64,000 nucleotides of DNA from Pseudovibrio sp. M1P-2-3 (lineage in GTDB: Bacteria > Pseudomonadota > Alphaproteobacteria > Rhizobiales > Stappiaceae). Of the stretch, positions 1 through 64,000 are shown piece after piece. The notes beneath the pieces are model-generated. The model saw nothing but the letters and a program-made list of their open reading frames with translations. It made no database searches and was not told where the DNA came from. The position numbers and the translations under genes were made by a program. The DNA is taken from NCBI RefSeq assembly GCF_031501865.1, contig NZ_JARRCW010000001.1, positions 1,494,501-1,558,500 of the forward strand, in the 5' to 3' direction. The stretch's first letter is position 1; each line of letters begins with the position of its first letter.

Positions 1-1
1 G

Positions 2-331
2 GAAACACTTACCCCCTATAAAAAAGCCAGAATGCGCTCTCATGAAGGGGGCTACTACATTCGTCTACGTGTTGTGGATGAACCTGGCTCGTTTGCAACT
101 ATTGCGCGGTGTATGGCTGACAAAGGGATTTCTTTAGAATCTATCGTCCAAAAAAGCCGGGATGCCCACAGCAATGTGTCGGGAATGCACGATCCGGATG
201 ACCCGCAAACAGTCATTTTGATCACCTATGAAACATCGGAGATGATGGTCAGGGAAGCTCTGGAAGCGATTGCTTCCGAAAATGTTACTACCTGTATGGC
301 GCAGGTTTTACGTATTGAGAAATTGAAATAA
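2..331 (+). CDS. hom: Homoserine dehydrogenase, C-terminal ACT domain (5' end outside window)
   Basis: Only the last 109 codons are in the window; the open frame runs from base 2 without a start. The visible part is an ACT domain beginning with YYIRLRVVDEPGSFATIA and containing KGISLESIVQKS, the usual C-terminal regulatory domain of bacterial homoserine dehydrogenase (NADPH reduction of aspartate semialdehyde to homoserine; threonine and methionine pathway). The domain is where threonine feedback acts in this family. glpX follows 53 bases later on the same strand; hom-glpX-recJ is a common alphaproteobacterial gene order. The catalytic half is not seen, so the call rests on the ACT domain and context. 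Confidence 0.85.
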   Translation, partial: ETLTPYKKARMRSHEGGYYIRLRVVDEPGSFATIARCMADKGISLESIVQKSRDAHSNVSGMHDPDDPQTVILITYETSEMMVREALEAIASENVTTCMAQVLRIEKLK

Positions 332-384
332 AATTTCTTTTCCTATATGGACAGGCCATCGAACACCTAGAGGTTTAAAAAGCT

Positions 385-1371
385 ATGGCTGAGAGTCAAG
401 GGAACGACGAAAACGTTCTGGACCGAATTCTTACACTTGAATTGGCACGCGTGACGGAACGTGCTGCTGTAGCCGCAGCACGTTTGCGTGGCCGTGGAGA
501 TGAAAAGGCAGCGGATCAGGTTGCCGTGGATGCCATGCGCCGCGAACTCAACCAGCTGCCTATTGATGGCACTGTGGTGATTGGAGAAGGGGAGCGCGAT
601 GAGGCTCCTATGCTCTATATCGGTGAGCAGGTGGGCACAAAGGCCGGCGCGAAGGTTGATATTGCTCTGGACCCGCTTGAGGGAACAACAATCTGTGCCA
701 AGAATATGCCGAACTCCTTGGCGGTTATTGCCATGGCGACTGCTGGCGGGTTGCTGAACGCGCCTGACAGCTACATGGAAAAGATTGCGGTTGGACCGGG
801 TTACCCTGAGGGTGTGATTGATCTGGACCGGCCTATCCTTGAGAATCTGAAGTCTGTTGCGCGAGCAAAAGGCGTTGAGGTTGAAGAGCTGACAGTGTGT
901 GTGCTGGACCGGCCACGCCATGCCAAGCTGATTGACGATATTCGTGCATGTGGTGCGTCTATCTACCTGATCGGTGATGGCGATGTGGCTGGTATTATCC
1001 ATACAACCGATACGGAGCAGACCGGTATTGACCTTTATGTGGGTATCGGCGGCGCGCCGGAAGGTGTTCTGGCTGCTGCGGCTCTGCGCTGTATTGGCGG
1101 GCAGATGCAAGGGCGTCTTGTGATAACCCGTGAAGAACAGGTGGAGCGTGCCAAGCGTATGGGCATCACTGACACAAACCGCAAGTTCTCTCTTGAGGAA
1201 TTGGCGGGCGGGGATGTTTTATTTGCCGCAACCGGTGTGACTGATGGCAACTTCCTCAAAGGTGTAAAGTTCGCGTCTAGCGGTGTGAAAACACACACAG
1301 TGGTGATGCGCTCCACATCAGGCACAGTTCGTTATATCGAAGCCCGCCATGCTCATGCAGATAAATTCTAG
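385..1371 (+). CDS. glpX: Fructose-1,6-bisphosphatase class II (GlpX)
   Basis: A 328-residue protein of normal GlpX length. It hydrolyses fructose-1,6-bisphosphate to fructose-6-phosphate in gluconeogenesis, in the cytosol. Family motifs are clear: GEGERDEAPML near residue 68 and DPLEGTT near residue 95 (metal and phosphate binding), YVGIGGAPEGVL near 217 and ATGVTDG near 281. The ATG at 385 has a GAGG about ten bases upstream. It lies between hom and recJ on the same strand, with a terminator hairpin 40 bases after its stop, so it probably ends the hom-glpX transcript. Some GlpX enzymes also hydrolyse sedoheptulose-1,7-bisphosphate; this cannot be decided here. Confidence 0.95.
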   Translation: MAESQGNDENVLDRILTLELARVTERAAVAAARLRGRGDEKAADQVAVDAMRRELNQLPIDGTVVIGEGERDEAPMLYIGEQVGTKAGAKVDIALDPLEGTTICAKNMPNSLAVIAMATAGGLLNAPDSYMEKIAVGPGYPEGVIDLDRPILENLKSVARAKGVEVEELTVCVLDRPRHAKLIDDIRACGASIYLIGDGDVAGIIHTTDTEQTGIDLYVGIGGAPEGVLAAAALRCIGGQMQGRLVITREEQVERAKRMGITDTNRKFSLEELAGGDVLFAATGVTDGNFLKGVKFASSGVKTHTVVMRSTSGTVRYIEARHAHADKF

Positions 1372-1411
1372 GGTGACGTGAGACTTATTCCTCTTTGATG
1401 ACAGCTGAAAC

Positions 1412-1446
1412 GGGCGGGTGTAGTACACACTCGCCCCTTTGCTTTT
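1412..1446 (+). terminator. Rho-independent terminator after glpX
   Basis: A ten-pair stem (1412-1421 with 1427-1436, one G-U pair) with a five-base loop is followed by CTTTGCTTTTT. It sits 40 bases downstream of the glpX stop and just before recJ. Confidence 0.75.
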
Positions 1447-1474
1447 TGAGACAGCCTTTCTAGCAGTGACAGTG

Positions 1475-3295
1475 ATGATGACAAGTTTGGATAAAACCAG
1501 CCGACGAACAGTTCTGGGCGTGAGAAAATCCGCCAACGGCAAGGAATGGCGCGAACGGCTTAATGAAGTTGGAGCCGCACAGGCCCTCGCGGTTTCTCAG
1601 CGTACAGAAATCTCCGAGGTTGTTGGGCGGGTCCTTATTGGCCGGGATGTGAGCTTGGAAGACGCGGATCAGTTTCTTGATCCCACGTTGAAATCACTGA
1701 TGCCGGACCCTTCCTCTTTGGTGGATATGGACCGGGCGGCCATTAAACTTGCCGAGGCGATCGAGCAGGGCACTTCCCTTGCCATTTTTGGCGACTATGA
1801 TGTGGACGGGGCAACCTCCTCCGCCCTTCTTTGCCGCTATCTGCGTGCACTAGGGCTTTCTCCTGATGTCTATATCCCTGATCGAATCATTGACGGGTAT
1901 GGGCCAAACCCCACGGCACTGGAACAGCTTTATCAAGGAGGCGCACGCCTTCTGGTGACCGTTGATTGTGGCTCGACATCTTTCGAGGCATTTGAGGCGG
2001 CGCACAAGTTGGGGCTAGAGGTAGTTGTTCTTGATCACCATCAGGTGGGAGAGGAACTGCCAAATGTTCATGCTCTGGTGAACCCAAACCGACAGGATGA
2101 TTTGTCGGGGCAGGGGCATCTGGCGGCTGTCGGCGTGACTTTCCTGTTTCTGGTGGCCTTGAATCGGGAGCTGCGAAAGCGCGGAGTAGTTGGCGCGGAC
2201 AAATTGCCGAACCTCATGGACCTTCTGGATCTGGTGGCATTGGGCACTGTGTGTGATGTGGTGCCGCTTAAAGGGTTAAACCGCGCCTATGTGGTCAAGG
2301 GGCTGCAGGTGATGGCAAAGCGGCAAAACGTGGGACTGTGCGCTTTGGTGGATGTGGCCCGTGTCTCCGGCCCGCCAACTCCATATCATCTGGGCTTTAT
2401 GCTGGGCCCGCGCATTAACGCAGGTGGACGTATTGGGGATTCAGCTTTGGGAGCAAAGCTATTGACCTGTGATAATCGCGGGGAAGCGGAACAAATTGCT
2501 GCAACGCTTGAGCGTCTCAATCAAGAACGGCAGGCGCTGGAAGCGGTTATGCTGGAAGAGGGGGAAGGGCAGGCCTTCCAAAAAACCGAAGGCGGCGATG
2601 TATCGGTTCTGTTTACCGGCTCGGACGGCTGGCACTCGGGTATTGTGGGGCTCATTGCCTCGCGGCTCAAGGAACGCTACCGCCGCCCTGCCTTTGCCAT
2701 TGCCTTTAATGAGCAAGGCATGGGAACGGGCTCTGGACGCTCCGTGAACGGCGTTGACTTGGGGGCGGCGGTTCGAGCTGCCGTTGAGGCTGGCCTTGCG
2801 GAAAAAGGCGGTGGGCATGCCATGGCCGCAGGGCTAACAGTGGCCAAGGACAAACTTGCCGAACTGGAAGTGTTTATGAATGAGCGCTTGGGGGGCGATG
2901 TTGCCGTGGCTATGCGGGATCAGGAATTGACCATTGATGGAGTGGTGAGTGTGGGCGGCGCGAGCCTTGAGCTGTTGGAGGAGTTGACGCAAGCTGGCCC
3001 CTATGGCTCGGCCCATCCCGAACCGGTGTTTGCCATTCCCGCCGCGCGGATCAAGTTTGCCGATGTGGTGGGTAAGGGGCATGTGCGGGTGACACTGGGG
3101 GGGAATGATGGTTCCCAGCTCAAAGCCATTGCCTTCAAAGCAGAAGACCAACCCCTTGGAAAGGCACTGCTGGAGGGGCGCGGCAGGCTGCTACACGTTG
3201 CCGGAAACCTCTCCATTGATACCTGGCAGGGGCGTCCAAAAGTGCAAATGCGCATTATGGATGTTGCTGATCCGGCGACCTCCCAATATCCATAG
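1475..3295 (+). CDS. recJ: Single-stranded-DNA-specific exonuclease RecJ
   Basis: RecJ is a 5'-3' exonuclease on single-stranded DNA used in recombination and mismatch repair. The protein (606 residues from the chosen start) shows the DHH-family order: FGDYDVDGATSS (motif I, near residue 110), VDCGST (near 165), LDHHQ (motif III, near 187), then a DHHA1 domain with GSGRS and GGGHAMAAG near 447. The reading frame is open back to an ATG at 1439, but that start lies inside the glpX terminator; ATG 1475 or 1478 is more likely, although no strong ribosome binding site precedes either. All metal-binding motifs are present, so it should be active. Confidence 0.92.
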   Translation: MMTSLDKTSRRTVLGVRKSANGKEWRERLNEVGAAQALAVSQRTEISEVVGRVLIGRDVSLEDADQFLDPTLKSLMPDPSSLVDMDRAAIKLAEAIEQGTSLAIFGDYDVDGATSSALLCRYLRALGLSPDVYIPDRIIDGYGPNPTALEQLYQGGARLLVTVDCGSTSFEAFEAAHKLGLEVVVLDHHQVGEELPNVHALVNPNRQDDLSGQGHLAAVGVTFLFLVALNRELRKRGVVGADKLPNLMDLLDLVALGTVCDVVPLKGLNRAYVVKGLQVMAKRQNVGLCALVDVARVSGPPTPYHLGFMLGPRINAGGRIGDSALGAKLLTCDNRGEAEQIAATLERLNQERQALEAVMLEEGEGQAFQKTEGGDVSVLFTGSDGWHSGIVGLIASRLKERYRRPAFAIAFNEQGMGTGSGRSVNGVDLGAAVRAAVEAGLAEKGGGHAMAAGLTVAKDKLAELEVFMNERLGGDVAVAMRDQELTIDGVVSVGGASLELLEELTQAGPYGSAHPEPVFAIPAARIKFADVVGKGHVRVTLGGNDGSQLKAIAFKAEDQPLGKALLEGRGRLLHVAGNLSIDTWQGRPKVQMRIMDVADPATSQYP

Positions 3296-3371
3296 GTTTG
3301 TTTTATCTAGGAAACCATAGAGAGTTTAACGATAGGTGCGGGGTGAGCCGCAAGTATGATGAGAGGGTCCT

Positions 3372-3764
3372 GTGACAAATGAGGTGAGCTATTCCACTGC
3401 TGGTTTGAGAGCAGGTTTGATTTTGGGCGGCTTTTGCGGCGTTACAGCCATCATCACCGCAGCTGCTGCGTCCCATATGACAACTAATCCCTTTCTTGGC
3501 ATTATCAGCAGCCTGACCATGATGCATGCGGCCGCCTTTGTGGCGCTCGGCCTTGCCTATGACAAAACGGGGTCGAAACTGGTGGCATTCGGAATGATTC
3601 TGATTTTTGCCGGTTTGAGTTTGTTTTGTGGTGACTTGGGCTTGCGCATGTTTGTTGGAACCAAACTTTTTGACAAAGCCGCACCCACAGGTGGTTTCCT
3701 TATGATTTTGGGATGGCTGAACGTACTGCTTGCTGGCCTGTTCGGTTTTTATAAAAGGGCTTGA
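3372..3764 (+). CDS. DUF423 family inner-membrane protein
   Basis: A 130-residue hydrophobic protein starting at GTG 3372, with GAGAGGG five to eleven bases upstream as ribosome binding site. It has four likely membrane helices and the family features of DUF423/YgdD: a small-residue first helix, an MMHAAAFVALG stretch in helix 2, a GDLGLRMF motif, and APTGGFLMILGWLNVL before the last helix. The function of the family is unknown. It follows recJ by 76 bases and may be co-transcribed. The classical GAFGAHAL motif is replaced by AAAASHM in helix 1, a small departure from the family pattern. Confidence 0.8.
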   Translation: MTNEVSYSTAGLRAGLILGGFCGVTAIITAAAASHMTTNPFLGIISSLTMMHAAAFVALGLAYDKTGSKLVAFGMILIFAGLSLFCGDLGLRMFVGTKLFDKAAPTGGFLMILGWLNVLLAGLFGFYKRA

Positions 3765-3840
3765 ACTGAAAGAAAGTAAGGCGGCCTTGGGCAGGTGGTT
3801 GTACCAGTCAGCAATAATAGGAACCTATAGGGCTCCTTCT

Positions 3841-3914
3841 GGATCCCGGCTTGTTGGCCGGGATGATGTCGTAAAAAGACAAGGATGTCACCCCGGACTT
3901 GATCCGGGGCTGGA
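3841..3914. repeat. Palindromic intergenic repeat (REP-like), two hairpins
   Basis: Two GC-rich hairpins lie side by side: CCCGGC/GCCGGG at 3845-3862 and a perfect seven-pair stem CCCCGGA/TCCGGGG at 3891-3909. The CACCCCGGACTTGATCCGGGG pattern is the common alphaproteobacterial intergenic palindrome. No U-run follows either hairpin, so it is not a simple terminator. Only one copy is present in this window. Confidence 0.65.
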
Positions 3915-4024
3915 GACTCACGAGCGAAGTGCAACGGTTGGATTCGTTAGCCCGTGTTTACTCTAAGCTAGACGTTGATCAAAACAGCAAGAGTGACCGG
4001 TATTTAGGGTGGATTGACTTAAAC

Positions 4025-4051
4025 AAAAAAAGAGCAGGACAAGTCCTGCTC
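4025..4051 (-). terminator. Terminator for the M3 peptidase gene
   Basis: On the minus strand a perfect nine-pair stem (4043-4051 with 4032-4040, two-base loop) is followed by seven U residues. It lies about 100 bases past the stop of the oligopeptidase gene, which is transcribed leftward. Confidence 0.85.
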
Positions 4052-4152
4052 ATTAAAGTTTGGTGCATCAGTGGGGTACAAGTAATATTTGTACCCCGCA
4101 TCCTCATTTAAATATAATGTTCTTGTGCGGGGCTGACGCAGTAAGTCCGGCG

Positions 4153-6198
4153 CTATATGAGCCCTCGGCCTTTCAAAAGCGGTTCGATGCTTGGCATCTT
4201 ACCCCTAAAATCAGTATAGGCTTTTGCGGGGTCCTGTGTGCCACCGGCTGAGTAGATGAACTCCTTCAGTCTGTGTGCGGTTTCTCGATCAAAGGGATCG
4301 CCCGTCTCCTTGAAAGCCTCAAACGCATCAGCGTCCATCACCTCCGACCACATGTAGCTGTAGTATCCGGCTGAGTAGCCATCTCCAGCAAATGCGTGGG
4401 CAAGGTGCGGCGTACGGTGGCGCATGATGATTTGCGCGGGCATGCCGATTTCATCAAGAGTTTTCTTCTCAAACGCCAGCGGATCCAGATCATCCACCTG
4501 ATCGGCACTGTGCAGCGCCATATCAACAATGGCGGTGGACAGGTATTCAACCGTTGCAAAGCCTTGATTGAAGTTGGAAGCAGCCAGCAGGCGGTTCAGA
4601 AGGTCCTGCGGAATTACCTCTCCCGTTTCATAGTGGCGGGCATACTCTTTTAGAATTTGCGGCTCGGAAAGCCAGTGCTCATAGAGCTGTGAGGGAAGCT
4701 CTACAAAATCGCGGGCAACACTCGTGCCGGATATGACGGGATAGGTGACATTGGACAAAAGACCGTGCAGGCCATGACCAAACTCGTGGAACAAGGTGCG
4801 GGCATCATCAAATGTGAGCAGTGTTGGCTGACCTTCCGGCGCTTTGGAGAAGTTCATCACATTGATGATAACGGGAGAAACATTCCCGTTCAGCTTATGT
4901 TGCTCCCTGAAAGCGCTCATCCATGCGCCGGAGCGTTTGGATGTGCGGGCAAAATAATCGGCGATGAAGATACCAACATGTTTGCCATCGGGTCCCAGAA
5001 CTTCAAATGCACGGGCATCTGGATGGTAAAGCTCCAGAGTGTTCAATGGCTTGAAGGAGAGGCCGAACAGTTTGCTAGCCGTGTGGAATGAGGCTTCAAT
5101 CATCCGTTCCAGCTGGAAGTAGGGCTTTACTTCCGCTTCATCCAGATCATGCTGGCTTTTGCGCACTTTCTCACTGTAATAACGCCAGTCCCACGGGGCG
5201 ATTTGTATATTATCACCAAGGGACTGGGCCATTTCCTGAAGGTCGGCGGCTTCTGCTGCTGCCTTTGTCTTGGCTGGGGCCCATACTTTCATAAGCAGGT
5301 CGTTGACCGCCCGTGGGGTTTTGGCCATGGTGTCGTCGGTCTTGAACGCGGCAAAGCTGTCAAAGCCCAGAAGGGCGGCACGTTCTTTGCGAAGGGCAAC
5401 AGTTTCCTTGACGATGCCTGTGTTATCAGTCTCGCCTTTGTTTTCACCGCGCTTAGCCCAAGCGGTGAACGCTTCCTCGCGCAGGTCCCTGCGTGTGGAG
5501 AATTGCAAGAACGGCTCGATTGAAGAGCGGGACAAGGTAATTACGTACTTGTCTTCCAGCCCGCGCTCTGCAGCTGCTTCGCGAGCAGCGCTGACGAGAA
5601 ACTCCGGCAGGCCAGCCAGATCGTCCCCCTCACTGAGTACCAGCTTGTAAGAGGCTTCATCGGCCAAAACGTTTTGTGAAAACTGGGTACCAAGAGTGGC
5701 AAGCCGTTTGGTAATCTCGGCCATGCGCACTTTCGCGTTTTTATCAAGGCCAGCACCGGCGCGCATAAAGCGGGTGTGGTAGCGCTCCAGAACACGGGCC
5801 TGTTCTGGTGTCAGGCCAAGCTCGGCCTCACGGGCTTTCAAGGCGTCAACGCGCTCAAACAGCTTTGGGTCCAGCATCAGGCCGGAATAATGCTCCGCAA
5901 GCTTGGGAGCAATGATCCGTTCAGCTTCTTGCAGTGTGTCATTCGTGTGGGCGCTGGACAGGTTGTAGAACACGCTTGAGACTTGTTTGAGCATTTTGCC
6001 GCTCTGCTCAAGGGCTTCGATTGTATTTTCAAATGTCGGAGAAAGCGGGTTGCCTGCAATTTTTTGGGCATCCGCCTTTGCCTCAGCTATGGCATGCTCG
6101 AATGCAGGCACAAACTCTTCCGCTTTGATTGCTGAAAACGGCGGAATTCCAAATGGAGTTTCCCACTCTTGCAACAATGCCGATTGAATCGCATCCAT
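4153..6198 (-). CDS. M3 family metallo-oligopeptidase (oligopeptidase A / Dcp type)
   Basis: A cytosolic zinc peptidase of 681 residues that degrades short peptides, including cleaved signal peptides in relatives. The zinc site HEFGHGLHG is near residue 470, with the third ligand Glu in FVELPSQ about 27 residues later, and the substrate-side motif GYSAGYYSYMWSEV occurs near the C-terminus. No signal peptide is seen. The frame is open to 6237, but ATG 6198 has AGGAGAG upstream and starts the usual N-terminus (MDAIQSALLQEW). It stands alone with its own terminator. OpdA and Dcp are both about this length; I cannot separate them by sequence alone. Confidence 0.9.
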   Translation of the reverse strand: MDAIQSALLQEWETPFGIPPFSAIKAEEFVPAFEHAIAEAKADAQKIAGNPLSPTFENTIEALEQSGKMLKQVSSVFYNLSSAHTNDTLQEAERIIAPKLAEHYSGLMLDPKLFERVDALKAREAELGLTPEQARVLERYHTRFMRAGAGLDKNAKVRMAEITKRLATLGTQFSQNVLADEASYKLVLSEGDDLAGLPEFLVSAAREAAAERGLEDKYVITLSRSSIEPFLQFSTRRDLREEAFTAWAKRGENKGETDNTGIVKETVALRKERAALLGFDSFAAFKTDDTMAKTPRAVNDLLMKVWAPAKTKAAAEAADLQEMAQSLGDNIQIAPWDWRYYSEKVRKSQHDLDEAEVKPYFQLERMIEASFHTASKLFGLSFKPLNTLELYHPDARAFEVLGPDGKHVGIFIADYFARTSKRSGAWMSAFREQHKLNGNVSPVIINVMNFSKAPEGQPTLLTFDDARTLFHEFGHGLHGLLSNVTYPVISGTSVARDFVELPSQLYEHWLSEPQILKEYARHYETGEVIPQDLLNRLLAASNFNQGFATVEYLSTAIVDMALHSADQVDDLDPLAFEKKTLDEIGMPAQIIMRHRTPHLAHAFAGDGYSAGYYSYMWSEVMDADAFEAFKETGDPFDRETAHRLKEFIYSAGGTQDPAKAYTDFRGKMPSIEPLLKGRGLI

Positions 6199-6452
6199 AA
6201 CTCTCGTCTCTCCTGATAGGTGCAGTCCTACCAACAATATGGTGGGAAGTTGGAGAGCGTAAAGAGGTGAGGTGGGGGATTGTGATAGATTCCCCTGAGA
6301 TTACAGAGGTTACTGCATAATCTTAGGGGCAGGGACCGGAAAAGGCCGGTTAAAGCACTGAGGCGTTTAATTGAAACAACTCACTGCTTTAACATATTGT
6401 TTAGGCGCGTATCTTTAACCAAAAACCGGTATTCATTTTTCGGCGATGTGCT

Positions 6453-7067
6453 TTAAGGCGTGATGGAGACGGTAGTTTGGCCTGTGCGCATTGGCAGCAT
6501 GGGGCCGCGGGTTGTATTTGTGGCTGTCTTTGGGGCCGCCAGCGTCATTACCCAGAAATTCCGGTAGGTTCCATCTGTCCGGTTGGTGCGGGCAACACCC
6601 ATGTGGGTGACATTGGAGTTGAGCAGGTTCTTGTTGTGGTCCTTGGACGTTTTCCAGCCCACCATGACCGCGTTGATATCCGCGTAACCCGCCCCCAGAT
6701 TTTCCGCACCTGCATAGGACCTGTATCCACCCTTTGCCGTGCGGCGTTGCAGGCTACCCGCTGAATGTCTGGATGTGCCAAGAGAATCTTTTGCCGCGAT
6801 ATGGTTTGCCATATCTTGAGAAACCTCGTTCAAATGCGGGTCCAGCTTGAGTGCAGGCAGGCCATGCTTGGCGCGCCATTCATTGGTCTGGCGCAGAACC
6901 TCCTGCCGGTTGATGCTGATTTCGCTCAGGTCCGCCTTTGTCCTTGCTCCGCTCAGACCGGCGCAGCCCGCCAGCAGCAATAGGCAGGTGATGAAAGATG
7001 CAACAGGCATGAGCTTGCCGAGCAAATGGACAGACCGTGATTCAGGTCTGTGCAATGAGAGTGTCAT
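6453..7067 (-). CDS. CAP-domain (SCP-like) lipoprotein
   Basis: A 204-residue exported protein. The N-terminus has a signal peptide ending in the lipobox LLAGC, so a lipid-anchored product is expected. Residues about 55 to 180 form a CAP domain of the bacterial YkwD type: NEWRAKHGLPALKLDP, a central AENLGAGYAD motif, GWKTSKDHNKNLLN and a final FWVMTLA strand. Such proteins are secreted or envelope proteins of uncertain role. ATG 7067 is preferred over TTG 7079 because GGGG precedes it at good distance. It stands alone between the peptidase and the envelope cluster. Confidence 0.8.
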   Translation of the reverse strand: MTLSLHRPESRSVHLLGKLMPVASFITCLLLLAGCAGLSGARTKADLSEISINRQEVLRQTNEWRAKHGLPALKLDPHLNEVSQDMANHIAAKDSLGTSRHSAGSLQRRTAKGGYRSYAGAENLGAGYADINAVMVGWKTSKDHNKNLLNSNVTHMGVARTNRTDGTYRNFWVMTLAAPKTATNTTRGPMLPMRTGQTTVSITP

Positions 7068-7326
7068 TCTGTTCCCCAAAGAAAGCTGAAGAGCTTTGCA
7101 GCAAATTTATGTTTCAAGAGCTGGAGCCTCTTCTTTATCAGGAAAATGGAGAAAACATGGAGCAAAACGATTTGGTGTAATGAAAAGACACTTATCCCTG
7201 TTTTTCAGCGGAAAGAATGAAGTAGCCAAAACTACAGGTTTTACAGCCTAGGTCTTTTCCAGCGACTATCGCGTGAGATCAAACGTGAAAGTCCACTTGC
7301 TATGGGTGGGTGAATTCTAAGGATTT

Positions 7327-9069
7327 GTGTGGGTGAAGGACGGGGCAACGGTGGAGAAGAGCCATGTGGACGCGCCGCAAGAGGGGGAAGTGCGCCTTCC
7401 GCTCTGGTTGCGACTGACGGGCCTTCCTATTGTGGCACCGGCTCTGCTCATAATTCTATGTGCTCTGTTATATGTACCCGGCCTTGCCAGTGTTCCGCCG
7501 CTAGACCGGGACGAGCCGCGGTTTGCACAGGCAACAAAGCAAATGCTGCAAAGCGGTGATTACGTAAATATCCGTTTTCAGGAACAGGGCCGCTACAAGA
7601 AGCCCATTGGCATCTACTGGCTGCAGGCGGCAGCTGCAAAACTGACTGGATATGGAGAAAATGCTCCGATCTGGGTGTATCGCTTGCCCTCAGTTCTGGG
7701 GGCGTCCCTTGCTGTTTTGCTCGTTTATTGGGCAGCCCTTGCTTTTGCAGATCGGCGAGGGGCTTTTCTCTCCGGCCTATTGGTGGCAACAAGCTTTATT
7801 GTGATTGCAGAAGCCCATCTGGCAAAAGCGGATGCGGCGCTTCTGGCATGTATCGTTCTAGCTCAAGGAGCGCTGGCACGTGTGTGGAAACGCGCAGTTC
7901 CTAAAGTCAACTGGTGGCTTGCCTTTTTGTTCTGGACGGCGATGGGGGCGGGCGTGCTGCTGAAGGGGCCGATCATTTTAATGGTGTGCGGCCTGACCAT
8001 CGCGGCCTTGTGCCTGTGGCAAAGAAAGGGGGCGTGGGTGCGGGGGCTGGCTCCCGTTATCGGTTTGATTTACCTGTGCTTGCTGGTGCTGCCCTGGGTC
8101 GTTGCAATCGAGATCGCTTCTGAAGGGGCTTTCTTGCGCAAAGCGCTCGGCGGTGATTTTCTTGCAAAAATCGGAGAAGGGAAAGAAGCCCATGGCGCCC
8201 CACCGCTGACCCACCTTCTCGCGGGCTTTGCAACATTCTGGCCGCTGAGTGTGTTCATTGTTTATGCGGTGCCCCGCCTATGGAGCTCAAGGGGACAGGA
8301 GGTTGTCTCCTTTATGCTTTGCTGGCTGGTGCCTTCGTGGATTGTGTTTGAGCTGGTGTCCACCAAGCTGCCCCATTACACAATGCCCATGCTTCCTGCA
8401 TTGGCAATTGCCGTTGCCTATTGTCTGGTTGGCAGCCCCCAAGGAAAAACGAACAGTTTTTTTCGCGGGACCTCCGTAATCCTTTGTGCCATGATCCCTT
8501 TGCTTCTGGCTCTGTTTGTTGTCATTGGGCCGGTATACCTTGAGATCTGGCCCTCTCCCCCAGGTGTAGTTCTTGTGGTCTGCGGTGCTTTTCTGGCCTT
8601 TCTGGCAACCCAGCATCTGCGCCAGTCCCAGCCGTTAAAAGCTATACCAGCTCTTGTTGTGGCAATGGCGGCGATCAATTTTGGTTTCTGGTTTTATAGC
8701 GCCCCTGCTTTAACACCTCTGTGGGTTTCTCCGGCCATAGCCAAGGTTGTAAAAGACTTGCCACACTGCGAGGAAACACAGGTGTTTACTGTTGGTTATA
8801 ACGAGCCGAGTTTGGTTTTCCTCAATACACTCTCTACCCAGAACGGCAACGCCCAGCAGGCTGCCGCATTCCTGCGCCCTGTATCCGGGGCGACAGATGT
8901 CAATGCTGAGCGTTTATGCCGGGTGGCCATTGTCGAAAAGCGGTATCAGCAGGCATTTATGGAAGCTGCAAAGGCTCAAAATATCACGGTAAAGCAGTTG
9001 GGGGAAGTGTCAGGATTGAAACTGAACGGCGGAAACAAAGTGACCTTGGGGGCTTTTGAGGGTGGATAG
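7327..9069 (+). CDS. ArnT-like membrane glycosyltransferase (PMT/GT83 family)
   Basis: A 580-residue polytopic membrane protein. The first periplasmic loop carries the family signature DRDEPRFAQATKQML, with the acidic pair expected to be catalytic, followed by a run of about a dozen hydrophobic helices. Relatives such as ArnT move a sugar from an undecaprenyl-phosphate carrier to lipid A on the periplasmic side. Start is GTG 7327 with AAGGA four bases upstream. It is the first gene of a four-gene block with a PAP2 phosphatase, a GT2 polyprenyl-sugar synthase and a LAB_N protein, which suggests envelope lipid (lipid A or polyisoprenoid-linked sugar) modification. The sugar cannot be deduced. 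Confidence 0.8.
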   Translation: MWVKDGATVEKSHVDAPQEGEVRLPLWLRLTGLPIVAPALLIILCALLYVPGLASVPPLDRDEPRFAQATKQMLQSGDYVNIRFQEQGRYKKPIGIYWLQAAAAKLTGYGENAPIWVYRLPSVLGASLAVLLVYWAALAFADRRGAFLSGLLVATSFIVIAEAHLAKADAALLACIVLAQGALARVWKRAVPKVNWWLAFLFWTAMGAGVLLKGPIILMVCGLTIAALCLWQRKGAWVRGLAPVIGLIYLCLLVLPWVVAIEIASEGAFLRKALGGDFLAKIGEGKEAHGAPPLTHLLAGFATFWPLSVFIVYAVPRLWSSRGQEVVSFMLCWLVPSWIVFELVSTKLPHYTMPMLPALAIAVAYCLVGSPQGKTNSFFRGTSVILCAMIPLLLALFVVIGPVYLEIWPSPPGVVLVVCGAFLAFLATQHLRQSQPLKAIPALVVAMAAINFGFWFYSAPALTPLWVSPAIAKVVKDLPHCEETQVFTVGYNEPSLVFLNTLSTQNGNAQQAAAFLRPVSGATDVNAERLCRVAIVEKRYQQAFMEAAKAQNITVKQLGEVSGLKLNGGNKVTLGAFEGG

Positions 9070-9871
9070 AACTGGCACCAACACTTATACCTCCGGTAAA
9101 GGCACAAGAGGTGACCCAAAACGAATTTTTCGGGTTTTTCTGGCGAATTTTTCCGCAAGGGAGTTCCGGCAAAACTTGAGGGGGCTTCCAGCGCTTATCA
9201 AGCGTCGCATGACCCGCTTGCGCACGTTCCATATGGTGGGAGTGCCTATGCTTATCTTCTGCGTTCTTATGGTGTCTATCACTGTTTTGGTGCTGGCAGC
9301 GCTGGATGACTGGGCACGGCGAACGCTTTTGCAGATGCCCCATGAGTTCAAAGAGAGTTTCAGGCTTGTGACGGACTTGGGAAAATCAGACTGGATGCTG
9401 GTTGGCTCCGGCGGGCTGTTTCTTCTCATGCTCTCAATTAAGGTGCAGGGGCTGGGCGTACATGCGCGCATATTGCAATATAAGCTGGCTGTATATGGCG
9501 CCTTAATTTTCTTGTCCGTTGCCTCCAGTGGGTTGATCGCACTTATTATAAAATGGAGCCTTGGCCGAGCTAGACCAGCTCTTTATGAAGTCGTTGGTCC
9601 CTACAAGCTTGAGTTGTTTGCATGGAAGATTATGTATACAAGCTTCCCCAGCGGTCATGCCACATCTTTGGGTGCTCTTTCCGTTGCTCTTGGGCTTTTG
9701 TTTCCCCGTTATCGGGTGCCGCTGTTTCTTGTCGGAGGCAGTCTGGCTATGACCCGTGTTATTATCAGCGCACATTATCCTAGTGATGTTTTTGCCGGAT
9801 TTATGCTGGGCGCTCTCTCATCGTTCGTGTTCTGGTACTGGATGGTTCGCCTGCGCTTTCTCAAGCCGTAG
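9056..9871 (+). CDS. PAP2-family membrane phosphatase (LpxE/undecaprenyl-PP phosphatase-like)
   Basis: The protein has several membrane helices and the three PAP2 phosphatase motifs: KWSLGRARP (KxxxxxxRP), PSGHATS, and TRVIISAHYPSD, where Thr replaces the usual Ser of the SRxxxxxHxxxD motif. It should remove phosphate from a lipid phosphate on the periplasmic side. The open frame begins at TTG 9056, overlapping the upstream gene by 14 bases; GTG 9062 and ATG 9209 are alternatives, and the basic, non-hydrophobic first 50 residues make the later start possible. In this cluster a lipid A 1-phosphatase or carrier-lipid phosphatase role is likely. Confidence 0.8.
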   Translation: MRVDRTGTNTYTSGKGTRGDPKRIFRVFLANFSAREFRQNLRGLPALIKRRMTRLRTFHMVGVPMLIFCVLMVSITVLVLAALDDWARRTLLQMPHEFKESFRLVTDLGKSDWMLVGSGGLFLLMLSIKVQGLGVHARILQYKLAVYGALIFLSVASSGLIALIIKWSLGRARPALYEVVGPYKLELFAWKIMYTSFPSGHATSLGALSVALGLLFPRYRVPLFLVGGSLAMTRVIISAHYPSDVFAGFMLGALSSFVFWYWMVRLRFLKP

Positions 9872-9971
9872 TCGTCGCCATATAAGCGTAAGATTCCGAG
9901 AAAATGAAATAAATACAAATTGTTAAAGATATTTTTTACGTAGTGAATTAATGACTTAGTGGATATTGTAA

Positions 9972-10745
9972 ATGATTACAGCCCCAGATTCCGGTCGACC
10001 ATCAATCAGTGTTGTAGTTCCTGCAAGGAATGAAAGTGAAAACCTCCCCCGTCTCCTCGGGGAAATTGGGGAGGCTCTGGAGAGCAGGAGCTTCGAGATT
10101 ATTGTGGTTGATGATGGCTCGGATGATGATACGGAAAATACACTCAGATCCTACGCGTACTCACATGGGTATCTTAGAGTTATTCACCATCATAATTCAT
10201 GCGGGCAGAGTTGTTCGGTTCGCAGCGGGCTTCTCCACGCAAGGGGTGAGTTTATTGTAACTATTGACGGGGATGGGCAAAATGACCCAGCTTATATTCC
10301 GGCCCTCATTGGTGCATTGGAAGGGGCTGCACCTGCTGTTGCATTGGCTGCGGGGCAACGGGTGGGGCGGCAGGCCAGCCTTTATAAAAGATATGCTTCA
10401 AAAGCCGCTAACGCTATTCGGGGGGCTCTCTTAAAGGACCGTACGCGCGATAGCGGCTGTGGGTTGAAGGTAATTCGTCGTGATGTTTTTTTGAAGTTGC
10501 CATACTTTGACAGCTGGCACCGCTTTATTCCTGCACTGGTGCTGCGTGAGGGCTATGAAATCACCCATGTTGATGTGGTGGATCGACAACGACAATTCGG
10601 GCGCTCGAACTACGGTATTTTTGACCGGGCTCTCATTGGCGCCCTTGATTTGTTCGGGGTTTGGTGGCTGCGCCGGCGGCGGGAAAAAATCCCCAAACTG
10701 GACGAGCTTGAATTAAGGCCGCAAAAGGAGCTCGAGCTGTCATGA
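9972..10745 (+). CDS. Family 2 glycosyltransferase (polyprenyl-phosphate sugar synthase, DPM1-like)
   Basis: A 257-residue GT-A fold transferase without the C-terminal helices seen in ArnC. Features: VVVPARNESENLP at the N-terminus, VVDDGSDDDT (nucleotide-sugar binding), IDGDGQNDP (DxD-type metal site) and DSGCGLKVIRR. It likely loads a sugar onto undecaprenyl phosphate in the cytosol. The stop overlaps the start of the LAB_N gene by four bases (ATGA), so the two are translationally coupled. With the ArnT-like enzyme it forms a synthesise-flip-transfer set. Confidence 0.85.
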   Translation: MITAPDSGRPSISVVVPARNESENLPRLLGEIGEALESRSFEIIVVDDGSDDDTENTLRSYAYSHGYLRVIHHHNSCGQSCSVRSGLLHARGEFIVTIDGDGQNDPAYIPALIGALEGAAPAVALAAGQRVGRQASLYKRYASKAANAIRGALLKDRTRDSGCGLKVIRRDVFLKLPYFDSWHRFIPALVLREGYEITHVDVVDRQRQFGRSNYGIFDRALIGALDLFGVWWLRRRREKIPKLDELELRPQKELELS

Positions 10746-11059
10746 TCCATCAGCTTTTGAGCTGGCTTCACACCGTTTTTGTGCAGCAGCTGGACCTCTG
10801 GGTTATTCTGGGCATGATTGCGCAGGCCTTGTTTATGATGAGGTTTGTGATCCAGTGGATTGCGTCTGAGCGGGTCGGAAAGTCAATTGTGCCGGTTGCA
10901 TTCTGGTTTTTTTCCATCGGCGGAAGCAGTCTATTGCTCACATATTCCATTGTCCGACAGGATCCGGTTTTCATTGCAGGACAATCTCTGGGTATAGTTA
11001 TTTATTTCCGCAACCTATGGCTCATATACAAAGAGAAGCGTTCTGACCCCAGTTTTTAA
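10742..11059 (+). CDS. LAB_N domain membrane protein (lipid-A-disaccharide synthase N-terminal-like)
   Basis: A 105-residue protein with three hydrophobic segments and the LAB_N signature: GMIAQALFMMRFVIQWIASE, then a PVAFWFFSIGGSSLLL segment and a final YFRNLWLIYKEK. The fold resembles small multidrug-resistance-type transporters, and this family commonly sits next to GT2 and ArnT-like genes, where a flippase role for polyprenyl-linked sugar has been proposed. It overlaps the GT2 gene by ATGA. It is last in the cluster. Confidence 0.8.
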   Translation: MIHQLLSWLHTVFVQQLDLWVILGMIAQALFMMRFVIQWIASERVGKSIVPVAFWFFSIGGSSLLLTYSIVRQDPVFIAGQSLGIVIYFRNLWLIYKEKRSDPSF

Positions 11060-11610
11060 GAAAAAGTTGGTCGTGAGGAGTTATTTTTCAAAAAAAAAAT
11101 CCGCCGAGGATGCGGACTCTTGAAACACCTAATCGAGCCTTTATGACGGAAAATTTAAGGTTTGTTGCGTAAAAATTTAAGGAAAAGACAAAAAACTCCG
11201 TCTATTTACCTAATTAAAGAACTTCATTACGCAAAAACTATTAAAATTTAAAATATGGTGGTCTAGGCTTGTTCTTCTTCTCTATTTAAGAAGTATGATG
11301 TATATTTTTAATTTAGTTTATGAATGCGCTGCACAATACATGGTCAAACTTCAGTTTGTTTTGATGCAACCTACCTAATAATTCATCAGTTCACAAAATA
11401 TTCCTCACCTAACGGCAGAAATACAAAATTCTATTTCAAATACCCCTTGACCAAAGCCAAGGAATAGTTTGGAATGCTTCCATGAGAGGCAGTAGGGCCG
11501 TGGGGGGTCCGGGAGAGTAATCACAAAGTTTAAGACGTGTGCTTAACAGTGTGTCTTCGGCTGCATTCATGAAAAATAAATAATTGGACAACAGGAGAGG
11601 CTCCAATTCA
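11060..11610. other. 550-base AT-rich intergenic region upstream of aapJ
   Basis: No convincing gene on either strand. It must hold the aapJ promoter, which I cannot place with confidence. The only clear element is a hairpin with its U-run on the minus strand at the left end (see 11090-11116). Confidence 0.5.
11090..11116 (-). terminator. Orphan leftward terminator
   Basis: On the minus strand TCCGC/GCGGA (11112-11116 with 11100-11104, seven-base loop) is followed by ten U residues. No minus-strand gene lies upstream of it within 500 bases. Confidence 0.5.
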
Positions 11611-12633
11611 ATGAAACGCAATTTCCTTCCAGTCGCTTTGGGCGCAGCTCTTGGCTTGGCTGCAGCAAGTGCCGCATCCGCCACAACTCTTGAAGACATT
11701 CAGGCCCGCGGTAAGCTGAACTGCGGTGTGAATACCGGTCTTGCTGGCTTCTTGTATGTGGACGATAGCGGTGAGCGTCAGGGCTTTGATGCAGCTTATT
11801 GCCGTGCATTGGCCGCTGCAGTGCTGGGCGATGCCAACGCTGTTGAGTTCACTCCACTGACCAGTAAGAACCGCTTTTCCGCGCTTGCTTCTGGTGAAAT
11901 CGACGTTCTGTCCCGCAACACTACTTGGACATTCCAGCGTGATGCGGACCTGAAGAACACTTTCATCGGCGTTAGCTACTACGACGGTCAGGGCTTCCTT
12001 GTCCCTAAATCCCTTGGTGTTGAATCCGCTCTTGAGCTGGACGGTGCAACCATCTGTATCCAGACAGGTACAACAACCGAGCTGAACGTTGCCGAGTTCT
12101 TTGAGAGCAACGACATCAACTTCGAGCCACTGCCGATTGAAACATTCACAGAAGCCCAGCAGAACTACCTTGCCGGCGCATGTGATGTGTACACAACAGA
12201 TGCTTCTGGTCTGGCCGCAACACGCGCCACATTTGAAAACCCGGAAGAGCACCTTGTTCTGCCTGAAATCATTTCCAAAGAGCCTCTTGGTCCCCTCGTA
12301 CGTCAAGGTGACGAACAGTGGGCGGACATTGCACGCTGGACTTTGAATGCACTGATCATTGCTGAAGAAAAAGGCATCACCAAAGAAAACGCTGCAGAAG
12401 TTGCTCAGTCCTCCAAGGATCCTGAAGTGAAGCGTCTGCTGGGCACTGACGGTGACTACGGTGCAATGGTTGGCCTTAACAACGACTTTGCCCTGAAAGC
12501 TATTCAGGCAGGTGGTAACTATGGCGAAATCTTCGAGCAGTATCTGGGTGAAAACACAGCTCTGGGTCTGGCTCGCGGCCTGAACGCCCAGTGGAAAGAT
12601 GGCGGCCTGATCTTCGCGCCTCCTTTCCGTTAA
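11611..12633 (+). CDS. aapJ: General L-amino acid ABC transporter, periplasmic binding protein AapJ
   Basis: A 340-residue solute-binding protein with a Sec signal peptide (MKRNFLPVALGAALGLAAAS, cleavage after ASA). The mature protein begins TTLEDIQARGKLNCGV and contains GFDAAYCRALAAAVLGD and SRNTTWT, typical of AapJ. It captures a broad range of L-amino acids in the periplasm for AapQMP. The frame is open from 11584, but ATG 11611 begins the signal peptide; AGGAGA lies about 15 bases upstream. A strong terminator follows, so aapJ is probably made in excess over the membrane genes. Confidence 0.95.
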   Translation: MKRNFLPVALGAALGLAAASAASATTLEDIQARGKLNCGVNTGLAGFLYVDDSGERQGFDAAYCRALAAAVLGDANAVEFTPLTSKNRFSALASGEIDVLSRNTTWTFQRDADLKNTFIGVSYYDGQGFLVPKSLGVESALELDGATICIQTGTTTELNVAEFFESNDINFEPLPIETFTEAQQNYLAGACDVYTTDASGLAATRATFENPEEHLVLPEIISKEPLGPLVRQGDEQWADIARWTLNALIIAEEKGITKENAAEVAQSSKDPEVKRLLGTDGDYGAMVGLNNDFALKAIQAGGNYGEIFEQYLGENTALGLARGLNAQWKDGGLIFAPPFR

Positions 12634-12647
12634 TTTTTACAAGCCTT

Positions 12648-12678
12648 AGGCGCTGGCGTCAAAAGCCAGCGCCTTTTT
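12648..12678 (+). terminator. Attenuating terminator between aapJ and aapQ
   Basis: A perfect ten-pair stem (AGGCGCTGGC at 12648-12657 with 12665-12674) and a U-run follow aapJ. Partial read-through would give less aapQMP than aapJ message, as is usual for binding-protein transporter operons. Confidence 0.85.
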
Positions 12679-12712
12679 AATAAAATATAAAAAAATATAG
12701 AGCGGGCAGTAA

Positions 12713-13909
12713 ATGAGCGTAGCAACGATCCGAAACGAGGAGAGGTTTCGGCTGGGGATGCTTTGGACAGATTCCCGGTATCGATCCTACACAATACAAA
12801 CAATCGCAGTTATCGTCGTAATGTTGTTTGGGACGTTCCTCATCAACAACGTTATTGAAAACCTTGCCGCAATGGGGAAGACTTTTGACTTCAGCTTCCT
12901 CTTCAATAAAGCTGGTTATAGGATCAATCAGAGCCTAATTGACTACAGTACTCAGTCACCACACTGGAAGGCGGCTCTCGTTGGTATTTTAAATACCCTT
13001 CTTGTGGCGTTTCTTGGGTGTATCGCAGCAACCATCATCGGAGTTGTTGCAGGTGTACTGCGCCTTTCAAAAAACTGGGTCATTTCCAAATTGATGACCG
13101 TTTACATTGAAGGCGTGCGCAACGTTCCTGTCTTGCTGCAGATCTACCTTTGGTATGCAGTGTTTATCGAACTCCTACCGTCTCCAAAACAGGCGGAACC
13201 GATGTTTGGAGGGTACTTTGTTGCCACCAACCGCGCATTCTATTTCCCTTCCTTAACGATGGAAAATGGTGCCGGTGTTGTTCTTGCAGTTCTCGCCGCG
13301 TCTATTGTCGGCATCTTCTTCTTCCGTCGCTGGGAAAAAGCCAGACAGGAAGCAACAGGTCAGGCCTTACCCGTATTGTGGATCTGTCTGGGAATCCTTG
13401 TTGTACCAGCAACACTTGCGTTCTTTGCTATGGGATCACCGTTTGGCGTTGATGTACCAGAACTGAAGGGCTTTAACTACAAAGGCGGAATACAAGCGTA
13501 TAACTCTCTTATTGCTTTGTGGTTGGCTCTCTCCATGTACACAGGTGCCTTCATCGCTGAGATCGTTCGCGCTGGTATTCAGGCTATCAGTAAAGGACAG
13601 TCAGAAGCCGCACACGCACTTGGTTTGCGCCCTGGCCGTACTATGCGGCTGGTTATTCTTCCACAGGCATTGCGTATCATCATTCCCCCGATGATCAGTA
13701 ATTATCTGAACCTTACTAAAAACTCCTCACTTGCCATTGCTGTTGGGTACATGGATGTCACTGGAACTCTGGGAGGCATTACGCTGAACCAGACAGGGCG
13801 CGAAATGGAAGCCATGCTTCTACTCATGGCGTTCTATCTTGTTGTGTCATTGCTGATTTCATTTGTGATGAACATGTACAACGAAACAGTAAAGTTAAGG
13901 GAGCGATAG
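12713..13909 (+). CDS. aapQ: General L-amino acid ABC transporter permease AapQ
   Basis: A 398-residue inner-membrane permease of the polar amino acid (HisM) class. Features: an N-terminal helix near residue 25, a long central insert typical of AapQ, GVRNVPVLLQIYLWY in the cytosolic face, and the ABC-coupling EAA loop around SEAAHALGLRPGRTMRLVILPQALRI. With AapM it forms the heterodimeric channel energised by AapP. ATG 12713 is preceded by GAGCGGG. It ends two bases before aapM. Confidence 0.94.
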   Translation: MSVATIRNEERFRLGMLWTDSRYRSYTIQTIAVIVVMLFGTFLINNVIENLAAMGKTFDFSFLFNKAGYRINQSLIDYSTQSPHWKAALVGILNTLLVAFLGCIAATIIGVVAGVLRLSKNWVISKLMTVYIEGVRNVPVLLQIYLWYAVFIELLPSPKQAEPMFGGYFVATNRAFYFPSLTMENGAGVVLAVLAASIVGIFFFRRWEKARQEATGQALPVLWICLGILVVPATLAFFAMGSPFGVDVPELKGFNYKGGIQAYNSLIALWLALSMYTGAFIAEIVRAGIQAISKGQSEAAHALGLRPGRTMRLVILPQALRIIIPPMISNYLNLTKNSSLAIAVGYMDVTGTLGGITLNQTGREMEAMLLLMAFYLVVSLLISFVMNMYNETVKLRER

Positions 13910-13910
13910 G

Positions 13911-15038
13911 ATGCCAATAAATACTTCTACTATCGCCCAAGTTGCGAGTGACTTTAAAAAACCAAAGCCTGCTCCTGTCAGCACAACAGGGGCACTGGGG
14001 TGGTCACGAGAAAACCTGTTTTCTTCACCCCTCAATACGGTTCTTACGCTGCTGACAATAATCTTTGTTGCGTGGACTTTGCCCGGAATTATTGATTGGG
14101 CAGTGCTTAAGTCTGTTGTCAATGCCAACTCCTTGAAAGAGTGCCGTGCTATTTCTGCTGAGGGTGCGTGCTGGGCTGTGATTGACAAGCGCTTAAGTCA
14201 GTTTGTCTATGGATACTATCCTGAGGCTCTGCGCTGGCGTCCTAACCTTGCATTTGTGCTGCTGTTCGTGGCAATGGCACCGGTGCTGTTCGAGAAACTG
14301 CCGCTGCGCCGTTATCTCCTTATCTTTACTGCCTTTTACCCGATTGTTGCCTACTTCCTTTTGTGGGGTGGCCTTGGGCTGGAGCACGTGGAATCTTCCA
14401 AGTTCGGCGGTTTCCTGCTCTCCATCATCATCGGTGTAACGGGTATTTCCTTTAGTTTGCCGCTTGGCATTCTTCTGGCGCTTGGCCGCGTTTCCAACCT
14501 GCCTCTGCTTAAGGGGATCTGCGTGGGCTTCATCGAGTTCATTCGCGGTGTACCCTTGATTACGTTGTTGTTTGTGGCATCCATGCTGCTCAACTACTTC
14601 CTGCCAAAGGGAACCACATTCGACATTATCTTGCGTGTTGTGATCATGGTGACCCTGTTTGCCTCTGCGTATATGGCAGAAGTGATCCGCGGTGGTCTTG
14701 CGGCTCTGCCAAAAGGGCAATATGAAGCTGCTGATGCACTTGGCTTGACATACTGGCAGAGCATGCGGTTGATCATTCTGCCTCAGGCATTGAAAATTTC
14801 GATTCCCGGCATCGTGAATACATTCATCGGTCTGTTCAAGGACACGACCTTGGTTGCTATTATCGGGCTGGAAGATCCATTGGGAATTATCAATCCTATT
14901 CGGGCGGATTCTAACTGGAACGGTATTGTGGTGGAACTCTACGCGTTTGTCGCTGTGTTCTTCTTTATCGCTTGCTTCTCCATGTCCCGTTACTCCATGT
15001 ATCTGGAACGGAAGCTGAATACCGGACACCGCAACTAA
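13911..15038 (+). CDS. aapM: General L-amino acid ABC transporter permease AapM
   Basis: A 375-residue partner of AapQ, with the same organisation: proline-rich cytosolic N-terminus (KKPKPAPVSTTGALGW), membrane helices, FIRGVPLITLLFVASMLL, and the EAA loop YEAADALGLTYWQSMRLIILPQ. Start ATG 13911 follows the aapQ stop by one base, with GGGAG in the end of aapQ as ribosome binding site, indicating coupled translation. Confidence 0.94.
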   Translation: MPINTSTIAQVASDFKKPKPAPVSTTGALGWSRENLFSSPLNTVLTLLTIIFVAWTLPGIIDWAVLKSVVNANSLKECRAISAEGACWAVIDKRLSQFVYGYYPEALRWRPNLAFVLLFVAMAPVLFEKLPLRRYLLIFTAFYPIVAYFLLWGGLGLEHVESSKFGGFLLSIIIGVTGISFSLPLGILLALGRVSNLPLLKGICVGFIEFIRGVPLITLLFVASMLLNYFLPKGTTFDIILRVVIMVTLFASAYMAEVIRGGLAALPKGQYEAADALGLTYWQSMRLIILPQALKISIPGIVNTFIGLFKDTTLVAIIGLEDPLGIINPIRADSNWNGIVVELYAFVAVFFFIACFSMSRYSMYLERKLNTGHRN

Positions 15039-15079
15039 ACGCCGGCCCTTGATCAAAAGATAAGAATTTGGAGAATACT

Positions 15080-15874
15080 ATGAGTGATCTTGATTTAGCA
15101 GTAGAGGCAGACCGCTCTAAAATGCAGATTTCCGACACGGATGTTGCAATTGAACTGAAGGACATGAACAAGTGGTACGGTGACTTCCACGTGCTGCGCG
15201 ATGTGAATTTGAAGGTTATGCGCGGTGAGCGGATTGTTATCTGTGGCCCGTCCGGTTCGGGTAAGTCTACTATGATCCGCTGTATCAACCGCCTTGAAGA
15301 ACACCAGGCCGGTAAGATCATCGTTGATGGAACGGAACTGACATCTGATCTGAAAAAGATTGATGAAATCCGCCGGGAAGTGGGCATGTGCTTTCAGCAC
15401 TTCAACCTGTTCCCGCACCTGACCATTTTGGAAAACTGTACACTGGCCCCAATCTGGGTCCGCAAAATGCCGAAAAAGCAAGCGGAAGAGATTGCCATGC
15501 ACTATCTTGAGCGGGTGAAAATTCCGGATCAGGCCAACAAGTATCCAGGTCAGCTTTCCGGTGGTCAGCAGCAGCGTGTGGCTATTGCTCGCTCCTTGTG
15601 CATGAACCCGAAGATCATGTTGTTTGATGAGCCAACATCTGCCCTTGATCCTGAAATGATCAAGGAAGTTCTGGATGTGATGGTTGGTCTTGCTGAAGAA
15701 GGCATGACCATGCTTTGCGTAACCCACGAAATGGGCTTTGCTCGTAAAGTTGCAAACCGAGTGATCTTTATGGATCAGGGCCAGATTGTTGAACAGAACG
15801 AGCCGGAAGCATTCTTTAACAATCCGCAGCACGAGAGAACGCAACTGTTCCTCTCTCAAATCCTGCACCACTAA
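15080..15874 (+). CDS. aapP: General L-amino acid ABC transporter ATP-binding protein AapP
   Basis: A 264-residue ABC ATPase: Walker [11 protein letters not shown]-loop [11 protein letters not shown], signature [13 protein letters not shown], Walker [15 protein letters not shown], and switch His in CVTHEMGFA. It powers uptake through AapQM. The frame is open from TTG 15068, but ATG 15080 with TTGGAGA upstream is the better start. It is the last gene of the operon and is followed by a strong terminator. Confidence 0.95.
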
Positions 15875-15903
15875 GACACCGCGGGTGTCAACCAGTTGTT
15901 TCA

Positions 15904-15928
15904 GGCCCGCTTTCGAGCGGGCCTTTTT
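15904..15928 (+). terminator. Terminator of the aap operon
   Basis: A perfect eight-pair GGCCCGCT/AGCGGGCC stem with a TTCG tetraloop is followed by five U residues, 30 bases past the aapP stop. Confidence 0.9.
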
Positions 15929-16106
15929 ATATGTTTTACAAAGCCGTGTCTTTCTTCAAAAGGTATGTGCGTAAGTACGAGCTGGCCTTTTCGACTTCAC
16001 GGTTTTTGCGTTCAGGTATTTACAATACTGAGTGAGGTAACGTGGTCTTTCGGCTCTACTCAAAAGGCTTATATACAGAGCTACTTAGAAAGGGGTGTTT
16101 CAGGTA

Positions 16107-16237
16107 CTAAACCCTTTCCAGTGCGACTGCGATCCCTTGTCCAACTCAAATGCACATGGTGGCGAGAGCTAAGTTTTGGTCTTTCAAAACTAACTCCAGT
16201 GCGGCTGTTCCTAGTATTCGCGCACCAGACATACCTA
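16107..16237 (-). pseudogene. 3' fragment of a thiolase gene, separated by the IS element
   Basis: Read leftward from the IS edge, the first codons give GMSGARILGTAALEL, then ALATMCI, a TGA at 16146-16148, and VGQGIAVALERV before a TAG at 16107. This is the thiolase C-terminus (GHPLGMSGAR...; CIGVGQGIA), with a nonsense codon where Gly is expected. Joined at the TA dinucleotide to the 5' part at 17293 it restores GHPL-GMSGAR in frame. The gene is therefore split by insertion and also carries a stop mutation. Confidence 0.9.
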
Positions 16238-16250
16238 TAGTCTTGAGCCT

Positions 16251-16856
16251 TTATACTGAAACATATCCAGCTGCCTTGAAGTAATTCCAACACTCTTGGG
16301 GTGTGAACAGATCGCATATGTCACCCAGAGCCTTTATCAAGGTCTCAAAGGTTCTGGCTTTCATTCTGCGTAGGTGTGCTTTGAGCTTGGAAAACGCCAT
16401 TTCGATAGGATTGAGATCAGGAGAATAGGGCGGCAGAAAAAGGAACCAACACCCGCTTTGTCTGAGGGCCCTTGCGGCTTCTGGAACTTTGTGTGTGGAC
16501 AGGTTATCCAGAATGACCACCGTTTTAGGGTGCAAGCATGGAGCCAGTTGTGTCGTGATATAAGTGGTGAATGCCTTGCCATTCATGGCCCCGTCCAGAA
16601 CCCAGGGCGCAATGAGTCCCTCGTGGGTCAAACCGGCGATAAAGGTCTGGTTCTGCCAGCGTCCAAACGGCGCTGTGTCAAGGGCTCGTTCCCCTTTAAA
16701 GGCTCGGCCTCGCAGCCGGGTTAAATTCGTTTTAACACTGGTTTCATCGAGAAACACCAGTCTCTCAGGCAGATCACGCATTATAGGCTGACGGGTGTGG
16801 CGCCATTCATCTCTGGCATTTTGTACATGGAGTTTGCCACGCTCGGTTGCCACCAA
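16251..16856 (-). CDS. IS630-type transposase, DDE catalytic part (ORF B)
   Basis: Contains the DDE superfamily endonuclease domain: [20 protein letters not shown] (first Asp), [11 protein letters not shown] (second Asp) and [20 protein letters not shown] (final Glu). It has no convincing start of its own. It is expected to be made as a fusion with ORF A by slippage of minus one at the run of eight A residues on the coding strand (16860-16867), which gives the family-like junction [15 protein letters not shown]. All three catalytic residues are present, so the element may still be mobile. Confidence 0.88.
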
Positions 16857-17209
16857 CGATTTTTTTTATAGGTGTAGCCAAGACGGCGCAAAGCCTTGGA
16901 GACGGAAGTATGGTGAACCCTCACTCCCTCAGCCATGAAAAGTGCATCACATAACTCCATCAACGTGATATCTCCGTCTTGATTGACCAGCTCGCGCAAG
17001 AAGGAGAGGTAGGGCTCCAATTTTCCGCCTCCCTTTGGGCGCCCTGTCCTGACCGGGATTAAACTCTGCCCCTCCCGAACTTTACGGGCCAAGCGAGATC
17101 CTGATGCTGGAGAGATCAGCAGGCGGCGTGCTGCTTCACGCCCGCTCATCCCGGATAAAATGAGCCTTTTAAAGCGAAGGCGTAAATCAAGTGAAAGTGG
17201 CCGGCCCAT
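16781..17209 (-). CDS. IS630-type transposase, helix-turn-helix part (ORF A)
   Basis: Encodes the DNA-binding half: [40 protein letters not shown] (helix-turn-helix), GRPKGGGK linker and [19 protein letters not shown] (second HTH). Start ATG 17209 has GGAGGAGA upstream. The last 25 codons after the A8 run read a non-family sequence, consistent with ORF A alone being the unshifted product. Confidence 0.88.
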
Positions 17210-17292
17210 GTGATCTCCTCCCTAAAAGGAGTGAATCACAAATCAACCTGATTGGGAATCCCCAATCGATTCAGCGTTGCGCCTCATTGCTT

Positions 17293-18109
17293 TAGGGGAT
17301 GACCAAGAGCCATTGCGCCGCCATTTGGATTAACATGAGCGGCATCTTCCTCTACTTTCAGAGCTCGGAGAACTGCTAGGCTTTGTGAGGCAAATGCTTC
17401 ATTGAGCTCGATCACATCAAACTCATTTACGGATAGTCCAAGGCGGCGCATCAGTTTTTTTGTTGCCGGAACCGGCGTGTAACCCATTATGCGCGGAGCA
17501 ACACCTGCGACAGACCCTCCGAGAACTCTAACCATTGGTGTGAGTGCGTGGCGTTCGACGGCGTCTTTTGACGCGAGGAGGAGGGCCGCTGCGCCATCAT
17601 GAACACCCGATGCATTACCAGCTGTAACGCAGCCATTTTTTTTGAATGGAATTCTCAAAGCGGCAAGCGCATCTAGTGCTGTTCCCGGCCTTGGGTGTTC
17701 ATCCTGTGTTACCCAAAGAGGGTCCCCTTTTCGTTGAGATACGGAGACAGGGATAATTTTTTTCAAGGCGCCCGCAGGCTTGTGCAGTTGCCGTCTTTTT
17801 CTGGGAACGCAGCGCAAAAGCATCTTGATCACTTCTGGAAATACAAAACTCCGCGGCCACATTTTCAGCTGTTTCCGGCAACCCGGCCAGCAGTGCCGAC
17901 ATTCGCGCCACATTGCGGTTGTCCTCTCCTGCTTGCTTGGCACAACCGAAGATCACCTCATCCACACAAGACCAGTCAGTCAAGCAGTTTCGCTCCATAA
18001 GAGCATTAATTGGCCAAGCCCCCATATCATCAGGCCGCACCATGGAAAGAGACCCGGCGAAACGTCCTATTGGCGTGCGGATATAATCACAGATGAAAAC
18101 ATCATGCAT
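17293..18109 (-). pseudogene. Thiolase (beta-ketoadipyl-CoA / acetyl-CoA acyltransferase type), 5' part, decayed
   Basis: The N-terminus MHDVFICDYIRTPIGRFAG and AGEDNRNVAR are those of PcaF-type thiolases. After LLAGLP (near 17876) the sequence jumps directly to ETAENVAAEFCISRSDQ, so about 100 codons including the nucleophilic Cys (CGSGMD motif) are deleted. A run of seven A residues on the coding strand (17757-17763) shifts the frame; the second frame continues IIPVSVSQRKGDP, VIELNEAFA and NPNGGAMALGHPL up to the IS. Four lesions (deletion, frameshift, IS, stop in the 3' part) mean no active enzyme. Start ATG 18109 has GGGAGG upstream. It is divergent from scoA. Confidence 0.9.
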
Positions 18110-18130
18110 AACAAGTGAACCTCCCTTCAC

Positions 18131-18561
18131 TTGGCTCTATCTGTTACCTTAATGGGTAGAGTATCATTGCAGGAAAACGATCTGTGAATAGCTGACCCTG
18201 ATTTGGTTTAGTTTGCATCTGCCAATTGCGGTATGTTTGTTGGCCTCAGAAAAATAAATATATTTTGTCGGTTTTTTGGCCAAGGTTATATGCCTCTATG
18301 CTTGAGGGCCATTTTGACCTTGGCCTTCTCCAGAAAATCAAAGGCAATAGTCACTGCCTATTTGTCCGGCCGTTTCGTGAGGACTTTCTGTTCCTAGCCG
18401 AACAGAGGTGGCATCTGTTTTATGGAGCAGTCTAATGGTTTCATAACTAGATTGCGGTATCCAACTTACTTGTAACTCTATGGGTCGCTTACAATAATGC
18501 CCGCCTTAAACGTCGCTTTCTCTTATTTGCGTGTGCAATGTAAACCTAAAGGGAGATCGTA
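18131..18561. other. 430-base gap between divergent thiolase remnant and scoA
   Basis: No gene is supported on either strand. The divergent promoters of the two genes must lie here; I could not assign -35/-10 elements with confidence. Confidence 0.4.
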
Positions 18562-19257
18562 ATGAATAAAGTTTTCCCGTCAGCAACTGCGGCGCTTGAA
18601 GGCCTTCCTTTTAATGGAATGACTGTAATGTTTGGTGGCTTTGGTCTTTGTGGAATACCCGAGAATTTTTCCATAGCACTGCGTAATTCAGGAGTGTCAG
18701 GACTGACTGTTATATCAAATAACTGTGGTGTTGATGATTTGGGGCCTGAAATCATGCTGCTTACGCGGCAGATTAAAAAAATGATTGCGTCTTATGTGGG
18801 AGAAAACAAAACGTTTGCCAAGCAGTACCTAGGTGGAGAACTGGAGCTTGAGTTTAGCCCGCAAGGAACTTTTTCGGAGAGTATTCGTGCTGGAGGTGCT
18901 GGAATTCCAGGCTTTTACACCAAAACAGGTGTGGGAACAGTGATCGCCGAGGGAAAAGAGCACAAGGATTTCAATGGGGAAACCTATATTTTGGAAACTG
19001 GCCTGACAGCTGACCTTTCCTTTATTAAGGCTTGGAAAGGGGATCATGAGGGAAACCTAGTCTACCGTAAAACAGCTCGCAATTTTAACCCGATGATGGC
19101 GACAGCGGGCAAGGTAACACTGGTGGAAGTTGAGGAACTGGTGGAGACAGGGGAGGTTGATCCCGACCAGATTCACACCCCCGGCATCTTTGTTGACCGT
19201 ATTTGTCAGGGCACATTTGAAAAACGTATAGAGCACCGAACACTTCGCAAAGGATAA
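18562..19257 (+). CDS. scoA: 3-oxoacid CoA-transferase subunit A (ScoA/AtoD type)
   Basis: A full-length 231-residue alpha subunit that normally moves CoA from succinyl-CoA to a 3-oxo acid together with a beta subunit. It starts KVFPSATAALEGLPFNGMTV, has the glycine-rich GGFGLCGIPE loop, and ends HTPGIFVDRICQG. ATG 18562 is preceded by AAAGGGAGAT. The active-site Glu of this enzyme lies in subunit B, whose gene directly downstream is destroyed, so ScoA alone is probably inactive unless a second B subunit is encoded elsewhere. A PcaI role (3-oxoadipate) is an alternative. Confidence 0.88.
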   Translation: MNKVFPSATAALEGLPFNGMTVMFGGFGLCGIPENFSIALRNSGVSGLTVISNNCGVDDLGPEIMLLTRQIKKMIASYVGENKTFAKQYLGGELELEFSPQGTFSESIRAGGAGIPGFYTKTGVGTVIAEGKEHKDFNGETYILETGLTADLSFIKAWKGDHEGNLVYRKTARNFNPMMATAGKVTLVEVEELVETGEVDPDQIHTPGIFVDRICQGTFEKRIEHRTLRKG

Positions 19258-19360
19258 GGAGAGTGCACAGACCATTCTGTCGCCCCGCGATGAAATGGCT
19301 GCGGCTCGGCACGGGGATAGCAAGATGGTTTCTACGTGACCTTGGAATTGGAATTTAAAA
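19258..19360 (+). pseudogene. scoB: Remnant of CoA-transferase subunit B (scoB)
   Basis: Directly after scoA the sequence reads SPRDEMAAARHG in one frame (19283 on), DGFYV in a second (19324-19338) and LGIGI in a third (19341-19355). Together these match the ScoB start, RDEMAARAA...DGFYVNLGIGIPT. Two or more small indels break the frame and everything beyond LGIGI is missing, so about 90 percent of the gene has been deleted. Position and order leave little doubt about identity even though the fragment is short. Confidence 0.8.
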
Positions 19361-19838
19361 CTTCTCTGCTAAGCGCTTCCAAAGGTATAAATGTAACCCT
19401 TCAATAAGAAAAGTCAGTTGGGAATGAGGCCGTTTCCAACTGATAACTAAGTAGACGCAGCGCCATAGAGTTTACGAATTCTTCATTTAATCAATTAGAG
19501 ATAGCTCTATAAATATAAGTACAATTTAAATTTTTATTTATATTTTAAGTTGAAAGAGTGGCAGGTTTGGCTCGGCGTTACCAGCACGGCCAGTTAACCA
19601 CTTGCTTGCTATAAAGAATAGAGTAACCTAGCGTTACTTTTCTTATTCTCACTCACATTCACGTGTGTCTCCGGCACTTCTAGTTGATTTGAACGTGATG
19701 TCTCCGGTCAATAAATCAGTAACTGTGTTTTTCGAAGACGACGTAGAAAGTAAAAAATCTGGTTCAGGTCTCCTGCAATAGTAGTGGCTACCTCACAGCA
19801 GAATCTTTCTAAACTCTAAGAATGAAACGAGAAGAACC
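19361..19838. other. AT-rich intergenic region upstream of the RTX gene
   Basis: No gene supported. It follows the scoB deletion point and leads into the RTX gene; the start of the latter has GAGAAGAA just upstream. No identifiable promoter or repeat. Confidence 0.4.
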
Positions 19839-21773
19839 ATGGCTGGTAAAACTAAAACCTACAACGGCAATAATAACGATAACAGTGAAGTCTGGTCAGG
19901 TAATAATGTTACATACAGTTGGAATATAAACTACTATATCTACGGAAAAGGCGGAGACGACGACTTTTATATTAAGTGGAACAAGGCAGATAGTGATGGC
20001 CGGCTTAAATCCGTTCACTCTTTCCTTGGTGATGGCGATGATTCCATGCGGGTGGACTTAAAGCACTCCCAAAATTATCACAACGCAATCGAGATTGAAA
20101 TTGATGGAGAAGCTGGAGACGACACCATTGACGTCTCAAATGTTCCAGATAAAGGAGATAACTCCTACGTTACTCTACGCGGTGGCTCGGGGGACGATAC
20201 GATCTTGGGAAGTGAAGGCGATGATACCATTTATGGTGATTTTGAGACTTCCGATAGTCCGCCGCTCGATGTCGTTTCCTGGAATAGCGATAAGGATTAT
20301 ACTAGTTACATCGACACAGCTTTTAACCCTAACCTGTCCTATAATGATACTATCAATGCAGGCAGCGGTGATGACCTGATTTATGGCGGCTTTGGCGATG
20401 ATTCCATATCTGCTGGCAATGGCGATGACACCATTTATGGCGGCGATGGCGATGACTGGATCTCAGCTGGTAGAGGCAGCGATACTATCTACGGCGGCGA
20501 TGGTAACGATTACATCCACGTAGGCGAAAGGACCGGCTCGGATATTGATACGGTCTATGGCGGTGCTGGTGCCGATACCATCATTACTGGCGGCATGCAG
20601 GCCGATTATCTTTACGGAGAAAATGGTCAACCCTTTGACTGGGGAGGATTTAGCGCGGAAAAGGGTGCGGAAACCGGTCTGGAAATCGCTCAAATGGGAT
20701 TGGAAATGGTTGGCATGGCCAACCCCATGTTAGGAGTTATGTTCGGCGTAGCTGGAAGCTTTGCTACCCAAGCGCTGTCAAACGCCATTTCCGGTGACGG
20801 TGACAACACCTATACGGTGACCGATTCCAGTGACTATGTCTCCATGAAGGACTTCAATCCGCTTGAAGACCAGTTCATCTACACCGCTACTTTGACTGAC
20901 GGCGATACCCTTGGCTACTTCAAAGGCATGATTAACGAAAGCCGCGGCACCTATGAGCTGTGGAGTGATGTGACCCAGCAGGGCAATGGCGGCTTGATTG
21001 CCCAGATGCACTTTGACCATGACTTGATTGATTATCTGCAGGAAACATCGGCTACCGGTGCCTCTGAAACAACCATTGCCAAAGACATCGCAGCGGGGAT
21101 CATGAACACCGCGTTCTCGGTGACCTATCATGAGGGCCACTACCACGATGACGAAGGCGATAGGATCAGTGACGACGCCCTGTCTCAGGTTGTGAATACC
21201 GACCCCGACACCGGCGCGGATATTACCTTGCAAGACAGCCTTGACGGCATGGGACTGGAAGATGGTCAGACTATGTTGATGACCGGAGCCTACTCCGGCC
21301 AGTTCATGATTGGTCAGGAAGTAGAAGAAGCTGGCGACCTGTATATGGTCGGCACCAACTACGGCGATGCCATGTATGCCAAAAATCCGGTTACTCATGA
21401 TACTCAAGCCAAAGGTTACATGTATGGTTTTGGCGGCGATGACGTGATTGAAGGCGGCGACGCCAAAGATCATATCTTCGGCGGCGAAGGCGATGATACC
21501 ATGACCGGATACGGTGATGCTGACACCTTCGTATTCGAGGCCAATGCCGGCAACGACACCGTAACCGACTTCACCGTTGGTGAGGATACGATCCGCTTTT
21601 ATGCGGCAGATTTCCCCGACCTCTCCTATGATGATCTGACAATCGAGCAAGTGGCTGATGATACCGCAGACAACGGTTACAGCACTGTCATCACCTATGA
21701 GGGAGGCAACCAGATTACGTTGACGGATGTTTCAGCAGACGATTTGTCCCAATCGGACTTCCTGTTTACATAG
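19839..21773 (+). CDS. RTX (hemolysin-type calcium-binding repeat) secreted protein
   Basis: A 644-residue acidic protein with no Sec signal. Residues about 85-260 and 530-580 carry RTX nonapeptides of the form GGxGxDxIx (GGSGDDTIL, GGFGDDSIS, GGDGDDWIS, GGEGDDTMT), which bind calcium after export. Between them a hydrophobic stretch (GLEIAQMGLEMVGMANPML, near residue 280-325) precedes a region without repeats. The C-terminus TFVFEANAGNDTVTDF followed by LSQSDFLFT is the usual type I secretion end with terminal hydrophobic residues. No type I exporter genes are near. No enzyme domain is recognisable, so the role (surface, adhesin or matrix protein) is open. A decayed relative lies at 43.4 kb. 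Confidence 0.85.
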   Translation: MAGKTKTYNGNNNDNSEVWSGNNVTYSWNINYYIYGKGGDDDFYIKWNKADSDGRLKSVHSFLGDGDDSMRVDLKHSQNYHNAIEIEIDGEAGDDTIDVSNVPDKGDNSYVTLRGGSGDDTILGSEGDDTIYGDFETSDSPPLDVVSWNSDKDYTSYIDTAFNPNLSYNDTINAGSGDDLIYGGFGDDSISAGNGDDTIYGGDGDDWISAGRGSDTIYGGDGNDYIHVGERTGSDIDTVYGGAGADTIITGGMQADYLYGENGQPFDWGGFSAEKGAETGLEIAQMGLEMVGMANPMLGVMFGVAGSFATQALSNAISGDGDNTYTVTDSSDYVSMKDFNPLEDQFIYTATLTDGDTLGYFKGMINESRGTYELWSDVTQQGNGGLIAQMHFDHDLIDYLQETSATGASETTIAKDIAAGIMNTAFSVTYHEGHYHDDEGDRISDDALSQVVNTDPDTGADITLQDSLDGMGLEDGQTMLMTGAYSGQFMIGQEVEEAGDLYMVGTNYGDAMYAKNPVTHDTQAKGYMYGFGGDDVIEGGDAKDHIFGGEGDDTMTGYGDADTFVFEANAGNDTVTDFTVGEDTIRFYAADFPDLSYDDLTIEQVADDTADNGYSTVITYEGGNQITLTDVSADDLSQSDFLFT

Positions 21774-21813
21774 GACAAGGCCTCTAATCTGGAAGGGGAG
21801 CCTTTACCCGCCA

Positions 21814-21840
21814 CGCCGCCTCTATTCTCAAGAGGCGGCG
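21814..21840 (+). terminator. Hairpin after the RTX gene
   Basis: A perfect ten-pair stem CGCCGCCTCT/AGAGGCGGCG with a seven-base loop, 40 bases past the stop; the following T-tract is weak (TTGATGCGTTTTATT). Confidence 0.65.
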
Positions 21841-22262
21841 TTGATGCGTTTTATTCACTTCAAAAATTGCAGCAATAGTCTTAGAATTTCCTGTCCCCGC
21901 ATCCTCAGTAACTTTACCAAGGCGAGGGGGAGCTTCTTATCTGGCTTTAATGATAATCTGAGAGACCCCTTAATTTATAGTGGGTTAAGGATTAGAATAA
22001 GGAAAGTGGCAGTTTGAAAAAGGTATCCGAATTGCTTTTGAAATTAACCAAATTAGAAAATTCCGCATACTAGAAAAACATCCTGCATCTTGAAATGACT
22101 GCGTGTTCTGATAGTTTACGGGCATTCAGTAAGTTTCTTTTTCGCAGGTAGGGCGGAAAGGGTAAACATCTGTCGTTCTCGTGAGTTTGGGAGCTCACTT
22201 GGGAGGAGCGCAGTCATAAATGTCTCCCCAAAATGGGTAGGCGGACAGTAAAGGAGAAAGAC
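21841..22262. other. 420-base intergenic region
   Basis: I see no gene or clear repeat. It ends with the ribosome binding site AAAGGAGAAAG of the next gene. Confidence 0.4.
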
Positions 22263-23036
22263 ATGTCGAGTGATCTGGTAGAAGTTAGGCGCGAAGAGAG
22301 CCGTTTGGTGATCGTGAATAAAAACGTGTCGCGGCGCAATGCCTTGTCTGTTCCCTACTATGAGGCACTGATGCATTCCGTTACTGAGGCGGAAGAGGAT
22401 GACAGCATTCGCTCAATCGTTCTGTGCAGTGAGGGGGGCTACTTTTGTTCGGGAGGCGATCTGAACGGGCTGATAAAACGCCGGAACATGCCCATAGAAG
22501 ACCGCTCCAAAAGCATTGACATCTTTCACAATATCATTCGTGGCATACGCAAGCTTAAGAAGCCGGTGATTGCCGCAGTGGAGGGCGGGGCTGCCGGAGC
22601 CGGAGTTTCCCTTGCTGTCGCCTGTGATTTTGTCGTTATGGACCGGGCTGCAAAAGTTTCCATTGCCTATGTGAAAATGGGCTTGGTACCGGATGGAGGT
22701 GCAACGGCCAACTTGCATAGTGCTTTGCCGAAACAGCTTTTGGGAGAGCTGTGCATGCTGGGCCAGCCCATTACTGCTGACAGGCTTTATGGACTTGGCG
22801 TGGTCAATGCCGTGACAGATGCCGATAAAGTATATTCCACGGCATGTGAATTGGCCGATAAAATTGCTGCCTCTCCTGCAAGAACCATTGGGAACATCAA
22901 GGAGATGATCAATGCGCCAACAGAGCAGGCATTCCTTGATCAGTTGGACCGGGAAAGAGATGCCATGGCTTTCGCATTGGGGAGCGAGGAATCAACAGAG
23001 CGCATTATGGCCTTCTTGAGCAAAAGCAAGAAATAG
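22263..23036 (+). CDS. Enoyl-CoA hydratase/isomerase family protein
   Basis: A 257-residue crotonase-fold protein. Features: SRRNALSVPYYEAL, the oxyanion-hole segments SEGGYFCSGGDL and AAVEGGAAGAGVSLAVACDF, and VKMGLVPDGGATANL. The Glu of the second catalytic position typical of hydratases (E in the region after GLVPD) is not evident, so it may be an isomerase, thioesterase or other crotonase. ATG 22263 has AAAGGAGAAAG upstream; the in-frame ATG at 22233 lacks this. It is convergent with the TetR gene and shares a bidirectional terminator. Confidence 0.82.
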   Translation: MSSDLVEVRREESRLVIVNKNVSRRNALSVPYYEALMHSVTEAEEDDSIRSIVLCSEGGYFCSGGDLNGLIKRRNMPIEDRSKSIDIFHNIIRGIRKLKKPVIAAVEGGAAGAGVSLAVACDFVVMDRAAKVSIAYVKMGLVPDGGATANLHSALPKQLLGELCMLGQPITADRLYGLGVVNAVTDADKVYSTACELADKIAASPARTIGNIKEMINAPTEQAFLDQLDRERDAMAFALGSEESTERIMAFLSKSKK

Positions 23037-23054
23037 AGAGTTTTTGAAAATCGT

Positions 23055-23085
23055 CGCCGCAGTAAAATGCGGCGGCTGTGTTTTT
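23055..23085 (+). terminator. Terminator between the crotonase and TetR genes
   Basis: A seven-pair stem CGCCGCA/TGCGGCG (23055-23061 with 23068-23074) is followed by GCTGTGTTTTT. It ends the rightward crotonase transcript. Confidence 0.7.
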
Positions 23086-23102
23086 GAGTAATAGGCCTCC
23101 GG

Positions 23103-23732
23103 CTAAATGTTCTGAGCTTTGTTTTGAAAGAGCAAATCTATCAAGCTATGAGCTGTTTCTTCCAGTTGCCTTGCAGGTTGGCCGGACCTTGCACGTACGC
23201 TGAGCCCATTTAAAAACGTACCCAGAATGTGCGAGGCCATTTGCGGCTCTTTGGACAGGGTCGGACCGTCATCCTTCAAGGAGACCTCGAGAAAAGTTCT
23301 CAGCTGTGTGTCCAGTTTTTGCATGATATAGCCAAGAGTGCTGCGTATCTGATCATCATATGCCGAGGGGGCTGGAGCTGTTCCTGCGACCATGCAGCCC
23401 AATGGTCCTGCTGTATCAGTTGCTGCGCAATAAATTTCTATTGCGCGGGAGAAGACTGCTTTCAAGGCATCATCAGGTTGCATACGGGCTGTGACACCGG
23501 AAACGAGAGTAACTTCCATAAAAGTGGCAAAGTCCTCCAGACTTTCAAGATACATGTCTTTCTTGCTGCCGAACGCCGCATAAAGACTTGGCCGCTTGAG
23601 GTCTGTTGCCAGTGCGATCTGGTCCAGACTTGTGGCCTCATACCCCTGCTTCCAGAAGGTGTTGCGGATAATTTCCAGTTTCTCGGTGCGGTCGAATGCG
23701 CGCGGACGCCCTCTGGGTTTTGGTGTTTTCAT
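23103..23732 (-). CDS. TetR/AcrR family transcriptional regulator
   Basis: A 209-residue repressor-type protein. N-terminal helix-turn-helix: FDRTEKLEIIRNTFWKQGYE, ATSLDQIALATDLKRPSLYAAF, GSKKDMYLESL; the rest is an all-helical ligand domain with a C-terminal part (AGPLGCMVAGTA, ARSGQPARQLEE) common in TetR members close to AcrR. ATG 23732 is chosen because it opens the MKTPKPRGRPRAF arm; the frame extends to 23798 and would then overlap the divergent HD gene promoter. The gene for the HD protein starts 81 bases away on the other strand and is the likely target. Confidence 0.88.
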   Translation of the reverse strand: MKTPKPRGRPRAFDRTEKLEIIRNTFWKQGYEATSLDQIALATDLKRPSLYAAFGSKKDMYLESLEDFATFMEVTLVSGVTARMQPDDALKAVFSRAIEIYCAATDTAGPLGCMVAGTAPAPSAYDDQIRSTLGYIMQKLDTQLRTFLEVSLKDDGPTLSKEPQMASHILGTFLNGLSVRARSGQPARQLEETAHSLIDLLFQNKAQNI

Positions 23733-23813
23733 TATTGTGCCAGTTCGCAAATAAATATTTGACTGCTTCATTCTATGCGATACAGTACAAAATATCAAAG
23801 GAAAGGGAGTACA

Positions 23814-24617
23814 ATGCTGAAAGTGAGTGGGGAGAATGAGCCGAGCTCAACGATGATGGGAACGCTGGCTTGGAGCGAGCGCCAAGCTCCCTATGACAAA
23901 GGGCGTTTGACGAATTGGGAGAAGGTGCGTTTGTTTGGTAATGTCGCCCGAATGGGACTGTTGGAGGCAAAGGATCAAGCTCTCTACAAGTTTGGCCGGA
24001 TATCCCGCACTGAAGCCTCGCTGGAAGACTTGCTGCCTCCTCAAACCGCCCTCGTTGAAGACAGCTTGTCTTTTGCTCGCGAAACTCACAGCAAGAGCCT
24101 TTTGGACCATAGCTGGCGTACCTATTATTTCGGGGCGCTTTTGGGCAGGTATGCCAAGCTGGATGTGGATAGGGAATTACTGTTCGCCGCTGCCATATTG
24201 CATGATACGGGCCTTGTGAAAGAGAGACCCGTTGATGTGAGTGCATGCTGCTTTGCTGTTGCGGGAGGCAAACGCTCGCGTGATCATTTGATCTCCTGTG
24301 GCCACTGTGAACGAAAAGCAAGAGGTATAGGAGATGCCATCTCTCTTCATATGAACCTTTACGTCTCCGCCCGCACCCACGGCGCGGTCGCTCATTTGTT
24401 ATCCCGTGGTGCCATGTGTGATGTTTTTAGTTTGGGGGCGCGCAGGATTGGCAGATCAAGTCTTCAAAGCCTGATGAGTAAGCACCCGCGTTCGGGGCTG
24501 ATACAGGCTCTGGAAATTGAAACTGCGGAGCACCTTTCTGGAACGCGTCCAGCCGTCATGGGCCGGTTATCGGGAGGCAAAATGCCCAAGACTGCTTTTG
24601 ACAGGTTTGGGAAATAG
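23814..24617 (+). CDS. HD-domain metal-dependent hydrolase
   Basis: A 267-residue protein with an HD domain: LLDHSWRTYYFGALLG (first His), LLFAAAILHDTGL (HD pair), ISLHMNLYVS (later His). Such proteins are metal phosphohydrolases or, in the cyanamide hydratase group that shares the HxxRty pattern, nitrile-type hydratases. The C-terminal part (KHPRSGLIQALE...) is basic. ATG 23814 follows AAAGGAAAGGGAG; the upstream in-frame start lies in the divergent promoter. Divergent pairing with TetR suggests ligand-controlled expression. Substrate unknown. Confidence 0.72.
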   Translation: MLKVSGENEPSSTMMGTLAWSERQAPYDKGRLTNWEKVRLFGNVARMGLLEAKDQALYKFGRISRTEASLEDLLPPQTALVEDSLSFARETHSKSLLDHSWRTYYFGALLGRYAKLDVDRELLFAAAILHDTGLVKERPVDVSACCFAVAGGKRSRDHLISCGHCERKARGIGDAISLHMNLYVSARTHGAVAHLLSRGAMCDVFSLGARRIGRSSLQSLMSKHPRSGLIQALEIETAEHLSGTRPAVMGRLSGGKMPKTAFDRFGK

Positions 24618-24694
24618 GGCAGTTAATTTCAGTACTTGTGTGCGCTCCTGGAGTGTAAAGCGGAAACTGCTGTTTCAACTTTGGGAGGCCCAGA

Positions 24695-25042
24695 TTAGGA
24701 CCCTGAATCTGGCCTTGAAAAGGGGGGCTTTTTGTTTGGCGCCTGTGAGTTTTTCTTCATGCTCCAATCGCAGCCCTTTTGTTTGCCTAGGGAATTAAGC
24801 TCATCAATTTGGGCCTGAATATCGCTTAACGGCACCACGGGTTCAACGCCTTTTTCTTTCCGCCTGAGCACAAACTTATAGGTTCTCTCGGTCGCTTCCC
24901 GGTTCCCTAAAAGCCTTTCGCAACTGTCATGCAAAGAGTAGGGCCTGTTCAGCTTATGATCATCAGCCTTTGCTCGGTTTATTGCGGTAGATCCGATTGC
25001 GGTGAACATAATGAGGGCTAGAGCAACAACACTTCTTTTCAT
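24695..25042 (-). CDS. Small secreted protein of unknown function
   Basis: A 115-residue protein with a signal peptide (MKRSVVALALIMFTAIGS, cleavage after AKA). The mature part is hydrophilic with two Cys (SCERLLG, KGCDW), which could form one disulfide, and a proline-rich basic tail. ATG 25042 is chosen over 25054 because it begins the signal peptide. No family recognised. The region DIQAQIDELNSLGKQKGC resembles a short helical hairpin. Confidence 0.55.
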   Translation of the reverse strand: MKRSVVALALIMFTAIGSTAINRAKADDHKLNRPYSLHDSCERLLGNREATERTYKFVLRRKEKGVEPVVPLSDIQAQIDELNSLGKQKGCDWSMKKNSQAPNKKPPFSRPDSGS

Positions 25043-25218
25043 CTTGCTTCTCACAGAAGAAATACTCGGAGTATCTTGAAGTAAATAGCTTTAGGACCTG
25101 TAAACCGTCAGGGTCCAGGCATAATTGAGTGATGAAACAGATATGAGTTTGACAGGAAAGAAGCCAATAGTGGCCTCTTTCCAGAGTGTATTGAAGTTAA
25201 AATCGTCAGAGTTCAGCT

Positions 25219-26067
25219 TTATGCTGGTCCTGTGGCAACATCCGTTTCAGGGTGGCCACCCCATTCAGTCCAAGAGCCATCGTATACTGACACTTGTTTA
25301 TGGCCAATTTGGGCTAGGGCGAGAGATATAACGGAGGCTGTTACACCAGACCCGCAAGTCGTGATGACATTTGTATTGATGTCAATGTCGAACTCGGCAA
25401 ATATAGCTTGAAGTGTTGCGGGGTCTTCCAGCTCGCCAGTCGGCTTTAGAAGCTGGCCAAAGGGGAGGTTTTTAGCGCCGGGCATATGGCCTGCCCGCAA
25501 ACCCTCCCGTGCTTCAGGGACCTGTCCTTCAAACCGGTCTTGTGAGCGTGCATCCAGAACGGTGCAGCACCCTTCGCTCAATGCCCGTTGAACATGAGCC
25601 ATGTCGCTTACAAGAAGGTTGTTTTTACGTGCAGTGAAATGGCGGGTATTGCGCTGTCTGATCTGACTGGTCAGGGGGCGGTTTTCCTGTGTCCACTTTG
25701 GCAGACCACCATCCAGAACGAAGACCTGCTCCACGCCAAAGATACGAAACATCCACCAAACTCTGGCTGCAGAAAACAGGCCCATACCATCATAGACAAC
25801 GATAGTCATCCCATCGCCAATGCCCATTTTTCGCATGGCAGAGGAAAAAACATGGGCCTCTGGCAACATGTGGGGAAGGGGGGAGTTTTTATCGCTGTGC
25901 TGGTCTATATCGAAGTACAAAGCTCCGGGAATATGGGCTTCATCATACTCCTGCTTTGCATCGCGGTTCATGGCTGGAAGGTAGTAAGAAGCATCAAGCA
26001 CCACCAGATCCGGCGCCCCCAAGTGATCTTCCAGCCACTGTGTCGTAACCATACAGCTTGTCGTCAT
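25219..26067 (-). CDS. sseA: 3-mercaptopyruvate / thiosulfate sulfurtransferase (two rhodanese domains)
   Basis: A 282-residue cytosolic enzyme with an inactive N-terminal rhodanese domain (VVLDASYYLP, GALYFDIDQHSDKNSPLPHM) and a catalytic C-terminal domain (LDARSQDRFEG, HMPGAKNLPF). The persulfide-forming Cys lies in the loop TTCGSGVTAS; CGSGVT is the mercaptopyruvate-type loop. GGTGG... is replaced by WTEWGGHPE near the end, as usual. ATG 26067 has AGGGGG upstream. It is next to alaX, in the same direction, 22 bases apart, so the two are likely one transcript. Confidence 0.92.
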   Translation of the reverse strand: MTTSCMVTTQWLEDHLGAPDLVVLDASYYLPAMNRDAKQEYDEAHIPGALYFDIDQHSDKNSPLPHMLPEAHVFSSAMRKMGIGDGMTIVVYDGMGLFSAARVWWMFRIFGVEQVFVLDGGLPKWTQENRPLTSQIRQRNTRHFTARKNNLLVSDMAHVQRALSEGCCTVLDARSQDRFEGQVPEAREGLRAGHMPGAKNLPFGQLLKPTGELEDPATLQAIFAEFDIDINTNVITTCGSGVTASVISLALAQIGHKQVSVYDGSWTEWGGHPETDVATGPA

Positions 26068-26089
26068 TTCTGGCCCCCTAGGGTTTTAG

Positions 26090-26806
26090 TTAATCTGCAA
26101 GGGAGATACGAACCCGTTTGTTCTGTTTCCCTTTGGATTCTATTTTATCAACGGATACCGTTCCGATTTCCGAAGTCGTGGATACATGGGTTCCACCACA
26201 CGGTTGCAAGTCTGTATCCTCGCCAACTTTTACAAGGCGGACAGCCCCAGCACCCATTGGAGGTTTCACGCTCATGGTCTTTACCAGATTGGGGTTAGCC
26301 GTTAGCTGCTCTTCGATAATCCAGCTCACAGTAATAGGCTCATCCCGACCGATTAAAGTTGCCAACTGATTTGTTATCTCTTCTTTCCCCACAGTAACAT
26401 CCGGTAGGCAGAAGTCCAGACGCCCCTTGCCTTCACCGATCTGACCACCGGTTACGGGATAGGGGAGAGCAACTGACAAAAGGTGCAAGGCACTGTGGAT
26501 TCTCATATGCTTATAGCGTTTGGCCCAGTCGATATGCAGCGTCACTTTGTCGCCTGCCTGCAGGTGGGTGCTGGCCAGTGAAACACTATGGACTATCTGG
26601 GAACGGTCTTTGCTGCGGGATGTGGCTGTAACTTCCAGTCGTTCCCCGTCACTGCGCTCAATAACCCCCGTATCTCCCGGCTGCCCCCCGCCTGTGGCGT
26701 AAAAAATGGTGCGGTCAAGAATAACGCCGTCGTCTTCTGTCAGGGAAAGGACAGTGGCTTCACAGGTGCGCAGGTAAGGCTCGTCCAGAAAAATTTCTTG
26801 GGTCAT
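26090..26806 (-). CDS. alaX: Alanyl-tRNA editing protein AlaX (freestanding editing domain)
   Basis: A 238-residue protein that hydrolyses Ser-tRNA(Ala) or Gly-tRNA(Ala). Zinc ligands: HSALH (HxxxH) near residue 107 and CGGTHV near residue 187, the latter supplying Cys and His. N-terminal GGGQPGDTG matches the beta-barrel domain of AlaRS, making this the longer AlaX type. No aminoacylation domain is present. Start ATG 26806 with GGAG upstream. Lies upstream of sseA in the same direction. Confidence 0.9.
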   Translation of the reverse strand: MTQEIFLDEPYLRTCEATVLSLTEDDGVILDRTIFYATGGGQPGDTGVIERSDGERLEVTATSRSKDRSQIVHSVSLASTHLQAGDKVTLHIDWAKRYKHMRIHSALHLLSVALPYPVTGGQIGEGKGRLDFCLPDVTVGKEEITNQLATLIGRDEPITVSWIIEEQLTANPNLVKTMSVKPPMGAGAVRLVKVGEDTDLQPCGGTHVSTTSEIGTVSVDKIESKGKQNKRVRISLAD

Positions 26807-26837
26807 GCAAACTCCAGTAAACTAAGAATATTACGGT

Positions 26838-28268
26838 TTAAAGAACAGGTGAGAAGAGCCTTGCTGCTTGAGCCAGAACGCGAAAGAGATATGGACGGTT
26901 ATAAAGCTCTAGAGAATCGGTCCGTCTGGCGTCATTGAAATCTCTTTCCAGCATGGATGCCGTTTCCTGAATTGTTTCTTTTCCCGTGAACCACAGGGTA
27001 ATTTCAAAGTTGATGTTGAACGAACGATTATCAAAATTAACTGTACCAATGCTTGCAAGTACATTGTCAACCAGAACAACCTTCTGATGTAAAAATCCCT
27101 CTAGGTAGCGGTAAACTTTAATTCCGTGGCTTGCCAGATCATCTGCGTGGGCATAGCTGGCGAGCCAGACCAGCCGGTGGTCGGCTTTGCGCGGCAGCAA
27201 AATCCGCACATCAACACCGCGCAGCGCAGCAGCATAAAGGGAGGTGAGAACCTCACGTCCCGGTACGAAGTAGGGGCTCACAATCCAGAGCCGTTCACGG
27301 GCACGGGAAATTGTTTCAACGAAGGCAATCGCACAATCTTCTAGTGGATCAGCCGGGCCGGTAGGCATCACAAGGATGGGTTCGCCCTCATGCGTATTGA
27401 TGTCTTTGGGCGGGTCCAGTTCCAATGGGTAGCCTGTTGCCCACTGCCAGTCTTCGGCAAAGGACAGGCTGGCGGCAAGTGCTGCGGGGCCGGTAACTTT
27501 GACATGCGTGTCCCGCCAGTGGCCAAAATGCTTGTCTTGTCCAAGGTACTCCACACCCACATTATGCCCGCCAACCCAGCAAGTGTCGTGGTCGATAACC
27601 ACAATTTTGCGGTGGTTACGGTAGTTGAGGCGCATGGGCCCCAGCATACGTAACAGGCGGTGACGCTTGTTAAAGCCGCTGATGAAAATTCCGGCGCTCT
27701 TTAATCGGGAGATATAAGCATTGGAAAGGGTACGTGAACCGATATCGTCATAAAGGAAAAAGATCTGCACATTGGCTTGTGCACGTTCAATAAGAGCATC
27801 GGCAATTTTCTCGCCAAGAGCGTCATCACGGACAATGAAAAACTGGAACAGGATCGTATCTTTAGCGCCGCGAATACCCTCAAGGATGGAGGCAAACGTC
27901 GCCTCTCCATCAATAAGTAGATGACTTTTATTACCTTTTAAAAAAGGAAGAGGGGCAATGCGAGTGTGAACAGGCCATTGCTCATTGGCCGCGTGGTCCA
28001 CCATTGCGCCGTGGCGGCTTTGAATATCATCTTCAAAATTTCCTCTTTCCCTTTGAATGGTTGCGTAACCACCAAAGTGCTTCCAGGCAAAGACGAAGTA
28101 CAAAGGAACCGTGGGAAAAGGGAGAAAGAAAAGCGAAATAAGCCATGCAATGCTACCCTGTGAAGTTCTGCTCCACATGACCTCACGGGCAGCGCACACG
28201 GCTGCCAACGTATAGAAGGCAATCGCAATATAGGGAAGAAGTGGAAGAAATTCTGACCAATAATCCAT
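26838..28268 (-). CDS. cls: Cardiolipin synthase (phospholipase D family)
   Basis: A 476-residue membrane enzyme that condenses phosphatidylglycerol. Two N-terminal helices (LPLLPYIAIAFYTLAAVCA; SIAWLISLFFLPFPTVPLYF) are followed by two PLD domains with HKD motifs: NYRNHRKIVVIDHDTCWVGG and FLHQKVVLVDNVLASIGTVN. The second has HQKVVLVD, which keeps the His and Lys. ATG 28268 has GGAGTTGAG upstream and is preferred over TTG 28277. Located 32 bases after alaX start on the same strand. Confidence 0.93.
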   Translation of the reverse strand: MDYWSEFLPLLPYIAIAFYTLAAVCAAREVMWSRTSQGSIAWLISLFFLPFPTVPLYFVFAWKHFGGYATIQRERGNFEDDIQSRHGAMVDHAANEQWPVHTRIAPLPFLKGNKSHLLIDGEATFASILEGIRGAKDTILFQFFIVRDDALGEKIADALIERAQANVQIFFLYDDIGSRTLSNAYISRLKSAGIFISGFNKRHRLLRMLGPMRLNYRNHRKIVVIDHDTCWVGGHNVGVEYLGQDKHFGHWRDTHVKVTGPAALAASLSFAEDWQWATGYPLELDPPKDINTHEGEPILVMPTGPADPLEDCAIAFVETISRARERLWIVSPYFVPGREVLTSLYAAALRGVDVRILLPRKADHRLVWLASYAHADDLASHGIKVYRYLEGFLHQKVVLVDNVLASIGTVNFDNRSFNINFEITLWFTGKETIQETASMLERDFNDARRTDSLELYNRPYLFRVLAQAARLFSPVL

Positions 28269-28345
28269 GTAGCTCAACTCCTAAGCTACATGGATACCAC
28301 AGTTCACGTATCTTGCCTTTAAGACTGTGGGCTTAATCCCACTGT

Positions 28346-29389
28346 TTACACATCCACGTTTTCAAAAGGTATGGAAACTGTTGGTTTCTTTTCCATCCAA
28401 GCGGGTACGGGAAGATCCTTGCTGCGCAAGAAGTCCGGGTTAAACATCTTTGACTGATAACGGGTGCCGTAATCACATAGAACGGTGACAATGGTTTTGC
28501 CCGGTCCCATTTCTTTTGCCATGCGGATGGCTCCGGCTATGTTGATGCCTGAAGATCCGCCAAGGCACAGGCCTTCGTTTTCTAAAAGATCAAAGACAAC
28601 TTCAAGGGCTTCACGGTCAGAGATCTGGAAAGGCATGTCAACGGGTGCATCCTTCAGGTTTTCCGTGATGCGGCCTTGGCCGATGCCTTCGGTAATGGAG
28701 GAGCCTTCTGCCTTTAGGGCACCGTTGACATAGTAATTGTAAAGAGCCGCTCCAAACGGGTCAGCCAGTCCGATTTTAATATCGCTGTTTTTCTCTTTCA
28801 GCCCCATGCCAACTCCTGCAAGGGTGCCCCCTGTTCCAACAGCGCAGATGAACCCATCTACTTTTCCGTCGGTTTGGGAAAAGATTTCCGGAGCCGTTGT
28901 TTGAATATGACCGTTTCTGTTGGCGGTGTTGTCAAACTGGTTGGCCCAGATAGCGCCATTGGGCTCGCTCTGGGCCAGTTGCTGCGCAATCCGGCCAGAA
29001 ATCTTTACGTAGTTGTTGGGGTTCTTGTAGGGAGCGGCAGGAACCTCAACCAGTTCCGCGCCCGCCAGCCGCAGCATGTCTTTCTTCTCCTGACTTTGTG
29101 TTTCAGGAATAACAATGACAGAGCGAAAGCCCAGTGAATTTCCAACCAAGGCTAGGCCGATGCCGGTGTTACCAGCGGTCCCCTCAACAATAACTCCGCC
29201 CGGTTTAAGGCGTCCCGACTTGACAGCGTCTTCGATGATAAACAGGGCTGCGCGGTCTTTTACAGATTGCCCGGGGTTCATGAACTCCGCTTTACCGTAG
29301 ATGTCACAACCGGTTAGCTCTGAGGCCTTGCGCAGCTTGATCAAAGGAGTGTTGCCGATTGTCTCGGTTAGGGAATTTCGAATATCCAT
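28346..29389 (-). CDS. cysK: Cysteine synthase A (O-acetylserine sulfhydrylase)
   Basis: A 347-residue PLP enzyme that makes cysteine from O-acetylserine and sulfide. IGNTPLIKL opens the protein; the PLP lysine lies in NPGQSVKDRAA; the phosphate loop is EGTAGNTGIG; the substrate loop is ANQFDNTANR; and GGSSGIN binds the pyridine ring. The frame stays open to 29521, but ATG 29389 with ACGAGGT upstream gives the normal N-terminus. It is slightly longer than E. coli CysK, with a C-terminal extension (SKDLPVPAWMEKK) typical of the alphaproteobacterial form. Confidence 0.93.
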   Translation of the reverse strand: MDIRNSLTETIGNTPLIKLRKASELTGCDIYGKAEFMNPGQSVKDRAALFIIEDAVKSGRLKPGGVIVEGTAGNTGIGLALVGNSLGFRSVIVIPETQSQEKKDMLRLAGAELVEVPAAPYKNPNNYVKISGRIAQQLAQSEPNGAIWANQFDNTANRNGHIQTTAPEIFSQTDGKVDGFICAVGTGGTLAGVGMGLKEKNSDIKIGLADPFGAALYNYYVNGALKAEGSSITEGIGQGRITENLKDAPVDMPFQISDREALEVVFDLLENEGLCLGGSSGINIAGAIRMAKEMGPGKTIVTVLCDYGTRYQSKMFNPDFLRSKDLPVPAWMEKKPTVSIPFENVDV

Positions 29390-29663
29390 CGGGACCTCGT
29401 GTAAAATGGTGGCAAACTGTTGGCGTTTCATTGAGTGAACGCGCTTTGTGCAAGTTCGGTTTAGATGTTGGCCTTGGAAAGTATAACGGGGTGCAGGCCC
29501 TCTCAAGGGACAGTCTCCCATAGACAGGAAAGTGGTAGTATAAAATTACAGATACCAAGGGAATATTAGTAAAATATACCAAGGGTTGATTGTTAGCGTA
29601 AACTTCAGCTTTAGCTTTAAAGGAACTGAAGGGAATCCCCAATGGGTTTTCCCTTAAAAGAAT

Positions 29664-30329
29664 TTAAAAATAGGAGGTAAGCCTGTTCCATAGCGCGTCA
29701 CCCGTTCGGCCAAGATTCAGGAGAAAAGACTCCTTGCCAGCCTCAGGTTGTTGTTTCACATCTATGAAATGGACTTGCGTGCCAGTGCTGGTGCTGGAAG
29801 CACTGCGGACACTTACGGATACTTTGGCGTCCGGTGTTACTCTGCTCTGGTCTTTGGTGCTGGCGAGTGTTGTGGCGGATGGGTTGGGAGAGGCGTACTC
29901 ATTGACAACAAGGGCCCGCCCATCTGGCAGCATATGCGTTTCATTGGGGTGGACTTCTGAATCGTAAATAACTTCGCCATATTCATCAATAAGTTCGACC
30001 CAAAGTGTCGTGCGTCCTTGGAGTGTCACTTCGCCCAGCCAAATGTTGAAAGGGCTGTCGAAAGGGTCGGCGTCAGGGTTGGACTTTGGCGGTGAGACAA
30101 CAACTTGATGATATGTCTGCGCAGAAACTGTTCCCTTTTCAGAAACGTGCGTTTCTGTGGTCTCGTCTTTCGAGATACCCGTCTGGGAGATGTTTTTGGT
30201 TACAGGGCTTTCTTTATCTCCAGCTCTTGCAATGACAGCGAGCCCAAGAAATAGAAAGAGGGCTAGGAACGTGCGTGTTAAGCGGCGAACCGCAAAAAGT
30301 TGGCTGTGATTTACTGCGCCCGGTAACAT
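29664..30329 (-). CDS. Exported protein of unknown function
   Basis: A 221-residue protein with a hydrophobic signal segment (LTRTFLALFLFLGLAVIARA). The middle (PFNIWLGEVTLQGRTTLWVE to RALVVNEYASP) looks like a compact beta domain; the flanks are Ser/Thr-rich and probably disordered. No catalytic motif and no recognised family. ATG 30329 is the only good start. It stands between cysK and the tRNA genes on the same strand. Confidence 0.55.
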   Translation of the reverse strand: MLPGAVNHSQLFAVRRLTRTFLALFLFLGLAVIARAGDKESPVTKNISQTGISKDETTETHVSEKGTVSAQTYHQVVVSPPKSNPDADPFDSPFNIWLGEVTLQGRTTLWVELIDEYGEVIYDSEVHPNETHMLPDGRALVVNEYASPNPSATTLASTKDQSRVTPDAKVSVSVRSASSTSTGTQVHFIDVKQQPEAGKESFLLNLGRTGDALWNRLTSYF

Positions 30330-30627
30330 TTCGATCTCACCCTTTATTATTTAAGAAGTTTGGTGGATGGTCCCAATTCGAAGCCAATGCGTTGGAATTC
30401 CCCTTATTTCCCTAAGGTAAATTAATGGGGGGGCTGTTCCATGTACTAGGAATTGTAGAGGTGAAACGTTTCAGCTGGGTGATGAAATGAAAGAGTTCAG
30501 CATTTCAGAACAAAATACGTAGAGTTTTGTTCCTGTTAGTTAATCTAGGCTGAATGCACATTGGATGACGGCGTGTTAAATTTTCCGTGATCAAGGCAAA
30601 AATATAACGGGGGGGGATTTGAAAACG

Positions 30628-30702
30628 TGGCTCCCCGGGCCGGATTCGAACCAGCGACCAAGCGATTAACAGTCGCTTGCTCTACCACTGAGCTACCGGG
30701 GA
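30628..30702 (-). tRNA. tRNA-Asn(GTT), copy 1
   Basis: A 75-base cloverleaf including an encoded CCA. Acceptor TCCCCGG/CCGGGGA, anticodon loop CTGTTAA with GTT, T-loop TTCGAAT. Identical over its full length to the two copies upstream. Confidence 0.97.
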
Positions 30703-30777
30703 ATACCTTATTCAGACACCCTATAAACCGATTATATAAATAAACCAAGCTTTGGGATCTGAATTATAATCGGAAAA

Positions 30778-30852
30778 TGGCTCCCCGGGCCGGATTCGAA
30801 CCAGCGACCAAGCGATTAACAGTCGCTTGCTCTACCACTGAGCTACCGGGGA
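30778..30852 (-). tRNA. tRNA-Asn(GTT), copy 2
   Basis: Identical to copy 1 across all 75 bases, with GTT anticodon and encoded CCA. The 75-base spacer to copy 1 is AT-rich and unrelated to the other spacer. Confidence 0.97.
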
Positions 30853-30924
30853 TCATCGAGCTTGCCTAGCAATTTACTAGGTAACCTACTTGCCACTTTC
30901 AGGCTTTATATCACAAACGAAGAA

Positions 30925-30999
30925 TGGCTCCCCGGGCCGGATTCGAACCAGCGACCAAGCGATTAACAGTCGCTTGCTCTACCACTGAGCTACCGGGGA
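30925..30999 (-). tRNA. tRNA-Asn(GTT), copy 3
   Basis: Third identical 75-base copy. The three genes form a leftward cluster; only the tRNA sequences, not the spacers, are conserved. Confidence 0.97.
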
Positions 31000-31289
31000 T
31001 CATTTCTTATCGAAACGAACCGTCGCCGTTTGTGTGAGCCAGCTTTTATAAAAGCCGATGGGGTTTGCCAAGCCTGTTTTTGATAAAATCTTGTGATTGT
31101 GGAAAGAAAATGCAGATTTGCTGTGGGTGAAATTATTATTTCGATTATTTTCAGGCTGAAATGAGCGGTTTTACGCAGCTTTTTGTCAGTGTGCCCCATG
31201 TCTATTCATTGGGATGATTGACACAAAGGCCCTTCACCCCCCTTTATGGAGCAAGTTCTTTCAGTTTTTTTGCTAGGGCAATTTATAAA

Positions 31290-31478
31290 TCAAGTTGTTT
31301 GTGAACGCCTTGGACAAAAATGAAACGGGAATGTGGTGATCGGTATAAAAGCCGGTAAAGCCACAGCTGCCCCCGCAACTGTAAGCGGAGTGAAGCAAAC
31401 ATATCCATGCCACTGGCGTCTATCGGAAGCTGGGAAGGCTGATTTGCTTTTAAAATCCGCGAGCCAGGAGACCGGCTG
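31290..31478 (+). ncRNA. Cobalamin (B12) riboswitch
   Basis: The conserved aptamer core is present: GGGAATGTGGTG, AAGCCACAGCTGCCCCCGC, AACTGTAAGCGG and the B12 box AGCCAGGAGACC at 31462-31473. It precedes the leader ORF and cobU by about 150 bases and should shut off the cob genes when adenosylcobalamin is bound. I see no simple terminator after it; the downstream segment can fold into CAGTCAGG/CCTGACTG (31510-31517 with 31562-31569) and the start-codon hairpin at 31599-31636, so control of translation is likely. Confidence 0.95.
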
Positions 31479-31529
31479 AGAGATAAACCTTCAATTGCTG
31501 TCGGGTGGACAGTCAGGGAGTTTGAATAA

Positions 31530-31637
31530 ATGAGATTTTTCGAAGGGCTGCCAAAGCCGGTCCTGACTGTTGCCAGCGTTTCCCATGCCAAGGTAGCGCA
31601 CCCGCGTTTCTTGCAGGGGCAAGGAAAACGCGGGTGA
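31530..31637 (+). CDS. 35-codon leader ORF overlapping the cobU start
   Basis: ATG 31530 has GGGAG nine bases upstream and opens a 35-residue frame (MRFFEGLPKPVL...) that ends TGA at 31635, overlapping the cobU GTG (31634) as GTGA. It runs through the whole hairpin that hides the cobU start. The product has no known family. The position between riboswitch and cobU, the ribosome binding site and the four-base overlap support translation; whether the peptide matters or only its translation cannot be told. Confidence 0.5.
   Translation: MRFFEGLPKPVLTVASVSHAKVAHPRFLQGQGKRG
31599..31636 (+). promoter_or_regulatory. Hairpin sequestering the cobU start codon
   Basis: Eleven perfect base pairs (CACCCGCGTTT at 31599-31609 with AAACGCGGGTG at 31626-31636). 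The 3' arm contains the cobU GTG, and the AAGGA ribosome binding site (31621-31625) sits at the edge of the loop. A ribosome translating the leader ORF would open it. Confidence 0.7.
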
Positions 31638-32188
31638 GCTTAACGACCAAAGCAAAATCCGTTCTTGTTTTAGGCGGCGCCCGTTCCGGCAAAAGTAGTT
31701 ATGCCGAGCAGCTGGTACTTTCGAGCGGCTTGTCTGCGTTTTATGTGGCAACCGGCCAAGCCTTTGATGAGGAAATGCGTACTCGAATTGAAGCGCACAA
31801 GAGCCAGCGGGCGGGGCAGGGGTGGATGACCCTTGAAGAGCCGCTGGGCTTGCCCTTATGCCTTGCCAAAAACGCAAAGGAGGGGCGCGTGCTGCTTGTG
31901 GACTGCCTGACCCTTTGGCTTTCCAACCTTATGCATAGCGAGCGCAACATTGATGAGGAGAGCGACAAGCTGATCCAAATCATAAGCAGCAGTGCTTGCC
32001 CCCTCATCTTTGTATCCAATGAGGTGGGGCTGAGCATTGTCCCAGAAAATGCGCTGGCACGCCGGTTTCGCGACGAAGCCGGCCGCCTCAATCAAAAAGT
32101 GGCGGAGGCTTGCGACACGGTTGTGTTTGTCGCGGCTGGCCAAGCCCTACAGCTTAAACCTAATAATTCTCCGGAGATCCGACTGTGA
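31634..32188 (+). CDS. cobU: Adenosylcobinamide kinase / adenosylcobinamide-phosphate guanylyltransferase (CobP/CobU)
   Basis: A 184-residue bifunctional enzyme of the nucleotide-loop assembly step of cobalamin synthesis. P-loop GGARSGKSSYAEQL near residue 15, YVATGQAFDEEM (the usual YIATA region), RIEAHKSQRAGQGW with the His that takes the GMP, and VSNEVGLSIVPE near the C-terminus. The only possible start before the P-loop is GTG 31634. It overlaps cobW by four bases (GTGA). First structural gene of the riboswitch-controlled operon. Confidence 0.94.
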   Translation: MSLTTKAKSVLVLGGARSGKSSYAEQLVLSSGLSAFYVATGQAFDEEMRTRIEAHKSQRAGQGWMTLEEPLGLPLCLAKNAKEGRVLLVDCLTLWLSNLMHSERNIDEESDKLIQIISSSACPLIFVSNEVGLSIVPENALARRFRDEAGRLNQKVAEACDTVVFVAAGQALQLKPNNSPEIRL

Positions 32189-33294
32189 CCCCTTCATTTT
32201 CTGCAGCACCTACCACCAAAATCCCGGCTGTTATCGTGACCGGATTTTTGGGGGCTGGTAAAACAACCCTTGTGCGCAACCTTCTGGAAAAAGCTGAAGG
32301 CAAGCGGATCGCGCTTATTGTGAACGAGTTTGGCGAGATGGGCTTTGATGGCTCTCTGGTGAACGGGTGCGCCGACCCCAAGTGTAGCGCCGAGGAAGTG
32401 GTAGAGCTGGCCAATGGCTGCATCTGCTGTACGGTTGCAGATGATTTCCTGCCCACAATGGAAATGCTGCTAGCACGTAACCCGCGCCCTGATGCCATTA
32501 TCATTGAAACTTCAGGCCTTGCCCTGCCGCAGCCGCTTGTGCGGGCGTTCAACTGGCCTACAGTGAAGCCGCTTGTGAGCGTGGATAGCGTTGTGACAGT
32601 GGTGGATACACCTGCTGTTGCGCTTGGCCGTGTGGCCAGTGATGAAGAGGCAGTTGCCGAACAAAGAAAAGCTGATGAGGCGCTGGACCATGAAAGCCCT
32701 GTTGAAGAGCTGTTCGAGGATCAGCTCACCTGCGCTGATCTTGTCGTGTTGAACAAAGCTGATTTGGTCTCCGATAAAGCGCTTGAAGAAGTGAAAAAGA
32801 GCCTTGGTGCCAGATTGCGCGATGCAGTGGAGATTGTTCCTGCACGACAGGGCGATCTGGCTCTGGAAGTTCTGCTGGGCCGCGATGCGGGCGCGGAAGA
32901 TGATATGCATGCACGCCTTTCGCACCATGAAGCCCACCATGCAGAGCATGACCACCACCATGATGATGACCACGATCATGATCACCACCATCATCACGAT
33001 CATAGCCATGATGACTTTGACAGCACTGTTGTGTCCACTGGCAGTTTCACAAACCTGAAAGACATTGAGGAAAGCGTTGCCAAGGCTATGGCGGTTTCCG
33101 GAGTTTTACGGATCAAGGGTGTTGTGCGCGTTGCAGGAAAGCCCGCGCCTGTGATGGTGCAGGCCGTTGGCCCGCGTGTGGAAGCGTGGTTCTCTGCGGG
33201 AAGTGAAATGCAGGACAAGCTGGTGGTTATCGGCCTTGCAAAGTTTGATCTGGAGGCAGTGAAAACGGCCTTGAAAGCAAGTGAGCCTGTATAA
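32185..33294 (+). CDS. cobW: CobW GTPase (cobalt chaperone of cobalamin synthesis)
   Basis: A 369-residue COG0523 GTPase thought to deliver cobalt to the CobNST chelatase. Walker A GFLGAGKTT near residue 18, metal motif CICC near 80 (GCICCTV), guanine specificity NKAD near 189, and a His/Asp-rich metal tract at about residues 247-275 with more than fifteen His. C-terminal CobW_C domain follows (VVSTGSFTNL...). GTG 32185 overlaps the cobU stop. cobN starts five bases after its stop. Confidence 0.95.
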   Translation: MTPSFSAAPTTKIPAVIVTGFLGAGKTTLVRNLLEKAEGKRIALIVNEFGEMGFDGSLVNGCADPKCSAEEVVELANGCICCTVADDFLPTMEMLLARNPRPDAIIIETSGLALPQPLVRAFNWPTVKPLVSVDSVVTVVDTPAVALGRVASDEEAVAEQRKADEALDHESPVEELFEDQLTCADLVVLNKADLVSDKALEEVKKSLGARLRDAVEIVPARQGDLALEVLLGRDAGAEDDMHARLSHHEAHHAEHDHHHDDDHDHDHHHHHDHSHDDFDSTVVSTGSFTNLKDIEESVAKAMAVSGVLRIKGVVRVAGKPAPVMVQAVGPRVEAWFSAGSEMQDKLVVIGLAKFDLEAVKTALKASEPV

Positions 33295-33299
33295 GACCA

Positions 33300-36200
33300 A
33301 TGCATATTCTGGCGGGGCAAACCCGACGTATTGATGAAGGGGATGAGGCTGTCGATCTGGCACAGTCTCCCGCTGATATTGTTGTTCTTTCCTCTGCGGA
33401 TACGGAACTTGCAGGATTTGCCCAAGCTTTTCAGCGTGGGGGGCATGCATTCAGCCTGCGCCTTGCAAGTCTGTTGGCGCTGTCCCATCCCTTTTCCGTA
33501 GATCTTTATACAGAGCAAACCCTTTTAAAGTCCAAAATGGTTATTGCCCGCCTATTGGGCGGAGCGGACTACTGGACTTATGGGGTAGAGCGCCTTGAGG
33601 AGCTGGCCCGTGGCTACGGGCTGCAAACCGTTTTTATTCCCGGAGATGACAAGTGGGATGAAACACTTGCCAAGCGCTCCAGTGTTCCGCTGGATGTGGC
33701 GCACCGTATCTGGCGATACTGCGTGGAAGGTGGACCGGACAATCTGCACGGCGCTTTACACTATGCAGCCCACAGCCTCAAACTTGTAAGTGATGAGCCC
33801 GAAGAGGCGCGGCCACTGCCAAAAGCGGGTCTGTATCTGGCCGGACACGCTGTGCCGAGCCTTGCCGACCTCAAGGGCCGTTGGGGCACTGATAAAAAAC
33901 CGGTTGCCGCTCTCGTCTTTTACCGCGCATTGCTGCAAGGCGGAGCGATGGCCCCTGTTGAGGCCTTGGTGAATGCCTTGCACAAACAGGGCGTGAACGC
34001 ACTGCCTATCTATGTCTCCAGTTTGAAGGATGCAGAGTGCGCGCAGGTTGTCACGAGTTTGTTCGAACAGGCAAATCCGGATGTGGTGGTGAATGCGACG
34101 GCCTTTGCCCTGTCGAAGGCTGGGCAGGAGCATAGCGGTACCATTTTGGATGCGCCGCAAAAGCCAGTTCTGCAAGTGATCTTTTCCTCTGCCTCGCAAG
34201 AGGGGTGGGCGGAGAGCAATCAAGGGCTTTCCACCAGAGATCTTGCCATGCATGTTGTTCTGCCGGAGTTGGACGGGCGCCTGTTATCAAGAGCCGTCTC
34301 TTTCAAGGAAGAAGGCGTTTATGACGAGGCCACCCAGTCCACGCCTGTACGGTTTGTTCCAAAAGCTGACCGTATGGAATTTGTGGCGCAGCTGACCGCT
34401 AATTGGGCGGCGCTTGGGGCAAATGCAGTGGTGGACAAAAAAGTTGTCATCGTGCTTGCCAACTACCCCAACAAAGATGGTCGCCTTGGCAATGGTGTGG
34501 GGCTGGACACACCAGCCTCTTGCATCAATGTACTTAGGGCGCTGGATAAAGAAGGCTATCATGTTGAGGGCGCACCTAAGACCTCCGGCGATCTTATGGA
34601 TCACCTGTTGGCGGGTCCCACCAATGCCTTGGGTGAGCGTAAGGACGGGGAGATCCTTTCTCTTTCGCACTACAATACATTCTTCGAAGAGCTTCCCGAA
34701 GCAGTTAAGCAGAAAATTTGTGAACGCTGGGGAGCGCCGGAAAATGATCCTCATGTAAAAGATGCAGGCTTCCAGCTTGCCATACATGGTTTTGGCAATG
34801 TAAGCGTTGGTATTCAGCCTGCCCGTGGCTATAACATCGACCCCAAAGAAACCTATCACGACCCTGATCTGGTGCCACCACACCACTATTTTGCGTGGTA
34901 TTTCTGGGTGCGCCATGTGATGAAGGCGCATGCGGTTATTCATCTTGGCAAACACGGTAATCTGGAGTGGCTACCCGGTAAGGCGCTGGCTTTGAGTGAG
35001 GAGTGTTTTCCCGAAGCGGCACTGGGGCCAATGCCCAACATCTATCCGTTTATTGTGAATGACCCCGGTGAAGGGGCACAGGCCAAGCGGCGTAATTCGG
35101 CGGTGATCGTGGATCACCTGACACCGCCGCTCTCACGTGCCGAAAGCCATGGTGCGGCGCTGGAGCTGGAAAACTTGCTGGACGAGTTTTATTTGGCCAG
35201 CGGCGTAGACCCGCGGCGCATGAAAGTTCTTATTAAAGAGATCTTGAATAGCGCGGCCCGCCACGGCCTTGATAAAGATATCGGCATTACCGTTGATATG
35301 GATGAGGAAACCCAGCTCGCCCGTCTGGATGCTCATTTATGTGACCTTAAGGAAATGCAAATCCGCGATGGTCTTCACATTTTAGGTGAAAGCCCGCGCG
35401 GGGCACTTCTTGATGACTTGAAGCAGGCTCTAGTTCGAATTTCAAGAGGTAAAAATGCAAATGATAACAGTATACTACGGGCGCTTGTTGAGGATTTGGA
35501 TTTAAAAGGGTTTGACCCTCTGGACTGTCCGTTCGAGCTGGACTGGACAGGGAGTAAGCCGGAGATTTTGGCCGGTGTTCTCTCCGACCCTTGGCGCTCA
35601 AACGGAGATACGGTTGAACGGCTTGAGCTGTTGGCTGCGGGCTGTATCAATGGGTCCATTTCACTGCCGCACGGGTTCACTGCAACCGCTGCCGTTTTGG
35701 AAGAGCTGGAGAGCAAAATTGGGCCTGCGGTTGAAGCTTCGGGAGAGGCGGAGATTTCTGCTGCCCTGACAGCGCTTGCGGGAGGATTTGTTCCTCCCGG
35801 ACCTTCAGGCGCGCCAACGCGTGGCAGGCCGGATGTGTTGCCAACGGGGCGCAATTTTTATTCCGTCGATGTGCGTTCAGTGCCAACGCCGACGGCGTGG
35901 GATATTGGCTCACGCAGTGCGGCGGCTCTGGTACTGCGTCATTTTCAAGAAGAGGGCGAGTGGCCCACCTCGCTGGTGCTGAGCTGCTGGGGAACCGCTA
36001 ATATGCGCACGGGCGGCGATGATATTGCCCAAGCCCTTGCCTTGATTGGCGCGGCGCCCGTTTGGGAAGCCGGTTCTGGCCGTGTCACCGGTTTTGACGT
36101 TATCCCACTTTCAAAGCTCGAGCGCCCGCGTGTGGATGTGACCCTGCGCATTTCAGGCTTTTTCCGCGATGCTTTCCCCCAGCTTGTGAGCCTGTTTGAC

Positions 36201-37052
36201 AGTGCTGTGCGGGCAGTGAGCGAGCTGGACGAGCCAGCAGAGGCCAACCCCATCGCAGCACGTGTTCAAAACGAGGCAGCACAGCTACAAGCTAAGGGGG
36301 TGGAGCCAAAAGAAGCGCAGCGAAGAGCATCCCTTAGGGTCTATGGTTCAAAACCCGGTGCTTATGGCGCTGGGCTGCAGGCACTTATTGATGAGCGGAT
36401 CTGGACTGAGCGGAGCGATTTTGCCGAGGCCTTCCTTGAATGGGGCGGTTATGGTTATGGCGCTGGAGTGCAGGGAGTTCGTGATAAGGACGGCTTGTCT
36501 GAGCGCTTGAAAACCGTTGATGTGGTGGCGCACAATCAGGACAACCGCGAGCATGACCTGCTGGATTCCGATGACTACTATCAGTTTGAGGGTGGACTTG
36601 CGGCGACCGTGGAAACTCTAAAGGGGGAAGCCCCCAAGGTTTACCACAATGACCATTCGCGTCCCGAGCGCCCTGTGATCCGCAGTTTGAGCGAGGAAAT
36701 TGGCAGAGTGGTTCGAGGACGTGCAGCAAATCCCAAGTGGATCGCCGGTGTGATGCGCCACGGATACAAGGGGGCATTTGAAATGTCCGCAACTCTCGAT
36801 TATCTTTTTGCATTCGGGGCAACCACCAACGCGGTTGAGAACCACCACTTTGACCAGCTCCACGAGGCGTATCTGGTGAATGAAGAAGTGCAGGCGTTCT
36901 TGAGGGAGAACAATACACCGGCGCTTCTGGAAATGACTGATCGCTTTTTGGAGGCAATCGAACGGGGCCTGTGGAACCCACGACGCAACAGTGCGCATTA
37001 TGATCTATTGGCGTTACAAACTGAATTAAAAGGGGCAAATTATGACAGTTAA
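33300..37052 (+). CDS. cobN: Cobaltochelatase subunit CobN
   Basis: The 1250-residue large subunit that inserts cobalt into hydrogenobyrinic acid a,c-diamide together with CobS and CobT (ATP-dependent, aerobic pathway). The magnesium/cobalt chelatase H-subunit domain is clear: HGFGNVSVGIQPARGY, HAVIHLGKHGNLEWLPGKAL, EECFPEAALGPMPNIYPFI, and near the end GYGYGAGVQGV and WIAGVMRHGYKGAFEM. ATG 33300 lies five bases after cobW. cobS and cobT are not in the window. The stop overlaps cobO by 11 bases. Confidence 0.95.
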   Translation: MHILAGQTRRIDEGDEAVDLAQSPADIVVLSSADTELAGFAQAFQRGGHAFSLRLASLLALSHPFSVDLYTEQTLLKSKMVIARLLGGADYWTYGVERLEELARGYGLQTVFIPGDDKWDETLAKRSSVPLDVAHRIWRYCVEGGPDNLHGALHYAAHSLKLVSDEPEEARPLPKAGLYLAGHAVPSLADLKGRWGTDKKPVAALVFYRALLQGGAMAPVEALVNALHKQGVNALPIYVSSLKDAECAQVVTSLFEQANPDVVVNATAFALSKAGQEHSGTILDAPQKPVLQVIFSSASQEGWAESNQGLSTRDLAMHVVLPELDGRLLSRAVSFKEEGVYDEATQSTPVRFVPKADRMEFVAQLTANWAALGANAVVDKKVVIVLANYPNKDGRLGNGVGLDTPASCINVLRALDKEGYHVEGAPKTSGDLMDHLLAGPTNALGERKDGEILSLSHYNTFFEELPEAVKQKICERWGAPENDPHVKDAGFQLAIHGFGNVSVGIQPARGYNIDPKETYHDPDLVPPHHYFAWYFWVRHVMKAHAVIHLGKHGNLEWLPGKALALSEECFPEAALGPMPNIYPFIVNDPGEGAQAKRRNSAVIVDHLTPPLSRAESHGAALELENLLDEFYLASGVDPRRMKVLIKEILNSAARHGLDKDIGITVDMDEETQLARLDAHLCDLKEMQIRDGLHILGESPRGALLDDLKQALVRISRGKNANDNSILRALVEDLDLKGFDPLDCPFELDWTGSKPEILAGVLSDPWRSNGDTVERLELLAAGCINGSISLPHGFTATAAVLEELESKIGPAVEASGEAEISAALTALAGGFVPPGPSGAPTRGRPDVLPTGRNFYSVDVRSVPTPTAWDIGSRSAAALVLRHFQEEGEWPTSLVLSCWGTANMRTGGDDIAQALALIGAAPVWEAGSGRVTGFDVIPLSKLERPRVDVTLRISGFFRDAFPQLVSLFDSAVRAVSELDEPAEANPIAARVQNEAAQLQAKGVEPKEAQRRASLRVYGSKPGAYGAGLQALIDERIWTERSDFAEAFLEWGGYGYGAGVQGVRDKDGLSERLKTVDVVAHNQDNREHDLLDSDDYYQFEGGLAATVETLKGEAPKVYHNDHSRPERPVIRSLSEEIGRVVRGRAANPKWIAGVMRHGYKGAFEMSATLDYLFAFGATTNAVENHHFDQLHEAYLVNEEVQAFLRENNTPALLEMTDRFLEAIERGLWNPRRNSAHYDLLALQTELKGANYDS

Positions 37053-37674
37053 AAAATCCGAGATGACACAGGAAGAACTGGATGCTCGCCATGCTGAAAA
37101 AATGCGCAAAAAAAAGGCTGCCCGTGACAAGATCATGGCAACCAAGACCATCGAAAAAGGCCTGTTGATTGTCCATACCGGCAAGGGCAAGGGCAAATCT
37201 ACCGCCGGGTTTGGAATGATTTTCCGCAGTCTTGGCCATGGGCACAAGGTGGCTGTGGTCCAGTTTGTTAAAGGGCGCATTGAAACCGGCGAACGCATGG
37301 CGCTGGAGAAGTTTGAGGATCAGGTCACCATCAAGCGCATGGGCGAGGGCTTTACGTGGGAAACGCAGGATCGCCAGCGCGATATTGCAGCGGCGCGCGC
37401 CGCATGGGATTCCGCTAAAGAGCTGATTACCGGCGGCGAGCATCGTTTGGTGCTTTTGGATGAGCTGAATATCGTTCTGCGCTATGACTACCTGCCTATT
37501 GAAGAGGTGGTGGAATTCTTCAAAAACGAAAAGCCAAACGATGTGCATGTGGTTGTCACGGGCCGTAATGCCAAGGACGAGCTGATTGAGGTGGCTGATC
37601 TTGTAACCGAAATGGGCCAGATCAAGCACCCGTTCCGCTCCGGCGTAAAGCCGCAGGAAGGCATCGAGTTTTAA
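37042..37674 (+). CDS. cobO: Cob(I)yrinic acid a,c-diamide adenosyltransferase (CobO/CobA type)
   Basis: A 210-residue ATP:corrinoid adenosyltransferase. P-loop HTGKGKGKSTAGFGM near residue 45, FVKGRIETGER, and LDELNIVLRYDYLP (Walker B-like). The charged N-terminal helix (EELDARHAEKMRKKKAARDK) is usual. ATG 37042 lies inside the end of cobN, with AAAGGGG upstream. It adds the upper axial adenosyl ligand before amidation by CobQ, encoded 27 bases downstream. Confidence 0.95.
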   Translation: MTVKKSEMTQEELDARHAEKMRKKKAARDKIMATKTIEKGLLIVHTGKGKGKSTAGFGMIFRSLGHGHKVAVVQFVKGRIETGERMALEKFEDQVTIKRMGEGFTWETQDRQRDIAAARAAWDSAKELITGGEHRLVLLDELNIVLRYDYLPIEEVVEFFKNEKPNDVHVVVTGRNAKDELIEVADLVTEMGQIKHPFRSGVKPQEGIEF

Positions 37675-37701
37675 TCGCTTAACGTTTACTAGGAAAATAA
37701 A

Positions 37702-39153
37702 ATGGCAGTCCCAGCGCTCATGGTTCAGGGCACCGGCTCCAACGTGGGCAAAAGCCTTATCGTTGCGGGCCTAGCCCGCGCGTTTAACCGGCGGGGCTTG
37801 AAGGTGCTGCCGTTTAAACCGCAAAACATGTCCAACAATGCCGCCGTCACAGATGACGGCGGCGAAATCGGCAGGGCGCAGGCGTTGCAGGCCCTTGCTG
37901 CGGGCGTTCCTTCAAGCGTGCATATGAACCCGGTTTTGCTGAAGCCCGAAACAGAAACGGGCGCGCAGGTTATTGTACAGGGAAAACGCTTTGGCACCAT
38001 GAAGGCGCGTGAGTATGGCAGCCGAAAAAGTGAGCTGCTTCCCTTCGTACTGGAGAGTTTTTCAAAGCTGGAAAAGCAAGCGGATCTTGTCCTTGTAGAA
38101 GGGGCTGGCTCTCCGGCGGAGGTGAACCTGCGCGCTGGTGATATTGCCAATATGGGTTTTGCCGAGGCGGCTGACCTTCCTGTGCTGCTGGCGGGTGACA
38201 TTGACAGGGGCGGGGTAATTGCCTCCCTTGTGGGCACTTGGTGCGTACTTGAAGAAGCCGAGCGGGCCCGTATCAAGGCGTTTTTTATTAATAAGTTTCG
38301 CGGCGACCCGAGCCTGTTTGATAGCGGTCTGCAGGAAATTGTGGGGCGTACCGGCTGGACCAATGCAGGCGTAGTACCGTGGTTTGCTGATGCCGCCAAG
38401 CTTCCGGCGGAAGATGCGCTAGGGCTTGAAGATGGTATGGGCGAGGGTCCGCTTAAAATCATCGTGCCGGTGACAAGCCGTATCGCCAATTTCGATGACC
38501 TTGACCCCTTGCGCCTAGAACCGAATGTTACTCTTGAACTGGTGGAGGCAGGCAGACCCTTGCCTGCGGATGCGCAAGTGGTTCTTCTTGCGGGCAGCAA
38601 GTCCACCATAGGGGATTTGAGTTTTTTACGTGCCCAAGGATGGGATATTGACCTTAAAGCCCATGTACGGCGCGGCGGCGTGGTTCTGGGCCTGTGTGGC
38701 GGCTACCAGATGCTGGGTAAGACGATTGCCGATCCTGAAGGTGTTGAAGGAGGCGGGCATGTGGAAGGACTGGGACTACTTGATGTCCACACGGTTCTGT
38801 CACCGAAGAAATCCGTTGTGCAGAATGAGGGAACTCACAAGGCATCCGGTGCCCGTGTAAGCGGCTATGAAATTCACGCGGGCCAAACATCCGGCCCAGA
38901 TTGCCAACGTCCCTACCTGAACCTTTCGCAGGGCGAGGAGGGGGCATGCTCCAAAGATCACCGGGTATTTGGAACCTATCTTCATGGTGTTTTCACATCC
39001 GATGAGTTTAGGCAGAGTTTTTTGAAGGATTTGGGGAGCCATAGCTCTCTTGGGTATGCAGCGCAGGTGGAAGAAGGGCTGGATGCCCTTAGTGACCATG
39101 TGGAAACGCATATGGATCTGGATCAGCTGCTGGAGATTGCTCGCCAGCGCTAA
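37702..39153 (+). CDS. cobQ: Cobyric acid synthase CobQ
   Basis: A 483-residue glutamine-dependent amidotransferase that amidates four side chains of adenosylcobyrinate a,c-diamide. N-terminal dethiobiotin-synthase-like domain: [41 protein letters not shown]-terminal class I-like glutaminase: [10 protein letters not shown] with catalytic Cys near residue 331, and GTYLHGVF with catalytic His. AGGAAA precedes ATG 37702. Last of the rightward cob genes, converging on cobD with only three bases between stops. Confidence 0.96.
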
Positions 39154-39156
39154 CCA

Positions 39157-40125
39157 TCAAGCGGCAAAGGCAACCACTGCAACTGCTAGAGCTTGCAAAC
39201 TACATGCGCTCACCATCACCTGAAGTGCCCTGCTGATATCACAGGTGTCCAGCTGGATGCGCCCCTCAGGGTTCATATAAGGGTCATCAACCTTATAGCC
39301 GGTGTAAACACGCGGACCGGCAAGGGCTACATTAAGAGCGCCCGCCATAGCAGCTTCCGGCCAGCCCGCATTGGGGGAGCGATGTTGGCGGGCGTATTTG
39401 AAAATTGTGCGAAATGCGCGGGAGACAGAGCCGCCCACAATGGGCGCTGAGAGAGAAATGAATACACCGGAAAGACGGGACGCAGGCAGATTGACCAGAT
39501 CATCAAGGCGAGCTGCGGCCCAACCAAAATCCGTGTGTCGCTCCGTTTTGTGGCCAATCATACTGTCTGCGGTATTAATCGCCTTGTAGGCAAGTAGCCC
39601 CGGCAACCCCAAGAGCAGGAACCAGAAAAGGGGAGCTGTGATGCCGTCCGAGAAATTTTCTGAACATGATTCAATAGCGGCGCGGGAAACGCCCGCTTGG
39701 TCCAGAGTTTTGGGATCTCGGCCTACAATCATAGAAACCGCATAACGCCCTTGCTCCAGCCCGCGGCGCAATCCGGTCTCCACTGCCTTTACATGCTGGT
39801 AAAGGCTCTTTTGCGCCAGAAACACAGCGCCGATTACTGCAATACCTGCCTCACCAAAAGGCAGCAGGCGCAAAAGCGTTTCCAGAAAAATCCCGAGAAC
39901 TAATGCTGCGGCGGTTAAGGAGATGATGAAACAAAGGCCAGTGAGTTTCTTACAGGCGGGAGAGAGGCCGTCTTTATTGAGCCTGAGGTCCGCAGTGCCG
40001 ATCAAATTGCCGATAAGGACAATAGGGTGCGGCAAGCGCCTCCAGAGCCACTCGGGCTCCCCAAAAAGTGCATCCAGAATAATTGCGGCTAAAACGATGA
40101 GGGGGGTGTATTCAAAAGCAAGCAC
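39157..40125 (-). CDS. cobD: Adenosylcobinamide-phosphate synthase (CbiB/CobD)
   Basis: A 322-residue integral membrane protein that attaches the aminopropanol arm to cobyric acid. Motifs: ALFGEPEWLWRRLPHPIVLIG at the N-terminus, SMIVGRDPKTLDQAGVSRAAIES, ESCSENFSDGITAPLFW, NTADSMIGH, and NAGWPEAAMAGALNVALAGP. Four to five hydrophobic segments. It lies four bases downstream of cobC on the same strand, so the two are an operon supplying and joining the side chain. Confidence 0.95.
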   Translation of the reverse strand: MLAFEYTPLIVLAAIILDALFGEPEWLWRRLPHPIVLIGNLIGTADLRLNKDGLSPACKKLTGLCFIISLTAAALVLGIFLETLLRLLPFGEAGIAVIGAVFLAQKSLYQHVKAVETGLRRGLEQGRYAVSMIVGRDPKTLDQAGVSRAAIESCSENFSDGITAPLFWFLLLGLPGLLAYKAINTADSMIGHKTERHTDFGWAAARLDDLVNLPASRLSGVFISLSAPIVGGSVSRAFRTIFKYARQHRSPNAGWPEAAMAGALNVALAGPRVYTGYKVDDPYMNPEGRIQLDTCDISRALQVMVSACSLQALAVAVVAFAA

Positions 40126-40129
40126 AGAA

Positions 40130-41131
40130 TTACACCTGCTCTTTATGGGCTAACAAGGCTTGCTGAACTCTTGCGCGCTCATGTTCGTTTTTTGGCAGTC
40201 CAAAGCGGATCCACTTGGAGTTATAATCGAAGACACGTGTCCAGATGTGATGCTTTGCCAAACTCTGATGGAGTGCCAACGCATCTTCAGCTTCTACCAG
40301 CGTGTAAAGGCTGGTACTGCCTTTGATGGCAAGCCCGTGGGTTTTAAGAAGCTCATGGAAAGCGCTGGTCTCAATTTCCAGTTTTTGGAGCATGTCCTCT
40401 TGCCACTTGGTGTCTGCAAGGGCTGTTGCGCCAATGCTTAAAGCTGGGCCGGACACCGCCCAGCTTCCAAGCTCGTGCTCCAGATAGTCAGTGATCGCCT
40501 TGTGCCCGATTGCAAAGCCAAGACGTAGCCCCGCAAGGCCGAAGAACTTGCCAAATGAGCGAAGCACCAAAACAGGTTCCTCCTTCACATGTGGCAGGAT
40601 GCTCCTATTGGGTGTTATCTCCGCAAAAGCTTCATCAACAATTAGCAGACCTTTTTGCTGTTTGAGCGTCTTAGAAAGCTCCAGTATTTCTTCATGGCTA
40701 TAACTGCGGCCATCGGGGTTGTTGGGGTTTACCAGCACGACCAGTTTACAGCCTTGTGGAACCTGCGAAATGTGCGTGACTTCACAAACCGTAAAACCAG
40801 CATTCTCCCAGCTTTCAGCATGGCTGGTATAGGTGGGCTTGAAGATTGCAACAGGCTGAGGCTCAAAATAGCTTGGCAACCGGTGCAGCAGGCTTTGTGT
40901 ACCCGGCGCCGCTGTTATGTGAAGATGAGACGGAACACGGTAATAGGAGCGCGCTGCAGTTATCAAAGCATCGTGCGCGCCGTCTTCCGGGAGCGGCTCT
41001 AAAGATGGGGAGACTAACGAAAGGTCTAGCGGATAGGCCTGCGGATTAATGCCGGTTGAAAGGTCCAGCCACTCATCGCGCGTGCCGCCATACTGGCAAA
41101 TGGCCTTTGATAAATCTCCACCGTGTTTCAT
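40130..41131 (-). CDS. cobC: L-threonine-O-3-phosphate decarboxylase (CobC)
   Basis: A 333-residue PLP enzyme of aminotransferase fold class I that makes aminopropanol phosphate for CobD. Features: DLSTGINPQAYP, TAAPGTQSLLHRLP, VVLVNPNNPDGR, VDEAFAEI and the PLP lysine in LRSFGKFFGLAGLRLGF. ATG 41131. No riboswitch is visible in the 180 bases upstream, so unlike cobU-Q this pair is not obviously B12-controlled. cobC in this sense is the Pseudomonas naming (CobD in Salmonella). Confidence 0.93.
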   Translation of the reverse strand: MKHGGDLSKAICQYGGTRDEWLDLSTGINPQAYPLDLSLVSPSLEPLPEDGAHDALITAARSYYRVPSHLHITAAPGTQSLLHRLPSYFEPQPVAIFKPTYTSHAESWENAGFTVCEVTHISQVPQGCKLVVLVNPNNPDGRSYSHEEILELSKTLKQQKGLLIVDEAFAEITPNRSILPHVKEEPVLVLRSFGKFFGLAGLRLGFAIGHKAITDYLEHELGSWAVSGPALSIGATALADTKWQEDMLQKLEIETSAFHELLKTHGLAIKGSTSLYTLVEAEDALALHQSLAKHHIWTRVFDYNSKWIRFGLPKNEHERARVQQALLAHKEQV

Positions 41132-41245
41132 TTTTCTTCCGCAGCCCTAAACAATAGATAGAGCTGCTTATCGCGGGATACACCCAGTTGCAAACCTATT
41201 CAGTGGTTGGGTGTTGAAAGCTGGAGAGGTAAATCTGTTTGTAAG

Positions 41246-41284
41246 GTGCTCAAGGAAGCGGCGGCCAGCAACTTCCTTGAGCAC
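41246..41284 (-). terminator. Hairpin after the citryl-CoA lyase gene
   Basis: A perfect 13-pair stem (GTGCTCAAGGAAG at 41246-41258 with 41272-41284) lies 26 bases past the lyase stop. There is no good U-run, so factor-independent termination is likely but not certain. Confidence 0.6.
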
Positions 41285-41309
41285 TTACGGGCACACAGGC
41301 AAGAGAGAT

Positions 41310-42101
41310 TTACTTTTCGACACCACTGGTTTTCAAAATCTCTTCCTCTGTACGCTGCCACAGTTCAAAGGCCATGGGGTTGTTCTGTTCTTCCAGAATA
41401 TGCCCGACAAGACCAATGGAACGGGCCATAACCCCGATGCCGCGGACAATGTTCCAAGGGAACTGGAATTCACAGCAGATGGCACCAATTGCACCTGTTG
41501 CATTGATTGGCAGAACTTTGCCGGAAGCTTGTTCGGCTTCTTTTTGCACCAGCTGGATCAGTTCTACATATTCACCGGCCATACCGTTTTCAGCTGCAAT
41601 TTCGAAAAGGCGCGGGGTACGCGGATCAATGGGTTTGTGAACCGGATGACCAAGGCCTGGCACAATAGCCTTGCGGCTTCTGAAGTCGGCAACAATGTCC
41701 TTTGCAAGGGCTTTAAGGTCGACGCCAGTACCCAATTTTTCAGGGGGCAGGGCTGCACTGAGCATTTTGGCAGCCCCTTCCATGGACCCCACGAAAACAG
41801 TGCCGAGGCCACAAAGGCCCGCAGCAACGGCTGCCTGAAGGGATTCAGGGGCACCCATATAGGTAATCCGTGCGGCTAGAGCAGAAGGAGTGATGCCATG
41901 TTCGACCAATGTCAACACGATGGCGTTGAACACGCGCGATTCTTCCGGTGTTGGTGCGCGGTACTTTAAGAGAAGGAAGGCCAGATCGCCCAAGTTCATG
42001 TGACCGAGGATTTCGTTGGGTAGATCAAGGCCATGAACATTAATCTTGTCCGCAGTGCTCCATCCGATTCGCGAAGTAATCTCGTCTTTACGCTTGGGCA
42101 T
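41310..42101 (-). CDS. Citryl-CoA lyase (citrate synthase superfamily, CcsA/CitE-like role)
   Basis: A 263-residue protein of the citrate synthase fold but much shorter than citrate synthase. Motifs: LVEHGITPSALAARITYMGAPESLQAAVAAGL, with the first His, GLGHPVHKPIDPRTPRLFE, with the second His and substrate Arg, and GAIGAICCEFQFPWN near the end. Such stand-alone proteins are usually annotated citryl-CoA lyase and cleave citryl-CoA or a related acyl-CoA to an oxoacid and acyl-CoA. ATG 42101 has GTGGAGG upstream and is preferred to the in-frame start at 42122. It faces an IclR regulator, so expression is probably substrate-induced. Substrate uncertain. Confidence 0.8.
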   Translation of the reverse strand: MPKRKDEITSRIGWSTADKINVHGLDLPNEILGHMNLGDLAFLLLKYRAPTPEESRVFNAIVLTLVEHGITPSALAARITYMGAPESLQAAVAAGLCGLGTVFVGSMEGAAKMLSAALPPEKLGTGVDLKALAKDIVADFRSRKAIVPGLGHPVHKPIDPRTPRLFEIAAENGMAGEYVELIQLVQKEAEQASGKVLPINATGAIGAICCEFQFPWNIVRGIGVMARSIGLVGHILEEQNNPMAFELWQRTEEEILKTSGVEK

Positions 42102-42456
42102 AGTTAAACCTCCACTTTTCAATTGTGTAACCGCATTGACGTGCTTTTTATGTCGAGCACGAAGTTCTCTGGGCTGCGTTCAGGTCCTTATTTGTGACCT
42201 GAGTCTTCAGCCAGCGCCTCCCTCTGGCAAAAGAACATTAAATTCACTATAGAGAATAGCTTTCTAATATGTGAATAATTGAATGTCCGCAAGACTGGTG
42301 TAACAGGAAAAGGTTTTTCTATTACCAATGGCGAACTATTGGGCCCTAAAGAGCTGGTGTGTGTGTGGAAATGGTGATGCAAAGTGCCGGAGAATGTGGA
42401 GTGACGCAAAAAAGACTTTCTATTAAATCTTCTGGCCTGCTAAGAGGTTCGGCACT

Positions 42457-43233
42457 ATGGCTAAGGATAATATAAAATACGTGGGTGCCGTTGAAGGGGC
42501 TGTGAAAGTGATGCGCTATCTGGTGCGCGCTGGGCGGCCCGATGGTGTTGCCTCTATCGGCCGTGAGACAGATTTAAATGTCTCAACCACATTCAACATC
42601 TTAAAAACACTGGCAAAAGAAGATCTTGTCTCTTTCGATGCCTCCCGCAAGACCTATGCAATAGGGATGGGGGTGCTGGAGTTCTCTATTCCTTTGCTGG
42701 GCAAGAGCCAGAGCAAGCTTATTTACCCAATTCTGGTGCAACTTGCTCAAGAGCACCAGATCATGATCACTTTGTGGACTGTGACAGCGGGAGACAGAAT
42801 TATCTTGAGTGAGCGAGTTGCTCCGTCCAATATTGTGCGCGCTGATATGGAAATTGGTGCAAGACTGCCATCTTTGATTGGTGCCGTGGGCCGCTGTATC
42901 GCGGCGCGCTTGCCCTTGTCCAAAGAGGATGCAAAAGAAGCATTCGAGACATTCCGCTGGCAAAACTCCCCCGGCTTTGATGCCTACTGGCAGGATGTAG
43001 AGGCCGCGCGGGCAACCGGCTATGCCTTTGACCGTGGAAACCTGTTCAAGGGAATTGATGTTGCTGCCGCTGTAGTTTGTGATCAGGAAGGGCAGCCCAA
43101 GCTGGGCCTTAGTGCCATTTCAATCGCTGGGCAGGTGGAAGATGCGGAGCTTGTTGAAGTCGCAAATGATCTGACAAAGGCCTCAACGTTGATCGAAAAA
43201 AGCCTGTTCGGTGCTATTGCGCGGGAAAGTTGA
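42457..43233 (+). CDS. IclR family transcriptional regulator
   Basis: A 258-residue regulator with an N-terminal winged helix (GAVKVMRYLVRAG, SIGRETDLNVSTTFNILKTL, EDLVSFDASRKTYAIG) and a C-terminal effector domain (VGRCIAARLPLSKEDAKEAF, GYAFDRGNLFKGIDVAAAVV). ATG 42457 has AGAGG upstream. It is divergent from the citryl-CoA lyase gene with a 355-base gap, the likely operator region. A terminator follows its stop. Confidence 0.9.
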   Translation: MAKDNIKYVGAVEGAVKVMRYLVRAGRPDGVASIGRETDLNVSTTFNILKTLAKEDLVSFDASRKTYAIGMGVLEFSIPLLGKSQSKLIYPILVQLAQEHQIMITLWTVTAGDRIILSERVAPSNIVRADMEIGARLPSLIGAVGRCIAARLPLSKEDAKEAFETFRWQNSPGFDAYWQDVEAARATGYAFDRGNLFKGIDVAAAVVCDQEGQPKLGLSAISIAGQVEDAELVEVANDLTKASTLIEKSLFGAIARES

Positions 43234-43306
43234 AAGAAAGCTGGGAGGAATGTTGGCGCTCACTTTTTGTGGAAGAGTTCAGACTTTCTCACCAGCAATA
43301 TGTGTA

Positions 43307-43337
43307 AGCCCCAGACCGAGAAGGGTCCGGGGCTTTT
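43307..43337 (+). terminator. Terminator after the IclR gene
   Basis: An 11-position stem with one mismatch (AGCCCCAGACC at 43307-43317 with 43324-43334) and a six-base loop is followed by TTTT. Confidence 0.75.
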
Positions 43338-43377
43338 AAGCGGCTCCAACTTGAGTTGGGCGATGGCAGTAAGCGTA

Positions 43378-43641
43378 CTATGAAAATACGAAGTCGTCAG
43401 CGCTAAAGCCGGATGCGGCTATCTGTTACTGGTTATGAGTCTGGACCCTAAGTCGTCGCCTTCACCACCTGTTAGAATAATTTCGGAGTTTATCACCTTC
43501 ATCAGTGATGTCAGCCACGTCGGTGATGTCGCTTCCAGTGCCACCATATACATAGAGATCGATTTCATTATGGTAGCTGGAGTTGTCTGTGAGATCTATC
43601 TGGAAGTAGTCGTCCTCACTTCACAGATCGGCGTAGATGTA
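43378..43641 (-). pseudogene. Decayed RTX-protein gene fragment
   Basis: Read leftward, 43641-43460 gives YIYADL, a stop, then SEDDYFQIDLTDNSSYHNEID, YGGTGSDITDVADITDEGD and, after a frame change, TGGEGDDLGS. These follow the order of the intact RTX protein at 19.8 kb (YIYGKGGDDDF, DDSMRVDLKHSQNYHNAIE, GDDTIDVSNVPDKGD, RGGSGDDTILGS). The last codons before a TAG at 43378 read GFSADDFVFS, an RTX C-terminal end. About 500 codons between are missing. Stops and frame changes make it a relic. Confidence 0.8.
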
Positions 43642-44052
43642 CTTTAATTTGATTACGCCATTTGGTTATCTTGTCGTATTGGAGTAGGACAATGCGGCAG
43701 CCCGTTTACCTCGTATTATTTAATTATTAAATATCTGAAATAGTATTTATTAAGTATAAATCGATGAGGAAGTGTTATGTATACTGTAACGGAATCTTGA
43801 TGTTAATAAGATTTATTGCTCCTAGGTAAGCTATTTTCTATGTAGGTGGTTATTTCTATTTCTCCATTAGAGTGTTGGTGGTTGAGGTGAAGTTATTGGG
43901 TCCTCATATTCTCAAGCAGTTTGGCTTGGGTTTTCAAAAACGATAGTGCTCCTCAACGTAGTTGGCATAGGTTTTCAGATAAAGTTATGTGCTGCAATGG
44001 AGCAGTTTTCTTCCAAATATACAGCTTGCCAGTTTAGATGCGATTATTTGCG
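43642..44052. other. AT-rich intergenic region
   Basis: I see no gene here. It probably contains the former promoter region of the RTX relic (leftward) and the end of the lactonase transcript. Confidence 0.4.
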
Positions 44053-44976
44053 TCACTCTTTGGTGGCGCCAAACTTTGGCTCCGGCAGGCCCTGTGTGCC
44101 CAGACCGTGCACGGCAAATATGCTGCCTGGTTTTGGGTGCCGACTAAGCTCTTCACCGGTTAAAAATGACTGCTGTGAAGTGACGAAGAGTGTTTCATAA
44201 TTATCGCCGCCAAATGTAACACAAGTGGTGCCGCGAACCGGCATATCAATCTCCCGATCAAGCCGACCGGAGGGATCAATACGCAAAATCTTACCGCCCA
44301 GATTCAAGGCGAACCAATAGTAGCCTTCTGCGTCGACCGTAGCGCCGTCTACAATTGCCGGGGAGCGTTCTTCCACGGAGAAGAAAGGTCTGCGGTTGTG
44401 GATATGCCCAGTGTCAATATCAAGATCAAAAACATAGATTATGCCTCCCTTGGTATCACCGAAGTACATGCGTGCATCCTTAGGGTCGAAGGCAATCCCG
44501 TTGCTGCATATGAAAGAGAAGTCTTGAGCAACTTTACGGCAGGTTAAATCCGGTTCCAGACAATAGATGTGAGCGGACTTATCGCTCAAGCGTGTGTCCA
44601 TGCTGCCGCACCAGAAGCGCCCACGACGGTCAATTTTCCCATCGTTAAGCCGGTTTTGCGGATGCTCTGGTTCCGGATCAATAATCTTCTCAAAAACTCC
44701 AGTTTCAAGGTCAAAAGTACAGAAACCGGAATTGGTTCCGCAGATGAGGCCGCCGCCGGTTCTGAGCCCAAAGCTCCCCACCTGTTCCGGTAGTTCCCAA
44801 GATCTGCGCTCCCCGCTGACAATGTTCAATCGTCGAATTGAGGGGCGCTTTGAGCTGTTTGGATCGGGGGCCGGACCAACGTGATCGGACCAGTACACAG
44901 ATGTTTCCTCCGCAACCCAAAGGGGAGCTTCGCCCAAACCGTCATCGCATTCCCAAAGGCACTCAATGTCTACCAT
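44053..44976 (-). CDS. SMP-30/gluconolactonase family protein
   Basis: A 307-residue six-bladed beta-propeller. The metal-site glutamate is in ECLWECDDGLGEAPLWV; other family motifs are LNDGKIDRRGRFWCGSMD, the SNGIAFDPKDARMYFGDT strand and VDGATVDAEGYYWFAL, with the catalytic-metal Asp. Such enzymes hydrolyse sugar lactones with a divalent metal. No signal peptide. ATG 44976 has AAGGAG upstream. It stands alone without sugar dehydrogenase neighbours, so the substrate is unknown. Confidence 0.88.
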   Translation of the reverse strand: MVDIECLWECDDGLGEAPLWVAEETSVYWSDHVGPAPDPNSSKRPSIRRLNIVSGERRSWELPEQVGSFGLRTGGGLICGTNSGFCTFDLETGVFEKIIDPEPEHPQNRLNDGKIDRRGRFWCGSMDTRLSDKSAHIYCLEPDLTCRKVAQDFSFICSNGIAFDPKDARMYFGDTKGGIIYVFDLDIDTGHIHNRRPFFSVEERSPAIVDGATVDAEGYYWFALNLGGKILRIDPSGRLDREIDMPVRGTTCVTFGGDNYETLFVTSQQSFLTGEELSRHPKPGSIFAVHGLGTQGLPEPKFGATKE

Positions 44977-45152
44977 AACAAGCTCCTTGAATGACCCTTA
45001 GCCTACGCCTGCTAGGTCTGTGTGCAAGATACTATTTCAGCTCTATTTCGGTTTGCCTAATAGGGGAGCGGTCCCTTATTTTCTTTAGGCGATTTGGTTA
45101 ACTGTAAAGCGCTAATGGAAGATTGTAGGCGTTGGAGTGCAGCTAATGCCGA

Positions 45153-45656
45153 TCAAAATGTATCTGCCTGGTTTGATGATGAGTATTGGTCCAAAATTGT
45201 CTGGTGATCATGGATAATTTGGCCAAAATGATGCTCCCAGAGCTCAATGCCCTTTCGTCCGGACTTATCGAGTGAAGAGCCGATCACTGCATCTCCTATT
45301 AAGGTGGGGTTGAGGCCTGCATCAAAAAGAGCGAAACCAGCTGCAAGAACACAGGTTTCAGCCTGAATGCCGCAAACCAGAACACGTTCTGGCTTGCAGG
45401 TGGCAAGATAGTCCATCAGTTCGCTTGGAGGAAGGTATCCATATTTTATGAATACTCGATCAGCTTTAACAATGCTCTCATCATCTTCGTTGGGAACCCA
45501 GTTTAATTGCCTGTCAAATGGTACAATTGCTTCATTGTGACGGATTACCGTTGCCACGGACGGCATAAGACCCGCCAAGCGCTGAACCCGAGTGATTACC
45601 CACTCCGGCGGAGAAAAATTAGGCTGTAAATCAACAATCAGAAGGATTTCGTTCAT
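45153..45656 (-). CDS. Isochorismatase-family cysteine hydrolase
   Basis: A 167-residue protein. Catalytic Asp in LLIVDLQPNF at the N-terminus, and nucleophile Cys in VCGIQAETCVLAAGFALFDAG with the conserved TCV. The Lys of the triad should lie in VFIKYGYLPP. This group includes nicotinamidases and other amidohydrolases; substrate unknown. ATG 45656 gives the normal N-terminus, although the frame is open to 45722. It is the last host gene before the prophage. Confidence 0.82.
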   Translation of the reverse strand: MNEILLIVDLQPNFSPPEWVITRVQRLAGLMPSVATVIRHNEAIVPFDRQLNWVPNEDDESIVKADRVFIKYGYLPPSELMDYLATCKPERVLVCGIQAETCVLAAGFALFDAGLNPTLIGDAVIGSSLDKSGRKGIELWEHHFGQIIHDHQTILDQYSSSNQADTF

Positions 45657-45948
45657 AACCCCAAACCTATGATGATGCATGGCTTGAAAGGGGCACTGCG
45701 ACAACCCCCCCAGTGTTCCCATAGATTATACGGATTCAGTCCGCTCACAAATAGTAAAAACCAGCAGAGTCTTGCTGTGTACGGAGATCGCCCGAGATAA
45801 AAGGAATTGCCTCTGGGCTTGTATACTCTTAATATTGGGGGAGGTTGGAGGCGTCGACCGGACTGCTAACATATAGTTAAAACAACGCATTAACCATAAA
45901 GTGAGTAAAAATTACCCCATTGAAAAATAAGGGTTTTTGGAAATAAAG
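45657..45948. other. Host-prophage junction region (left attachment site expected here)
   Basis: About 290 bases between the last host gene and the integrase stop. No tRNA gene or fragment lies here. The attachment core should be in this stretch, but it cannot be identified without the right end of the prophage, which is outside the window. Confidence 0.5.
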
Positions 45949-47067
45949 TCACTCACTTTTTTGGGCTGATTTTAGCAGGTGCCGAGCCCCTTCTTTCCCT
46001 AGAATTTTCCTCTGTGCCATGCGCGTATATAGCTCAGCCTGTTCCAGCTTTGTCCAGCCAAACATGGACAGAAGTTGACTGGCTGTAGCCCCGCTCTCAG
46101 CCGCTATAACAGCCCCCGCTTTTCTGATGCCATGCGCAGAGCAGTGGGGCAATCCGGCCATATCGAACCAGCTCCGCATACGATTGCCAAAGCCCTTCAC
46201 AGTGTAAGGCTCGCCTGTTCTTGTAACCAAGAATATATTGTGCCCATGCTCTACCCTTGATAGCGCCTCTGCCAAGGGCGGCAATACAGGAAGATCAATA
46301 GTTACAGGGGTTTTCTGGAGCTTGCTGGACTTCTTCGGCGTGATTTTAAACATCAGCTGCGGGCCGTCCGGCGTGGCTATAGTGTACAGGTTTTTCCTTC
46401 CAAGCCGCGCAACATCAGAAATTCTAAGCCCTGTGTATCTGAGAATTTGCATGGCTAAGTGAGCCTTGGTGCCGACATGGTGACGGTCCAGATACTGCTC
46501 AATTTCAGCCTCTGTAACTGTGTGGTGCCCACCTGAATTATTGGCGACCTTTTTAACGTGCTCTGCTGGGTTGGTTTCAGCTAATCCTACATCAATCGCC
46601 CAATTGAACAGGGTCGATAATGCCCGCTTTCTATGGTTCGCCGCTTCTGGCTTATCTCCTTTTTGATCTCTCAGAATCGTGATGTGCTTCTTTTGAAGCC
46701 CTTTGAAGTTCATATCTCCCAATTTTTGACCGGACTTACTGAGGCAAGTCTCCTCGCAGATATGATGTAATACCCGCCTTTTCTGAGCGCGTGTGGCAGG
46801 GGCATGGGACTTTAGCGCCCTTGTCATGTACTGATCGACCAGCCACTTAAAACTCCCCTCTGCGGGCAGTTTTTTATATGAGACCGGCTTCTTTTCTATG
46901 ATCCCAAGTTTGGCCTTGGTCAGCTCCAGTTCAAATTCTTCTGTTCCGTACTCAGCTCTAATGCGGATTTTAGGAGCACCTTTCCGGCAATAGTACCAGC
47001 GCTGATTGCCGTGGCGGTCTATATCGTAATAGAGGTACTTTTCTTTGGGCTTTGTTTTACGTGTCAT
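45949..47067 (-). CDS. int: Phage integrase (tyrosine recombinase)
   Basis: A 372-residue tyrosine recombinase. An N-terminal arm-binding part (RHGNQRWYYCRKGAPKIRIR) and a core-binding domain precede the catalytic domain, which shows RYTGLRISDVARL (first catalytic Arg), KKTPVTIDLPVLPPL, HGIRKAGAVIAAE (His-x-x-Arg), FGWTKLEQAELYTRMA (late His replaced by Glu/Leu context; Tyr nucleophile in YTRMA). ATG 47067. It is transcribed toward the host junction. It is nine bases from the excisionase gene. Confidence 0.93.
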   Translation of the reverse strand: MTRKTKPKEKYLYYDIDRHGNQRWYYCRKGAPKIRIRAEYGTEEFELELTKAKLGIIEKKPVSYKKLPAEGSFKWLVDQYMTRALKSHAPATRAQKRRVLHHICEETCLSKSGQKLGDMNFKGLQKKHITILRDQKGDKPEAANHRKRALSTLFNWAIDVGLAETNPAEHVKKVANNSGGHHTVTEAEIEQYLDRHHVGTKAHLAMQILRYTGLRISDVARLGRKNLYTIATPDGPQLMFKITPKKSSKLQKTPVTIDLPVLPPLAEALSRVEHGHNIFLVTRTGEPYTVKGFGNRMRSWFDMAGLPHCSAHGIRKAGAVIAAESGATASQLLSMFGWTKLEQAELYTRMAQRKILGKEGARHLLKSAQKSE

Positions 47068-47076
47068 GATAATTCA

Positions 47077-47325
47077 CTAAATAAAGTCGCAGTTAGGGCC
47101 TTCGTCTGGATAAGCGTCGCCGCCTTCCGATGGCAGATCAGAGAATGCCTTATCCAGCTCCACAATATCCCAGACTCTTTTGGTGGCGATGAGCTTTGCA
47201 GCTGGCATCATCTTTTTATCTAGCAGCATATTGAAGGTGGTTACGCTAACACCGATGTAGGATGCTGCATCTGCCCTCCCTAAGCCTCTTGGGGATACCA
47301 AGGGGATTCTATCCTTCCTTTCCAT
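47077..47325 (-). CDS. Excisionase / MerR-like small DNA-binding protein
   Basis: An 82-residue protein with a winged-helix signature of the AlpA/excisionase class: GLGRADAASYIGVSVTTFNM, then a LIATKRVWDIVELDKAF wing. It should direct excision with the adjacent integrase. ATG 47325 has GGAGGGAAGG immediately upstream. A hairpin GCCGCTTT/AAAGCGGC lies at about 47362-47395 before it. Confidence 0.75.
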   Translation of the reverse strand: MERKDRIPLVSPRGLGRADAASYIGVSVTTFNMLLDKKMMPAAKLIATKRVWDIVELDKAFSDLPSEGGDAYPDEGPNCDFI

Positions 47326-47405
47326 CCTTCCCTCCCTCTCTCTGCATCCTCTTTAGCAAAGCCGCTTTACTGTTTAGATAATCGGCAAAGCGGCCTATGG
47401 GGTCG

Positions 47406-47606
47406 CTATGTGTGATTGGCATTGCGGGCCTCGTTGGATTGTTGTTTCTCAGTGGTGGCAATGCTGTCACCAAGCAGTTTTGCCAACTGTAGATACTCGG
47501 CTGCTTTTACTGCCAATGCGATGCTGGCGACGGCATCTCCAGCAACTCTTGCCCGCTCCGCACCTGCGGTAAGTTCCTCTGCAATCTGAAATGCTGATTT
47601 ACTCAT
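47406..47606 (-). CDS. Small phage protein, unknown
   Basis: A 66-residue, Ala-rich, probably all-helical protein (EELTAGAERARVAGDAVASI). ATG 47606 has GGAGGTGAGG upstream and overlaps the stop of the preceding gene (ATGA). No family recognised. Confidence 0.6.
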   Translation of the reverse strand: MSKSAFQIAEELTAGAERARVAGDAVASIALAVKAAEYLQLAKLLGDSIATTEKQQSNEARNANHT

Positions 47607-47881
47607 TCCTCACCTCCTGCCTGCTGAGAGCGGGCATCCCAAGGCTTATATTTTTGCTCCGCCTTTGGAACGTGACCGGTGCCCCAACCAGTTGTACCTT
47701 TTTCGTCAAGCTCATGCTCACAATCGCCGCAAAGAAGGGCACCGCAAACCAAGCCCATTGTTGCGTCACACTCTCGGGTAGCTTTTGCGCCGCAGGAAAC
47801 GCATTTAAGATTGCCATGCTCTTTGCAATCCTCTTTCCCGCACTTTCCAATCCATGCAATGTCAAAAGCACATTTGGACAT
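47603..47881 (-). CDS. Cys-rich small phage protein (putative zinc-binding)
   Basis: A 92-residue protein with ten Cys in CxxC-like groups (CGKEDC, CVSCGAKATREC, CGALLCGDCEHEL), pattern suggestive of two zinc-binding knuckles. ATG 47881 is chosen for the AGGAGGTG upstream. Overlaps the next gene by ATGA. Function unknown; nucleic-acid or protein binding is a guess. Confidence 0.65.
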   Translation of the reverse strand: MSKCAFDIAWIGKCGKEDCKEHGNLKCVSCGAKATRECDATMGLVCGALLCGDCEHELDEKGTTGWGTGHVPKAEQKYKPWDARSQQAGGEE

Positions 47882-47883
47882 AT

Positions 47884-48072
47884 TCACCTCCTGCCCGCTA
47901 ACTGAGTTGCAGCCCTACGAACGCTCTTAAGCTTGGCCTCTGCCTCTGCTATGGACTTGTAAGCCTCTGATGAATATCCATTCACACCCCACCAGTGGAT
48001 GCGGTGAAATAGGGTGCCTTTGTCATGGAAAGTCGTGATCTTGGCGCGGGGTAAAGTGTGTGGGGCGGTCAT
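47884..48072 (-). CDS. Small phage protein, unknown
   Basis: A 62-residue basic protein (HRIHWWGVNGYSSEAYKSIA). GGAAGGG precedes ATG 48072. Its stop is three bases from the next start. The length and composition are usual for phage early genes; no family recognised. Confidence 0.55.
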   Translation of the reverse strand: MTAPHTLPRAKITTFHDKGTLFHRIHWWGVNGYSSEAYKSIAEAEAKLKSVRRAATQLAGRR

Positions 48073-48099
48073 GCCGTTTTTCCCTTCCTCTTCTGAAAT

Positions 48100-48507
48100 T
48101 CAAATACCCCGACGCTGGGCGCTTTGTTTTCGAGCTATTTCTATGATCTTTTTCGCGGCGGACGGATCGCCACTGACCTCATGAAGCGCATAAGCAATCT
48201 CTAGCGGGTTCATGTTGTATTTTCTCCAGAAGAGGCGCTCTTCCATGCTGTGCTGTTCATCGTGCTTTTCACGCACCATTGGAACAGTCCAGGCATCGTC
48301 TGGCTTTCTAGCTTTGGGAGTTCCAGCTTTACGGTAGAGAGGGTCCGCATATCTGATGTGACAGGCGTCAACTCCATACTTGCCCGTAATTAGACAAGGC
48401 AGGGTGCGGATAAAGGCTAAGTGCTTAGGGTCTTCCAAGCGCTTTTGCTTTTTACCTGACGGATCCAGACTAAATGCACTGGCGGGACGGCGAAATTGGA
48501 AAGCCAT
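48100..48507 (-). CDS. Ref/DUF968-like HNH-fold phage protein
   Basis: A 135-residue protein with the arrangement LPCLITGKYGVDACHIRYAD, PMVREKHDEQHSMEERLFW: a Cys and a CH pair, followed by a His/Asp/Glu cluster, as in the DUF968 and Ref (RecA-directed nuclease) families of phages. It would be a metal nuclease acting in recombination. GGAGGT precedes ATG 48507. Confidence 0.7.
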   Translation of the reverse strand: MAFQFRRPASAFSLDPSGKKQKRLEDPKHLAFIRTLPCLITGKYGVDACHIRYADPLYRKAGTPKARKPDDAWTVPMVREKHDEQHSMEERLFWRKYNMNPLEIAYALHEVSGDPSAAKKIIEIARKQSAQRRGI

Positions 48508-48582
48508 TTATCTAATTACCTCCGCTATATGAAAATCAATTTCTGAAACTGCGCGCGCTGGGCGAAGGGTTGGGAAAGTCAT
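48508..48582 (-). CDS. Possible 24-residue phage peptide
   Basis: ATG 48582 overlaps the stop of the preceding 51-residue ORF (ATGA), and its stop abuts the ATG of the DUF968-like gene with only the latter's binding site inside. Coupling is the only support; it may be a chance frame that bridges the two genes. Confidence 0.3.
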   Translation of the reverse strand: MTFPTLRPARAVSEIDFHIAEVIR

Positions 48583-48734
48583 ACTGCTACCCCCGCTTTA
48601 GCCGTGTACTGTTTCGCTGCCCGTCTGTGGTAATTGATCTGCTTGAAATACTGCCCTGTGCGCTTTGCTGCCCGCTCCCAGTTCTTTGCAAGAGCAAGGT
48701 GGTTATGAGCTAGTTTGGTATAGTGTTCCCGCAT
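48579..48734 (-). CDS. 51-residue basic phage protein
   Basis: A short gene with a good ribosome binding site (AGGAG, then nine bases to ATG 48734). The product is basic and aromatic (MREHYTKLAHNHLALAKNWE; YFKQINYHRRAAKQY), likely helical. It fills an otherwise empty 250-base gap between two genes of the same strand. No family recognised. Confidence 0.55.
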   Translation of the reverse strand: MREHYTKLAHNHLALAKNWERAAKRTGQYFKQINYHRRAAKQYTAKAGVAV

Positions 48735-48755
48735 GCCTTGCTCCTGTGAGGTGGG

Positions 48756-48941
48756 TTATTTGACTTGTTCGTCAGGGTCTAAGTCGAAGCGGCGACAAAG
48801 CTCGCATGCGTAGGTAGAGCCAAGACCAAATACATCCATCACAGCAACCCATCGAGGATGTCTGCTGCGGCCCTGTTTGCGCCTTGCATTCCCTACGGCT
48901 CGTCTCAGCAGTTCGTTGTCGGCGATGCTTGATACTCCCAT
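48756..48941 (-). CDS. Small phage protein, unknown
   Basis: A 61-residue protein from ATG 48941 (MGVSSIADNELLRRAVGNAR; FGLGSTYACELCRRF) with GGAGG upstream inside the end of the gapR gene. A longer frame to 49022 would overlap gapR and is less likely. The amphipathic start and CELC pair are its only features. Confidence 0.55.
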   Translation of the reverse strand: MGVSSIADNELLRRAVGNARRKQGRSRHPRWVAVMDVFGLGSTYACELCRRFDLDPDEQVK

Positions 48942-48945
48942 CGCC

Positions 48946-49206
48946 CTAAGCCTCCACTGGTCCGGCCATGCCCAAAGCGTGGAGATACAAATCCATGACT
49001 GCCTCTTCCTCTTCACGCTCATGAGGCTTGCGTTTGCGAAGGGCTACGATTTTACGAAGGACTTTCACGTCAAAGCCTGTTCCCTTGGCTTCTGCGTAAA
49101 CGTCCTTGATATCGTCAGAGAGGACTTGCCTCTCTTCTTCCAATCTTTCCACTCGCTCTATGAAAGACTTGAGTTGATCGGCTGCGACTCCACCTGGTTC
49201 TGTCAT
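48946..49206 (-). CDS. gapR: GapR-like nucleoid protein (DUF2312/UPF0335), phage-encoded
   Basis: An 86-residue protein with the full family pattern: [49 protein letters not shown], then [16 protein letters not shown]. GapR is an alphaproteobacterial protein that binds overtwisted DNA ahead of moving polymerases; phage copies are probably acquired host genes that help phage replication or transcription. ATG 49206 is preferred (AAGGAAAGG upstream). Two RNA-like elements lie in its leader. Confidence 0.88.
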
Positions 49207-49225
49207 GCGGCTTCCTTTCCTTGCT

Positions 49226-49290
49226 ACCCATCGAAACGCTTCGTAAAGCGCTTGGAGGGGCACCAGCCTTTATCTTCGGCTGGTATGGGT
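49226..49290 (-). ncRNA. Structured leader element, copy 1
   Basis: Plus-strand order: CGAAA, five-pair stem CGCTT/AAGCG (49237-49241 with 49246-49250), CTTGGAGGGG, then a seven-pair hairpin ACCAGCC/GGCTGGT. ACCCAT (49226-49231) can pair with ATGGGT (49285-49290), closing a three-way junction. Placed 20 bases before the gapR start on the gapR strand. Confidence 0.55.
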
Positions 49291-49365
49291 TGCCCTTAGT
49301 TCGTATAACTGCCTCCTTTGTTTCCCTTCGGCTTTGTTCGGCTCCGGTCGAAGGTTTCCCGCTAT

Positions 49366-49444
49366 ACCCATCGAAACCCTGCGCACAGGGCTTGGAAAGG
49401 TGGTCAGCTGGTCTTGGGAGACGAGGGAGGGGGACCAGCTGACC
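49366..49444 (-). ncRNA. Structured leader element, copy 2
   Basis: Plus-strand order: CGAAA, stem CCCTG/CAGGG (49377-49381 with 49386-49390), CTTGGAAAGG, then a 12-pair hairpin (49402-49413 with 49433-49444). Same linkers as copy 1 with a different stem sequence that still pairs. Lies upstream of copy 1 in the same leader. Confidence 0.55.
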
Positions 49445-49446
49445 TT

Positions 49447-49466
49447 GGCGCTTGGGAGGGAGCGCC
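49447..49466 (-). terminator. Hairpin after the 97-residue gene
   Basis: GGCGCT/AGCGCC (49447-49452 with 49461-49466) directly adjoins the stop of the upstream leftward gene. No U-run follows, so termination is uncertain. Confidence 0.4.
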
Positions 49467-49760
49467 TTATGCTGCCTTTTTAAGTGCCTCCGTTTCAGCT
49501 CTAAGCTTGGCTTTCCGATTGACAGCTAGCGCTTGGTAATAAGCTTCCTGAGCTGTGCGCATTTGGCCTTGGAGGCGCATGTATTCTTCACACTGCTTTG
49601 AGCTGGTGAAGGCAGAACAGAACAGGCTTCTTCCCATAGAGCTGCCAATCACATCTGTAGTGATTTCATTTTCTTCGCAGTAACCGAGCAGTGCACACTC
49701 TGCTTTGGCTGCTTCGGTGAAAAGCTCTTGGATTTGTTCATCGGTATACTTAGCCATCAT
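49467..49760 (-). CDS. Phage protein, unknown
   Basis: A 97-residue acidic, mostly helical protein (YTDEQIQELFTEAAKAECAL; AQEAYYQALAVNRKAKLRAE). ATG 49760 overlaps the upstream stop (ATGATG), indicating coupling. No family recognised. Confidence 0.6.
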   Translation of the reverse strand: MMAKYTDEQIQELFTEAAKAECALLGYCEENEITTDVIGSSMGRSLFCSAFTSSKQCEEYMRLQGQMRTAQEAYYQALAVNRKAKLRAETEALKKAA

Positions 49761-50161
49761 GCGGCGTCCTTCTGCTCTACGGTGAGTTGTGAAAATGGGA
49801 TGTAGTGGTCATGTTCATCAGACCAGACAAGGGCCTCGCCTGATTGGATTGCCATGTCAGAGATATTGTCTTCATGGTCTTCTAGTGCTGTGGTCAGCTT
49901 ATTTGTGAGCCAATGATTTTCTTGCTGTGAGCTGTCAACTCTGGCGTACTGTTTGCCGCCATGCTCAACGATAAAGCGCGGGCTTATGCTTGGACCACTT
50001 GAGAAAGGGATATAAAACTCAGTCTCATGGCCTTCGATGTAGGCGGTGTTATCCTTGTCCAGATAGGGCCTGACTGCTGCAAGTACATTCAGGTCACATA
50101 CAGGCAGAGTGTCCCATGACGCAGTATGAACGGGTATAGTTGCGTTGAAAGGGTAGAGCAT
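49757..50161 (-). CDS. Phage protein, unknown
   Basis: A 134-residue protein with a good start (CGGAGG before ATG 50161). It is rich in Tyr, His and acidic residues (YIEGHETEFYIPFSSGPSIS; SDEHDHYIPFSQL). No recognised motif. It is followed by an ATGA-coupled gene. Confidence 0.6.
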   Translation of the reverse strand: MLYPFNATIPVHTASWDTLPVCDLNVLAAVRPYLDKDNTAYIEGHETEFYIPFSSGPSISPRFIVEHGGKQYARVDSSQQENHWLTNKLTTALEDHEDNISDMAIQSGEALVWSDEHDHYIPFSQLTVEQKDAA

Positions 50162-50254
50162 TTCACTATCCTCCGGTTTAAAGTACTGCTAGTTCTTGAG
50201 CTGGACACTTCCAGCAGACTCGGTTTGAACTCCTCTCCAAAGAAGGAGAGATGA

Positions 50255-50476
50255 ATGTCTATTTCCAAGAGAATGTCGGTATATCCAAAGTGCCCCAAGT
50301 GTGGGTATGAGAACAAAATTAGCTTTGCAGTAGCGGAGACTGGAGCTTCTGTAGCTTGCACCTCTTGCAATAATATCTTTGAAGTGAAAGCAGAAATCCC
50401 TCAGGGACATGCAAGTAGTGCTCAACTCGACAAGTTGATGAAAAAGGTTACAAAGCCCATCAAAATCAAGATTTAG
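50255..50476 (+). CDS. Small zinc-ribbon protein on the opposite strand
   Basis: A 73-residue protein with CPKCGYEN and, 18 residues later, CTSCNN: a four-Cys zinc ribbon. GGAGAGATGA precedes ATG 50255. It is one of the few rightward genes in the leftward early block, so it would have its own promoter. Competing minus-strand frames at 50089-50503 lack binding sites and motifs. Confidence 0.6.
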   Translation: MSISKRMSVYPKCPKCGYENKISFAVAETGASVACTSCNNIFEVKAEIPQGHASSAQLDKLMKKVTKPIKIKI

Positions 50477-50499
50477 CCGCTCTGCTTTTCTCCATCCCA

Positions 50500-50778
50500 T
50501 CATGCGGCCTCTTTTAAATCTGCGAGAAGGTTTAGGAGGCGCTGTGAGGGGCGGAAGTTATACAATACATGCTGTTCGTTTTCAGCAATGTGCGATGGAG
50601 TGTCGGTAATATCACAGAAAGAATTGAATAGGTCAGGGTTATCTAAAGAAAGTATCTCTGCCTTTTGCCTATCCGAGAAATTGCTTTTACTAGAGGTAAT
50701 TTGCTCAATCTCTTCCAAGCAGGATACAAGCTCTGTATCGTCTATCTCACAGCGGATCACAACTTCTTCCATTCCCAT
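50500..50778 (-). CDS. Phage protein, unknown
   Basis: A 92-residue acidic protein (IDDTELVSCLEEIEQITSSK; NEQHVLYNFRPSQRLLNLLA). GAGGAG directly precedes ATG 50778; the second ATG, at 50772, has better spacing and may be the true start. RNA-like element copy 3 lies about 20 bases before it. No family recognised. Confidence 0.6.
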   Translation of the reverse strand: MGMEEVVIRCEIDDTELVSCLEEIEQITSSKSNFSDRQKAEILSLDNPDLFNSFCDITDTPSHIAENEQHVLYNFRPSQRLLNLLADLKEAA

Positions 50779-50796
50779 CTCCTCTAGTCCTATTCC

Positions 50797-50848
50797 CTTT
50801 CAAAACACTCAGAGAGTGCTTGGAGAGGGTGCCCGCTGTTAGACGGGC
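50797..50848 (-). ncRNA. Structured leader element, copy 3
   Basis: Plus-strand order: CAAAA, stem CACTC/GAGTG (50806-50810 with 50814-50818), CTTGGAGAGG, then hairpin GCCCG/CGGGC (50831-50835 with 50844-50848). Linkers match copies 1 and 2; stem sequences differ but pair. It lies about 20 bases before the next gene's start, as does copy 1. Confidence 0.55.
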
Positions 50849-50856
50849 AGGGGTGG

Positions 50857-51396
50857 TTAGGCTGCTTGGGGTGTTGTTGATTGCTCAGCGGAGGTAGACT
50901 CCCACGCTACTGGCATGAATATGGTTTGTCCTGATAACTTTTCTTTGACATAGACAAAGGTACCTTTCCCAAGTGCTCCGAACAGGCCGTAAACCTTCCA
51001 GTTGCAAGGCTTGCCGTCACGTTTGATCCCGCTATCACAAGTATATGCGCTGCTTGATACACCCTCACAGGAAGGACATCGGAAGCGAGGGGGGCCAATG
51101 GAAGCTTTAAGCTCTTCAATAGTCTCAAAAACCCGCACACTATCTGCTTCAATTTTCGGCTGGTTACACTCTTGGTAATAGTTCATGTACCAATAATCGC
51201 GCGAAGTCTCCCAAGCATCTAGGATGTCGGCTGGCTCCATGTCGAGCGCATCGGCATAATGCTTAGCCCGATCAATCACCCATTGGAACTTTCCTTCGTA
51301 ATTATGGGAGCGGAAGTTGCGATCTAGGTCGTGGTCTACGGATGCCCTTAAGCTTCTGTATCCATCACATTCGGTAATGCTTTTCGTAGGTGTCAT
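50857..51396 (-). CDS. Phage protein with zinc-finger-like Cys motif
   Basis: A 179-residue protein. N-terminal half is charged and helical (HDLDRNFRSHNYEGKFQWVI; MEPADILDAWETSRDYWYMN). Residues about 105-135 hold RFRCPSCEGV and YTCDSGIKRDGKPCNW, four Cys spaced as a zinc finger. ATG 51396; no strong ribosome binding site. Function unknown. Confidence 0.65.
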   Translation of the reverse strand: MTPTKSITECDGYRSLRASVDHDLDRNFRSHNYEGKFQWVIDRAKHYADALDMEPADILDAWETSRDYWYMNYYQECNQPKIEADSVRVFETIEELKASIGPPRFRCPSCEGVSSSAYTCDSGIKRDGKPCNWKVYGLFGALGKGTFVYVKEKLSGQTIFMPVAWESTSAEQSTTPQAA

Positions 51397-51446
51397 GCCG
51401 CTGCCCTTTCCAGCTCTTCAAATTGCTGCCAAAATTCACTTCTCAA

Positions 51447-51677
51447 TTAGTCATTTGCATAAGCCCTTGCGGAGATCAGCGCCCATAAATGCGCTTCTTC
51501 GTCCGTAGAATTGGGCGTTAGCATAATTGTCTTTTTGTTGAGGTCAGTGACGGAAATGGAAGAGATGATGAGCGTGTCTTGAGTATCTGGGTCTATGTCT
51601 ACTTCGCATTTGAGTGATAGCTCGTCGCCTAAATACAGGCCGCCCAATTCAACAACGTCTTCAATCTCTATTTCCAT
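51447..51677 (-). CDS. Small acidic phage protein, unknown
   Basis: A 76-residue acidic protein, probably all beta (EIEDVVELGGLYLGDELSLK; TLIISSISVTDLNKKTIML). GAGGGGGCC precedes ATG 51677. It is the first gene of the leftward block after the control region; a palindromic operator lies 41 bases upstream. Confidence 0.6.
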   Translation of the reverse strand: MEIEIEDVVELGGLYLGDELSLKCEVDIDPDTQDTLIISSISVTDLNKKTIMLTPNSTDEEAHLWALISARAYAND

Positions 51678-51717
51678 GTGGCCCCCTCAGCTATGTGCTG
51701 TTGATGTGGATTATCGT

Positions 51718-51733
51718 ATATGCAATTGCATAT
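51718..51733. promoter_or_regulatory. Palindromic operator candidate, site 1
   Basis: The 16-base perfect palindrome ATATGCAATTGCATAT. Its 14-base core recurs exactly at 53095-53108. It sits in front of the leftward early block. Confidence 0.65.
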
Positions 51734-51879
51734 CAATGTAAAGGAGAAAAATACACCAAATAATGCTAAAGCATATTTTAGCCTGTTTATAGTGTGGGGA
51801 TAGATTTTGCAGCAGAAACGAGTGTGGATGATGCTTTAAGAAACATAGTTTGAATTTAGGTGCATGCTAAAACGTGAAA

Positions 51880-52284
51880 ATGATTACAAAAACAACGGAA
51901 GCTATGCAAAGTGTGCAGCTATTTTCTACAGCGATGCTGGATGCGTTTAAGGAAGCGCAATCGCTGACAAAGGCGATTGATTATAATGAGACGGCGCTTT
52001 TTATAGCGCTCGCAAGTCAGATTTACTCTGGTCAGCTACCGACTGTTAGTAGTCTTGAGAAGCAAACCGGAATACCAAAGACTACCGTTGATAGGCACCT
52101 TGCCACCTTTCTGAAGCGAGGGGACTTGTTACGTCATAGGGGGGCTAATGGCTACCACTATACGTTTACTCAGAAGTGGATTGATACAATCTCGGTTATT
52201 GGGCCAAACCAAACCCATAGAGACACTTTCAACAGAGTTGTAGACAATGTATCAACAGCCATAAGTAGAATGGCGCATATTTAA
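51880..52284 (+). CDS. Winged-helix DNA-binding protein (phage control region)
   Basis: A 134-residue protein with a MarR/ArsR-like winged helix: ALFIALASQIYSGQLPTVSS, LEKQTGIPKTTVDRHLATFL (recognition helix), RGDLLRHRGANGYHYTFT (wing). Likely a phage regulator. Frame opens at GTG 51874, ATG 51880 also possible; neither has a strong binding site. It lies between the two palindromic operators. Confidence 0.65.
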   Translation: MITKTTEAMQSVQLFSTAMLDAFKEAQSLTKAIDYNETALFIALASQIYSGQLPTVSSLEKQTGIPKTTVDRHLATFLKRGDLLRHRGANGYHYTFTQKWIDTISVIGPNQTHRDTFNRVVDNVSTAISRMAHI

Positions 52285-52305
52285 TTATCGATAACCCATT
52301 TTGGG
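52285..52305. repeat. Control-region direct repeat, copy 1
   Basis: TTATCGATAACCCATTTTGGG; it recurs with two mismatches at 52393-52413. Its end, CCCATTTTGGG, is itself an inverted repeat (CCCA/TGGG), as in an operator. Confidence 0.6.
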
Positions 52306-52392
52306 GTGATTTAATAAATGCGTTAAGGGGTTGTTTATATTTTAGGCTGCTTTTATCGCAGATAGCCGCCATTTCCGTTGTCAAGAAATCAG

Positions 52393-52413
52393 TTATAGAT
52401 AACCCATTTTGGG
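52393..52413. repeat. Control-region direct repeat, copy 2
   Basis: Second copy, 108 bases from the first, with AG in place of CG. Four bases later comes a 7-3-7 inverted repeat (52418-52434, TAACGTC/GACGTTA). Confidence 0.6.
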
Positions 52414-52417
52414 AAAG

Positions 52418-52434
52418 TAACGTCGTTGACGTTA
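52418..52434. promoter_or_regulatory. Inverted repeat TAACGTC-GTT-GACGTTA
   Basis: A perfect seven-base dyad, next to the second direct repeat, in the 200-base gap before the small ORF at 52483. A regulator binding site is likely. Confidence 0.5.
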
Positions 52435-52482
52435 GGTGCTCTAGGCCCTCAATATTCTTACTATTGAGATTCAGGGGGTGTT

Positions 52483-52587
52483 ATGATTAGTGAGTCTAGG
52501 CTTCTTCGTCTTCAAATTTTGCTTTCTAGATTATCGGAAAGACAAATTACCGTTGCTCTGCAAAAAATGGAAGCCAAAGGTAAGTAG
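52483..52587 (+). CDS. 34-residue phage peptide
   Basis: ATG 52483 has AGGGGG six bases upstream. The product (MISESRLLRLQILLSRLSER...) is basic and amphipathic, a single helix. It converges on the repressor gene with 13 bases between stops. Small regulators of this kind are common in phage control regions; no family recognised. Confidence 0.5.
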   Translation: MISESRLLRLQILLSRLSERQITVALQKMEAKGK

Positions 52588-52600
52588 AGGGTTGTAGGCT

Positions 52601-52945
52601 CTATTTTTCTATAGAGTTATCATTAAGCATATTGGTCAAGAAATCCAGAATATAGTCCTGCTTTCCTTCGGGTATTTCATTGAATACACGAAGAAAATCA
52701 TCAGCTTTGTTTGATAGATTTAGACCTAGCAGGATGTAAGCCGGACTTACGTTGATAACCTCGCATATCCTAAGTGCAGTTGATATGCTTGGTTCCTTGT
52801 TCATCTTAATCATTTGCTGAATGTAAGCTGGCGCTTTCCCGCACTCTGCGGAGATAGCGCGGTATGTTTTGTCGCTTCCCTCAATAGCGGCAACGAGCCT
52901 ATCTCTCCAGGTCTCTGTGGTGTCAGTCGTCATTGTTTCGATCAT
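52601..52945 (-). CDS. Phage repressor (XRE/CI-type, short)
   Basis: A 114-residue protein with an N-terminal XRE helix-turn-helix (RDRLVAAIEGSDKTYRAISA, GKAPAYIQQMIKMNKEPSIS, ALRICEVINVSPAYIL) and a short C-terminal helix pair (FLRVFNEIPEGKQDYILDFL). It lacks the LexA-like peptidase domain of lambda CI, so it would not self-cleave. ATG 52945 is chosen; 52933 is possible. It lies between operator copies, the expected place for a lysogeny repressor. Confidence 0.78.
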   Translation of the reverse strand: MIETMTTDTTETWRDRLVAAIEGSDKTYRAISAECGKAPAYIQQMIKMNKEPSISTALRICEVINVSPAYILLGLNLSNKADDFLRVFNEIPEGKQDYILDFLTNMLNDNSIEK

Positions 52946-53094
52946 TTCTGGCTCGTTTGTTTGACGGTAGCAATCTCGGCAACTCGTCAATAATACCGAC
53001 GTATTGTAATTGGACCCTTAAATCTGAGTAAACCACGCGCTTCTCCTTATTTTTTACAGTAGATGCAATAGAATCCATCTTGATGATTGACAGA

Positions 53095-53108
53095 TATGCA
53101 ATTGCATA
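53095..53108. promoter_or_regulatory. Palindromic operator candidate, site 2
   Basis: TATGCAATTGCATA, exact core of site 1 at 51719. It lies 13 bases before ATG 53122 and would block transcription or translation initiation of that gene. A half-site ATGCAAT lies at 53063. Confidence 0.65.
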
Positions 53109-53121
53109 CCATAGTCACTCT

Positions 53122-53370
53122 ATGAAACATGATCTCCTAACCGAAATAGAAGACTATCTTGCTTGGCGCACTGAGATAGGTAAGCCGATTGGTCCGGTCT
53201 ATTTCTGCAAGAAAAGTGCGAATAACCCTGTGCTTTTAGATCGGTTACGCAAAGGTGGAGATGTCCGCACCAAGACCGCTAAGCAAGTACGCAAGTTCAT
53301 ACGCGAAGACAAAAAACGCATTACAGGGGCAGATAATGAAAATGCCCCTGTGAGCGGGGAGGCGGCTTAA
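53122..53370 (+). CDS. Small phage DNA-binding-like protein (Cro position)
   Basis: An 82-residue basic protein (EDYLAWRTEIGKPIGPVYFC; TKTAKQVRKFIREDKKRITG) from ATG 53122. The frame extends to 53080 but that stretch contains the operator. It is divergent from the repressor, the position of a Cro-type gene, but I see no clear helix-turn-helix. Confidence 0.6.
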   Translation: MKHDLLTEIEDYLAWRTEIGKPIGPVYFCKKSANNPVLLDRLRKGGDVRTKTAKQVRKFIREDKKRITGADNENAPVSGEAA

Positions 53371-53750
53371 GTGGCATTCTTCTCTTTTAGTGCTTTAAGA
53401 ATTAAACCTTTCAGGTACTCAGGGTTGGTGCACGCATCAACTCTCGGAATGTTAAGGCTCGATACTAGAGAATTTACATCACTCACGGAAATTTCCCCAC
53501 ACTTTCCCCGCTCTTGTAAAGTGGAAAGAAACATCCAGTTTGGGTCATACATGAAGCTCTGGTCTCGCGGGCGTTCAGGCGTCCACTTAAGGGATGTACC
53601 TGTAATGAAATTGTCCCATTCCACTCGAGCTTTCCAGAAGGCTGTTGCTGCGTCCGTATATGCGGCAATTAACTTCTCAACGTCTTCTAAAGCCCACTTT
53701 TTAGCAGCTATGGTTCTGTCACCCTTAGTGCTGTCCAAGTCAATCTTCAT
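53367..53750 (-). CDS. Phage protein, unknown
   Basis: A 127-residue protein (DRTIAAKKWALEDVEKLIAA; FWKARVEWDNFITGTSLKWT). AAAGGAGATG precedes ATG 53750, so the longer frame to 53768 is unlikely. A GC-rich hairpin lies 30 bases before its start. No family recognised. Its 3' end overlaps the end of the convergent upstream gene by four bases. Confidence 0.6.
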   Translation of the reverse strand: MKIDLDSTKGDRTIAAKKWALEDVEKLIAAYTDAATAFWKARVEWDNFITGTSLKWTPERPRDQSFMYDPNWMFLSTLQERGKCGEISVSDVNSLVSSLNIPRVDACTNPEYLKGLILKALKEKNAT

Positions 53751-53780
53751 AGCAACATCTCCTTTCAAGTTGCTGTGTAA

Positions 53781-53819
53781 CGAGCGTCCCCGCCACCTTG
53801 CACATTGGCGGGGCGCTCG
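53781..53819 (-). promoter_or_regulatory. GC-rich leader hairpin, copy A
   Basis: A 14-pair stem with one bulge (CGAGCG, T, CCCCGCCA with TGGCGGGG, CGCTCG). On the gene strand it precedes the 53367-53750 gene. No U-run follows. Confidence 0.6.
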
Positions 53820-53837
53820 AAAGGTTTGGGGTGGGGG

Positions 53838-54011
53838 TTATTGCAGTGTTGCTGTCCGGTTCGCGACCTCTTCCAGTCGCTTAACGCGATCCTCTAGCCT
53901 TGCTACTTGCCTAAGAGCCTTAACGGCCATGCTCTCAATGAGATTTACCCGATCCTCTTCACTGAAAGAGGAGGTGGTAGTTTTAGCATCTTCCGCCTTC
54001 TTGTTCCCCAT
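53838..54011 (-). CDS. Small coiled-coil phage protein
   Basis: A 57-residue protein: Ser/Thr-rich N-terminus and a predicted coiled coil (VKALRQVARLEDRVKRLEEV). AAGGAAAG precedes ATG 54011. The frame extends to 54155 but that would include the leader hairpin. No family recognised. Confidence 0.5.
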   Translation of the reverse strand: MGNKKAEDAKTTTSSFSEEDRVNLIESMAVKALRQVARLEDRVKRLEEVANRTATLQ

Positions 54012-54045
54012 AGCAGCGTTCTTTCCTTCTGCGGTGCTGTGACCT

Positions 54046-54082
54046 GAGCGCCCCGCCTTTTGGTCATTAGGGCGGGGTGCTC
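54046..54082 (-). promoter_or_regulatory. GC-rich leader hairpin, copy B
   Basis: A 12-pair stem GAGCGCCCCGCC/GGCGGGGTGCTC, closely related to copy A in stem and in flank (TGCTGTG next to both). It precedes the 53838-54011 gene. No U-run follows. Confidence 0.6.
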
Positions 54083-54156
54083 TCTTAAGCTTACGTAACG
54101 GAATGTAACGCATACGAAACCATCTGTAACCGTGATAACCAAAAGGCTCGGTCACT

Positions 54157-54642
54157 ATGAACGCATCAAGAACGAACAGTCATTTAAACAACTGGGTTTG
54201 CGCCCTAACTCGAAAGCTTTTTGACGTGTTTGGTCGAGATGCTGCGTCCGTTACATTGGGTATTTCGAAGGCCAGCATAGACCGCTGTGAAAAGGCGCAA
54301 CACTCGCAGAATCTTACACTCCTAGGATTGGTTACCTTGGAACGAGCAATGGTTAATGATGGGCTAGAGCCTATCTTTTCTAAAGCCCACCTTGAGGCCC
54401 TTGGCTATGAGGTAAGGAAACTCGACACGAGCCGTCCAAACGGCCCTCACGAAGCTGCAATCAATGTGATGACTGCAAGCTGTCAGGTGTTCGAGAACTT
54501 CACCAGAGCCATTGCAGACGGTCGTATATGCCCTGCTGAGAAAGCTGAGGCACTACCACTCATTGAAAGACTGGAAGAGGCAATCACAGCCGCAAAAGCG
54601 AGTTTTTATGAACCTACAGCAATGATGGAGGCAGCGGAATGA
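54157..54642 (+). CDS. Phage regulatory protein (CII-like position)
   Basis: A 161-residue protein whose N-terminal part (LTRKLFDVFGRDAASVTLGI; SKASIDRCEKAQHSQNLTLL) resembles a helix-turn-helix, followed by a helical C-terminal domain (AEALPLIERLEEAITAAKAS). As the first gene of the rightward early operon it matches the position of CII-type activators, but identity is not certain. ATG 54157. Its end overlaps the next gene (ATGA). Confidence 0.6.
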   Translation: MNASRTNSHLNNWVCALTRKLFDVFGRDAASVTLGISKASIDRCEKAQHSQNLTLLGLVTLERAMVNDGLEPIFSKAHLEALGYEVRKLDTSRPNGPHEAAINVMTASCQVFENFTRAIADGRICPAEKAEALPLIERLEEAITAAKASFYEPTAMMEAAE

Positions 54643-54857
54643 CTACTCCTTTCACAACCCACCACAAGCATGAGAATTGCCCTTCCGCAAGGCTTGTATA
54701 TCCACCTAAGCCTGAGCGTCCAGAAGCCATCTATAAGGTACGCGCTGGATACGTGGTTCTGATCCGTAGGGGCCTTTATCTCAAGGCTACATTCAACAGC
54801 ATGAGCGAGGCTGTAACGGCTATCCATGAGCTTGAAACGGGGAGGGCGGCGGCGTGA
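54639..54857 (+). CDS. Small phage protein, unknown
   Basis: A 72-residue basic protein (CPSARLVYPPKPERPEAIYK; GYVVLIRRGLYLKATFNSMS) coupled at both ends, by ATGA upstream and GTGA downstream, to its neighbours. No family recognised. Confidence 0.55.
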   Translation: MTTPFTTHHKHENCPSARLVYPPKPERPEAIYKVRAGYVVLIRRGLYLKATFNSMSEAVTAIHELETGRAAA

Positions 54858-55672
54858 GGGTGGGGTATATCAAACTGCATAGACAGTTCAAGGAGTGGGG
54901 TTGGTATCGGGACACACCAACCAAAAGCGTGTTCATTCATTTGCTCCTGACCGCTAACTATGAGGCGCGGGAATATCGCGGCCACAAGATACCAAAAGGG
55001 GCCGGAGTTTATGGCCGCAAAGCTCTTGCGGTAGAGCTTGATCTTTCAGAGCAGCAAATCAGAACAGCGCTAAAAAAACTCGAAGATACAGGGGAAATCA
55101 ACCAACGATCAACCAGAAAATTTACAATAATATCAATAGTTAAGTGGGATGAATACCAGAATAGCAACCAACAGATAACCAACGAGCAACCAACAGATAA
55201 CCAACAAGTAACCACACTTAAAGAAGATAAAAATAAAAAAACTATCCCCCCTTTATCCCCCCAAGAGGGGGAGGCGGCAGAGCCGCCGAAAAATAGGGGG
55301 ACCCGCCTTCCTGATGATTGGACTGTTTCAAAAGAAAATATTGACAAAGCAACCTCGCTCGACATGAGCGCCGAGGAGATAATCCATGCAGAAATCACCT
55401 TCAAAAACCACTACAGCGCAATCTCAGGGCCAGCAGGGCGCAAGCTCGACTGGAACCCGATCTGGGAAAACTGGTGTCGTGAACTTGTCCGTCGTAGAAG
55501 GGAAAGCCCGCCTGCCAGAAGCTCACAACCAGACATGGCGGGAGTATTTGCAAAGCTCAGACGGGACGCGGGATGCGAAGGAGCTCATGAGCCGGATGTG
55601 GACCCGCAATCCGAATTTGTCGAAGGTCCAGTTATCGAGCTTGAAGCAACTCAGCGCCGCAGCACTGGGTGA
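54854..55672 (+). CDS. Phage replication initiator (O-like; DnaD/winged-helix type)
   Basis: A 272-residue protein. N-terminal winged helix: GYIKLHRQFKEWGWYRDTPT, GAGVYGRKALAVELDLSEQQ, TALKKLEDTGEINQRSTRKF. A polar linker (residues about 100-135) is encoded by iteron repeats. The C-terminal half has the phage initiator signature F..HY.A.SGP.GRKLDWNPIWENWC. GTG 54854 overlaps the upstream gene. It should bind the iterons and load helicase. The last 100 codons overlap another gene in a different frame. Confidence 0.82.
   Translation: MRVGYIKLHRQFKEWGWYRDTPTKSVFIHLLLTANYEAREYRGHKIPKGAGVYGRKALAVELDLSEQQIRTALKKLEDTGEINQRSTRKFTIISIVKWDEYQNSNQQITNEQPTDNQQVTTLKEDKNKKTIPPLSPQEGEAAEPPKNRGTRLPDDWTVSKENIDKATSLDMSAEEIIHAEITFKNHYSAISGPAGRKLDWNPIWENWCRELVRRRRESPPARSSQPDMAGVFAKLRRDAGCEGAHEPDVDPQSEFVEGPVIELEATQRRSTG
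55097..55245. other. Putative phage origin of replication inside the initiator gene
   Basis: Two perfect 21-base direct repeats (55163-55183 and 55185-55205; core ACCAACAGATAACC) lie at a 22-base period, with related partial copies just before (ATCAACCAACGATCAACC at 55098-55115) and after (CAACAAGTAACC). An almost pure A/T segment follows at 55216-55243. Iterons plus AT-rich tract inside the initiator gene is the lambda ori layout. Confidence 0.7.
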
Positions 55673-55952
55673 CAACCAGCCCTCGAAAGAAGAGGCAATC
55701 ACTCTTGCTGAAAGGCTTGTCGGGTCGTTCCGTGAAGTGAAGTTTAACAACTCCGAGCAATTTGGATTAGCTCTTGCTGCCCTGTTTGAGCGCTACCCTT
55801 ACGAGTTGGGGCTGATGGTGGCGCACCCGATTGATGGCCTGCCTAGCAAGCTGAAATTCTGCCCTTCCATCGCTGAAGTGAAGGAAGAGCTAGAGGAGCA
55901 GCGGAAGCTATTTGGGTACGTTGAAAGCGCCATTGCGCGGCTTGGAAGGTGA
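55479..55952 (+). CDS. Phage protein downstream of the initiator, overlapping it
   Basis: The open frame begins at 55386, with possible starts at GTG 55479 and ATG 55587 (AAGGAG upstream). Even the shortest version overlaps the initiator gene by 86 bases. C-terminal part GLALAALFERYPYELGLMVA, then GLPSKLKFCPSIAEVKEELE, looks like a conserved phage protein found after initiators, but I cannot assign a function. The overlapping part is hydrophilic in both frames. Confidence 0.65.
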   Translation: MNLSVVEGKARLPEAHNQTWREYLQSSDGTRDAKELMSRMWTRNPNLSKVQLSSLKQLSAAALGDNQPSKEEAITLAERLVGSFREVKFNNSEQFGLALAALFERYPYELGLMVAHPIDGLPSKLKFCPSIAEVKEELEEQRKLFGYVESAIARLGR

Positions 55953-55967
55953 GGGGAGACAAGCAGC

Positions 55968-56258
55968 ATGAGGCGAGCCGCAAAAGTAGACGCTAATCAA
56001 TCCGAAATTGTCCAAGCCCTTCGCAGTGTAGGCGCAACGGTGACAAGCCTAGCTGCTGTTGGTGGAGGGGTGCCTGATTTGCTCGTGGGTTATCGCAGGG
56101 TCAATCACCTACTCGAAGTGAAACGGGAAACCATTCAGCCGGTCGAAAAGCTCCTGACACCTGACCAAGAGGAGTTTCACAAATTTTGGCGCGGCTGGCT
56201 GGAGATCGTAACGAATGCAGATCAGGCAATTGAGCTGATTACGAGGAGGGCGGCGTGA
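55968..56258 (+). CDS. VRR-NUC domain nuclease
   Basis: A 96-residue PD-(D/E)xK-fold nuclease of the VRR-NUC family: DANQSEIVQALRSVGATVTS, GGGVPDLLVGYRR (catalytic Asp), HLLEVKRE (E-x-K), LTPDQEEFHKFW. Phage copies act on branched DNA, as in Holliday-junction or replication-fork processing. GGGGAGA precedes ATG 55968. Stop overlaps the next start. Confidence 0.88.
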   Translation: MRRAAKVDANQSEIVQALRSVGATVTSLAAVGGGVPDLLVGYRRVNHLLEVKRETIQPVEKLLTPDQEEFHKFWRGWLEIVTNADQAIELITRRAA

Positions 56259-56629
56259 TGAAACACTGGCACAACATGTCCCACAACGAGCGTTTACAAT
56301 CAATCCGAGACTACACGGGCAATCTCCATGAGTATTCACTTGATGCTCAGGCGAGTATGAGCGGCGTTCAACGCTTCCTCCAAATCCGTAACTACTGGTG
56401 GGGCCAACGCACCAGTATCCCAGACAAAACAATGCTCATAGATGCGGAGATCAGGGGCAGGTTCAAGAAGCGCAAGCCAGACCTAGAAGAGCGAGATCAA
56501 GTCTTTCAGGGCTTGCTAAAACTGCATCATGGCGAGCCTAAAAAACCTGCAAAAAGGGAGACTGTAGAAGTCAGGGCGCGGGTGTTCCTACCTGTAACAG
56601 AGGTGATGACCCAGAGCGTAAATGCTTGA
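56258..56629 (+). CDS. Phage protein, unknown
   Basis: A 123-residue basic protein (MKHWHNMSHNERLQSIRDYT; AEIRGRFKKRKPDLEERDQV). AGGAGG lies eight bases before ATG 56258, inside the upstream gene. No recognised family; a DNA-binding role is possible given the charge. Confidence 0.6.
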   Translation: MKHWHNMSHNERLQSIRDYTGNLHEYSLDAQASMSGVQRFLQIRNYWWGQRTSIPDKTMLIDAEIRGRFKKRKPDLEERDQVFQGLLKLHHGEPKKPAKRETVEVRARVFLPVTEVMTQSVNA

Positions 56630-56662
56630 AGCTTCGACTATTTCTCCAGAAAGGAATTTGGA

Positions 56663-57379
56663 ATGACTGATTTACTAGCTGCAAACAGTAACCATGCCTT
56701 GACTATGAGTAGTCGGGAGATAGCTGAGTACACGGGTAAGGAGCACTATAATGTCATTCGTGACGTTGAAAAGATGCTTGATGAACTGGAAATAGATCGC
56801 CTCAAATTTGAGGGCATCTTTAAGGATACGTATGGGCGGGACCAGAAGTGCTACAAGCTCCCGAAAGACCTTACCTTAACTCTGGTAGCTGGCTACAGCG
56901 TCAAGCTTCGCAAAGCTATCATTGACCGTTGGCAAGAGCTGGAAGAGCAGGCGGGGGCAGGGTTCAGAGTTCCTCAAAACTTCAAAGAGGCTCTTTTACT
57001 GGCAGCGGATCAACAACAGGTCATCGAGGACCAACAGAAGGTCATTGAAGAAAGTAAGCCTGCCGTTGCCTTCGTTGAAAACTACACCCGCGCCCAGACT
57101 GGCAATCTGAACTTTCGGGAAGTTTGCCGGAACCTCAAGGCTAATGAACGGGAGTTCAAACGCTTCCTTATTCAAAGAGGCGTTCTGGCGGATAAGAACA
57201 GCATCTATCCCTACAAGCACCATATCGAAGCAGGCCGGTTTAAAGTCACAGAAGGCTTGACTGATAACGGTCACGCATACCGACAGGCCCGATTTACTCC
57301 AAAAGGCTTTGAATGGGTTTCGCGGTTGTGGGCTGAGGAGCTGGGGCGGCGGGCATTGGAAGAGCAGGGGGCAGCGTGA
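56663..57379 (+). CDS. Rha/KilAC-type phage regulatory protein (antirepressor)
   Basis: A 238-residue two-domain protein. N-terminal Rha domain: TMSSREIAEYTGKEHYNVIR, FEGIFKDTYGRDQKCYKLPK, GYSVKLRKAIIDRWQELEEQ. C-terminal KilAC domain: NFREVCRNLKANEREFKRFL, KHHIEAGRFKVTEGLTDNGH, RFTPKGFEWVSRLW, the antirepressor domain that binds DNA. It may control the switch to lytic growth. AAGGAA precedes ATG 56663. Stop overlaps the methyltransferase start (GTGA). Confidence 0.85.
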   Translation: MTDLLAANSNHALTMSSREIAEYTGKEHYNVIRDVEKMLDELEIDRLKFEGIFKDTYGRDQKCYKLPKDLTLTLVAGYSVKLRKAIIDRWQELEEQAGAGFRVPQNFKEALLLAADQQQVIEDQQKVIEESKPAVAFVENYTRAQTGNLNFREVCRNLKANEREFKRFLIQRGVLADKNSIYPYKHHIEAGRFKVTEGLTDNGHAYRQARFTPKGFEWVSRLWAEELGRRALEEQGAA

Positions 57380-58152
57380 ACTATTACAACGAAATAGACC
57401 CATATGCAGCCCAATGGCTGCGCAATCTGATTTCAGAGCAATTAATTCCAGGAGGGGAAGTTGATGAGCGAGACATACGAGAGGTGGACCCAGACCGACT
57501 TAGAGGATTTCATCAGTGTCATTTCTTTGCGGGAATTGGGGGATGGAGCTACGCCCTCCAGCTCGCTGGATGGCCGGAAGAAAGATCAGTGTGGACCGGA
57601 TCGTGCCCATGCCAGCCCTTCTCGACAGCAGGTAAGGGAAAAGGAACAAAAGACGCGCGGCACCTGTGGCCTGCCTGGTTTAGCCTCATTGAAGAGCGCT
57701 GCCCTCCAGTCATCTTTGGAGAACAAGTTGCGAGCAAGGCAGGGCTTGAATGGCTCGACATTGTACAAACTGACTTGGAAAACACGGGTTACGCCACAGG
57801 GGCGGCGGATTTGTGCGCTGCGAGCGTCAAAGCTCCCCACGTCCGACAGAGACTATACTGGTTGGGCCACTCCGACAGCCAGGGACTACAAGGACAGGGG
57901 CGACTTGTCGGGCGGCATGATCCGGAAGGATGGAAGGCTCAGAGACGACACTGTTCCGCGACAGATTTTTGGAGCGACGTTGATCGGGTCAATTGCTGGA
58001 GTAGAAAAATACGACCAATTAAATCCGGCTCATTCGGGGTGGTTAATGGGGTATCCGGAACAGTGGGACGCCTGCGCGGTTTTGGCAACGCCATAGTGCC
58101 TCAAGTAGCTGCAGAGTTTATCCAGGCGTTTGAGGAGGCAAGGGCAGCATGA
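57376..58152 (+). CDS. Phage DNA (cytosine-5) methyltransferase
   Basis: A 258-residue C5 methyltransferase. Motif [10 protein letters not shown] (residue 50), motif [10 protein letters not shown] with nucleophile Cys 79, motif VI FGEQV (canonical ENV; Gln-Val here), motif [12 protein letters not shown], and motif [16 protein letters not shown] near the end. The target-recognition region is short. It would protect phage DNA from restriction. Start GTG 57376 overlaps the upstream stop and has only a weak binding site. A second conserved-looking ORF is nested in another frame over most of its length. Confidence 0.88.
57464..58096 (+). CDS. Overprinted phage ORF nested in the methyltransferase gene
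   Basis: A 210-codon frame entirely inside the methyltransferase gene. ATG 57464 has AGGAGG exactly eight bases upstream, the strongest binding site in this operon. The product has blocks I recall from phage hypothetical proteins that occur beside methyltransferases: [43 protein letters not shown], and [20 protein letters not shown]. Such blocks would not be expected in a chance frame. Both frames share DNA for their C-terminal motifs. Function unknown; it could equally be a database artefact of a strongly conserved methyltransferase, though the binding site argues otherwise. Confidence 0.6.
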
Positions 58153-58475
58153 CCACAGACAGACTTATAACCCTAGAATTCATCAATGAGGATGCTTGCG
58201 AGAACTCAATCATTCAATGCTCCAGAGCCTCTATTCCAAGCATTATGGAGTGGTACGGGTGCTTTTACGCAGGTGATGATTATCATGTTTTCGCAAATGG
58301 AAGGCTGCTGAACAAGGACAGGAACGGTGAGTACGAGCCTCTTGTTTTGGATCTGGTGGCTAATGGAGGGCTGTATGATCAAGGCGGAGTATTCAAGCAA
58401 AGGGAAGAGCTTATTTGTCGCTCTCCAGCTAGAGAAAGGAACTCATCAAAACCTAACAGTAATTCAGGCGGTTAA
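58149..58475 (+). CDS. Phage protein, unknown
   Basis: A 108-residue protein (LITLEFINEDACENSIIQCS; WYGCFYAGDDYHVFANGRLL). ATG 58149 overlaps the methyltransferase stop (ATGA). No recognised family. Confidence 0.6.
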   Translation: MTTDRLITLEFINEDACENSIIQCSRASIPSIMEWYGCFYAGDDYHVFANGRLLNKDRNGEYEPLVLDLVANGGLYDQGGVFKQREELICRSPARERNSSKPNSNSGG

Positions 58476-58513
58476 TTCACTTTTCGGGGCAATAGAAAGC
58501 GGTGGGCATAGAC

Positions 58514-59119
58514 ATGAGCACATTAGGTAACAAAAAAGAGACAAATCGGGCAATGCAGCGGGATTACGAGCTTATCAAAGCATTTGTGGAGTCTGGTAAA
58601 TTCAATTGGTACGTTGCCCAGACAAACCCCAATTGTGAGGAGCGAGCCTACCAAAGTCTCAAGTCGATTACTCCTCTGGTCTGGCTTCCTATGATGCCAT
58701 ACACACGCAAAGCGCCACGCTCAAAGCGGCACTTGGACAACAGCAGGCCAATGTTTGTGCGCTATGTATTCGTTGGGCTGGATCCAAGGGACGGGTTAAC
58801 AACAAGCCATTTACGCGGATGCGATGGCGTGGAAACCTTCCTTGCGAGTAAGAAGGATATTGAGCCTCATGTGGTCTGCGTAAAAGAGATGGTGAATATT
58901 GTAGATGCAGCCCATGACGCTCAGTTCAAGCAGAAGAATATTCTAGGCAAACACTTTGCCATTGGTGACAATGTGATGCTGGTTGCAGGTGCATTCGGAA
59001 CTGTAGAGGGGACAGTGCGAGACATACGGGGCGGCGGCAAATCAGTACGTGTTGACCTGAAAGACACAGGGTCAGTTAAATCGGCAGTTGTGCCAATTGA
59101 CAGTCTCGCGCTTGCTTAA
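58514..59119 (+). CDS. NusG-like transcription antitermination protein, phage-encoded
   Basis: A 201-residue NusG paralogue. NGN domain: NWYVAQTNPNCEERAYQSLK, LVWLPMMPYTRKAPR, RPMFVRYVFVGLD; KOW motif near the C-terminus: FAIGDNVMLVAGAFGTVEGT. It is likely to act on RNA polymerase during phage late transcription, as RfaH/NusG paralogues do for long operons. Placed shortly before the late genes. GTG 58502 is the outer limit; ATG 58514 is preferred. Confidence 0.82.
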   Translation: MSTLGNKKETNRAMQRDYELIKAFVESGKFNWYVAQTNPNCEERAYQSLKSITPLVWLPMMPYTRKAPRSKRHLDNSRPMFVRYVFVGLDPRDGLTTSHLRGCDGVETFLASKKDIEPHVVCVKEMVNIVDAAHDAQFKQKNILGKHFAIGDNVMLVAGAFGTVEGTVRDIRGGGKSVRVDLKDTGSVKSAVVPIDSLALA

Positions 59120-59289
59120 TATAGTTTTGCTCAGGACGATCTAGCGGATCTCTAGTGCACGGGCTTGACTAAGTCGCCATACCAAACGTAGCGAACTAGA
59201 CGTGGACCCAGTCAACACAAGACGCTGAAAAGCGGAGTTGGCGCGAAGGGTTTTTATTGCCGGAATTTTGAGGAGCTGGTGTCTGGCTA

Positions 59290-59907
59290 CTATGCCGGCA
59301 ACTTACTTAATTGAGACTGAAACCTATGAAAGTCGCTTCGAGAGTTCGCTTTAGGAAAGGGTGTGCTGGGGACAGGTTTGCGCAAAAAGTCACATAGTGG
59401 TTCCCAGCCTTCTTGAACGGAATAGGTCAGGAGACGGTTCTTTGAGAAGGCATCCTGAACATTCTTAATATTCTGCTCGTAGCTTTTGATGATAACGTCG
59501 CGGTTCTCAATATTCCCGTTGAACCCTTTTTTTACTATTAAGTCATTGGATAGAAAAGAGGGGCCTAAATTTTTCCGTAGGATAGCTAGAACTGTACTTT
59601 CCATGCTTTCGTACCAGCTACGAGCATCTCTGATTGTTAAGATAAGTCTTGCTTTTGGGTAATAGGAGGCAAGTTCTCGCCAGAAAAGAGCGGCAGGCCA
59701 ATCACATGCTGCCTTATAACCATTAAATACTTGATCCCAGTCTGGCTTATCTCCTTGGGCTATATTTTGCCACATAGCTAGACGCTTTGGGAATGGAAGT
59801 ATTTCTGACATATGGTAACACGGGCCAACCCCAAGAGTTTCCAGTGCGAGCTTCAGCGAGACAGTACCTGTTCTCGGGTAACCTGTGCCAATGATAGAAA
59901 GTCCCAT
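59290..59907 (-). CDS. Sulfotransferase-family protein (prophage cargo)
   Basis: A 205-residue sulfotransferase: PAPS-binding loop GTGYPRTGTVSLKLALETLG at the N-terminus, the 3'-phosphate site RLILTIRDARSWYESM, and a terminal TPFPKANS. It should transfer sulfate from PAPS to a carbohydrate, lipid or other hydroxyl. It is on the opposite strand to its neighbours and its flanks are AT-rich, the pattern of a lysogenic-conversion (moron) gene. ATG 59907 has GGAG upstream. Confidence 0.85.
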   Translation of the reverse strand: MGLSIIGTGYPRTGTVSLKLALETLGVGPCYHMSEILPFPKRLAMWQNIAQGDKPDWDQVFNGYKAACDWPAALFWRELASYYPKARLILTIRDARSWYESMESTVLAILRKNLGPSFLSNDLIVKKGFNGNIENRDVIIKSYEQNIKNVQDAFSKNRLLTYSVQEGWEPLCDFLRKPVPSTPFPKANSRSDFHRFQSQLSKLPA

Positions 59908-60130
59908 GTTTTACTCCAAAAGCGACTGTATATCGTTAACAAAGCTTCTATCTCATCAAAAAAACTGCAGCGAATCATATTTAAGTTACTTCAACTTTAC
60001 TGAAGGAGGTCCGCCTAGCATCCTCCTCTAAGACCCTACCAAGGGCCGCTAGGGTTGATCTTCTAGCGTTTATTTTCTCCTCCACTCTGAGTATACTCAG
60101 AGGATTATTTTATGAATATAGGTGGACATA

Positions 60131-60877
60131 ATGTACGGGCTTAAACGCAAGCTGATTGTGCTTGCATCATTAATATTTGTAGCAACTGGGGCGCATGCTG
60201 AGCCGCCTGTTAAGCTCTCCAAGAGCAAGATTTGCCATGCAACAGATAGTAAATGGTACAAGAGGACAAAGAACTACACATCTTATGATAGCTTAGATGA
60301 ATGCTTAAAGGTAGGAAGACTACCCAAAGGCTATATCTACAAAGGTAATACGGCAATACCGCCGAAAGCCGTTTCAAGCTCCGGCACAAGTAAATCAGGA
60401 AAGTACGACCGGGATTATTTCGGTTCTTGGATTGATGATGATGGCGACTGTCAAAATACCCGCCACGAGCTACTTGCGAAACTCAGTACACAAAAGCCTA
60501 ACTATACCTCTAATGGCTGCCGTGTTGTTCGCGGGCGTTGGTTAGACCCGTACACGGATCGGGTATATCTAGAATCCAAGAATCTGGATGTAGATCACCT
60601 AGTGCCGCTTAAATGGGCCTGGGACCACGGAGCGAATACCTGGAGCAAGTCAAAACGGGTACAGTTTGCGAACGATGAGCGTAATCTGTTTGCTGTAGAT
60701 GCGGGAGAAAATAGGGCAAAGAGCGCTCAGTCACCGCTTACTTGGATGCCGCCAAATACTAAGTTTCATTGCGAATACATGACTAGATTTAAACGTGTCG
60801 TGTTGATCTATAAGCTACAATTCACACCACGGGAATCTCAGGCATATAATGCTAAAATGACCCAAGTTTGTGGGTAA
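60131..60877 (+). CDS. Secreted HNH nuclease (DUF1524 family)
   Basis: A 248-residue protein with a signal peptide (LKRKLIVLASLIFVATGAHA). The catalytic part is near the C-terminus: LDVDHLVPLKWAWDHGANTW, with the DH pair, and QFANDERNLFAVDAGENRAK, with the N..N pair, as in the extracellular nuclease group of DUF1524. Six or more Cys suggest disulfides (CRVVRGRW, FHCEY, MTQVCG). It may degrade DNA outside the cell. AGGTGG precedes ATG 60131. A terminator follows. Confidence 0.82.
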   Translation: MYGLKRKLIVLASLIFVATGAHAEPPVKLSKSKICHATDSKWYKRTKNYTSYDSLDECLKVGRLPKGYIYKGNTAIPPKAVSSSGTSKSGKYDRDYFGSWIDDDGDCQNTRHELLAKLSTQKPNYTSNGCRVVRGRWLDPYTDRVYLESKNLDVDHLVPLKWAWDHGANTWSKSKRVQFANDERNLFAVDAGENRAKSAQSPLTWMPPNTKFHCEYMTRFKRVVLIYKLQFTPRESQAYNAKMTQVCG

Positions 60878-60888
60878 AATAGGAATCT

Positions 60889-60944
60889 GCCCCTACCAAA
60901 GTACCCAGCTCATCAGCCGAGGATAGCGGAAGGTAGGGGCTTTT
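60889..60944 (+). terminator. Terminator after the secreted nuclease gene
   Basis: A nine-pair stem GCCCCTACC/GGTAGGGGC (60889-60897 with 60932-60940) enclosing a 34-base loop is followed by four U residues. Confidence 0.7.
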
Positions 60945-60955
60945 ATTTCGATAAG

Positions 60956-61156
60956 CTAACGATGGGTTTTTACACTACCGTCTACTATACGCAAATGCAC
61001 AGCCTCAAACTTACTATTGTCATCAACTCTAATAGCTGCTTTTTCATCCCAGCCCATTTTATGAGTAGCATGTGTGTTTTGCGGAGAGGTTGAGCGAAGT
61101 ACTGGTAAGGCGCTGTCTTGATAACTTAGCGGGGCGCGTAGAAATTTATCGGTCAT
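60956..61156 (-). CDS. Small protein paired with the SDH protease gene
   Basis: A 66-residue protein (MTDKFLRAPLSYQDSALPVL; EAVHLRIVDGSVKTHR) whose ATG 61156 overlaps the protease stop (ATGA). It is a coupled partner. No family recognised. Confidence 0.55.
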   Translation of the reverse strand: MTDKFLRAPLSYQDSALPVLRSTSPQNTHATHKMGWDEKAAIRVDDNSKFEAVHLRIVDGSVKTHR

Positions 61157-62196
61157 ATTTCTTTCCATCCTTCGAAGTCCAATTGCACATCATAACTTGG
61201 AATTTCTTGTGGTGGCATTTCTCGGTTTGGTTGGTGTGTATAGGTGCACTTCTTAATTATTCCTTCCGTTACTCTGCGGCTACTGCCACCTTCCGTGCTC
61301 TCTATCAAGACGCGAGGGCAAGCAAACTGTACCTCTGGATTCTGTAGAATTGCATCCTGATTTTTGCAGTTGCGGCATAGTATATCCGGTGAGAAACTAG
61401 TTCTCATCTCCATTTCATCGGTTATATCTTCATATAGTGCGCTTAATAACTCATAAAGCTCCGGCGAAGCGTTCTCAATTTTTAAGCCAAGTTCACGTGC
61501 TTCACGTCTGTTAATGGTTCTGTCGTGGCTTCCAGAGTCACTACAGAGAAACTCAATAACCCTCTCTTTAATGTCAGGAGCAACTTTTTGATGATCTAGT
61601 AAGTTGCCTGCCAAGTCCCTAATTTGATTTCTGGTACGGTATATTTGCCCAAGCACCAGTGGGTGGACTTTGGCGGATAGCTCCGTAAGCACTTGTGCTT
61701 TACTATCATCATCTCTGATGGCTAGCTCATTTAAGGCTATGTCGAGATATCCTTGTACAGCCTCAACGCTAACCGCAACTCTTTGATGGGGTTGGTTTGG
61801 AACTTCTGGAGAAAGAGGACCATGCAAGCTTGGGTCAATAGGTCCTAATGTCGCTTGCTTTGTCATAATAATCTTATCAGTGCCTAAACTAATTAACGTT
61901 CCTGCACTATGCGCTTTAGTTGGAATAATGACCTCTAACTCATCGCAGAAAATGCGCAAAAGATTGACTATACGCCAAGCGGCTGAGGTATCGCCGCCAG
62001 AAGTATGAAGTATTAAACTGATCTTTTGGGTACCATTTCTCCATAACCTGTCTAAGTGCCGGACAAAATAATCAAAAGCATCATTGTTTATCTGCCCCTC
62101 CATGTGAGGTCTGTCGCTGGTAGCATACAGAATTACATTGGATTCTCTTAGCTTTTGAATTCTCTCAAAAAGAGTGAGTCTGTCTGAATACGCCAT
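61153..62196 (-). CDS. SDH-family Clp-fold serine protease (prophage cargo)
   Basis: A 347-residue protein. The Clp/crotonase fold is shown by LILHTSGGDTSAAWRIVNLL (oxyanion strand), VIIPTKAHSAGTLISLGTDK (nucleophile Ser in HSAGT) and ATLGPIDPSL. This matches the serine dehydrogenase proteinase (SDH_protease) family, cytosolic here as no signal or anchor is seen. The C-terminal part has CRNCKN, possibly a zinc site. GGGAGGTG precedes ATG 62196. It is coupled to a small protein and is opposite in strand to the phage genes, so it is a cargo pair; a role in phage exclusion is possible but unproven. Confidence 0.8.
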   Translation of the reverse strand: MAYSDRLTLFERIQKLRESNVILYATSDRPHMEGQINNDAFDYFVRHLDRLWRNGTQKISLILHTSGGDTSAAWRIVNLLRIFCDELEVIIPTKAHSAGTLISLGTDKIIMTKQATLGPIDPSLHGPLSPEVPNQPHQRVAVSVEAVQGYLDIALNELAIRDDDSKAQVLTELSAKVHPLVLGQIYRTRNQIRDLAGNLLDHQKVAPDIKERVIEFLCSDSGSHDRTINRREARELGLKIENASPELYELLSALYEDITDEMEMRTSFSPDILCRNCKNQDAILQNPEVQFACPRVLIESTEGGSSRRVTEGIIKKCTYTHQPNREMPPQEIPSYDVQLDFEGWKEI

Positions 62197-62274
62197 GTAA
62201 CACCTCCCACGGTAAGCTAGCCCGTCATTCATGAGTAAGAACAACCCCCAAAAACTACTAAAACGAGAGAAAAC

Positions 62275-62526
62275 ATGGACGCACTCACAGCCCCGTGGCT
62301 TGGCCTTTATGCATTCAATGTCACTTGCTGGTTACAGGTAATGAAGCATATGGGAGTGGGTCTGAGTGATTACCAAAAGCACTACACTGACAGTAAAGGC
62401 CGTAGGATCAAGCTACGCATTGCTAAGCCTGTGCCAGAGGACCAGAGGCCAACAGTAGAAGAGGCACATAAGTACTGCGTTCGGAACTATAGAGAGACAT
62501 TGGATAGACTGACGGAGGATGATTGA
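62275..62526 (+). CDS. Phage protein, unknown
   Basis: An 83-residue protein (MDALTAPWLGLYAFNVTCWL; SKGRRIKLRIAKPVPEDQRP). It resumes the rightward operon after the cargo block. ATG 62275 has CGAGAG upstream. No recognised family. Confidence 0.55.
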   Translation: MDALTAPWLGLYAFNVTCWLQVMKHMGVGLSDYQKHYTDSKGRRIKLRIAKPVPEDQRPTVEEAHKYCVRNYRETLDRLTEDD

Positions 62527-62529
62527 GAA

Positions 62530-62748
62530 ATGAAAAGCCTACGCTACCTAATCCTCACTTGGGCTTTAACTCAATATATCAGGGCTAGGCTACGCGAAGG
62601 GCACAAACGCAAACAAATTCGCAAGATTATAAAGAAGGCCATATCAGAAAGAACGGAGCAGCACAGTAAGCCGATAACAAAGGGTGGAACACATAACCCG
62701 CGCCGTACTGTAGCAACACCCGTTCCACGGCCCATGCCTAAGAGATGA
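62530..62748 (+). CDS. Small basic phage protein, unknown
   Basis: A 72-residue, strongly basic protein (YIRARLREGHKRKQIRKIIK; NPRRTVATPVPRPMPKR) with a short hydrophobic start. Starts four bases after the upstream stop. It could be nucleic-acid binding. Confidence 0.55.
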   Translation: MKSLRYLILTWALTQYIRARLREGHKRKQIRKIIKKAISERTEQHSKPITKGGTHNPRRTVATPVPRPMPKR

Positions 62749-62842
62749 CTGTTAGCATTCCATTTCACATGCCTACGGGTCAATAAAAACCATATTCCAA
62801 CATAACCACTAGATTGGTGTGATTGATAGGATGGGTTGCTAA

Positions 62843-63199
62843 ATGGCTGACAATAGAAGTGCTGCGGCCAAAGAATACAGGCGCTGGTACAACACAAAGC
62901 GTTGGCACAGGCTCAGGCAGAAGGCTTTAGTAAGAGACGGGTATAGATGCCAGAAGACTGGAGAGATCCTATCCGGTAAGAAACCTGAGCCAAACTCTCC
63001 AATAGCAGATCATATTATTCCCCACAAAGGAGATCCCAAACTCTTCTGGGATTTAGATAACATCCAAACAGTCAGCAAAGCCTATCACGACAAGCAGAAA
63101 CAGCTGCAAGAGAAAAGAGGCTACTCGACTGATTGTGACGATGAGGGGTGGCCGGTTGATCCGGCTCATCCTGCCAATAGAGGAAGGCAAGGGCGTTAG
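62843..63199 (+). CDS. Phage HNH endonuclease
   Basis: A 118-residue HNH protein: YNTKRWHRLRQKALVRDGYR, CQKTGEIL, ADHIIPHKGDPKLFWDLDNI, TVSKAYHDKQKQ. Its place next to terminase is typical: such HNH proteins assist terminase cutting at cos sites. ATG 62843 has a weak binding site. The first Cys pair is reduced to a single Cys (YRCQKTG), as in many phage forms. Confidence 0.9.
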   Translation: MADNRSAAAKEYRRWYNTKRWHRLRQKALVRDGYRCQKTGEILSGKKPEPNSPIADHIIPHKGDPKLFWDLDNIQTVSKAYHDKQKQLQEKRGYSTDCDDEGWPVDPAHPANRGRQGR

Positions 63200-63331
63200 G
63201 TATCAGTTCGCTGCTCCAAGGGGTGGGGGGGTCTAAAGTCTGGAAATATAAGGGTTCTAAGACCGGACTGGGGGAAAAGCGCACAAAAAGCTCTAATTGA
63301 AATGAGAAAACCCACCAGAGGAAGAGACACG

Positions 63332-63790
63332 ATGAGAGGCAAAAATCCAACGGCTGATGTGGTGAGTATAGGCACAGGCTTTGAAGGCGATAGTATTGAA
63401 ATCGCTAAACAAAGGGCGCGTGAGCTGCGTCCTGATTACATCAAAGGTGATGTGCGTAAGATGTGGGATCGTCTTGCTCCATCGCTCTGTTTATCGAGTA
63501 ATTCTAGGCTAAATAATCCCCTTTTTATACCCCTTTTTGTCGAGTATTGCGTGAAATGGGTAGAATTTCAGGAACTAAAAGAGTTCCTTTCTGAAAACGG
63601 GAATACCTATAAAGTCTCTGGCCGGAACGGCGACCAAATCAAGAATTATCCAGAGGTCGCTCAGTGCAATCAGACATTCAGTCATATCCTGACGCTAGCG
63701 CGTGAATATGGGCTAACCCCATCTTCTTCAAGAGCCTTTACTGCTGGCCTTGCTGTCAATCCAACTGGTAACGATTCCGATTTTACATGA
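63332..63790 (+). CDS. Terminase small subunit (P27 family)
   Basis: A 152-residue protein with the P27 features RELRPDYIKGDVRKMWDRLA, VEYCVKWVEFQELKEFLSEN, GDQIKNYPEVAQCNQTFSHI and LAREYGLTPSSRA-like end. It recognises phage DNA for packaging. The frame opens at ATG 63302; ATG 63332 with GGAAGAG upstream is preferred. Stop overlaps the large subunit start (ATGA). Confidence 0.88.
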   Translation: MRGKNPTADVVSIGTGFEGDSIEIAKQRARELRPDYIKGDVRKMWDRLAPSLCLSSNSRLNNPLFIPLFVEYCVKWVEFQELKEFLSENGNTYKVSGRNGDQIKNYPEVAQCNQTFSHILTLAREYGLTPSSSRAFTAGLAVNPTGNDSDFT

Positions 63791-64000
63791 GAACAAACCC
63801 TGAGCGTGATCCTGTCACGGCTTGGGCGGAGGATGTGGACGCAGGCCGTATAGTAGCGGGGCCGCACATTCGCGCCTCTGCACGGCGGCACCTGACTGAC
63901 TTGGAGGACGGGCATAAGCGCGGCCTAATCTGGGACGCAAAGGCGGCTCTGGATACGATTGAGTTTTTCCCTCGTAAGCTTAGGCTGAACGGTGGCGAGT
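63787..64000 (+). CDS. Terminase large subunit, N-terminus (cut by window edge)
   Basis: The first 71 codons: MRTNPERDPVTAWAEDVDAG, HIRASARRHLTDLEDG, then LDTIEFFPRKLRLNGGE. The order RHL-DL...FF...L-L-GE is that of large terminases before the Walker A site, which lies beyond the window. ATG 63787 overlaps the small-subunit stop. Confidence 0.85.
   Translation, partial: MRTNPERDPVTAWAEDVDAGRIVAGPHIRASARRHLTDLEDGHKRGLIWDAKAALDTIEFFPRKLRLNGGE

Follow-up and report, generated by a model that had tools for sequence, protein, structure and literature searches.

Two overlapping genes of a Pseudovibrio prophage-like region probably encode the halves of one C5-cytosine DNA methyltransferase

Introduction

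In a prophage-like region of Pseudovibrio sp. M1P-2-3, two long genes overlap in different frames of the same stretch of DNA, and their sequences indicate with a probability of roughly 0.87 that they encode one C5-cytosine DNA methyltransferase made as two proteins, here referred to as alpha (outer frame) and beta (nested frame). The sequence evidence is of five kinds, namely, I) both frames are kept open in relatives; II) the start signal of the nested gene is conserved; III) synonymous change in alpha is suppressed; IV) the methyltransferase motifs are divided between the two proteins; and V) their order on the DNA agrees with that of a one-piece enzyme. Alpha and beta are most likely subunits of one split enzyme because the nested frame supplies motif IX. 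Both proteins would then be translated, assemble, be active and have a protective role, and the pair may have originated from a one-piece gene through two compensating frame changes.

In one-piece C5-methyltransferases the variable region lies between motifs VIII and IX, and this DNA-recognition region forms, together with motif IX, the small domain. In the mechanism proposed here, both proteins would be made off one message, with beta initiated at its own ATG behind an AGGAGG inside alpha. Beta would provide the variable DNA-recognition region and motif IX, and alpha the rest, including AdoMet binding, the catalytic PCQ loop and motif X. The alpha-beta heterodimer would methylate a specific sequence in phage DNA. 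Lone phage methyltransferases usually serve in protection from restriction, and the simplest role of the pair would be to shield the phage DNA from host restriction.

Genes of 200 codons that overlap in different frames are frequently dismissed as curiosities or annotation errors. The alpha/beta pair offers an overlap that can be traced across many genomes and that has a clear functional logic, i.e., a single enzyme divided into two proteins with common coding DNA. Since existing records annotate alpha alone, beta alone or both, and beta is without a Pfam match, a number of the database entries named 'hypothetical protein' or 'methyltransferase' probably each represent half of one enzyme. The pair may serve as a natural system for the co-evolution of frames and for the passage from a one-chain enzyme to an out-of-frame heterodimer, and the class as a source of naturally split methyltransferases.

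The locus and its surroundings

The window, i.e., the whole stretch of 64,000 nucleotides that was analysed, carries the two genes downstream of an antirepressor gene (Table 1). Both frames were found with the limits and lengths given in the first-pass annotation, beta lying in the +1 frame relative to alpha, and the AGGAGG eight bases before the nested ATG and the protein blocks quoted for the nested frame are likewise present. The GTG start of alpha, which had been described as weak, turned out otherwise: it overlaps the stop of the antirepressor gene, and its predicted duplex with the anti-Shine-Dalgarno sequence reaches -9.4 kcal/mol, versus -10.8 kcal/mol for the ATG of beta. From this overlap, the translation of alpha may be coupled to that of the antirepressor gene.

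Table 1. Features of the alpha/beta locus (window coordinates)
Feature	Position	Strand	Basis or remark
Rha/KilAC antirepressor gene, 5' of alpha	56663..57379	+	its stop overlaps the alpha GTG
alpha: putative C5-cytosine methyltransferase large subunit	57376..58152	+	258 aa, GTG start
alpha II-III-like N-terminus, residues 3-37 (includes VDERDIREV)	57382..57486	+	TIGR00675 and N-terminal pieces of relatives, weak
AGGAGG, predicted ribosome-binding site of beta	57450..57455	+	8 bases 5' of ATG 57464
beta: nested +1-frame gene, putative small subunit (variable region and motif IX)	57464..58096	+	210 aa, ATG start
alpha motif I FFAGIGG, residues 50-56	57523..57543	+	alignment to canonical-order model, E=0.0007
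alpha motif IV SCPCQPFS with catalytic PCQ, residues 76-83	57601..57624	+	
beta conserved hairpin block, residues 97-123	57752..57832	+	invariant or near-invariant columns in alignment A3; confident beta hairpin in model
alpha motif VIII RQRLYWL, residues 157-163	57844..57864	+	
beta variable region with WxTPxxxD module, residues 133-180	57860..58003	+	starts where alpha motif VIII ends; alignment
beta motif IX, residues 186-201	58019..58066	+	hhalign to in-frame motif IX; highest four-fold constraint, 3.29-fold
alpha motif X LRGFGNAIV, residues 233-241	58072..58098	+	on DNA directly 3' of beta motif IX

The region looks like a prophage because matches to a phage integrase and to the small subunit of a terminase were obtained in the window. 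Directly 3' of the methyltransferase locus, a prophage NusG-like protein is encoded at 58502-59119 (PF02357, E=6.1e-12), followed on the minus strand by a sulfotransferase-domain gene at 59290-59907 (PF17784, E=4.2e-59) that is flanked by phage-like genes. The C-terminal domain of GmrSD restriction endonucleases was matched at 60122-60877 (PF07510, E=1.5e-13), 2 kb downstream and on the same strand as the methyltransferase. No restriction gene was recognised directly adjoining alpha and beta.

The nested frame as a probable gene

Very probably, the nested frame is a gene in its own right and no shadow of the outer one. Among the best 80 of 243 viral alpha relatives, 70 loci remained after 10 near-duplicates had been removed by eye, and the +1 frame was open for at least 200 codons in 68 of these 70, versus 31-104 codons for the +2 frame. 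Of the two misses, one (L071) was a wrong choice of frame and in fact has a +1 frame of 235 codons, while the other (L057) has broken frames. Stops in the nested frame of homologues, which the first-pass annotation had named, if frequent, as a sign against a gene, are therefore rare.

For the statistical tests, 84 loci were assembled (80 viral loci, three annotated phages and the window). Eight of these were excluded because they were incomplete, broken, over-long or matched only in part, and the removal of near-duplicates reduced the other 76 to 63. Synonymous codons were permuted within alpha in 500 runs per locus. In the window, the +1 frame within alpha extends over 216 codons, compared with 76 codons on average and at most 167 in the shuffled sequences (0/500 reach the observed length). 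The observed +1 length was reached in 0/500 shuffles at 19 of the 63 loci and in at most 5/500 at 41; at the other 22 loci more than 5/500 and up to 65 shuffles reached it. With the +2 frame as a control, no locus (0/63) had 5/500 or fewer.

Constraint on beta should protect the four-fold sites of alpha, because any third-position change that is synonymous in alpha alters a second codon position of beta. The ratio of observed to expected identity at these sites was 1.18 before the start of beta (control), 1.2-1.35 for alpha codons 31-75, 1.7-1.8 for codons 76-105, 2.5-2.8 for codons 106-150, 1.8-2.1 for codons 151-210, and 3.29 for codons 211-225, which cover motif IX. Beyond the beta stop of the window it was still 1.73, above the upstream control; in most relatives beta continues there. 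In six independent close pairs, the share of differences that fall on third positions was 0.70 before beta (n = 53), 0.68 in the N-terminal part of beta (n = 79) and 0.41 in its core (n = 425). Beta is thus constrained from about residue 47 onward. Over its first ~45 residues, neither four-fold sites nor close pairs gave constraint higher than outside the overlap, beyond the frame staying open. The lowered alpha-synonymous change in the overlap that the first-pass annotation had looked to is accordingly present over beta from about residue 47 and absent over the part before it; likewise, constraint on both frames, the criterion for an overlapping gene pair, was found except over these first ~45 residues.

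The start signal is conserved as well. An ATG in the beta frame at +70 to +150 with a pairing of -5 kcal/mol or better is present at 46 of 61 loci, compared with 19.1 loci on average and no more than 26 in 100 shuffled runs, so loss of the signal in homologues, which was looked for as a counter-sign, is not the rule. The original leaning towards a real overprinted gene, rather than a database shadow, is hence supported by frame openness, start signal and synonymous constraint.

Distribution of the methyltransferase motifs over the two proteins

Alpha matches PF00145 (E=1e-14; 55.2 bits against a curated cut-off of 22) and the PHROG phage 'DNA methyltransferase' family phrog_363 (E=7.5e-74). 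Motifs I, IV (with PCQ), VI, VIII and X were found in it and II-III are probable, but motif IX was not seen in the alpha chain. The claim that the outer frame carries all main C5-methyltransferase motifs therefore needs to be amended twice, since IX is absent and motif I sits behind a II-III-like N-terminus. An AlphaFold2 model of alpha has a well-modelled core (mean pLDDT 77.8) and falls below a pLDDT of 50 at residues 81-86, 174-199 and 218-236, the latter two stretches being those where beta encodes the variable region and motif IX. With this model, the top PDB matches in Foldseek were M.HaeIII and M.HhaI, with both of which the IV-VIII core of alpha aligns.

Beta of the window matches phrog_1008 (E=2.7e-21) and phrog_31772 (E=5.9e-11), both described as DNA methyltransferase families. 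A known Pfam domain was considered for beta and ruled out: no Pfam or NCBIfam match was found for the window protein, and a Pfam search with 42 members of alignment A1 gave no significant match. Motif IX of beta was aligned by hhalign to the in-frame LSPLFVEWMMGLPPG of a Streptomyces enzyme (E=3.6e-5, probability 71%). The stretch between VIII and IX carries conserved modules in beta and is of low confidence in the model of alpha. On the DNA, motif VIII (alpha) is followed by the variable region and motif IX (beta) and then by motif X (alpha), which is the arrangement found in a one-piece enzyme, apart from two changes of frame. Scanning with a peptide pattern of the one beta sequence gave no relatives; alignment A3 used as the query recovered them.

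Modelled alone with AlphaFold2, beta gave a poor result (mean pLDDT 59.7) with one confident hairpin. Against the PDB, its sequence gave one chance match (E=0.23) and a profile search none, and a fold search with the low-confidence model returned nothing at E <= 0.001. The poor model of the lone protein fits, but does not prove, that beta is a half-domain that would fold only on its partner. Between VIII and IX, the W-x-T-P-x-x-x-D module is present in 0 to 7 copies per +1 ORF when counted with a loose pattern; such modules are perhaps modular recognition elements that were added stepwise with both frames kept. The beta of the window ends at ATP, and in most relatives it continues with an SSRKSRR-like basic tail (58067-58149; L003-L085).

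Apparent permutation of motif I in alpha

In alpha of the window, motif I (residues 45-66, model positions 9-30) is followed directly by IV-VIII (residues 72-170, model positions 73-170), and model positions 31-72 are missing between them. The piece before motif IV aligned best to motif I of the canonical model in 60 of 62 relatives, with E <= 0.01 in 20 of 62, and the N-terminal piece aligned best in the motif II bin in 50 of 62, with E <= 0.01 in 0 of 62. TIGR00675 aligned alpha 3-166 to profile positions 25-161 with a score under the model cut-off; like it, several PADLOC methyltransferase models begin at alpha residues 3-6 with profile positions beyond motif I. Six canonical-order proteins in the alignment are without the motif I-after-II-III order of the window branch. 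A whole-domain search with 63 alphas gave two or more colinear matches in 34, one match in 23 and a permuted order in six, and by itself did not demonstrate a permuted order in these 63. Given the position of motif I directly before IV and that of the weak N-terminal matches, the phage branch to which the window belongs looks as if it had undergone a local permutation that placed motif I behind a II-III-like sequence, the II-III match being weak.

Comparison with known enzymes and annotated phages

M.HhaI and M.HaeIII carry all motifs in one chain and one frame. Two-subunit enzymes include M.AquI (specificity CYCGRG) and M.EcoHK31I (specificity YGGCCR), and the small subunit of the latter is reported to be encoded in an alternative frame inside the large-subunit gene. 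By analogy of the motif split between subunits, M.EcoHK31I may be regarded as the closest known case. PMC3404938 describes it as two polypeptides, the larger with I-VIII and X and the smaller alone with IX, and places the predicted recognition domain in the large subunit. In agreement with that description, alpha of the window has I, IV, VI, VIII and X (II-III probable) without IX, and beta has IX. The window pair differs in that the region between VIII and IX apparently lies in beta and not in the large subunit where that text places it, in that motif I follows a II-III-like sequence, and in that it is a prophage locus where no directly adjacent restriction gene was recognised. M.AquI is described in the same source (PMC3404938) as two subunits split between VIII and IX; the window enzyme is also divided there, but whereas the small M.AquI subunit is described as having both IX and X, the window keeps X in alpha and has its genes nested in two frames.

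The same pair in the same frames is present in the Escherichia phages K1H and fTaEco01, where both ORFs are annotated, as 'C-specific methylase' or 'DNA cytosine methyltransferase' with a nested 'Mte8-like protein'; these records name the two ORFs separately and do not present them as one enzyme. The beta of K1H matches phrog_1008 and is 38% identical to that of the window. In Paenibacillus phage Tadhana (gp54/gp55), the nested +1 ORF also has motif IX (beta matches phrog_1008 with E=1.6e-74), but alpha is in the canonical order I-II-III-IV. Both ORFs are annotated in phage PhiXhv-18, the beta frame alone in Xanthomonas phage FoX4 (L084; the alpha frame is unannotated), and alpha alone in mycobacteriophage Rhynn.

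Occurrence across phages, plasmids and phyla

Distant alpha matches were obtained on a Lacticaseibacillus plasmid, an archaeal Methanomethylovorans plasmid, a Paenibacillus plasmid and phage, and a mycobacteriophage. These five alphas have the canonical motif order, no in-frame motif IX, and a +1 ORF that ends in motif IX. They were used, together with one Streptomyces protein with an in-frame IX, as seeds of a canonical-order scan of the best 80 genome and best 80 viral loci, of which 156 could be classified and four could not. In these best-80 lists, motif IX was found in the +1 frame only at 133 of 156 loci, in frame 0 only at four and in the +2 frame only at one, and was unrecognised at 18; since the seed favours nested members, these counts are not shares of all C5-methyltransferases. 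Seven of the 18 were read by eye, with a variant IX in the +1 frame in five, in frame 0 in one, and none in one. Genome loci showing the +1 pattern come, by their record titles, from phyla that include Bacillota, Bacteroidota, Pseudomonadota, Actinomycetota, Planctomycetota, Verrucomicrobiota and Omnitrophota, many of them being from metagenome bins in which contamination is possible. Among 147 canonical-order loci, at most 2/200 shuffles reached the +1 length at 37 of 39 loci with a GC content of 40-50%, 52 of 62 at 50-60% and 15 of 46 above 60%; for the +2 frame this was the case for 0, 1 and 5 loci, respectively.

In a survey of 249 genomes from the same phylum as the window, the beta profile matched in 13, all 13 at loci that also match alpha; in one (G032), the alpha-matched and beta-matched pieces lie side by side. 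Alpha itself matched in 68 of the 249, many of these being just distant one-piece enzymes, and phrog_1008 in 12, every one at an alpha locus. Among the best 80 beta-seeded viral loci, alpha is in the -1 frame in 80/80, two of which were judged by eye (L289, with a damaged alpha, and L321). The alpha frame has both PCQ and motif X at 74 loci, and at four it has PCQ with X unrecognised, i.e., L305 (runs off the contig end), L310, L311 (SNAIC) and L315 (stop). Beta away from alpha was not found in either set. The viral relative L321 has PCP for PCQ and GDAIV for GNAIV in alpha and an open beta, and this pair is possibly inactive or re-purposed.

It seems somewhat more probable than not that out-of-frame split C5-methyltransferases form a class of ancient origin, present in a range of bacterial phyla and on at least one archaeal plasmid, in which the segment order of a one-piece enzyme is read in alternating frames, and which would rank among the most widely distributed prokaryotic overlapping gene pairs. 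Within it the layout would evolve, with IX in the alpha frame in actinobacterial loci and motif I behind II-III in the phage branch of the window. By title or abstract, none of the literature found reports the layout as widespread; prior recognition is possible, subscription papers being mostly beyond the search. What appears to be new is the breadth of the layout, the variable region in beta, and motif I after a II-III-like sequence (with weak scores).

Alternative explanations

The nested frame could be open and look conserved simply through the methyltransferase protein and its codon usage, any translation of it being purposeless. GC-rich loci do often give long +1 frames in shuffles (above 60% GC, only the 15 of 46 loci mentioned beat them), 22 of the 63 loci of the statistics set exceed 5/500, and the first ~45 residues of beta look unconstrained. 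However, synonymous change in alpha is reduced over the conserved part of beta but not in a control stretch of the same gene, the window reaches 0/500, the start signal is kept, and at 133 of 156 loci (best-80 lists) of another branch the motif IX missing from alpha lies in the +1 frame; the synonymous-site and start-site tests rule this reading out, and its probability is put at very little. That the window carries a plain one-piece methyltransferase disrupted by a frameshift or a sequencing error is practically negligible as an explanation: it would take merely two frame changes to arrive at the pair, but the same split and frames recur across viral, canonical-order and beta-seeded loci and in phages K1H, fTaEco01, Tadhana and PhiXhv-18, and this breadth refutes it.

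Two further readings accept the translation of the nested frame, and each is considered improbable. In one of them, the beta region would be made mainly as an alpha-beta fusion through a +1 ribosomal frameshift near motif VIII and not from its own start. The variable region indeed begins in the +1 frame at the end of motif VIII (57860-57864), such that one shift would give a fused chain of I-VIII, variable region and IX; this fusion would be without motif X, a strong ribosome site with an ATG is conserved upstream, and the constraint on beta begins some 80 codons before motif VIII and includes a block that a late shift would skip. In the other, no likelier, the overprinted gene would be real but its product would serve a different function, for instance the regulation of the methyltransferase or the inhibition of a host enzyme, and alpha would be active by itself. 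That neither the sequence of beta nor its low-confidence model matches a solved structure is in line with this, but beta ends in the very motif IX that alpha is without, and it was not found away from alpha in the genome survey or the best 80 beta-seeded viral loci. Moreover, at five actinobacterial loci IX lies in the alpha frame and is missing from the +1 frame, as expected for parts of one enzyme.

Variants and a second copy

These five actinobacterial loci (L089, L138, L154, L170 and L172) have IX and X both in frame 0 and would represent a different partition of the same enzyme with the frames still overlapping. Their +1 ORFs carry LPTP modules and end in GQLT or GQLS plus a few residues.

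The genome of the window holds a second copy of the pair (L002; G000:C1:2309946-2310710, minus strand) with 90% DNA identity, in which alpha has a stop before motif X and beta is open. Counted by alpha bases, the copies differ at 36 positions in 4-258, 27 in 268-423, one in 424-723 and six in 724-777. This distribution, with a single difference over 300 bases of the 3' part (424-723), suggests a recent exchange between the two copies. A transposase-like ORF, recognised by eye, lies directly 5' of the second copy.
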